28,168 bases of DNA from a virus. The notes under the pieces are model-generated. The model had not been told where the DNA came from. It saw only the letters and a program-made list of their open reading frames with translations, and searched no databases. Positions 1 to 28,168 of this stretch are shown one piece after another (the stretch's first letter is position 1; each line of letters opens with the position of its first letter). Location: the IMG/VR virus record IMGVR_UViG_3300010373_000112, positions 1 through 28,168 of that record; one strand, 5' to 3'. Both the position numbers and the translations under genes were made by a program.

Positions 1-2051
1 CTAAAAGTTTGAGCAGCTGTTACAAAAATAGGGAAAGTCGTATTGGCAGGGCTGTAGACTGCGATCTGCCACTGTTCTGTGACTGTATTAGTAAGAGGAG
101 AAGTTGTTTTCTGTGTCCAAGTACCTGTAGAAGAATTAGCAACACCATTTAATGAAAATGTAGGAGCTACTCCAGTAGTGTTAGCATACCACCAGGCAAA
201 TGTGCCTGCTTTAACAGAAGCAGTGGCAGATGCTGTTGCTGTTTGAGCAGTATATCCAGATTGTGTATTAGAAACAGGCAAGACTGAAGTGGTTAAGCCA
301 TAAGTACCAATGTTCAGTGTTACCGTTCTTGTGTTTGAATTTAATGACCAGCCGGTTGAGGTATCATAACAATTAGCTGTGACGTTGTAGACGGCATTAG
401 CGAATGTAAAGGTATTAGCATCTAAAGAAAGCGTCAATGTAGAACTTTGATTGTCTCCCGCAGCGGCAAATGTTGCAGCTGAACCAGAAACCTGTGATGC
501 TGACCAAACCACGTTAGTGCCGGGTGGTGTATTGCCTGAAACACTCAATCCCACTTGGCAAGTCAATGGACCATTGTTAGCATATTGCGTGTTGGAAGTG
601 GCACCATTGATGACCAGACTGTAGGGTTGTACTGTTGCTGATAACGCAGCATTAGTGGATGAGCCTGTTATCGTGATTGAGCCATAGGATAGGGTAGGAG
701 TAACGATCCAAGATGAAGCATTGCTACCCACTGATCCTGAAACAGAATCAACGAATGAAATAGAAGCACCTGTACCGCCAGGCGATCCATTCGTTTTAGT
801 GATTGAAGCAATCCCTGAAGTTGAACTGTAGGACCAATTAAATGTACCTGCCTGATAAGTTGCAGAGGCACTTGAGGATGCTGTTTGAGCAGTAAAACCT
901 GTGACTATATTGCTCGTAGGTGGCGGGCTGTAAGACATCCCATACACCAATCCTTGCAGCGAAACATTAGCGGAATGCGAACTCACCAATGTTGTTAATG
1001 TAGCGTCTGAATACATGTTGGCTGTGACTGTAACAACCGTATTAGCAGCCCCATAGACAGAATTGTTAGGGGAAATCAACAAGGAAAGATTGGCCGACAA
1101 ATTCCCAGAAGCGACTGTGAAAGTAGGAGTGCTTCCAGAAACTACGCTGCTTCCCCAAGTTATCACCGTTCCTGGTGCATTACCGGATGCAGTAAAAGGC
1201 GCAGAAATCGTCAATGGCCCAGTGTTTGAAGCTGTAGCAACATTAGCAGGCGCAGTAAAAATGAAATCACCGGAATACATGTAAGCAGTGACATTCGCTG
1301 TTACACCACCACCTGCGCCAACTACGGGTTGTCCATTAGACAGGACGGTCGCTGACAACTGGTATGAGGAGCTGTTGACCACCCCAGCCTTAGCAGATGA
1401 CGCACTTAGCGTTACCGTGTTTCCATTGATTGATACTGCACCAGCGGTATTGGGTGTTACAGACCACTGTATGGTTCCGTTGGGGACGTTCGCTTGCGCA
1501 GTGACGCTAAGTAATGCGGTTTGAGCTGCATAGCCATTCGCGATTGCAACAAATCCAGTCGGTGCAGAAGTGAACACTAGATTGGAATTATATACCGTCG
1601 CCTGTAAATTTACATAGACTGTATTGCTTCCGATCAATGTATTGCCATAATAAAGCGTCGCAGTTACACCCACGTTGGCTGAACTGTTGCCGATTGTTGA
1701 TCTAGAAAGCAGTACAGCAGCATTGGAAGCATTACTTGTAAATGTTACCGCATCTCCAGATATCTGACTGTAAGACCAAACAATGTTCGCCTGATAGATG
1801 TCAGTTACGAATTGCAGGTTGGCTACAGCATTAGTGGTGAAATAACTCGCTTGGCTGTTGCTGATTGGTCCTATGATTGGTCCCACGCCCAACTTACCAG
1901 CAAGGTCAGCAAAACTAATAGGAGAAGCAGATGGTATATCTTGCGACAACCCCGTCAACGCCCTCACCAACGTATCATCAATGGTGATCGGCGCTGTATT
2001 ACTAAGGTCGAGTTGCTGATTTATGCCTGAGAAGGAAGTATTGACTGGCAT
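1..2051 (-). CDS. Giant Ig-like repeat virion protein (3' end outside window)
   Basis: The frame is open from ATG at 2051 to the left edge (683 complete codons) with no stop, so the C-terminus is missing. Ser, Thr, Ala, Asn and Val dominate and there is no cysteine-rich or catalytic motif. After about 60 N-terminal residues it is a string of beta-sandwich (Ig/BIG2-like) domains. Motifs GYAAQTA, GFTAQTA and GYTAQTA recur at residues 173, 385 and 599, and W-centred strands of the type W-S-x-S-x-x-SG-x-x-x-TF recur at about 92, 299 and 516. Such domains in phages usually sit on tail or capsid surface proteins and may bind host glycans; that role is inference. It follows the 138-aa protein by 5 bases with AAGGA just before the ATG, so it is probably a distal baseplate or fibre component. 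Adhesin-like fibre is the main alternative. Confidence 0.8.
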   Translation of the reverse strand, partial: MPVNTSFSGINQQLDLSNTAPITIDDTLVRALTGLSQDIPSASPISFADLAGKLGVGPIIGPISNSQASYFTTNAVANLQFVTDIYQANIVWSYSQISGDAVTFTSNASNAAVLLSRSTIGNSSANVGVTATLYYGNTLIGSNTVYVNLQATVYNSNLVFTSAPTGFVAIANGYAAQTALLSVTAQANVPNGTIQWSVTPNTAGAVSINGNTVTLSASSAKAGVVNSSSYQLSATVLSNGQPVVGAGGGVTANVTAYMYSGDFIFTAPANVATASNTGPLTISAPFTASGNAPGTVITWGSSVVSGSTPTFTVASGNLSANLSLLISPNNSVYGAANTVVTVTANMYSDATLTTLVSSHSANVSLQGLVYGMSYSPPPTSNIVTGFTAQTASSSASATYQAGTFNWSYSSTSGIASITKTNGSPGGTGASISFVDSVSGSVGSNASSWIVTPTLSYGSITITGSSTNAALSATVQPYSLVINGATSNTQYANNGPLTCQVGLSVSGNTPPGTNVVWSASQVSGSAATFAAAGDNQSSTLTLSLDANTFTFANAVYNVTANCYDTSTGWSLNSNTRTVTLNIGTYGLTTSVLPVSNTQSGYTAQTATASATASVKAGTFAWWYANTTGVAPTFSLNGVANSSTGTWTQKTTSPLTNTVTEQWQIAVYSPANTTFPIFVTAAQTF
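237..1535 (-). repeat. Tandem two-domain Ig-like repeat (period ~212 aa)
   Basis: Within the left-edge gene, the seven-residue anchor G-[YF]-[AT]-AQTA is encoded at 1535-1515, 899-879 and 257-237. The spacings are 636 and 642 bases (212 and 214 codons). Between anchors lies a second domain type whose Trp codons are at 1778, 1157 and 506. The order is therefore B-A-B-A-B-A, running off the window. The DNA has diverged, although short blocks such as TTTGAGC remain around each anchor on the plus strand. This is a protein-level tandem duplication of a domain pair, not a recent DNA repeat. Confidence 0.7.
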
Positions 2052-2056
2052 TTTCC

Positions 2057-2473
2057 TTACTCATTCATAATGGGGGTGCTATTGCTTTCTCCATCAACAA
2101 TAACAGGAGGCATACCAGTCATAACTATAGGTTCAATCTGCATCACGCCATACAAGGCTTTCATAGTGCTGTTGTCTGATGGGTCTTGCAGAATAACGTT
2201 GTAAACGAAGTTTCCGGCTGGAATGGTTTGCATAACAGAAGAATTTGCAACGAGAGTGATCGCACCATTCAAGTCTGTGCTGACATTCAAACTATACATC
2301 GTTGGAGTAGCATTCTGCCAAATCATCGGAGAAGTCGAAATAAAGCAGCTGCCATTCGCGTTGGATAAATCAACAACTGCGCCTGATCCTGTTCTGGCAT
2401 TCCATACTGTTCTATTAAGGGATACACCTTGCGGTATGACTAAATCAAGGCGAATTGGAAGGAAATCAAGCAT
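2057..2473 (-). CDS. Small beta-rich virion protein
   Basis: A 138-aa protein without transmembrane or catalytic motifs. It has an N-terminal segment of the type IRLDLVIPQG, then an acidic/hydroxyl-rich middle (TGSGAVVDLSNANG) and alternating hydrophobic strands ending in FVYNVILQDPSD and a G-V-M-Q-I-E-P strand. I recall this layout from small phage baseplate-associated proteins that begin 'I-x-L-x-I-x-x-G' and contain 'Y-x-Y-D/N-x-x-L'; the match is by memory of pattern only. The start overlaps the S74 fibre gene by 8 bases and the next gene begins 5 bases after its stop, so it is translated within the late operon. A structural or adaptor role beside the fibre is likely; the exact function is unknown. 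Confidence 0.6.
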   Translation of the reverse strand: MLDFLPIRLDLVIPQGVSLNRTVWNARTGSGAVVDLSNANGSCFISTSPMIWQNATPTMYSLNVSTDLNGAITLVANSSVMQTIPAGNFVYNVILQDPSDNSTMKALYGVMQIEPIVMTGMPPVIVDGESNSTPIMNE

Positions 2474-3332
2474 TCGAATAATCCGAGCCAGCCTGATAAG
2501 GAGTAGGGTGAAGCTCTTTCGTTAATCTATCAATCTGCCTCTGTTGGTTCTGCAAAATTGCCAACAACACGGGCACCAAGGCGATATAATTCACTCCTAG
2601 ATAACCATCCCCTTCATTACCTACGGCATAAGGAATGATTTTTTGAAGATCTTGAGCAATTACACCATGGCTATGACTGCCTGCCAACCTGCCTGCCAAT
2701 TCATTCCAATCAAATTCAACAGCAGGCAAATCATTCAGCACCGAATTGATCAGGTCATTGCTAATGGGTTTAACATTGTCTTTCAATCTAGCGTCTGATG
2801 GCTGGAAACCCTGAATATTACCTGTAGCATATATGTTGCCATAAACAACCACATTAGCAGATGCGCTTGTATTGCCTACCGTAACCAAATTGCTTGTAGC
2901 ATTTGCTGTGACAGTCAAAAGGCCTGTAAAGCTAGCATTAGCAGAAACAGACAGCGCATTGATCGTTGTGTTGCCTGAAACACTCAAAGTGTTTGAAACT
3001 GTCACGGCACCATTTGATGTGATGGGGCCTTTTGACTTCAAGGAGCTGGTGGAATCTAATATAACAGCTGTACTTTGAAATGTAAGATTGCCTGATGATG
3101 TGGTGATTACATTAGCAACCAATGTATAGAGAGCAATGTTGCCATTATGTGTTACTGTACCAACCGTAGCTACATAATTGTTGCCACCAAACTGCGTGCT
3201 GTTAGCAATTGAAGTGTCTGATGTTAGCACCACATTGTTAAGTGCATTAGCGGACAAGTTGGTGTTGTTCAACCATCCAGAGAAAGTTGAACCCGTATTC
3301 ACTTGCCAGATGGTGTTAGAATTAATTGCCAC
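2466..3332 (-). CDS. Tail fibre with C-terminal S74 intramolecular chaperone
   Basis: A 288-aa protein. Residues 1-175 are low-complexity, rich in N, S, T, A and V with short repeats (VSNTLSVSGN, ALSVSANASF), as expected for a beta-helical or triple-beta-spiral fibre shaft. Residues 178-270 match the peptidase S74 / intramolecular chaperone autoprocessing domain: SDARLKDNV, then F-D-W, SHGVIAQDL, P, YLGVNY, and a final coiled coil (LQNQQRQIDRL). In this family the domain drives trimer folding and then cuts itself off. The Ser-Lys pair would be S179 and K184. The start is GTG at 3332 with AAGGA eight bases upstream, overlapping the previous gene by 11 bases. It is short for a fibre, so it may be a tip or short appendage. 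Confidence 0.85.
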   Translation of the reverse strand: MAINSNTIWQVNTGSTFSGWLNNTNLSANALNNVVLTSDTSIANSTQFGGNNYVATVGTVTHNGNIALYTLVANVITTSSGNLTFQSTAVILDSTSSLKSKGPITSNGAVTVSNTLSVSGNTTINALSVSANASFTGLLTVTANATSNLVTVGNTSASANVVVYGNIYATGNIQGFQPSDARLKDNVKPISNDLINSVLNDLPAVEFDWNELAGRLAGSHSHGVIAQDLQKIIPYAVGNEGDGYLGVNYIALVPVLLAILQNQQRQIDRLTKELHPTPYQAGSDYSNA

Positions 3333-3543
3333 GAGTTAAATCCTTCAAGAGTTGCCTGATTTCATCTAAGCTTTGTTCGAGCCTATCAAGTCTAGTATTA
3401 TTTAGTTTGGCTTCTTGCAATCGCTTACGCTCAATTTTGTATGCTTCAAGCTTGCTTTTATTGGTGTTCAGTAATACGCTATGTTGACGATCAACAATGA
3501 AATCAGGATATTCTGTAGCTCTAAAGATGCATTCCTTTTCCAT
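3322..3543 (-). CDS. Small coiled-coil protein of the baseplate cluster
   Basis: A 73-aa charged protein. The N-terminus reads FRATEYPDFIVDRQHSVLLN, followed by Y-K-I-E-R-K and a C-terminal heptad pattern (LDRLEQSLDEIRQLLKDL, about residues 52-69) predicting a coiled coil. Similar short proteins (aromatic 'P-D-F/Y' start, Y-K-x-x-R middle, L-x-x-E-I-x-x-L-L end) occur beside baseplate/fibre genes of aquatic T4-like phages as I remember them, without known function. It starts 3 bases after the stop of the 547-aa gene and overlaps the fibre gene, so expression is coupled. An oligomerisation or assembly-chaperone role is inference. Confidence 0.7.
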   Translation of the reverse strand: MEKECIFRATEYPDFIVDRQHSVLLNTNKSKLEAYKIERKRLQEAKLNNTRLDRLEQSLDEIRQLLKDLTRGN

Positions 3544-3546
3544 AAG

Positions 3547-5190
3547 TTATAGAGTCAATGCTAGAGCTCTGACGTCGTTCAGCCTAGGAACTAAGTTGGT
3601 GTTAGTACCATCCACTGCTAAGATGATCTTGACAGCGAATGCTTTGAATCCAACAAATAATCCGTTTGCGTTCTGGTATTGAACAGACTGTGGTGCCCCG
3701 TTAGACACTGGCTGCCATGCAATACCATTCATGGTTGGAGTAGCAGTATCAAAGGTGAAGGCATATTCTCTGTAATCTTCCGTGTTCTTAGGATCAGAAT
3801 ATACACCAAGATTAGACGTCTGAACCAACTGCGTCCATAACTCTGAATCAAAAGAAGTAGGATCTTCTGCATTCCATATCTTTGCATAGGCATACACTTC
3901 TGTACCAGCAGGTTTGTATGCGTCAATCCAAACATTCAAGGTCTCAGCATCCATTCCTTCCGCCAGAACAATTGTTTCACTGATGTATCTTGTCAATGCG
4001 TCTCCCAAATCTCCATATTCTCCAGCCGTGTTAGCGTTAATCTGGTTGCTATACACAATCAGAGAATGCTCTTTGGTATCAACAATAGGCGACAGATAAT
4101 CAGTGTTGGAGCTCATATTAACACGCAACTGTGTTGACGAAGAAGAACCTAATGAAGCGACTTCATTGGATTTACTCAAGGCATAATGCGTAGCGTCTAC
4201 AAATTGATATTCTGTTTGAATAGGCACCGTTGTCCATGCGCTGTCTAGGACAGGTGTTGTGCCATTGGGTTTAGTAGTCCCCAAGAACTGATATGAAATA
4301 CCGGTCATACTATCAGTTGGGCTTCCAATCTTTGCTGTCAAACCATCTGTTCTAACATCATACACGCTCTGGATGGTAGAAAGAGCTTGCAGATAAGCAT
4401 TATTCAAACTACCCTCAACAGGTGCCCTTACAATCTGAACAGTCTGGCCATTGGCAAAATTACCCGTGCTGTTGTAACAATACAACAATCGGTTCGCAAT
4501 ATCATACTTAGATATTTTAGCATAGATAGATGTATTGGCTAGATTGCCTGCTGCCAGTCCATATACTTCATCACCTGCAACGATATCCACAGGACCACTC
4601 AAGAAGTTGGTGTTTGATAGCACTAAGATTTCAGTGTTGCTCTTCACCAAGCCGGCATATGCCGTGTTTGCGATATTAAACTGGGCACGATAGACAATAT
4701 ACTTCAAGTCTTCATTCGGAATTTCAGACCATACACTTGAATTCTTAGCATAGTATAATGAACCACTAGCTGGGTTTGAAGCCACTAATGAACCTGTACT
4801 GATATCTACATCTCCAGCCGCAGCTGTCCAAATCTGGTAATCAGGAGTTGCGCCTAAAGGCTTAATCACCATCGCATAAGAGGTATTAGATTGCAAGAAT
4901 ACCAAGCGATTGAATGAAAACACTGTTTGTGCTGTACCATTGCTTGAAGCTGTAACCTGCGATGGTTGCAAGCGGCATGTTGCTCCTAAAACAGGATTGG
5001 AGACGTCTGGCAAACCTTTGTTGAGATTCACCAATTGAAGCTGAACTCCGAAAGACGAAGAAACTGCACTGAAGAACAACGCAATGTCTCTTATGTATAT
5101 ACCTGATATGCCTGCTGGCGTCGAAATTGTAAAAGTTTGCGCGATTGAGGCATTAGCATAGTTAACGGATGTTTGATTTTGAGTTGCCAT
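3547..5190 (-). CDS. Virion structural protein following the DUF4815-type protein
   Basis: A 547-aa protein with no signal peptide or TM segment. The N-terminus has the pattern IAQTFTISTPAGISGIYIRD then LFFSAV, followed by repeated beta strands: N-x-G-L-P, FNRLVFLQSNTSYAMVI, GSLYYAKNSSVWS, LKYIVYRAQFN. I know this 'AQTF ... GiyI...d.FF ... W ... dLkF...raqF' layout from tail/baseplate proteins of T4-like phages, where it occurs next to, or as the C-terminal part of, DUF4815-containing proteins. It starts 12 bases after that gene here. It is probably a partner in a peripheral baseplate complex. No catalytic motif is visible. Confidence 0.7.
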   Translation of the reverse strand: MATQNQTSVNYANASIAQTFTISTPAGISGIYIRDIALFFSAVSSSFGVQLQLVNLNKGLPDVSNPVLGATCRLQPSQVTASSNGTAQTVFSFNRLVFLQSNTSYAMVIKPLGATPDYQIWTAAAGDVDISTGSLVASNPASGSLYYAKNSSVWSEIPNEDLKYIVYRAQFNIANTAYAGLVKSNTEILVLSNTNFLSGPVDIVAGDEVYGLAAGNLANTSIYAKISKYDIANRLLYCYNSTGNFANGQTVQIVRAPVEGSLNNAYLQALSTIQSVYDVRTDGLTAKIGSPTDSMTGISYQFLGTTKPNGTTPVLDSAWTTVPIQTEYQFVDATHYALSKSNEVASLGSSSSTQLRVNMSSNTDYLSPIVDTKEHSLIVYSNQINANTAGEYGDLGDALTRYISETIVLAEGMDAETLNVWIDAYKPAGTEVYAYAKIWNAEDPTSFDSELWTQLVQTSNLGVYSDPKNTEDYREYAFTFDTATPTMNGIAWQPVSNGAPQSVQYQNANGLFVGFKAFAVKIILAVDGTNTNLVPRLNDVRALALTL

Positions 5191-5202
5191 TTATGTCATT
5201 TC

Positions 5203-8200
5203 TCAGTTTTTCTTAATGGTCATACGTGAATTCAACATGTTGTGAACGGAAACATAGAAGCCTTTCTGCTCACCTGCCCAGTAATTCAAATCCTGCCCTG
5301 AAATTGAAATTCTGTTAACGAGTCTTGCTTCAACAGGTTCAATTTCTGCAATAGTATCCCAGAATACGTAAGGCATTTTGCCTGGTGTTCTTGCGTCCAT
5401 TACAGGTAACTGCTTATTTAAGGCATCTATAGGCAAGAACCTTTCAAAATCTCTTCCTTCAAGCGGCGTGCTTGCAGAAATAACAACAGTGGCTCCAGAA
5501 GCCATATGCAAGCGATAGCAAGGTTGCATGCTCTGGAATGCACGGCTGATCCTTCTAGACACTACATTCAAGTCTTTGTGACGGCAGACTTGGATCAAAT
5601 CATTTTCCATGTACTCGCCAATCAACTTGTTATCTGTTGGCGTGTAAGAGTTGATGTCTGCACAACCGCCACCGCCACCGGTGTAGACGGGTTGTAGTAC
5701 CTGCGTTAATGCTGTCATCGTCATCGTGGTGCTTACATTAGGATTTGGAGAAACTCCAGAATTCATGTAAGTTGCCTTGACTGAGAACTTAGAACTCACA
5801 TTGCTGCTTCCGCCTCCTTCTAAGAATGTCCAGAACTGGTTATTTGCTGGTGCATTCCAAGTGTTGTTGTTGACGGTGTTTGCGCCGGAAATAGGTGTAA
5901 TAGACCACGTCCAGTATGCTCCTGGTACATTATTAGAAACAGAAGCTTGGAACACTACACCGAAACCTGCTGATGCTACCGCACTGTCAGACACCAAACT
6001 CCTCAACTGGGTTGTCCACACATTACCAGCTGGTGGTGGTGCTCCTGTGACTTCAAGGAATGCTGTAATACTTGGAACAATCGTTGGAGAAGGTGGCGGC
6101 AAAGCAGGTATGCGTCTACTCAACTGATAAGAAGTTACGACTGAAGAAGTTAATCCTGTAGAGTCTTTTACTGTTAATGTAACATTTATTTGCTGTGTGT
6201 TAGTCAACATACCAGAATAAGTATGTGATACAGTCTGGCCTGCTGATGTAACAGTCTGTGTTGTACCATCACCAAAGCTCCATATCCATTGACTGATAGG
6301 ATTGCTACCCGCAACAGATGTGTCCGTGAAAGACAAAGTTGGGAAAGTAGGAGACACTGTTGAAAGTGATTCCGTGCCCGACTCTAATGTAAACGCGGCT
6401 ACCGGAGCTGTATTTGCTTTCACCGGCTGCGGAGAAGGAGGGGGTGGCGGAGAAGGCGGTGGAGCTGGTGGTGGAACCTTATACACCACATCAGCGATAA
6501 ACACAGCTGCTGCGCCCGATACAGGCTCATCTGTTACTGCATCAATAGCTGCATCTAATAATGTTACCACATGCTGTCCACCAACGAAATAGTTGGATGG
6601 GATGCTTAATTTGGCATACAGATTACCACGTGAATCAGATTGCAGCACATTACCCCATGTTGCTGATCTTGTTACCAAGCTATCGTCAGAAGTGCTCCCT
6701 GAAGTGTTGTAGGTTCCAGGAGCAGCCCATTGATTGGCAAGTACACTGTCAATGTAAATATTGAATTGCGTGTAAGGCTTCAATCCGCTTGAAATAATAG
6801 CCAGTTGCTTGGTTGAAATGTAAGATTGAATAGATACATCAATGTAAGTGTTATCATTGATTGAATAGCTGCTTGGGCTATTTTCATTACCACTCAAGAT
6901 AGTCGCGCTGCGCAGTGAATTTGAAGCAGTGTTAGAAGCAGATGCCAGAGAAGTAGAAACAGACTGACGCCACCATCCGAAATTCATCGTCAAAGGAGGA
7001 CCAGCCATCTGTGCAAGCGCACTAGTTGATGGGGTGCCATCTGATGATATTGAAGCTGCAGGGCCAAATGTTTCAATCTCGCTCCAGAAATCTGGATAGA
7101 TCTTCATATCACCCGCAAAGCTCGGTGGCATACCAGACAAGAAACGTTGATCTGTAGCATAGTTCTGGGAAATATGCGGAACTGAACTATACGCGATAGA
7201 CAATGAATCGCCTGTCTGCTGAATATTCTGTGAAGCAGTGTTACTGAATTGCAGTTCTATAAACCAAGGATAAAACAGAGGTCTTGCATAGCTGTTTTGG
7301 GTATCAATAGCAATTTGATACTGCGGCAAGTCTGTACGGCCAAACGCATGAGATGACATCGGGTCAACAAAGATACCATTCTGGAATTGTTGCTGGCCAT
7401 TACCATTGATGGTTGTAGTTGAAGCGGCAGCGTTCTCCAAGGTATTCAATGTCACATAATATTCAAGCTGAGAAATACGCTGATCCAATGACGAAATATC
7501 ACGCATCGTGTAACGTCTATGATTCTGCAACGACAAAATCATGTTGTAGTCAGTAGGTGCGTTTGGATATAGCTTTTGCTCATTAGAAGGCAAAGAAGGA
7601 TATGGAGGCACATCAATTGAAGCCAAAGACAAGTTAGTATTGGCGTCATATGTAGGAGTGCGAGGATTTAATGAGGGTACGCCTTCAGCGATGTTAAATG
7701 AACCGGATGAGCTCAACAACAATAGGTCTTTTCTTCCGATGTAATGAGTGGCATTACAAATGAAGTTACCTGAAGGGAATGGCGTCTGGCCTGTTGTTCT
7801 AGCATCGAATGTAGCAGATGTCGCTGGGTTCAAGGTTGCAGTTGAAAGCGAATTACCGATATTAGCAGTTGCGGTCTTATAAGGTCTAAAATCAACACAG
7901 TCTCTCAAATTATAAGATGTTTGTTGAGAACTAGACCAATACACAGGAATTTCAGCCGTTTTGATTGTAGTCGCAGTATTAGCGGAAACAGTATCATCAA
8001 CCGGATAACTATCAATGCTGAAGAAACCTGATCCGGTAGAATTATTAGGAGTGAAGTGGTCTAACAACACAACCAAAGTCTGGTTAGCATATGAAGCGAC
8101 ATTGGCAGTTGGCGATAATACCATTGAAGCCAATTCATAGTAACCGTCGCGTTCGCCATCATCGATAATAAAGTCATTGATGTAGTTTTCAGACACATCG

Positions 8201-10713
8201 GTTACATTTGCTGAAGACATCTTATAAACAGCAACGGTGTTCAATACATCAGGAATACCCAAGCACCATGGGCCACTATCAGAACCATTGGCACTAGGTC
8301 TGATCAAAACGGTGGTTGAACGATTGACCTGCTTTGCGGTTTGGGTGGCATTTGTGCGCAGTGCATAAAAGGTCATCACAGCATTGGATGTGCCCGTGTA
8401 GCCCAATCCTACATTCGCAAAGCCTGCAGTGGTGTTGCTGAATGTTACATTACGAGTGATACCATCAAGCGGAACAGTACGCCCCTGTTGTTCAACACGC
8501 CAGATGGTAGCAGCAGCGTTCGCTACCGTGCAGGTTGTTTGCAACGCAGTTGAGTTGATCACAGAAGTTACCAACCAAGAACCACTTGTGGTTCCTACCA
8601 CATCTCCTGGATAGAATACTGAATTACCAATAGCTGGGGCAGAGCACGTGATAAGACCATTAGCAGAAGTCACCGCGTTGGTGGCGATGTTAGCACTATG
8701 GGTGTTTGAAGTCATGGTCAAGGTGATGTATTGCAATTCAGATTGCGTTGCTACACCTGTACCAAAACCAAGCTGCTCCCCCGACACGGGAACGGCGAAT
8801 GAAATCTTGCCAGTTGTGTCCATAGACACAGGTGTGCTGGCCATGAAGTAATAACTGCTGTCTGCTGTTCCATTTGAATTTACGAGGCTCTTGGTGGCAC
8901 TTGAGCCGAGTGAGAACAACAACGGGGTATAAGCAGAATCAATCAACGCTGCGTTGCTAACTGAAATGTCAGCGAAGGCGTTATTGCCTGAAGAAACATA
9001 CACAATACTTTTTACAGAAGAGAACGAAATGCTGCTATTCGACATTGCAACATCAAATAGATAAGCATTGAAGACGCTATTTGGTTCACCCTGCAGAGGT
9101 TGAGTAGAAATCAGACTGCGTAGGGTTGCAGTACCAATCTGGCTACCTGTTGGCGCAGTTGAAGAAGTCTTACCACTGGACACTGCTGTTTGAACAGTAT
9201 TATACAACGCCACTTGAGTATCTTGCGGGAAATAGCCAACCAATTGATCAACCGTTACATAGTTGCCATAAGAAGTGGTCACAACAATATTATTAGATGA
9301 TTGCGTGTCTGTGCCTCGACGTTCAACAACATCTAAGCTTGACAGCATCTGGATGCGTTCACCTTCAACATAAGCCAATCCTGGTTGTACTGTCAAAAGA
9401 ACACTATTGGCATCAGCAGGGTTAGTATTAGATGAAACTAAGAAGGGTTGAATGATGAAATGACCTGCTTCATCATAGGTTCTTTCAGCTAAAGCATCTC
9501 CCAAAGCACTGTATTGCGGATCAAGCTTTTCAAATACTGCGCCGGTATTGGAAAATTGCACAATAGGGAAAAAGGAGCTGTTTGAAGCCAATGATGATGT
9601 GAGAACTGAAACAAGATTGGCTGTCAACTTCAAACGATAAGCACCTGGTGCGTTGAAGTTAGGATAACCCAGCGCGTTGTCATTCAATGAAGAATCAATG
9701 TCTTCAGTAATAATGGTTGATGATGTTACAAATCCTAATGAATAATTAGCAGGCGAGGCTGTATTTGGGTTGACAACGATAGTCTGCGGATCAACATTTA
9801 CGAAGAACCCAGATTGATACACTACGCCTTCTGATACATAGGCACCATAAGAATAACCAGAGGCATCTGTGTTGGTGAATGAAGCGTTGGTTGTCAATAC
9901 TCCATTTGCTGGGGCTGCAATGTAAGGATCAGAGCCAGAGCACAACATGTTAATGGAACCAATCAGTGCTCCTGTATCATACACAAAGCTGTTGATACCT
10001 GTGTTGGTGGATGGAGTGTTCAACAATATCAAGGACTGCCCAGTTTGGAAGAAGTCTTGAATATTGTTAACGATAATAGTCTGCGCAGATGTATTAACAG
10101 AAACAATCACGCCGGTTGCAAGCACGTTGGCTGTATTGCCTGTTTGAACACACTGCACTACATCGCCAACTGATCCAACAAAACCTGCTACAGAAGAATT
10201 GCAAGTTAAAACAATGTCTTCTACATAGGATGTGTTAGAGCTGTAAACATTCAAATACTCTCCAGGCAGGAATTTAGTATTGCCTGTTGCTCCTGGAGCA
10301 GTGTAGCGGATGAAGAACTTGCCTGGGTTCTGAGAAGCAAAGCCTGCTTGGGTTGCTACTAAGTAAGCTTGTACCCCTGAAGTATTACCAACAACTACAG
10401 CACCTGTTAGAGAAGGATCCTCTTGAGACAAAGATGAACTGTTAACGAAATGATCTGCAAGAGCGATCCACTCTAGGTTAGGAATGTATTCAATAGAGCA
10501 TCCTTCTACAACACTGCCATTCTTGTAAACCGTCGAAGCGAATTCGGACAACTGGTTTTGAGCCATCGTCTGTAATTGATTGACTTCTCTGGTTTGAACA
10601 GCCACGCCCGGCCTAAACAAAATCCTGTAATAGTTCTTTGTTGAGTCAAAATCATCAAAGAATGGAGCCGCAGCTAATAGATTCTGCACAGATGGATCGA
10701 AATTAGAGGGCAT
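5203..10713 (-). CDS. Very large baseplate/tail protein: DUF4815 + PKD + Hint
   Basis: The largest gene in the window, 1836 aa. Residues 20-95 match the start of DUF4815-type phage structural proteins (LFRPGVAVQTREVNQLQ at 32-48, then NGSVVEG). A long beta-rich body follows, containing VDFRPYKTATA and YTMRDISSLDQRISQLEYYV segments typical of that family. Around residue 1413 a proline hinge (PPPAPPPSPPPPPSPQP) leads to a PKD domain (WIWSFGDGT from about 1476, then SHTYS and VTLTVKDS). A further Ig-like segment with P-G-A-Y-W-T-W-S-I-T follows, then a GGGGG linker and a Hint-like domain at 1684-1825. It lies between gp8 and the 547-aa protein, so it is inferred to be a peripheral baseplate component. 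The extra C-terminal modules are the odd part. Confidence 0.8.
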   Translation of the reverse strand: MPSNFDPSVQNLLAAAPFFDDFDSTKNYYRILFRPGVAVQTREVNQLQTMAQNQLSEFASTVYKNGSVVEGCSIEYIPNLEWIALADHFVNSSSLSQEDPSLTGAVVVGNTSGVQAYLVATQAGFASQNPGKFFIRYTAPGATGNTKFLPGEYLNVYSSNTSYVEDIVLTCNSSVAGFVGSVGDVVQCVQTGNTANVLATGVIVSVNTSAQTIIVNNIQDFFQTGQSLILLNTPSTNTGINSFVYDTGALIGSINMLCSGSDPYIAAPANGVLTTNASFTNTDASGYSYGAYVSEGVVYQSGFFVNVDPQTIVVNPNTASPANYSLGFVTSSTIITEDIDSSLNDNALGYPNFNAPGAYRLKLTANLVSVLTSSLASNSSFFPIVQFSNTGAVFEKLDPQYSALGDALAERTYDEAGHFIIQPFLVSSNTNPADANSVLLTVQPGLAYVEGERIQMLSSLDVVERRGTDTQSSNNIVVTTSYGNYVTVDQLVGYFPQDTQVALYNTVQTAVSSGKTSSTAPTGSQIGTATLRSLISTQPLQGEPNSVFNAYLFDVAMSNSSISFSSVKSIVYVSSGNNAFADISVSNAALIDSAYTPLLFSLGSSATKSLVNSNGTADSSYYFMASTPVSMDTTGKISFAVPVSGEQLGFGTGVATQSELQYITLTMTSNTHSANIATNAVTSANGLITCSAPAIGNSVFYPGDVVGTTSGSWLVTSVINSTALQTTCTVANAAATIWRVEQQGRTVPLDGITRNVTFSNTTAGFANVGLGYTGTSNAVMTFYALRTNATQTAKQVNRSTTVLIRPSANGSDSGPWCLGIPDVLNTVAVYKMSSANVTDVSENYINDFIIDDGERDGYYELASMVLSPTANVASYANQTLVVLLDHFTPNNSTGSGFFSIDSYPVDDTVSANTATTIKTAEIPVYWSSSQQTSYNLRDCVDFRPYKTATANIGNSLSTATLNPATSATFDARTTGQTPFPSGNFICNATHYIGRKDLLLLSSSGSFNIAEGVPSLNPRTPTYDANTNLSLASIDVPPYPSLPSNEQKLYPNAPTDYNMILSLQNHRRYTMRDISSLDQRISQLEYYVTLNTLENAAASTTTINGNGQQQFQNGIFVDPMSSHAFGRTDLPQYQIAIDTQNSYARPLFYPWFIELQFSNTASQNIQQTGDSLSIAYSSVPHISQNYATDQRFLSGMPPSFAGDMKIYPDFWSEIETFGPAASISSDGTPSTSALAQMAGPPLTMNFGWWRQSVSTSLASASNTASNSLRSATILSGNENSPSSYSINDNTYIDVSIQSYISTKQLAIISSGLKPYTQFNIYIDSVLANQWAAPGTYNTSGSTSDDSLVTRSATWGNVLQSDSRGNLYAKLSIPSNYFVGGQHVVTLLDAAIDAVTDEPVSGAAAVFIADVVYKVPPPAPPPSPPPPPSPQPVKANTAPVAAFTLESGTESLSTVSPTFPTLSFTDTSVAGSNPISQWIWSFGDGTTQTVTSAGQTVSHTYSGMLTNTQQINVTLTVKDSTGLTSSVVTSYQLSRRIPALPPPSPTIVPSITAFLEVTGAPPPAGNVWTTQLRSLVSDSAVASAGFGVVFQASVSNNVPGAYWTWSITPISGANTVNNNTWNAPANNQFWTFLEGGGSSNVSSKFSVKATYMNSGVSPNPNVSTTMTMTALTQVLQPVYTGGGGGCADINSYTPTDNKLIGEYMENDLIQVCRHKDLNVVSRRISRAFQSMQPCYRLHMASGATVVISASTPLEGRDFERFLPIDALNKQLPVMDARTPGKMPYVFWDTIAEIEPVEARLVNRISISGQDLNYWAGEQKGFYVSVHNMLNSRMTIKKN
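5239..5664 (-). other. Hint (intein/hedgehog-like) domain at C-terminus of the 1836-aa protein
   Basis: Residues 1684-1825. It opens with Cys1684 directly after a five-glycine linker. There follow YTPTDNKLIGEYMENDLIQV, R-R-I-S-R, Q-P-C-Y-R-L-H-M-A-S-G, a V-V-I-S-A-S-T-P-L-E block, PVMDA, WDTIAEIEPVEARLVNRISI, YWAGEQKGFYVSVHN. This order (Cys, 'g-D-x-i' loop, 'c-y-r-l-x-x-x-s-G', 'S-x-S/T-x-P', 'V-x-x-I', 'f/y-W-A-G-E-x-x-G-x-Y', final His-Asn) is the phage-tail type of Hint domain as I remember it. Eleven residues follow Asn1825 and the +1 residue is Met, so true protein splicing is not expected. Cleavage activity is possible but unproven. Confidence 0.65.
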
Positions 10714-10717
10714 TAGT

Positions 10718-12499
10718 TCAAGGACTCAATAAGATGTGAAAGGTGTCAGATGGTGTAGCGGGATCATGGGTGATAGGGGTGAAATTACTCAAGTACAAGA
10801 TTTCACCACTGTAAGGTTGTAAGTCAGGTGCTCCATAGATGTTATTTAGCGTGAGTTCTACACCAGAAGTAAGACCTGTTAAAGTCTCCCCGACTTGGAT
10901 ATTACCTTTCCATCCTGTTACATCAACAGTCCAAGTTGCAGCGTTCGCAGCTGCTACCACAACCACACCACCTTCAGCAGAACCTTGCAAGGTTTCTCCA
11001 ACCTCATAAAATGAACCACCACCTGTAGCGAAAGTCATTGAAACACGCTGATTGAAGGATATAGCGGTGTAAGGCGTAGTGTTCTGATAGAAGCTAGGAT
11101 TCTTCAGTATGCCTGCAGAGCGATACTTGAAAGTGGTGTTGGCTAAGCCGAGCGCAAATTTAGAGTCAGTGTTAGATAGAATACCTGTGATACCGATGGT
11201 GTTGGCAAACAACTCTGATGCTACGTTAGAACCATGACCACCAGCTGGGCTAATGATAGCTCTTAAGCTTGCGTTAGCCCCGAACACGCTCGGAGTTTGA
11301 ATCTGGGCGATTGCGAAGTGATAGCCAGAACCCGGATTAAGAACAGTGACATCAGCAATACCGCCGTTGGTATTTGCAACCGATGCATATGCACTAAACC
11401 CTGTTCCATCCCCTAAAACCTGAACAGCAGGGCCGATCTGATATTGATAGCCTGCATTGATCTGGTTGGCACTGAATGAACCTGCAACAGTGACCTGCTG
11501 ATATGCTCCTGCAGACACAGAGCTCAAGATAGCAAAGTTGTTGACTGTGCCACCATTACCCCAAACGGTTAGATAGCATCCCTGGTAATAGTTAACATAA
11601 GGATTGGGTTGGTCAGACAAGAAGATACTGCCTGCACCATTCGCATTGGTTGAAACAATGGTACCAGTAGATTCAGGATAATTTGAACCTGAACTTTCTA
11701 CAACGATGCTATAAATGGCCCCATCCACAGCCTGTTGTGCTGTGTTGGACTCTTGATAAACAGGCATCATTGATGTTGTTGAATAAGGTTGAGTGGGTGG
11801 AAGCGTATAGAGATACATCCACTGATAACCATCTGATAATACAGGCGGAAATGATTCTGGTGCATTGTTTGTAGGTTGCACAAAGCTTGGCATTCCCTGC
11901 GCGTTATTCAAACATTTGTACACAACACCAGAGTTGTTTACTATATAGAATATGCTGTTAGACAAGTTTGAGTCTTTGTCATCATATTGCGCATACACTG
12001 TGTTGCTAGTCCATTGCGTTTTTGGAACCATCATAATGAATGTATTAGGCCCAAGCTTTTCGCCCATCATCATCTGCTGATAAGGAGCATAGAAAGTCCC
12101 GTTGATAGATGTATTAACATTATCTGGGGTTGGTTCATTTACGAATGGTTCAGAACGTCCTACAAATAGATAATACGCATCTGCTCCAATCGTACAAACT
12201 AGATTGGCGCCTGTTCCAGTATTAGATGAAATAGAAAGCGCAGGTGCAATGCTATATAACCCTCCGGAGGTTATATTAGCAACAGTCACTGCACCACTTG
12301 TATCTGTTAAGATGGTAGCGACCGCATCCGGACTCAAAATAGGATCATTGGCATCTCTTGTAAAAGTTATAGCATTTCCATTTGAGTATGCCTGGCCACC
12401 ATCTGCCACTTGAATATCAGCGATGCCTCCTTGCATTGAAGCAACAGTATCTGCACTAAAATTTTGAGGAAATCCTGAAAGTATGATATCTTGTGACAT
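10718..12499 (-). CDS. 8: Baseplate wedge protein, T4 gp8-like
   Basis: A 593-aa protein. The gp8 signature lies in the first half: YYLFVGRSEPF, P-T-P-D, M-M-M-G-E-K-L, W-T-S-N-T-V-Y-A-Q-Y-D-D-K-D, FYIVNNSGVVYKCLNNAQG, P, DGYQWMYLYTL. In T4, gp8 dimers sit at the wedge periphery and link gp7, gp6 and gp10. T4 gp8 is about 334 aa, so this version is much longer. The additions are beta-rich glycine motifs (GGIADIQVADGGQAYSNG, VTVLNPGSGYHF), a repeat type also found in the gp7-like neighbour. It follows the gp7-like gene by 10 bases and precedes the DUF4815 gene by 4, matching the T4 order 6-7-8. Confidence 0.85.
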   Translation of the reverse strand: MSQDIILSGFPQNFSADTVASMQGGIADIQVADGGQAYSNGNAITFTRDANDPILSPDAVATILTDTSGAVTVANITSGGLYSIAPALSISSNTGTGANLVCTIGADAYYLFVGRSEPFVNEPTPDNVNTSINGTFYAPYQQMMMGEKLGPNTFIMMVPKTQWTSNTVYAQYDDKDSNLSNSIFYIVNNSGVVYKCLNNAQGMPSFVQPTNNAPESFPPVLSDGYQWMYLYTLPPTQPYSTTSMMPVYQESNTAQQAVDGAIYSIVVESSGSNYPESTGTIVSTNANGAGSIFLSDQPNPYVNYYQGCYLTVWGNGGTVNNFAILSSVSAGAYQQVTVAGSFSANQINAGYQYQIGPAVQVLGDGTGFSAYASVANTNGGIADVTVLNPGSGYHFAIAQIQTPSVFGANASLRAIISPAGGHGSNVASELFANTIGITGILSNTDSKFALGLANTTFKYRSAGILKNPSFYQNTTPYTAISFNQRVSMTFATGGGSFYEVGETLQGSAEGGVVVVAAANAATWTVDVTGWKGNIQVGETLTGLTSGVELTLNNIYGAPDLQPYSGEILYLSNFTPITHDPATPSDTFHILLSP

Positions 12500-12509
12500 T
12501 CTTTAAGCC

Positions 12510-14141
12510 TTAAGAAATTTCAAGCGAAGGTTGCCATGAAAAAGATGCGGACTGATTTTGAATGACTCTGCCGAACATCTGCGTCCCTGCAACATGCCAG
12601 CCATTCTTTATAATGCTCTTGTACTGATCTGGAGACAACCCAGATTGAATTTCATAGCTGTAATTCTGATAATAATAGCTGTCTTGTAAATATTTATCAT
12701 AGTCTAAGAAGCCTTGGGTGTTCTTCCATTTGCCAAACCCAGACCCAACCCCAGAAATTTGCGCTATCCCGTTAGCAAACTCCCCAGGATTGTTAGCACT
12801 CGTCAGTCCTAAATGCTCTCCATCAACATAACCAAGACCTGAATTCTTGATCGTTATTGAAGCAATCGCGCCTGTACCAATAGAGGCATAGCCTATGATA
12901 TTGGCATCTGTACCATCTATCTGATTATTACTATCCAACAAATGTAAAGAGGCAATTACAGGATTCAAGACAGAAACATTAACCTGCGACGTATAGCCTG
13001 CTCCTGGGTTAACAGAAGCTAATGAATCAATAGTACCCACTTCGATAGTCTTAATATTCAAGGCCACTTCTAATGGTGTTGCGACGTTTGCAGAAGGATC
13101 AGCTGGAAAACCATACGCACTTGCGCTTAATAAGGTGTTTGCGTAGGCTAAGATAAAATCATTGCTGCAGGTGACACTAAATGTATTGGACAAAGAACCA
13201 ATGACGAACGTCGCACCTGCTCCGGGGTTGGTATTGGATTGTGTCAATGTTAGAGACTGGTCTGTAAATCCTAATGAATCCGTCGTACTGTTGACATAGC
13301 CTGCACCACCATTAATGATTGAAAAGTTAACCACGCCGCTCTTAGGAAGTACACTAGACACAATACCTATCGCATTAATAGCAGGATTGCTTTCAGTCGT
13401 ATCCAAAAATACCGAAAGATTCTCTCCGATAGTAAAATCTAGGCCACCTTGATAAACAGCAATACCACCTAATGAACCGACAATATAAGGTGTATTAGAG
13501 GCATCCATTTGAATGCCTCCTAGTTTTATAGCTTCGCCAGGAATGAAGGTTCCAGACACATTGCTTACATACAGCAAATAGGAGCTCTTGCTTTTTGGAA
13601 GCATTCTTTGCTCATATCTATAAACATAAGCTGTTGCACCAGACTGAACGCCTGTTATGATTCGTCCTTCTGCCTGTTTCAAGATAGGGCTGTAAGATAT
13701 TTCGATGTACTTCTCTTCGCTCCAGTTACCATCGGAAGTCTTAAACAAGTCATTGCCAGGTCGGTAGACGTTTACTGTTTCCCCATACAGCGAATTAAAC
13801 AGATACTGAATGCCTTCAGTTGAGCCTTTCAAACCGATGATGGTCTTAATGTTCTTTACGAGTGATCTTACTTCTACATCAGAAAAGTCACTTAGCGGAA
13901 TGCCTGCTAGGTACTTAGTTTCAAAATGAGTCAAGAATTCTGGTAAGGTATTATCGATGTCTCGATTGAGCATCAATGTCTGCGCTTTATAGTCTATATT
14001 TCCCTCTAGACCCAACCATGTGTAATAAGCCTGCAGAAAAACAATAAACAGTGGCCCATTCTGCCTGTAGATGGCAGGAAGCTGTTGAGGGATATAAATC
14101 CCTTGATCTGTTTCTAGAGAAAAGATATCAGCTGTTGACAT
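12510..14141 (-). CDS. 7: Baseplate wedge protein, probably T4 gp7-like N-terminal family
   Basis: A 543-aa protein. The N-terminus has QLPAIYRQNGPLFIVFLQAYYTWL, then NTLPEFLTHFETKYLAGIP, V-R-S-L-V-K-N-I-K-T-I-I-GLKGST, YLFNSLYGETVNVYRPG and L-F-K-T-S-D-G-N-W. This is the conserved start of gp7-related wedge proteins in T4-like phages: a helical domain binding gp6, then a switch to beta structure. The rest holds several 'G-x-G-Y' beta repeats (INGGAGYVNS, VNPGAGYTSQ, KNSGLGYVDG) like those in the gp8 neighbour. T4 gp7 is about 1032 aa, so this is roughly half size. The start overlaps the end of gp6 by 14 bases. Position between gp6 and gp8 supports the assignment; sequence alone is weaker. 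Confidence 0.65.
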   Translation of the reverse strand: MSTADIFSLETDQGIYIPQQLPAIYRQNGPLFIVFLQAYYTWLGLEGNIDYKAQTLMLNRDIDNTLPEFLTHFETKYLAGIPLSDFSDVEVRSLVKNIKTIIGLKGSTEGIQYLFNSLYGETVNVYRPGNDLFKTSDGNWSEEKYIEISYSPILKQAEGRIITGVQSGATAYVYRYEQRMLPKSKSSYLLYVSNVSGTFIPGEAIKLGGIQMDASNTPYIVGSLGGIAVYQGGLDFTIGENLSVFLDTTESNPAINAIGIVSSVLPKSGVVNFSIINGGAGYVNSTTDSLGFTDQSLTLTQSNTNPGAGATFVIGSLSNTFSVTCSNDFILAYANTLLSASAYGFPADPSANVATPLEVALNIKTIEVGTIDSLASVNPGAGYTSQVNVSVLNPVIASLHLLDSNNQIDGTDANIIGYASIGTGAIASITIKNSGLGYVDGEHLGLTSANNPGEFANGIAQISGVGSGFGKWKNTQGFLDYDKYLQDSYYYQNYSYEIQSGLSPDQYKSIIKNGWHVAGTQMFGRVIQNQSASFSWQPSLEIS

Positions 14142-15951
14142 TCTTGGCGATTACATCCACTGTTATATTTTCTGGCAAAATAGAAAGAATCTGGTTGCTT
14201 GCTGCATTAACATCTGAACTCGGTAACTGTGCTGTGAATGATAATGTGTTTGAAGTTGAGATCATTCCGCTTATAATGAATGGAGAAATAGAAACTTCAC
14301 CACTCTGATAATCCACCGTGCCGACAGAGGGAGAAAGAACCACAGCATTGTTGGTTGCGGAAACAATATTCAACACGCCTAAACCATTATCCCGTATCAT
14401 TGCTTGCGTATTGGAAGCATAATAAAAAATTGAACTCAAAAAGACAGGTTCGAATGTTGATGGATAAAGAGTCAGAGAACTAAAAGGATAATAAAGCTCA
14501 TTCTGATAGTTAAATGAATAGCCTGAAGACGCACCAACTACAGGCATAAACTCTTTGACGATTGAAGTCTTGAGATTAACACTGATGATAGAAGCATCAA
14601 GAGACTTAATCTGCGTGCCCAACGGCGAGCCCCAGAAACTCGCTTCAAACAGTTCTAACGTGTCTGCGTCATACTGCAAGATACTGCCAATAACAGCCGC
14701 CTCAAGCTCTGTTTCTGTCAATGTCGTCTTCAATGGATTGTAGGCCACAGAACAATTTAGATTTATGTTATATACGTCAGGCTGTACCACTTTAACTGTT
14801 AATCCTAATGGAATCAATGGCTGCAAGAAGTCAATCAACGCATCTGATAAATTGTTAGGAATGAAATCAATGCCAGCGATCTTTCCGCTTACCAGTATGG
14901 TTCCGTATTGCTTCTGCGGGGTAGCATCTTCTCCGCCGTATGCTGCAACAGTCAAGAATTGTGGAAAGTGAGTGCCAATCAGCTCTTTATAATCAGGAGC
15001 AGTGATCGCCTTTCCCTGGGTCTGGTAGTAACGAGGCGCTGAGAACTGTATGCTTTCATCTGTTTCGCGCTCTGAACCACCTGCGGTTATAGTATTAGCT
15101 GCTGCTGTAAGAGATACAGTAACACCAACTAAGCCGGTGTTCGACATTGAACTGAAGCTTTTGATGCCATTCCCGCCAATACCAGATGTTTCTCTATAAT
15201 TGACAGTGATAATATTGCCAGGAACGAGTGAAGCACCAATCTTTCCGTTACCAAACACAACCTGATAGTAGTTGTCTTTGTATCCTTGAAGAAACCACAC
15301 TTTGCTGTTTGATGTTACACCTGAGAAGCCTGCAGAATAGTCCCAAGTGGCAGTCGTGGTGTCTGAAACTGAATTCTGAACACTTATTGCAATAGAAGTC
15401 GTATCAACGTTGGCTGATTGTAAGTTGTAAAGACTTGAATTGCCTACAGCTGTGTTGCATATGAAAGTTTCCGTAATCAGACGGCCTTCATAGAAATCAA
15501 CATTGGCTGTCCAGTTGTTTTCAGACGTCAAGAGAATCGGCGATTCCGTGATAAAGGATAGAGATGATCCATTTGAACCCACGCCTGAAATAGCAAACCC
15601 TGTAGGCAATACCACGACGCCAGGAATATTGTTTCCGCCCAACTGCACTTCAAGGGTAACAAATGATGATGAACGAGAGCCAGGACAATAGTTCAACTCT
15701 TTAGCGTGCGAAACAATAGACTCTCGCAACTGCGATGAATCCATAAACATTTCTGAACCAACGAGATTTAGATATAATGCTTTCAGCGTGCTGTTGTAAG
15801 TGAGTACATCAAGCAATACCGAAATGTTGCTCCCTTCAAAATTCCAGTCTTTAAATAGAGTCTGTTGACTCATAAACAGTTTCAAAGACTGTTTAAGCGT
15901 ATCAAAATCCAGTTCGCTGGAAGTTAGAAAGCCGGATGTTGTATTTGCCAT
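14128..15951 (-). CDS. 6: Baseplate wedge protein, T4 gp6-like
   Basis: A 607-aa protein with the gp6 / baseplate J-like layout. Residues 1-100 contain LDFDTLKQSLKLFMSQQTLFKDWNFEGSN, SVLLDVLTYN, and R-E-S-I-V-S-H-A-K-E-LNYCP. The middle has VVFGNGKIGASLVPGNIITVNYRET, and GGSERETDESIQFSAPRYYQTQGKAITAPDYKEL follows. That last block (E-x-D-E-x-x-x-x-A-P ... T-x-x-D-Y) is the hallmark of the family. gp6 dimers form the inner iris ring of the baseplate with gp25 and gp53. Length is near the T4 protein (about 660). ATG at 15951 lies 1 base after the gp25 stop (TGAGATG), implying coupled translation. Confidence 0.93.
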   Translation of the reverse strand: MANTTSGFLTSSELDFDTLKQSLKLFMSQQTLFKDWNFEGSNISVLLDVLTYNSTLKALYLNLVGSEMFMDSSQLRESIVSHAKELNYCPGSRSSSFVTLEVQLGGNNIPGVVVLPTGFAISGVGSNGSSLSFITESPILLTSENNWTANVDFYEGRLITETFICNTAVGNSSLYNLQSANVDTTSIAISVQNSVSDTTTATWDYSAGFSGVTSNSKVWFLQGYKDNYYQVVFGNGKIGASLVPGNIITVNYRETSGIGGNGIKSFSSMSNTGLVGVTVSLTAAANTITAGGSERETDESIQFSAPRYYQTQGKAITAPDYKELIGTHFPQFLTVAAYGGEDATPQKQYGTILVSGKIAGIDFIPNNLSDALIDFLQPLIPLGLTVKVVQPDVYNINLNCSVAYNPLKTTLTETELEAAVIGSILQYDADTLELFEASFWGSPLGTQIKSLDASIISVNLKTSIVKEFMPVVGASSGYSFNYQNELYYPFSSLTLYPSTFEPVFLSSIFYYASNTQAMIRDNGLGVLNIVSATNNAVVLSPSVGTVDYQSGEVSISPFIISGMISTSNTLSFTAQLPSSDVNAASNQILSILPENITVDVIAKNVNS

Positions 15952-15952
15952 C

Positions 15953-16345
15953 TCAACGCACTCTGGTTAAAGGTAATGACAGCGTTTGCACTTTAGAAAA
16001 TTGCGCAATGCTGTATTTGATCGTGGCCATAAATCCATTCTGTTGAGGATAAGCAACACATTGAACATCAATCAGATTCACTCTCGGTTCATAATTCTGG
16101 ATAGTCGTCTTTATGTATTCTTGTATGAGCTTGGTTACGCCGCTGTCAGGGGTTTCAAATAGCAACGCTTGAAGATTGGTACCAATGTAAGGGTCTAACA
16201 GTCTTTCATAACGATTAGTCAAGATAAGATTCTTCAAAGAAGCTCTAACCGCATTCTCATTGACAACCATACCTAAATCCCCTGAAAGAGGATTCTGCAA
16301 AAAAGCGGTTGAAAAGTCTGAAAAGATTGGAGTGCTCATCATCAT
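15953..16345 (-). CDS. 25: Baseplate wedge protein, T4 gp25-like (GPW/gp25 family)
   Basis: A 130-aa protein matching gp25: F-S-D-F-S, DLGMVVNENAVRASLKNLILTNRYERLLDPYIGTNLQALLFE, then I-Q-E-Y-I-K-T-T-I-Q-N-YEPRV and a last I-K-Y-S-I strand. The 'N-x-x-x-v-x-x-s-l-x-n-l-l-x-T-x-x-x-E-r-x-x-x-p-x-x-G' core and the 'E-P-R' motif are those of a family universal in contractile systems (phage, T6SS, R-pyocins). It binds the gp6 helices and starts sheath assembly. Three ATG codons in a row (16345, 16342, 16339) make the true start uncertain. No good Shine-Dalgarno precedes them; instead a TATAAATA octamer directly abuts the first ATG. Confidence 0.93.
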   Translation of the reverse strand: MMMSTPIFSDFSTAFLQNPLSGDLGMVVNENAVRASLKNLILTNRYERLLDPYIGTNLQALLFETPDSGVTKLIQEYIKTTIQNYEPRVNLIDVQCVAYPQQNGFMATIKYSIAQFSKVQTLSLPLTRVR

Positions 16346-16353
16346 TATTTATA
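16346..16353 (-). promoter_or_regulatory. Perfect T4-type late promoter octamer upstream of gp25
   Basis: The minus strand reads TATAAATA at 16353-16346, an exact match to the T4 late promoter -10 element. It lies in the 14-base gap between the gp5 stop and the first ATG of gp25. T4 late transcription starts about 6-7 bases past the octamer, which would be around 16340, inside the ATG-ATG-ATG run. The transcript would be leaderless for gp25, or serve gp6 and later genes. A chance match is possible, but the location between genes favours function. Confidence 0.55.
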
Positions 16354-16359
16354 TTGGTT

Positions 16360-17349
16360 TCAAGACTGAAATTTAGGGATGCTAACAGCAGGAACAGTTG
16401 GTGGTTTGTCTGCTCCTTGTGCGGGCTGACTTTCTCCGCATTCAATTTCAATAGAGTCTGCGTCTACAGCAAAGGTTGGGCCCGCACTGACACTCACACC
16501 CGTTCCTTCAATATTCAACTGTGCACTGCTTTTAATATCCGCTTCTTGTTGAGAGGTAACTTTCAAGGATTGAGCTGCGCTGATAGTAATATTCTGTCCA
16601 CCTATTGTAAGATCTTTGCCTGCGAGTAAATTCATGTTTCCAGTAGCCGTGATATTGCAATCGCCTCCTACCATGATGTTCATATCATTGGCTGCTATTT
16701 CATATCTTGAACCGACTGCTCTATGAACGACACTACCATCTGGATGAACTTCAGTGAATGTTCCAGACGCATGAAAGATTTGAATACGTTCTGAACCAGA
16801 TGTGTCATCTAGTTCGATTACATTACCACCGTCGGTATGGATCACGTGATTCTGCGGATATTTTGCGTTGTATCCACTCTTAGGTTCTGACCAACTATCA
16901 CCAGATGCGGTCGGCACTCCACTTACTATTGTTTCGCGTGTATAGGAAATGGGGTTATTCGCTGATAGATCTGCCCGAGACAGCGGCGAAGTTGTAGGCT
17001 TGTTCACTACCTTGGGATAGACGCCGGAAGGGTCAGAGAAACCACGAGACTTGTCCTGTGGTCCCGGAATGCCATCTAATGAGCCTAAAACTATTGGTTG
17101 TTGGGCCTGTTTGCCATCTAAGAACGCACCCATAACGTAGTCGCCCGGTAAATAGTTAGGAGCCGACATGTGGGTTGCCCCGTTAAGAATACTTGCCCAA
17201 GGAAGTTCATCCGTGGGGAGAGAAGTTCTATCTTCGGTATGAAAATGCAAACACCTCACACGAACACGATTAAGCCCCAATGGATCATTTATGTCTTCAA
17301 TGACACCTACAAACCAAACCAAACCATAGAAAGGGACAATTGAAGTCAT
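16360..17349 (-). CDS. 5: Baseplate central spike, T4 gp5-like without lysozyme domain
   Basis: A 329-aa protein. Residues 1-100 form the gp5/VgrG-type OB-fold: FVGVIEDINDPLGLNRVRVRC, E-L-P-W-A, PGDYVMGAFLDG and Q-Q-P-I-V-L-G-S-L. A linker follows, then from about 170 the spike stem: H-V-I-H-T-D-G-G-N-VIELDDT, GSVVHRAVGSRYEIA, and short repeats (NIMVGGDCNITATGNMNLLAG, DLTIGGQNITISA) that make a trimeric beta-helix. T4 gp5 (575 aa) has a lysozyme domain between these two parts; here there is no room or motif for one. The gene follows the homing endonuclease with an ATGA overlap, and the AAGGA serving its start is encoded inside the endonuclease's last codons. Confidence 0.9.
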   Translation of the reverse strand: MTSIVPFYGLVWFVGVIEDINDPLGLNRVRVRCLHFHTEDRTSLPTDELPWASILNGATHMSAPNYLPGDYVMGAFLDGKQAQQPIVLGSLDGIPGPQDKSRGFSDPSGVYPKVVNKPTTSPLSRADLSANNPISYTRETIVSGVPTASGDSWSEPKSGYNAKYPQNHVIHTDGGNVIELDDTSGSERIQIFHASGTFTEVHPDGSVVHRAVGSRYEIAANDMNIMVGGDCNITATGNMNLLAGKDLTIGGQNITISAAQSLKVTSQQEADIKSSAQLNIEGTGVSVSAGPTFAVDADSIEIECGESQPAQGADKPPTVPAVSIPKFQS

Positions 17350-18089
17350 GGTCTGTCCTTACAATTATCGAAATGATATCTGTGCATATTGTTTGAACCT
17401 TCTTTTCCGCAGTGAGGGCATTTCTTGGTGTTTCTTTTACCACATTTATCAAAATGCCATCTATGTAAATTAGAAGAGTCTCCAATTTTACCACAATGGG
17501 GGCACGATACAATTGGTTTAACCCATGGTTTCCCTTTTTTGGATGCTGACATTTTTACTCTGGTTTCAAGCGAAAGAGGTCCATGCGGTTTATGCATTCT
17601 TTGCCTAGTTTCCTCTGTATGATGTTTACCATAAAAAGGATTTCCTTTCCCTCGTACTCGCAATGATATTTTTTCTCTTGCTTCCTTTGGTAATTTTTGC
17701 CCTCTTTTAGATATAGATATTTTTTCTCTAGTGGTTAATTTTTGTTTTTTACCGTGCCAATATGCATTTTCCCCTGATATTTTTTTTAGCGTCTCTGCAG
17801 TATGTTTTTTGCAAATAAATTTTCCGTCTCCATTGTGCTGGTTGTAATAATCAAAATTATGTTTAGCATCAACAGAATTCAAAATAGCTGTTTCTAGCAT
17901 TAAACAATCATCTTGTGTTCCTTCCGCAATAATCTGTCTTGAAAAATCAGAAGGTCTCTTGTTGTATTCTCCTAACATCCACTTAGAAGAACAGATATAT
18001 TCGTCATCTTGACGGCCCTTATGCCATCCGACATAAAGCATATTATCTCTATGATCAGTCCAGCAATATGTAAATGCTTCTTGGTTCAT
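17346..18089 (-). CDS. GIY-YIG homing endonuclease with NUMOD3 repeats and zinc fingers
   Basis: A 247-aa free-standing homing endonuclease. The N-terminal GIY-YIG-type nuclease fold spans about 5-85: TYCWTD in place of GIY, LYVG in place of YIG (18-21), D-D-E-Y-I-C-S-S-K, R51 and the likely catalytic E66 (LMLETAIL). Residues 96-190 hold NUMOD3-like DNA-binding repeats ('H-T-A-E-T-L-K-K-I-S', 'NPFYGKHHTEETRQRM', 'S-L-E-T-R-V-K-M-S'). The end has two related zinc-binding units, C-P-H-C at 196-199 with HxxxxxC, and again at 224-227. It sits between the hub and gp5 with 4-base ATGA overlaps on both sides. The DNA looks more AT-rich than its neighbours, which fits lateral transfer. Confidence 0.87.
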   Translation of the reverse strand: MNQEAFTYCWTDHRDNMLYVGWHKGRQDDEYICSSKWMLGEYNKRPSDFSRQIIAEGTQDDCLMLETAILNSVDAKHNFDYYNQHNGDGKFICKKHTAETLKKISGENAYWHGKKQKLTTREKISISKRGQKLPKEAREKISLRVRGKGNPFYGKHHTEETRQRMHKPHGPLSLETRVKMSASKKGKPWVKPIVSCPHCGKIGDSSNLHRWHFDKCGKRNTKKCPHCGKEGSNNMHRYHFDNCKDRP

Positions 18090-19402
18090 GCTGGCACCTG
18101 TGATCCTGTTTCAGTATAGATGTCCTTACTTGGGCCATCGCTACACACATCTATGAAAGTCTTATATACTTCGCCAACACGTACAGCATGGTGCAGGTTG
18201 ACGATCAAATAAGTACCGCTCATGAGTGCATCAGGGCGAGGTTGCGTCACGCCAGATATTTCATTCGTCGTAACTTGTATCAGATGCCCAGCGCGCATTT
18301 GCGCGTTGCCATTCAAATGCAGATGATAGTTGATCTGCTTAAAAAGTCCCTGTTGAGTGATAGCTTTATGGAAGTTTTCCGCATAGGTGTTTACTATGCC
18401 ATATGCCGATGGGTCACCTTTCACTGCTACAAAACTCCTGACTCCCATTATATTATTGTTAGATGACGTCACCCAATCTTGATAGTTATGACTCAAATCA
18501 ACCACAGGCTTCTTACCTAGCAGCTGCACATCTTGATAATCATCCTTGTAGTTGAATGTCTTAGATTTTATGCTGCGATTCATGTGATTGAATTGTATCA
18601 ACTCACTCTCGAAGACACCGGACATGCGATTGTTCTGATTTGAAATTCCGTGATGCACATAATCGATGATGCGGTAGAAATCAGATTGATCGCCAGACTG
18701 ATTCATGTCAATACTTAGATTGTAATTCCAAACGTTATTAGCCTGTTGAGCGTCTGATATGATGCCTTTCACGCTCTTGAAATAGAATCCATCAGAGTCT
18801 TGGTAGAAATAAAATTGCTGGCCTGGTCCATTCTTAGAAGACACCGCATGAGGGCAGATAGACTTGATGCAATCATAAGGAGCATGCATCGTGCTGATGT
18901 ATTTCAAAGTTTCTGTGGTTTGTTCAACAGTCAAGTTAGATGATGAAATTCCCAGTAAGTCCGTACAAACATCTGTGACAATACTGCTGCTCTTGTCATT
19001 GTATGCTTTCACCACGGTTGCTTTCTTATTCGCCAACGCACTCTTGTGAACAGCTGAAATGTTGTATGTACGTGCTTTAGAATTGTTGATACGGTTGCTG
19101 TTGTGCATAGTCAATATGCTCAACATTACATCAACATTATGAGAGTCTTTTTGTTTATTGAAAAGCAACAGATGCAATTGATCACCGGGTTGGATGCCAT
19201 AGTTTACAAGAGCGTTCGCAGCATCTACAATCTCAACGACCATACTCATTGACATATTATTGAGGCTTTCATAAACATCAATCGACATCGCCATGCTGCC
19301 AATATCAATGATTCTGCCACTTCCGTTCTTGACTAGTTGAAGACCATATGCGAATTCGTCAACTTTGCCTTGGTTGTGATAATGCAGCGTGGGTGTACTC
19401 AT
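18086..19402 (-). CDS. 27: Baseplate hub protein, T4 gp27-like
   Basis: A 438-aa protein positioned directly before the gp5 spike gene, apart from the inserted endonuclease. Early segments: L-Q-L-V-K-N-G-S-G-R-I-I-D-I, S-M-S-M-V-V-E-I-VDAANALVNYGIQPGDQLHLLL, consistent with the tube-like barrel of gp27/gpD-type hubs. The middle has R-T-Y-N-I-S-A-V-H, SSSIVTDVCTDLLGI, and P-Y-D-C-I-K-S-I and FYFYQDSDGFYFKSVKGI; the latter ('P-x-x-x-I-x-x-l ... f-Y-x-x-x-x-G-f-x-F-x-S') is characteristic of hub proteins. Near the end come H-L-N-G-N-A-Q-M-R-A-G-H-L-I-Q-V and GTYLIVNLHHAV, typical of the closing hub domain. It would form the trimeric ring on which gp5 sits. Its ATG overlaps the gp53 stop (ATGA). 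Confidence 0.8.
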   Translation of the reverse strand: MSTPTLHYHNQGKVDEFAYGLQLVKNGSGRIIDIGSMAMSIDVYESLNNMSMSMVVEIVDAANALVNYGIQPGDQLHLLLFNKQKDSHNVDVMLSILTMHNSNRINNSKARTYNISAVHKSALANKKATVVKAYNDKSSSIVTDVCTDLLGISSSNLTVEQTTETLKYISTMHAPYDCIKSICPHAVSSKNGPGQQFYFYQDSDGFYFKSVKGIISDAQQANNVWNYNLSIDMNQSGDQSDFYRIIDYVHHGISNQNNRMSGVFESELIQFNHMNRSIKSKTFNYKDDYQDVQLLGKKPVVDLSHNYQDWVTSSNNNIMGVRSFVAVKGDPSAYGIVNTYAENFHKAITQQGLFKQINYHLHLNGNAQMRAGHLIQVTTNEISGVTQPRPDALMSGTYLIVNLHHAVRVGEVYKTFIDVCSDGPSKDIYTETGSQVPA

Positions 19403-19929
19403 TGATTTAGCATCGTATCTAATTCAAATAACAAATTGGGGGCCAAGCTGCGATCAATCAACTGAATCTGGCGTTTGTTCTCATTTGTTTGCCACTCATC
19501 ATCATAAAATGAAACAGCATTGAACAGAACCTGTTTAGAAGAAGCAAACGCAGCATAACTCGTCGGAGTCACTAAAGGATAGGTAGAATCTGTCTTGTGT
19601 TGGTAATAAGCAATTTCAGATTGTGCAGTAAATTGCGAACCATATTTGTTAGCAATGTAGGCATCGAAATCAGGCTGCGATTTGACCCATTGGCTGGTGA
19701 AGTCTGTGATATCGTTCGCGGCAGCAATCAGCCATACAAAATCGATGCTACCGTAGTAGTTAAAAGAAATAATTGTAGGCGTCTCGCCTTCTTTAACGAG
19801 ATAAGGATAGAACAACTTGTTATCATTGATGATGCTTTGCGGTATCTTAACAGACAACGTGATATTTCTTAATTGCCGATTCGTGTAAACATCAGTAATC
19901 AAGGGGAAGTTTTCAAAGAAATCAGGCAT
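19399..19929 (-). CDS. 53: Baseplate wedge protein, T4 gp53-like
   Basis: A 176-aa protein (T4 gp53 is about 196 aa). Diagnostic features are F-Y-P-Y-L-V-K-EGETPTIISFNYYGSIDFVWLIAAAND-I-T-D and the following W-V-K-S-Q-P-D-F-D-A-Y-I-A-N-K-YGS. This LysM-like 'x-EG-x-x-x-x-x-I-x-x-x-x-Y-G-x-x-x-x-x-W-l-I-x-x-x-N-x-I-x-D' block is the gp53 family signature. gp53 clamps the gp6/gp25 core bundle and joins neighbouring wedges. It lies 2 bases after the tube-cap gene and overlaps the hub gene by 4 bases. In T4, genes 53 and 5 are also neighbours. Confidence 0.92.
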   Translation of the reverse strand: MPDFFENFPLITDVYTNRQLRNITLSVKIPQSIINDNKLFYPYLVKEGETPTIISFNYYGSIDFVWLIAAANDITDFTSQWVKSQPDFDAYIANKYGSQFTAQSEIAYYQHKTDSTYPLVTPTSYAAFASSKQVLFNAVSFYDDEWQTNENKRQIQLIDRSLAPNLLFELDTMLNQ

Positions 19930-19931
19930 TA

Positions 19932-20939
19932 TCAGCCACCAAGATTAGAAGGTTGAAAGATATCACTTGCAGATGCTGTATTTGCTACTTCATCTACAGC
20001 GGGCGTGGTGTCTTTGTAATTTTGAAACGCAGAACGATCGAGCTGCTGAATTTCTTGGATGCCTAGATTCAAGATTACGGCGGTAGGTGCTTTGCTAGTA
20101 CCGAAGAATGAAGGTTGACCGAAGGGCGCATAATCTACTGAAACCGAAGTGATAGCAGCTCTAGCAAACTGATACAGATACTGGGTGCCATAATATGAAA
20201 TTTCCACTTCATCGGGCATGTTCAAGAAATAGGTCTGCCCTTGGACTGGTTGTGCTCCCTTCGTTTTGTATGGTAAAGAGTGATACATGAATGCGTCACA
20301 TATCTGCTTGATTTTATCAGATTCATCTTTAGAAGTGGCTATCAAAAAGAATGATAATTGATAAGCACGAGAGCTGACATTACGAAAAGTTGCTACGTTG
20401 AAAGGATTGATTACATTTCCTAACAACTGATCAATCGCGGCTTCTCCACTGGCTCCTCCCAATAGCTTGTTACTGGCAAACTTCCTTAATGCATACTGCG
20501 CAGTGTTACCTGCGTCATTTAATAATTCTGCGCCTGCCTCTGTTAAAGAAGTATTCGATGTCCTCAAACCTTCTGCTATTTGTGCACCCGCCTTCGTGGC
20601 GAATCCTAAAATACCTGTATCAACCCCTGCGTAATTCATGCCCAACTGCATCTGTAATTGCATAGGCAAAGGCAATGAGATAGAGGCTCCATTCATGCTT
20701 GTAATGAATTTCGTATTGGTTTTCTGGCTCTGATAATCATACTTTACAAAACGAAACAGCGTGCCAAATTGAATAGATTCTTCTGGAAAACGCAGCATCG
20801 CTGAAGAAGGGCTGACCCCATCTTGAGTGTCGCTCATTGCTAATTCAACAGGCGAAACTGAAACGTCAGGCACATTAACACCAGGCTTCTCAACAAGATT
20901 GGAGAAATTAGGTGCGGTGAAAGGAGGGACTGCAGACAT
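19932..20939 (-). CDS. 48: Tail tube initiator/cap, T4 gp48 (or gp54)-like
   Basis: A 335-aa protein from the ATG at 20939. An upstream in-frame TTG at 20963 would add 8 residues but falls inside the putative promoter, so ATG is preferred. Features of the gp48/gp54 family are ISLPLPMQLQ, G-I-L-G-F-A-T-K-A-G-A-Q, P-F-N-V-A-T-F-R-N-V-S-S-R-A-Y-Q-L-S-F, Y-F-L-N-M-P-D-E-V-E-I-S-Y-Y, and a final Y-A-P-F-G-Q-P-S-F-F ... T-A-V-I-L-N-L-G-IQEIQQLDR. T4 gp48 is 364 aa and gp54 is 320 aa. Both share the tube-protein fold and build the first tube rings on the hub. The central helical hairpin (about 108-160) is typical. Which of the two it is cannot be decided by eye. First gene of operon A. Confidence 0.8.
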   Translation of the reverse strand: MSAVPPFTAPNFSNLVEKPGVNVPDVSVSPVELAMSDTQDGVSPSSAMLRFPEESIQFGTLFRFVKYDYQSQKTNTKFITSMNGASISLPLPMQLQMQLGMNYAGVDTGILGFATKAGAQIAEGLRTSNTSLTEAGAELLNDAGNTAQYALRKFASNKLLGGASGEAAIDQLLGNVINPFNVATFRNVSSRAYQLSFFLIATSKDESDKIKQICDAFMYHSLPYKTKGAQPVQGQTYFLNMPDEVEISYYGTQYLYQFARAAITSVSVDYAPFGQPSFFGTSKAPTAVILNLGIQEIQQLDRSAFQNYKDTTPAVDEVANTASASDIFQPSNLGG

Positions 20940-20949
20940 GGAAAGCCAA

Positions 20950-20957
20950 CCTAAATA
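20950..20957 (+). promoter_or_regulatory. Probable late promoter for operon B
   Basis: CCTAAATA on the plus strand, differing from TATAAATA only in the first two bases. A start site about 6-7 bases downstream (near 20963) would give a leader of about 24 bases before the gp4 ATG at 20987. The leader has no strong Shine-Dalgarno. The octamer lies upstream of the first plus-strand gene, in a 47-base divergent gap. Confidence 0.5.
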
Positions 20958-20966
20958 AGACAAGTG

Positions 20967-20974
20967 TATTTAGT
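20967..20974 (-). promoter_or_regulatory. Probable late promoter for operon A
   Basis: The minus strand reads ACTAAATA at 20974-20967. It shares CTAAATA with the plus-strand element (20951-20957), forming a 7-base inverted repeat with a 9-base spacer. A start near 20961 would leave about 22 leader bases before the gp48/54-like ATG at 20939. This is the only intergenic point that could head the 20-kb minus operon in this window. Confidence 0.5.
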
Positions 20975-20986
20975 TTGATTTTTCAA

Positions 20987-21433
20987 ATGCCTCAATACTT
21001 ACAGGGTCGTTACTCTCCCATTCATCCAGAGAAGTATTTGTCAAACCCGACCCGTATCTATTACAGGTCAAGTCTTGAGCTAGCATTTATGAATTACCTA
21101 GACAAGCATCCAGCCATTATTGGCTGGTCCTCGGAAGAAATTATCGTTCCATATAGGGATCCATCAAGAGGCAATAAGCTGCATCGCTATTTTCCTGATT
21201 TTTTCTTCAAGAAAAAGGATTCAGAAGGTAAAATCAAATCTATTATGGTAGAAATAAAGCCAAGCAGTGAAATCAAACCACCCATTAGAAAATCGAGAGT
21301 GACAAAACGATACATAACAGAAGCTTACACCTATGCTAGGAATGATGCTAAATGGGCAGCAGCTAGAGCATATTGTAAGCAAAGAGGATGGGATTTTATA
21401 ATCCTGACCGAAAAAGAGATCCTAGGAAAATAG
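20987..21433 (+). CDS. 4: Head completion nuclease, T4 gp4-like
   Basis: A 148-aa protein from the ATG at 20987 (a TTG at 20975 would add four residues). It matches T4 gp4 (about 150 aa): Q-G-R-Y-x-P-x-x-P-E-K-Y, N-P-T-R-I-Y-Y-R-S-S-L-E-L-A-F-MNYLDKHP, I-I-G-W-S-S-E-E-I-I-VPYRDPSRG, H-R-Y-F-P-D-F-F. It then has M-V-E-I-K-P and a late W-A-A-A-R-A-Y-C-K-Q-R-G-W-D-FIILTE. The S-S-x-E, E-E, P-D-F and E-I-K residues form a PD-(D/E)XK/Vsr-like nuclease site. gp4 acts late in head maturation, after packaging and before tail joining. First gene of operon B, 1 base before the next start. Confidence 0.92.
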   Translation: MPQYLQGRYSPIHPEKYLSNPTRIYYRSSLELAFMNYLDKHPAIIGWSSEEIIVPYRDPSRGNKLHRYFPDFFFKKKDSEGKIKSIMVEIKPSSEIKPPIRKSRVTKRYITEAYTYARNDAKWAAARAYCKQRGWDFIILTEKEILGK

Positions 21434-21434
21434 A

Positions 21435-22073
21435 ATGGCGTTAGAAAGCATTTTCGATAAAATATGGCGTGAAGCTACAGCCACGAACGTCAATTTAGAA
21501 GCAAAAAACAAGCAGGCCATAAAATGGCTGGCTGATACTGTTTCTAACCGACCTGGCAGGATATCTGATCAACAACTGCATGGTGACTACAAGAATTACA
21601 AACAAGGCATCAACCAATACGACGCAGGAAACTTATATTTATTTCATTATTTCCCGAAATATCATGCAACATTGCCTTATTATGACTTGTTCCCTCTTGT
21701 TATACCACTAGAATTCTATAAAGGCGCGTCTGCTGGAAATGCAAAATTTCTTGGACTCAATTTGCATTATTTAGAACCATATAAAAGAATCAAATTATTA
21801 GACATGTTATTGCAATCATTCGAAACTACTAGTGGTAATAGGATGTTTTTGACTTACAATATGCTTAAACATGCAGCATCAAGCAATTTGTATAAACCTT
21901 GTGTAAAGATGTATTTAAAATCACAACTTCGCTCTAATTTTATTCGCATTGAAAGAAAAAATTGGGAGATAGCCGTTTTCCTTCCAGTGGCTAGATTTAG
22001 AAAGCAATCTCAACAATTCGTCTGGTCGCAATCTGACCAAATCGCAGGATTACATCATGGAAGGAAGAAATGA
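21435..22073 (+). CDS. 2: Probable DNA end protector, T4 gp2-like
   Basis: A 212-aa protein adjacent to gp4, as gene 2 is in T4. The conserved core is AGNLYLFHYFPKYHATLPYYDLFPLVIPLEF, then F-L-G-L-N-L-H-YLEPYKRIKLLDML. I know this 'Y-x-P-K-x-x-x-x-L-P-Y-Y-D-x-F-P-L-x-x-P ... G-L-N-x-H-Y-L-x-P-x-x-R-x-x-L-x-d-x-L' block from T4-like phage proteins placed by gp4; the gp2 label rests on memory and neighbourhood rather than alignment. gp2 in T4 protects the packaged DNA ends from RecBCD. The C-terminus is basic (FIRIERKNWE, HHGRKK), fitting DNA contact. Its last codons (GGAAGGAAG) supply the ribosome binding site for the overlapping HNH gene. Confidence 0.5.
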   Translation: MALESIFDKIWREATATNVNLEAKNKQAIKWLADTVSNRPGRISDQQLHGDYKNYKQGINQYDAGNLYLFHYFPKYHATLPYYDLFPLVIPLEFYKGASAGNAKFLGLNLHYLEPYKRIKLLDMLLQSFETTSGNRMFLTYNMLKHAASSNLYKPCVKMYLKSQLRSNFIRIERKNWEIAVFLPVARFRKQSQQFVWSQSDQIAGLHHGRKK

Positions 22074-22768
22074 ATATTCACCCTAGATTTATTGATTGTT
22101 TATCAACAAAGTTATATTATAAAATTATAGCCAAATATGCAAATAATTCAGAAACAGACGGCATAGCATTTGAGAACCACCACATTGTGCCAAAGTGTAT
22201 GGGAGGGAGTAATGACACTTCTAATATAGCGAGAATACCATCAAGAGTTCATTTCATCTGCCATTATCTTCTAACGAGAATGTGCGAGGAAGAGCAAGAC
22301 AAAATTAAGATGAAAGCTGCTGTCGGTGCTTTCACAATGAGATCAACTGGCAGGAACCTCAATTCGCGAGAATACGCAGTCGCCAGAAAGGGGGTTTCCG
22401 AATACATGAAAAACAGAGTCGTGTCTCAAGAAACAAGGCAAAAGATGTCAAAGTATGCAATACAGCGCAAATTAAATCCTTTCAAAGGAAAACATCATAC
22501 AGAGCGCACCAAGAATATATTATCTGAATCTAAAAAGGGAAAGAATCATCCATTCTATGGCAAAAAGAGACCAGAACATTCTCGCCGCATGAAAATAACA
22601 ATGAAAGGCCGTAAATTTTCTAACGAACATAAAAAGAACATATCTAAATCATGGCACTCTTCTAGAAAATTAGTTAAATGTTCCAATTGCGGACTAGAAA
22701 CCACAAAATCTATGAATACCAGGTGGCACGAATCAAACTGCAAAAAGAGTAACCACCACAGGATTTAA
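22070..22768 (+). CDS. HNH homing endonuclease with NUMOD3 repeats and zinc finger
   Basis: A 232-aa free-standing homing endonuclease. The HNH nuclease domain is at about 33-70: F-E-N-H-H-I-V-P-K-C-M-G-G-SNDTSNIARI, then R-V-H-F-I-C-H-Y-L-L, with H38, N52 and H61 as the likely metal/catalytic residues. Residues 115-195 hold NUMOD3-type repeats (S-Q-E-T-R-Q-K-M-S, NPFKGKHHTERTKNILSESK, HPFYGKKRPEHSRRMK, FSNEHKKNISKSW). The end has a zinc-binding C204-S-N-C207 ... H220-x3-C224 unit. The tail strongly resembles that of the GIY-YIG enzyme in operon A. The ATG overlaps the previous stop (ATGA), and the last codons carry AGGA for the next gene, so the insert is cleanly embedded in the operon. Confidence 0.88.
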   Translation: MNIHPRFIDCLSTKLYYKIIAKYANNSETDGIAFENHHIVPKCMGGSNDTSNIARIPSRVHFICHYLLTRMCEEEQDKIKMKAAVGAFTMRSTGRNLNSREYAVARKGVSEYMKNRVVSQETRQKMSKYAIQRKLNPFKGKHHTERTKNILSESKKGKNHPFYGKKRPEHSRRMKITMKGRKFSNEHKKNISKSWHSSRKLVKCSNCGLETTKSMNTRWHESNCKKSNHHRI

Positions 22769-22770
22769 CC

Positions 22771-23613
22771 ATGTTCGACATAGAAGAATTTAAAAGCAAT
22801 AATAAAATGGGGTTCAGTAGAAACTCATTTTTCTATATGATGGTTTATCCTCCTAATTTCTGGGCAGGTGAAAATACATCCTTCTTGAGCTACTTGTGTT
22901 CGGGAGCGCAGTTGCCGGGTATAAGCATCCTTGCTCCAGATGTTAATAAGTGGGGCTATGGCCCAACGCGTAAATATCCTATTGGAGTCGCTCATCCTGA
23001 TATAGCATTGACCATTTATTCAGATGGTGAAGGCAACGCGATTGACTTTTTTGATCAGTGGACTAGAAATGTTGTAACATATGGTGATCCACAAAGCGCA
23101 GTCAATGGCTCTCCATTCGGTTTGGTACAGTACCCAGACAATTACAAAACTGACATAGACTTGTTTTACATGAGCGAATCTGGTAACCCACAAGAACTCA
23201 TCCGTTGCAGGTTCATTGATGCATTTCCTATTGGAATGGGGCAGGTTAACCTTAGCTGGGCAGGGCAATCTCAAATCGCGCAATTTGTTGTGCCCTTTAA
23301 CTATCGTTCATTCTTTATCGTCAAGAATCAGGTTGATTGGGACACCGGCACTATCGTTCCAGACGGAGCTTACTACAACGATATCTATTCTCCCGTCCCA
23401 ATGGGTGACTTATTTTCGCTTTCACCTGGTTTCATAGGATTGAATGGATTAACTTCAGCATTATCTTCGTCACTACAAACGATTTTATCACCTGTTGCCG
23501 AGATATCACAAAAGCTTCAGATGGTGAGCGGAATTGTTCAGGGCGACATGATGGCCTTAAATAACGTTATTAACAATCCGGTCGCTTCTCTTGGTCTTAA
23601 TATAGGAATCTGA
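22771..23613 (+). CDS. 54: Tail-tube-fold protein, probably gp54/gp19-related
   Basis: A 280-aa protein. Residues 15-200 follow the tail tube/tube-initiator pattern: M-G-F-S-R-N-S-F-F-Y-M-M-VYPP, CSGAQLPGISI, W-G-Y-G-P-T-R-K-YPIG, D-I-A-L-T-I-Y-S-D, FFDQWTRNV, then L-I-R-C-R-F-I-D-A-F-P-I-G-M-G-Q-V-NLSW and A-Q-F-V-V-P-F-NYR. A hydrophobic/helical tail (about 215-280) is extra relative to T4 gp19 (163 aa) and nearer the size of gp54 (320 aa). Together with the gp48-like gene, this would complete the two-ring start of the tube. Main tube protein gp19 is the alternative. AGGATTTAACC precedes its ATG, with the AGGA lying inside the HNH gene. Confidence 0.6.
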   Translation: MFDIEEFKSNNKMGFSRNSFFYMMVYPPNFWAGENTSFLSYLCSGAQLPGISILAPDVNKWGYGPTRKYPIGVAHPDIALTIYSDGEGNAIDFFDQWTRNVVTYGDPQSAVNGSPFGLVQYPDNYKTDIDLFYMSESGNPQELIRCRFIDAFPIGMGQVNLSWAGQSQIAQFVVPFNYRSFFIVKNQVDWDTGTIVPDGAYYNDIYSPVPMGDLFSLSPGFIGLNGLTSALSSSLQTILSPVAEISQKLQMVSGIVQGDMMALNNVINNPVASLGLNIGI

Positions 23614-23617
23614 TATT

Positions 23618-24277
23618 ATGTCTTTGCCGCAAATCAAACACCCATTGGTTGAAGTTACAGTTCCTACTTTAAACAAAAAATTAAGATTCAGACCTTTTAC
23701 GGTTGAAGAAGAAAAGATCATGTTGATGGCAAACGCATCAGAAAAGGACACTCCTATTCTTGCAACCAAGCAGGTTATCAACAACTGCTGCGCTGATGCT
23801 ATTGATGTGGACAATCTTTCAACATTTGATATTGAATGGTTGTTTATTCAACTGCGTTCCATTTCTGTTTCAAATATGTTGGATATAGAAATCGAGAGTC
23901 ACAGAATGCAAATTGATTTGAACAAGGTGGCAATTTGCTATCCTATTGAACAAAGCAATCGGATCATGCTGTCTGACTCTGATAAGATCGGGGTTGTCTT
24001 GAAATATCCAACCTATGCCGATTTGGAGACTTATTCAGAATCTGAAAAAGCGAATTTGGTGGCTTCTGTTATCAAGAACATCTTCAGAGGAGAGGAAGTA
24101 TTTGACCTTAAAGATTATTCATCTGAAGAAATTGAAACATTCCTAAATTCCCTATCCATTTCTCAAATGAATAAGATTGAACAGTGGATCGACAATATTC
24201 CTTATGTTTATCTGGATGTTAATATGCCAGATGGTACCACGACGAGGCTCCGTGGCATCAAAACTTTTTTCGGCTGA
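23618..24277 (+). CDS. 26: Baseplate hub assembly / tail chaperone, T4 gp26-like
   Basis: A 219-aa protein of the T4 gp26 family (T4: 208 aa): PLVEVTVPTLNKKLRFRPFTVEEEKIMLMA, K-Q-V-I-N-N-C-C, L-S-T-F-D-I-E-W-L-F-I-Q-LRSISVS, and later P-T-Y-A-D-L-E-T-Y, F-L-N-S-L-S-I-SQMNKIEQWID. The 'RPF-x-V-x-E-E-K' start and 'D-x-E-x-L-x-x-x-L-R-x-x-S' are diagnostic. Its place immediately before the tape-measure-like gene, and the size and acidic character, match tail assembly chaperones (lambda gpG, P2 gpE). The last codons ACT TTT TTC GGC TGA contain a -1 slippery heptamer, so a longer product (271 aa) sharing the first 218 residues is predicted. Confidence 0.85.
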   Translation: MSLPQIKHPLVEVTVPTLNKKLRFRPFTVEEEKIMLMANASEKDTPILATKQVINNCCADAIDVDNLSTFDIEWLFIQLRSISVSNMLDIEIESHRMQIDLNKVAICYPIEQSNRIMLSDSDKIGVVLKYPTYADLETYSESEKANLVASVIKNIFRGEEVFDLKDYSSEEIETFLNSLSISQMNKIEQWIDNIPYVYLDVNMPDGTTTRLRGIKTFFG

Positions 24278-24299
24278 TGATGGGATACAATAGTATCTC
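24265..24299 (+). promoter_or_regulatory. Candidate programmed -1 ribosomal frameshift signal
   Basis: The heptamer T TTT TTC at 24265-24271 is in the correct X-XXY-YYZ phase for the gp26-like frame and lies 3 bases before its TGA. After 10 spacer bases, GGGATAC (24282-24288), loop AATA and GTATCTC (24293-24299) form a 7-bp hairpin with one G-U pair. Slippage by -1 enters the frame of the 51-aa ORF (next codons CGG CTG ATG ATG). This is the arrangement of lambda G/GT and P2 E/E' chaperones. Confidence 0.65.
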
Positions 24300-24432
24300 A
24301 AATTGGTACAACACCGTTAATGTACTAAGATTCTATCAAAAAATAAACGACGAAACTATACTAAGTTGGTTGCCTTTTGAAAGAGACATATACATGGATT
24401 TAATCACTAAAGAAATGAAGAAGAAGCAATAA
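24277..24432 (+). CDS. 51: 51-aa second chaperone ORF (T4 gp51-like region), likely made by frameshift
   Basis: This ORF is short: ATG at 24277 overlaps the TGA of the gp26-like gene (TGATG), and TAA is at 24430. The product has two N-terminal Met, then S-N-W-Y-N-T-V-N-V-L-R-F-Y-Q-K-I-N, SWLPFERDIYMDLITKEMKKK. The 'L-P-F-E-R-D-I-Y' block resembles short proteins between gp26 and the tape-measure gene of T4-like phages and the C-terminal part of two-ORF chaperones ('small residue-rich helix ... L-P-x-x-E/R ... Y'). It lies in the -1 frame relative to gp26, open back past the slippery site. It may be made as a fusion (271 aa), by reinitiation at ATG-ATG, or both. It ends 3 bases before the tape-measure gene. 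Confidence 0.65.
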   Translation: MMGYNSISNWYNTVNVLRFYQKINDETILSWLPFERDIYMDLITKEMKKKQ

Positions 24433-24435
24433 CCC

Positions 24436-26646
24436 ATGGCAATAAATCCAGAAGCAATCATTAAAGATGCAGACGCAGTTGCTGCCGTAGTAAAAGAAAG
24501 CGGCGGTTTAGGCAAAGCTGCGGATGCTGTTGCATCTAAGGTCGGCGACGCATTGCAAAGCGATAAATCTGCCAGAACATTCATGCGTGATGCAAGAGGC
24601 CGATTTACGAGTGCTGTTAAAAGCGCCGCCAAAACCACAGCTGCGGCTTCAGCTGGCGCTGCGGCAGAAAATCTTGTATCTTCTGGAAACTCCAATAATG
24701 CTGATGATCAACAACACAATGGTGCGCAACAACCTGGTCCTTCAAGAACCAAGTCTGTACCAAATCCTGGCAATGTTTCGCCTGCGGGCCGAATTGATCT
24801 GCCATCCATCACGTCTGCTGAAGATGTTGCAAGTACCGTAAATGAAGGTGATTTTCAAGACACAAGAGGATTAAAAGGTTCTTCAGGTGTTTCTAATAAT
24901 GAAGGGGTGTCTAACAGGAAACTTAACAAGATAATCAACTTGTTAGAGTCGATCTTACAAACTGAAAAGAATAGCATGAGGTTGATGGGCACAGGATTTC
25001 GGAGTGTTTCTGAAGCAATATATTCAACACATAACGCAGCGATGCGTCGTTCTGAAGCGCAGGGATTGGAAAATACCTCTTCTGGAGGCAGAGGCGGTTT
25101 CTTTGGCTCTCTATTAAGTAATCCGACCGCAGCAGGGATGGCGACACTCAAAGGCACAGGTATTGCTGTATTAGGCGCTTTTGCTACTGGAGCCACGTTG
25201 GATGCGCTGACGCACTTTAATGATAACAAGGACAAAGATAAATCTCATCCTGTTCAAGACAAGGCTGATCATGATAAGGTATTCGGCGAATACAAGAGCA
25301 AATATGGCAAGCGTTGGGCCCAGATGTTTGTTGATGATGTGCTGAATAGTTTGCAAAAGAATAAGGGGTTTCTAGAAGATTTGACTGTTTCGAAGGAACG
25401 AGCAGCAGGTGATATTTACTCTGCCTTGAAGTCATTATTTGACAAGTCAAGTAAAGCAGACCAAGCTGCAATCGTTAATCAAATTGCAGTATTGTTAAAA
25501 TTAAAGCCCGAAGATGTTCAAAAACAGATTGCTTCTGTTAATGACCCTACACGGCAAAAATTTGATGCAATTAAAGCAGGCATTGGTTCTTCTCTTTTTG
25601 ATTTTGGTGCTGACACGGTAACAATGTCCCAACAAGGGGCAGGCCTGATTGGTGGTGGCCTTTTAAACTATGCGGGCTCTGCATTGAAATATCTAGGCGC
25701 AAACACGGCTGGTGCTTATTTACAAAACAAAAGTAATGATTTTACAGACATGGAGATGGGCTCTGCTAAACAAGCCAACAAGGATATCAAAGACTGGAGA
25801 AGAGAACATACGAGCGACCAGATGCAGTTTGATATATTGAGGCATCCCGAATTATACCGAGGAGCAAAGATAGGCACAGATGTTGCTACTGTATTTGGCC
25901 CAGGAGGAAAAGGAAAACTTGGAACTAAATTATTCTTTGGCGGCGTCATGGGGCTACATGATCTACTAAGCCATACAGGACAAGAAGATATTTTTGCAGC
26001 AGCAAGACACAATGATGTTAATTTTGAGGGTACTTCGGGAAAAGGCGGTGGCAAGAAACTTACATCCAAAGAAAAAGAAAGAGCTAAAAAAGCAATCGCA
26101 TTCTTTCAAAGTAAGGGTTGGTCGAAGGATCAAGCTGCGGCAATCGTGGGTAATCTATTACAAGAAAGCAACTTAGATCCTGATATAGTCAATCCAAAGA
26201 GTGGCGCAAGAGGCATAGCACAGTGGTTAGGATCACGAGTTGATGATTTTGAACGACAAGAAAAAGTCCCTCTAAAGGGATCAAGGTTCGAACAACAACT
26301 CGACTTCGTTAATTGGGAATTGAATCATTCAGAAAAGAAAGCCGGAGACAAGATCAAGTCAACTAAAAACATACAGGACGCAACAGCATCGGTAGCAAAT
26401 GATTATGAAAGAATGGGCGCGAATGAGGCTATGATGGATAGACGCATCAGCCTTGCGCAAGCTGTTGCTAAAGGATTTGATACGGATTCTTTGAAGCCAC
26501 AGCCGCAAGTCGCATCAGCTGCTTCTCAACCTTCTCCAACCGTAATTCAACAAGGCGGCACCAATATCAGTCGCAACACAACTATTCAATCAGCTTCTGC
26601 TGCCGCTCCTCCTTACATACAAGATAGCGTAGCATCAGCAATTTGA
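24436..26646 (+). CDS. 29: Tape-measure/hub protein (gp29-like position) with C-terminal tail lysozyme
   Basis: A 736-aa protein directly after the chaperone ORFs. The first 200 residues are Ala/Ser-rich and helical. A glycine-rich hydrophobic stretch at about 234-258 (GTGIAVLGAFATGATLDAL) and another near 402-430 (GLIGGGLLNYAG) are typical of tape measures that cross the host membrane. Residues 545-690 form a phage tail lysozyme-type domain: FFQSKGWSKDQAAAIVGNLL, Q-E577-S-N-L-D-P, GARGIAQWLGSR and later A-N-D-Y-E-R. E577 is the likely catalytic acid. A length of 736 aa would fit a tail of roughly 110 nm if the whole chain were stretched (about 1.5 A per residue), an upper guess. T4 gp29 (590 aa) has no such domain; T4 places lysozyme in gp5, whose homologue here lacks it. 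Confidence 0.75.
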   Translation: MAINPEAIIKDADAVAAVVKESGGLGKAADAVASKVGDALQSDKSARTFMRDARGRFTSAVKSAAKTTAAASAGAAAENLVSSGNSNNADDQQHNGAQQPGPSRTKSVPNPGNVSPAGRIDLPSITSAEDVASTVNEGDFQDTRGLKGSSGVSNNEGVSNRKLNKIINLLESILQTEKNSMRLMGTGFRSVSEAIYSTHNAAMRRSEAQGLENTSSGGRGGFFGSLLSNPTAAGMATLKGTGIAVLGAFATGATLDALTHFNDNKDKDKSHPVQDKADHDKVFGEYKSKYGKRWAQMFVDDVLNSLQKNKGFLEDLTVSKERAAGDIYSALKSLFDKSSKADQAAIVNQIAVLLKLKPEDVQKQIASVNDPTRQKFDAIKAGIGSSLFDFGADTVTMSQQGAGLIGGGLLNYAGSALKYLGANTAGAYLQNKSNDFTDMEMGSAKQANKDIKDWRREHTSDQMQFDILRHPELYRGAKIGTDVATVFGPGGKGKLGTKLFFGGVMGLHDLLSHTGQEDIFAAARHNDVNFEGTSGKGGGKKLTSKEKERAKKAIAFFQSKGWSKDQAAAIVGNLLQESNLDPDIVNPKSGARGIAQWLGSRVDDFERQEKVPLKGSRFEQQLDFVNWELNHSEKKAGDKIKSTKNIQDATASVANDYERMGANEAMMDRRISLAQAVAKGFDTDSLKPQPQVASAASQPSPTVIQQGGTNISRNTTIQSASAAAPPYIQDSVASAI

Positions 26647-26656
26647 GATCAAACCC

Positions 26657-27085
26657 ATGACAGACAATTCTCAACCCAACTTTCCTGATCCTAGTAACAT
26701 TTCAGACCCCATTTTAAGAGCCAAGGTTACTTATCTACTAGAGAAGTCGCTGCTTCAGTTGGAAGCGCAAAGATGGCGTGCGAGGCGCTTTATGGCATGG
26801 GTTTCGTTAGCGGCAATCCTGACATTCACTGCAAGCATGCTATTCTTTGTAAAACCCACCATTATGGCGTCCTTAACAGATGTAGTGACGTGGTTTTATT
26901 TGTCCACTACATCTATCATCGGTGTTTACATAGGCAGCAGTGCTCTAACCTATATTGCTGCAATCAAAGCAAAAATCGTACCTGCGTCAGCCACTATTTC
27001 AGACATTTCCCCATCGAGCATCATAACCCCATTTGATGAGCTAGAGAAAGAGTTTCTAGCAAAAGCAAAGAAACCAACTAGCTGA
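26657..27085 (+). CDS. Small two-TM membrane protein, possible holin
   Basis: A 142-aa protein. A charged N-terminal helix (residues 17-45) is followed by TM1 at about 46-64 (MAWVSLAAILTFTASMLFF), a short K-P loop, and TM2 at about 75-102 (VVTWFYLSTTSIIGVYIGSS and on). A soluble C-terminal tail ends in K-E-F-L-A-K-A-K-K. The 'W-F-Y ... I-I-G-x-Y-I-G-S-S' segment resembles small phage membrane proteins often called holins, but nothing here proves pore formation. It starts 10 bases after the tape-measure gene and is last in operon B. Its 3' end overlaps the 3' end of uvsY on the other strand by 8 bases. It might instead be a superinfection-exclusion or virion membrane protein. Confidence 0.6.
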   Translation: MTDNSQPNFPDPSNISDPILRAKVTYLLEKSLLQLEAQRWRARRFMAWVSLAAILTFTASMLFFVKPTIMASLTDVVTWFYLSTTSIIGVYIGSSALTYIAAIKAKIVPASATISDISPSSIITPFDELEKEFLAKAKKPTS

Positions 27086-27518
27086 CGCCGTTCTGAAATT
27101 TCATGAAGTTGATGGCCGTGCTGATTTGAAAAGTACGATTGCTGATGATTTTAATGATGCTATCCAGCGCACTTACCTTTTCAGTCTGCATGGCCAAACG
27201 AGATTTCAATAGAATACAATCATCATCTGCTTCTAGAATTTCATCAACCTGATTCTTAAGTGGAGTTGCTTTAAGCCAAGGTTTCCAACCTTCGGCGTCA
27301 AGCTCTTGCTTATTCATTTCTCCTAATACCCATGCTCGCTTCTTTGATTTCAGCTGAATGAAATCATTCTGAAGCTTTTGCAGAAGGAGTTTTTGCTGAA
27401 CATAAAGACGCAGATACTTGGCATGCAGTACAGATATTTCAATTGCACAATTATCTAAATGTGATTTGTCTATCTTTGCGTCTTTGTCCCATTCTTCTAA
27501 GAGTTGATCAAGCGTCAT
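27078..27518 (-). CDS. uvsY: Recombination mediator UvsY
   Basis: A 146-aa protein from ATG at 27518 (TTG at 27527 would add three residues and overlap the previous stop). It matches UvsY (T4: 137 aa) along its length: L-D-Q-L-L-E-E-W-D-K-D-A-K-I-D, L-D-N, V-L-H-A-K-Y-L-R-L-Y, a basic K-K-R-A-W segment, A-E-G-W-K-P-W, and the C-terminal helix pair with I-I-K-I-I-S-N-R-T-F-Q-I and A-I-N-F-M-K-F. UvsY hexamers bind single-stranded DNA and load UvsX recombinase onto gp32-coated DNA for recombination-dependent replication. In T4 uvsY lies next to genes 25 and 26, so its closeness to tail genes here echoes that order. Cotranscribed with the tube-fold gene. Confidence 0.9.
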   Translation of the reverse strand: MTLDQLLEEWDKDAKIDKSHLDNCAIEISVLHAKYLRLYVQQKLLLQKLQNDFIQLKSKKRAWVLGEMNKQELDAEGWKPWLKATPLKNQVDEILEADDDCILLKSRLAMQTEKVSALDSIIKIISNRTFQISTAINFMKFQNGVS

Positions 27519-27523
27519 CGCTA

Positions 27524-28051
27524 TCAATACGAAGTTTTCAGTTGCGTTATAGTAAACTGTCTGTAAACAAAATTAACAGTTGACTCCACATAATTCACTC
27601 TTGTGTCAGCAACATTGGCCACGAATCCAGTTAATGACTTAGGGAGAACATCAACAAAACTTGCTCGCAAGATGGGTTGTTTATGATAGTCAAGAATATC
27701 GAGCGTCAAATCTGAGTAGAGGTCGCGTATTTTACCAGATGGTTCAACATTTACTCTGTCTTGAAAAGATTTTGGAAATCCTATTCCATATAACCAGTTG
27801 TATATTTCTAACCAGTTCTTCATCATCGCATCTACCTTGAATGTTATAGCCAGCTCTTCAAATGAAGCCTTGTCTGCGGGCAGAGGAATAGGTACGAATG
27901 GCGTCTGAAGTGAAGGATTGTTGACAGCCAATCCTGGCAATTGAACAGCTGTCACCATGAAGGAAACAGACGGCAATTTCTGAATAGTCAATTCAAAGTG
28001 AAGTGACGCTAGGAAATCTGCTGCCGGCGTATTAATTGTTGGGCTCGTCAT
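27524..28051 (-). CDS. Tube-fold minor tail/baseplate protein
   Basis: A 175-aa protein. Pattern: F-L-A-S-L-H-F-E-L-T-I-Q-K-L-P-S-V-S-F-MV, V-Q-L-P-G-L-A-V, T-P-F-V-P-I-P-L-P-A-D-K, F-E-E-L-A-I-T-F-K-V-D, M-K-N-W-L-E-I-Y-N-W-L-Y-G-IGFP, then Y-S-D-L-T-L-D-I-L, F-V-D-V-L-P-K-S-L-T-G and a last beta strand. The 'x-x-P-G-x ... L-x-I-x-F-x-V-D ... N-W-L-E-I-x-x-W-l-x-G-x-x-F-P ... D-v-l-P' order is that of a structural family I know from T4-like phages with a tail-tube fold. It is not the usual gp19. AAAAGGA stands seven bases before the ATG. Exact place in the virion is unknown. Confidence 0.65.
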   Translation of the reverse strand: MTSPTINTPAADFLASLHFELTIQKLPSVSFMVTAVQLPGLAVNNPSLQTPFVPIPLPADKASFEELAITFKVDAMMKNWLEIYNWLYGIGFPKSFQDRVNVEPSGKIRDLYSDLTLDILDYHKQPILRASFVDVLPKSLTGFVANVADTRVNYVESTVNFVYRQFTITQLKTSY

Positions 28052-28154
28052 GCCATGGTCCTTTTGCTATCTTGTATTTATTTTGCACGCCATAAGAGCG
28101 TGACATGGCCCAATTGTAAATTGGATAAAGAAACACTGCCATCCAGTTGTTCAT
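28032..28154 (-). CDS. Possible 40-aa protein at the right edge
   Basis: An ORF too short for routine calling: ATG at 28154, TAA ending at 28032, 40 residues, with a hydrophobic start (WMAVFLYPIYNWAM) followed by a basic part (NKYKIAKGPWH). It fills the gap upstream of the tube-fold gene and overlaps its first 20 bases. Only a weak GGA precedes the ATG, and the frame also contains the putative late promoter AATAAATA and two small inverted repeats (28086-28102 and 28110-28124). It could be a small membrane peptide or a chance ORF; I lean slightly to chance. Confidence 0.3.
   Translation of the reverse strand: MNNWMAVFLYPIYNWAMSRSYGVQNKYKIAKGPWHDEPNN
28075..28082 (-). promoter_or_regulatory. 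Probable late promoter for the tube-fold/uvsY operon
   Basis: The minus strand reads AATAAATA at 28082-28075, one base from TATAAATA and fitting the NATAAATA form reported for T4-like cyanophages. A start about 6-7 bases on (near 28069) gives a short leader with AAAAGGA and then the ATG at 28051. The spacing is good for both promoter and ribosome binding site. Confidence 0.6.
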
Positions 28155-28168
28155 TATCCGACTGACGA

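Follow-up and report, generated by a model that had tools for sequence, protein, structure and literature searches.

Gene organization around the gp26-like gene

The analyzed sequence was a 28-kb virus contig (IMG/VR IMGVR_UViG_3300010373_000112), referred to below as the window, which means the whole stretch of 28,168 nucleotides. An open reading frame (ORF) at positions 23618 to 24277 on the plus strand encodes a 219-aa gp26-like protein, the putative short form (TAC-N) of a tail assembly chaperone, which matched PF12322 (T4_baseplate; E 1e-41) and phrog_150 (E 2e-43). This ORF scored 143.3 bits with the PF12322 profile against a curated cut-off of 24.5, and by its sequence it is a member of the T4 gp26/gp51 family PF12322. 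A tail-tube family protein (22771 to 23613, plus strand; phrog_45 tail tube, E 3e-27) is encoded upstream, in the position of lambda V. The gene downstream, in the position of lambda H, encodes a tape measure protein (24436 to 26646, plus strand; phrog_9570 tape measure, E 8e-36), whose C-terminal part contains a phage tail lysozyme domain at residues 548 to 679 (PF18013, E 1e-29). The gene order in the window is tail tube, chaperone, extension (described below), and tape measure.

The rest of the window is largely a T4-like baseplate region, with genes for wedge proteins, a hub lysozyme-type protein, a tail tube cap, a head closure protein, and a DNA end protector. A gene for a homing endonuclease that has NUMOD3 repeats (22070 to 22768, plus strand; phrog_655, PF07460) separates the gene for the gp2-like end protector from that for the tail-tube protein; near the same region, a NUMOD3 protein is found in Vibrio phage 1.081.O (L040) and an endonuclease in DLP6 (L027). 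A second tail-tube family protein (phrog_45) is encoded on the minus strand at 27524 to 28051, adjoining a UvsY-like gene (27078 to 27527, minus strand).

Slippery heptamer and overlapping reading frames

The 3' codons of the gp26-like ORF are ATC AAA ACT TTT TTC GGC TGA. The heptamer T_TTT_TTC at positions 24265 to 24271 (plus strand) has the form X_XXY_YYZ in the zero frame and is phased for −1 slippage. A first-pass annotation of the window had pointed out this in-phase heptamer ahead of the gp26-like stop codon, and it was borne out base for base. In-phase T_TTT_TTN is scarce in the window, with three occurrences per 9148 coding positions. The zero-frame stop codon TGA (24275 to 24277, plus strand), the predicted end of the short form, overlaps an ATG at 24277 to 24279 (TGATG). 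From 24271 to 24432 on the plus strand, the −1 frame encodes a putative C-terminal (T-like) domain of a predicted long form (TAC-NC). The ORF that begins at ATG 24277 has 51 codons and ends with TAA at 24430 to 24432, followed by three bases and then the tape measure ATG at 24436; the coordinates given earlier for an open −1 frame of 51 codons reaching to three bases ahead of the tape measure gene were thus confirmed. The predicted fusion is 271 aa long with the junction ...KTFFRLMMG, the same product that the first-pass annotation had derived, and it was reproduced from the sequence as a prediction. Upstream of the slip site, the −1 frame remains open for approximately 14 more codons, back to TAA at 24220.

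Conservation of the junction

A scan of IMG/VR with the gp26-like protein yielded 25 relatives. All of them have T_TTT_TTY in phase, starting 7 to 16 nt before the gp26 stop codon, and a homologous open −1 frame. The comparison was widened with isolates infecting Synechococcus, Prochlorococcus, Sinorhizobium, Caulobacter, Ochrobactrum, Delftia, Stenotrophomonas, Cronobacter, Aeromonas, Rhizobium, and Vibrio and with 80 further loci from a profile search, giving a pooled set of 113 distinct junctions. Relatives that lack the heptamer or carry the second ORF in another frame had been named beforehand as evidence against a frameshift, and the search for them across this set left the proposal standing: T_TTT_TTN occurred in one phase at 110 of the 113 distinct homologous junctions, and the downstream domain was in the −1 frame at all 107 junctions where it was detected. 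Because of these two counts, chance is rejected as the origin of the junction layout on the basis of the compared sequences. When the junctions were clustered at 50% identity, the slip site was kept in 56 of 58 clusters; elsewhere in these genes, T_TTT_TTY was used at 3 of 55 Phe-Phe sites (Fisher p = 6e-26). Viruses with the −1 layout include isolates of Kyanoviridae, Straboviridae (S13, phiAS5, and Vibrio 1.081.O), Emdodecavirus, Pootjesviridae, and Ionavirus. Conservation across very divergent relatives extends to the heptamer and its phase as well as to the domain, both in its −1 frame and in its protein sequence.

In Vibrio phages K474 and 1.244A (both with CTT TTT before the stop codon) and Pseudomonas phage Cygsa01 (ATT TTC), the heptamer is absent and the −1 ORF is kept, with an overlapping ATG in all three. 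In these phages, a weaker slip in the P site or translational coupling may operate. The heptamer-less junctions of the Vibrio and Pseudomonas phages sit at approximately 3193 to 3250 in L036, 3184 to 3240 in L042, and 3273 to 3340 in L146.

Identity and selection of the −1 extension

The −1 ORF of the window matched phrog_634, "baseplate hub assembly catalyst" (E 5e-10), and also weakly matched the C-terminal end of phrog_150 (positions 246 to 281 of 282). The model of the extension is all-helical, with a mean pLDDT of 77.7. The extension is 74% identical at the amino acid level to that of L002, the nearest relative of the window. The nucleotide changes between the two are distributed as 10, 5, and 23 over the first, second, and third codon positions of the −1 frame. 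Because of this distribution, the −1 frame behaves as a translated frame, and it is under purifying selection as judged from the comparison with L002.

Start codons in the extension

The extension could instead be a separate small gene that is translated through TGATG stop-start coupling, the heptamer being incidental. From the window genome alone, re-initiation is possible, as the 51-codon ORF opens with an ATG at 24277. This ATG overlaps the stop codon in the window and likewise in L002, the junction is annotated as two genes in GenBank records of relatives, with the extension named "gp51" in several of them, and the three phages that lack the heptamer have an overlapping ATG. However, within 14 codons 3' of the slip site the extension lacks ATG in 84 of 107 relatives (36 of 53 at the cluster level), and it has none of ATG, GTG, and TTG there in 60 of 107 (27 of 53 clusters). 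In L011, the earliest possible start is codon 45 of the 60 codons in the extension. Where no start codon is present near the beginning of the −1 domain, as in these 60 relatives, the sequences suggest that the domain can hardly be made except via frameshifting. In addition, coupling would leave unexplained the one-phase heptamer in 56 of 58 clusters, since Phe-Phe can be encoded otherwise, and T4-type phages have the domain fused in frame. A Shine-Dalgarno (SD)-like stretch directly before ATG 24277 was not found in the window sequence. A TGATG-coupled independent gene is therefore improbable and was rejected as the main route, given the number of relatives without a start codon. In the window and L002, in which an ATG overlapping the stop codon precedes the extension, re-initiation could nevertheless add free C-terminal domain to the frameshift product.

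Candidate stimulatory elements near the slip site

A hairpin on the plus strand at positions 24281 to 24300, 9 nt after the heptamer, is a candidate stimulator, with 8 bp (UGGGAUAC/GUAUCUCA, including one G-U pair) and the loop AAUA. Its 7-bp core (GGGATAC at 24282 to 24288 and GTATCTC at 24293 to 24299, with the loop AATA) was found at the position that the first-pass annotation had given for a 7-bp hairpin, and the pair T24281-A24300 extends it to 8 bp. The 60 nt 3' of the heptamer had a folding energy of −14.8 kcal/mol (z −2.66), and 3 of 200 shuffled sequences were equally stable. The corresponding structure in L002 is weaker than that in the window (z −0.75). In the relatives, the mean z 3' of the heptamer was −1.11 compared with −0.25 in control regions, and strong hairpins were present in S-PM2 and P-SSM2.

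An SD-like stretch lies approximately 8 to 16 nt 5' of the heptamer in the relatives. Its pairing, scored against a general bacterial 16S tail, was stronger than synonymous re-coding predicts, with a mean difference of −1.6 kcal/mol (Wilcoxon p 2e-7, 56 clusters). In the window, a strong SD-like element upstream of the slip site was not found (pairing of −2.6 kcal/mol, weak). An internal SD element resembling GGAGGG is seen 5' of the slippery site in many relatives, e.g., L029, L033, L031, and L019. Slippage at frameshift sites of the dnaX type is stimulated by an SD-like element and a hairpin, and by analogy the SD-like and hairpin elements described here may stimulate slippage.

The long form could also arise from slippage of RNA polymerase, not the ribosome, on the run of T residues. 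This run is 7 to 8 residues long in 30 of 56 clusters, which speaks for the polymerase, but it consists of only six T residues in the other 26 and in the window. Furthermore, the first T of the run occupies codon position 3 in every one of the 56 clusters; ribosomal slippage at X_XXY_YYZ needs this phase and transcriptional slippage does not. The SD-like and hairpin elements near the site also fit a ribosomal mechanism. Transcriptional slippage is thus disfavored by the fixed codon phase and the 6-T runs, and appears very improbable. That the second domain is a decayed relic without expression, or the product of a sequencing error, is scarcely credible and was rejected by comparison with the relatives, since nothing but the separate genes of T4 speaks for it and both the purifying selection on the −1 frame (10/5/23 against L002) and the recurrence of the layout in 107 junctions speak against it.

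Predicted fold of the gp26-like protein

The AlphaFold2 model of the gp26-like protein had a mean pLDDT of 89.8. When residues 1 to 94 of the model were compared with solved structures, the best matches were 3fgx (Z 8.0), YqbN (3klu; Z 7.0), and the HK97 tail assembly chaperone (2ob9; Z 6.9), although Z values of 7 to 8 fall in the range where the aligner warns that a match may reflect a common arrangement. The next chains were 5ir0 (Z 5.2) and 6vek (Z 4.2). A Foldseek search of the PDB with the model gave no match with E < 0.001; the HK97 chaperone ranked 11th and was raised only by the second aligner. A search of the gp26 profile against the sequences of solved structures gave nothing credible. 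Because the best solved-structure matches of the model include the HK97 chaperone, though at moderate scores, the gp26-like protein is probably a tail assembly chaperone.

Proposed mechanism

The layout of the junction, its conservation, the frame of the extension, the chaperone-like predicted fold, and the two-domain protein gp51 of T4 support a live −1 programmed ribosomal frameshift that would yield a tail assembly chaperone of two lengths, as in the lambda G/GT system. We assign this reading a probability of approximately 0.92. The first-pass annotation had left the choice between a relic and a live version of the G/GT system; the conserved heptamer, its phase, the −1 frame, the protein sequence of the domain, and the missing start codons favor the live version.

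Most ribosomes would terminate at TGA 24275 and produce the 219-aa short form. A minority would slip back by one base at T_TTT_TTC, where tRNA-Phe can re-pair in the P site (TTT to TTT) and the A site (TTC to TTT). The hairpin 9 nt downstream probably aids this slip. The slipped ribosomes would continue in the −1 frame to make the 271-aa long form with its helical C-terminal domain. If the two forms act like lambda gpG and gpGT, the short forms would coat the product of the adjacent tape measure gene, and the few long forms would use their C-terminal domain to recruit tail-tube subunits.

Relationship to known tail assembly chaperone systems

The locus resembles lambda G/GT, as well as P2 E/E' and the set of Xu, Hendrix, and Duda (2004), in that the chaperone gene lies between the tail-tube and tape measure genes. 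Further points of likeness to lambda are the −1 slippery heptamer close to the 3' end, the short C-terminal domain encoded in the −1 frame, and, with moderate scores, the match to the HK97 chaperone fold. On the other hand, the chaperone here belongs to the T4-type family PF12322 and is approximately 220 to 240 aa long, and its heptamer is T_TTT_TTY, whereas that of lambda is GGGAAAG. The likeness to lambda G/GT is drawn from layout and fold, not from sequence homology to lambda G.

A study by Vladimirov, Gautam, and Davidson (2022; Virology 566:9) reportedly identified the tail assembly chaperones of T4-like phages, and its title is said to propose a mechanism other than frameshifting. In the summary given by the PRFect paper, some T4-like phages have, according to that study, a short gene as well as a long gene that is fused (PMC10885494), and another paper cites it for slippery poly-T stretches within T4-like TAC-N genes (PMC12846349). 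As represented by these sources, it shares with the present analysis the subject of T4-like tail chaperones and differs in its stress on a separate fused gene in some of the phages. In Vandenendeviridae and Andersonviridae, a conserved −1 frameshift of the tail chaperone also occurs at a poly-T motif, but the motif is GTTTTT and the phage families are others (PMC12846349). The gene order of lambda is tube, chaperone, extension, and tape measure, and Atkins et al. (2016) stated that the G-T frameshift is widely conserved in long-tailed phages "except T4" (PMC5009743). No direct description of a gp26/gp51 frameshift was found in the literature searched, in which Vladimirov et al. (2022) was represented by papers that cite it; the frameshift has very probably already been described for part of the T4-like phages.

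Counterparts in T4 and copy number of the family

T4 gp51 (249 aa) contains a full PF12322 protein at residues 1 to 201, and its residues from approximately 200 to 246 match the profile of the −1 extension. Since T4 gp51 is a full gp26-like copy with the C-terminal domain in frame, the 51-aa ORF of the window is, by its sequence, the C-terminal domain of gp51 and not the gp51 gene. The earlier view of a T4-like 26/51 pair holds insofar as gp26 and gp51 are separate genes in T4, but the 51-aa ORF corresponds to only a part of gp51; T4 gp26 is homologous to the short form and T4 gp51 to the complete long form. The "gp51" of cyanophages and their relatives, a separate gene in the inspected records, would be better annotated as the C-terminal part of the predicted frameshift product.

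T4 differs from the window in that its gp26 and gp51 genes are on opposite strands and no heptamer is present at the end of gene 26. In KP15, 44RR, Melin, JSE, and Pm5461, gp51 carries both domains in frame, as in T4. All six of these T4-type phages have two PF12322 copies, and the slippery heptamer is absent from the gp26 genes of the six genomes. In the scanned phage records with the −1 layout, one copy was found in 17 of 17, and no separate full-length gp51 gene was seen in the 28-kb window. Judged by sequence, a second gene takes the place of the frameshift in T4, which needs no frameshift.

In the phylogenetic tree, the single-copy form occupies one side of a branch with a support of 98/99, and S13, phiAS5, and Vibrio 1.081.O, which belong to Straboviridae, are on that side. 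The tree is unrooted, and we infer the direction of change. We lean towards a history in which the frameshift is ancestral and prevailing in the T4 superfamily, stimulated by SD-like and hairpin elements in proportions that vary among lineages, and in which the T4-type phages lost the slip site after gene duplication had given rise to gp26 and gp51. If this is true, T4 is the exception that hides the rule. The same recoding layout extends across most of the T4-like diversity sampled, and the exception of T4 looks like a two-gene split by duplication. In Klebsiella phage KP15 (L142, positions 3001 to 4295), gp51 and gp26 are in tandem on one strand with gp51 first, in contrast to the divergent genes of T4, and this arrangement is perhaps closer to the original duplication.
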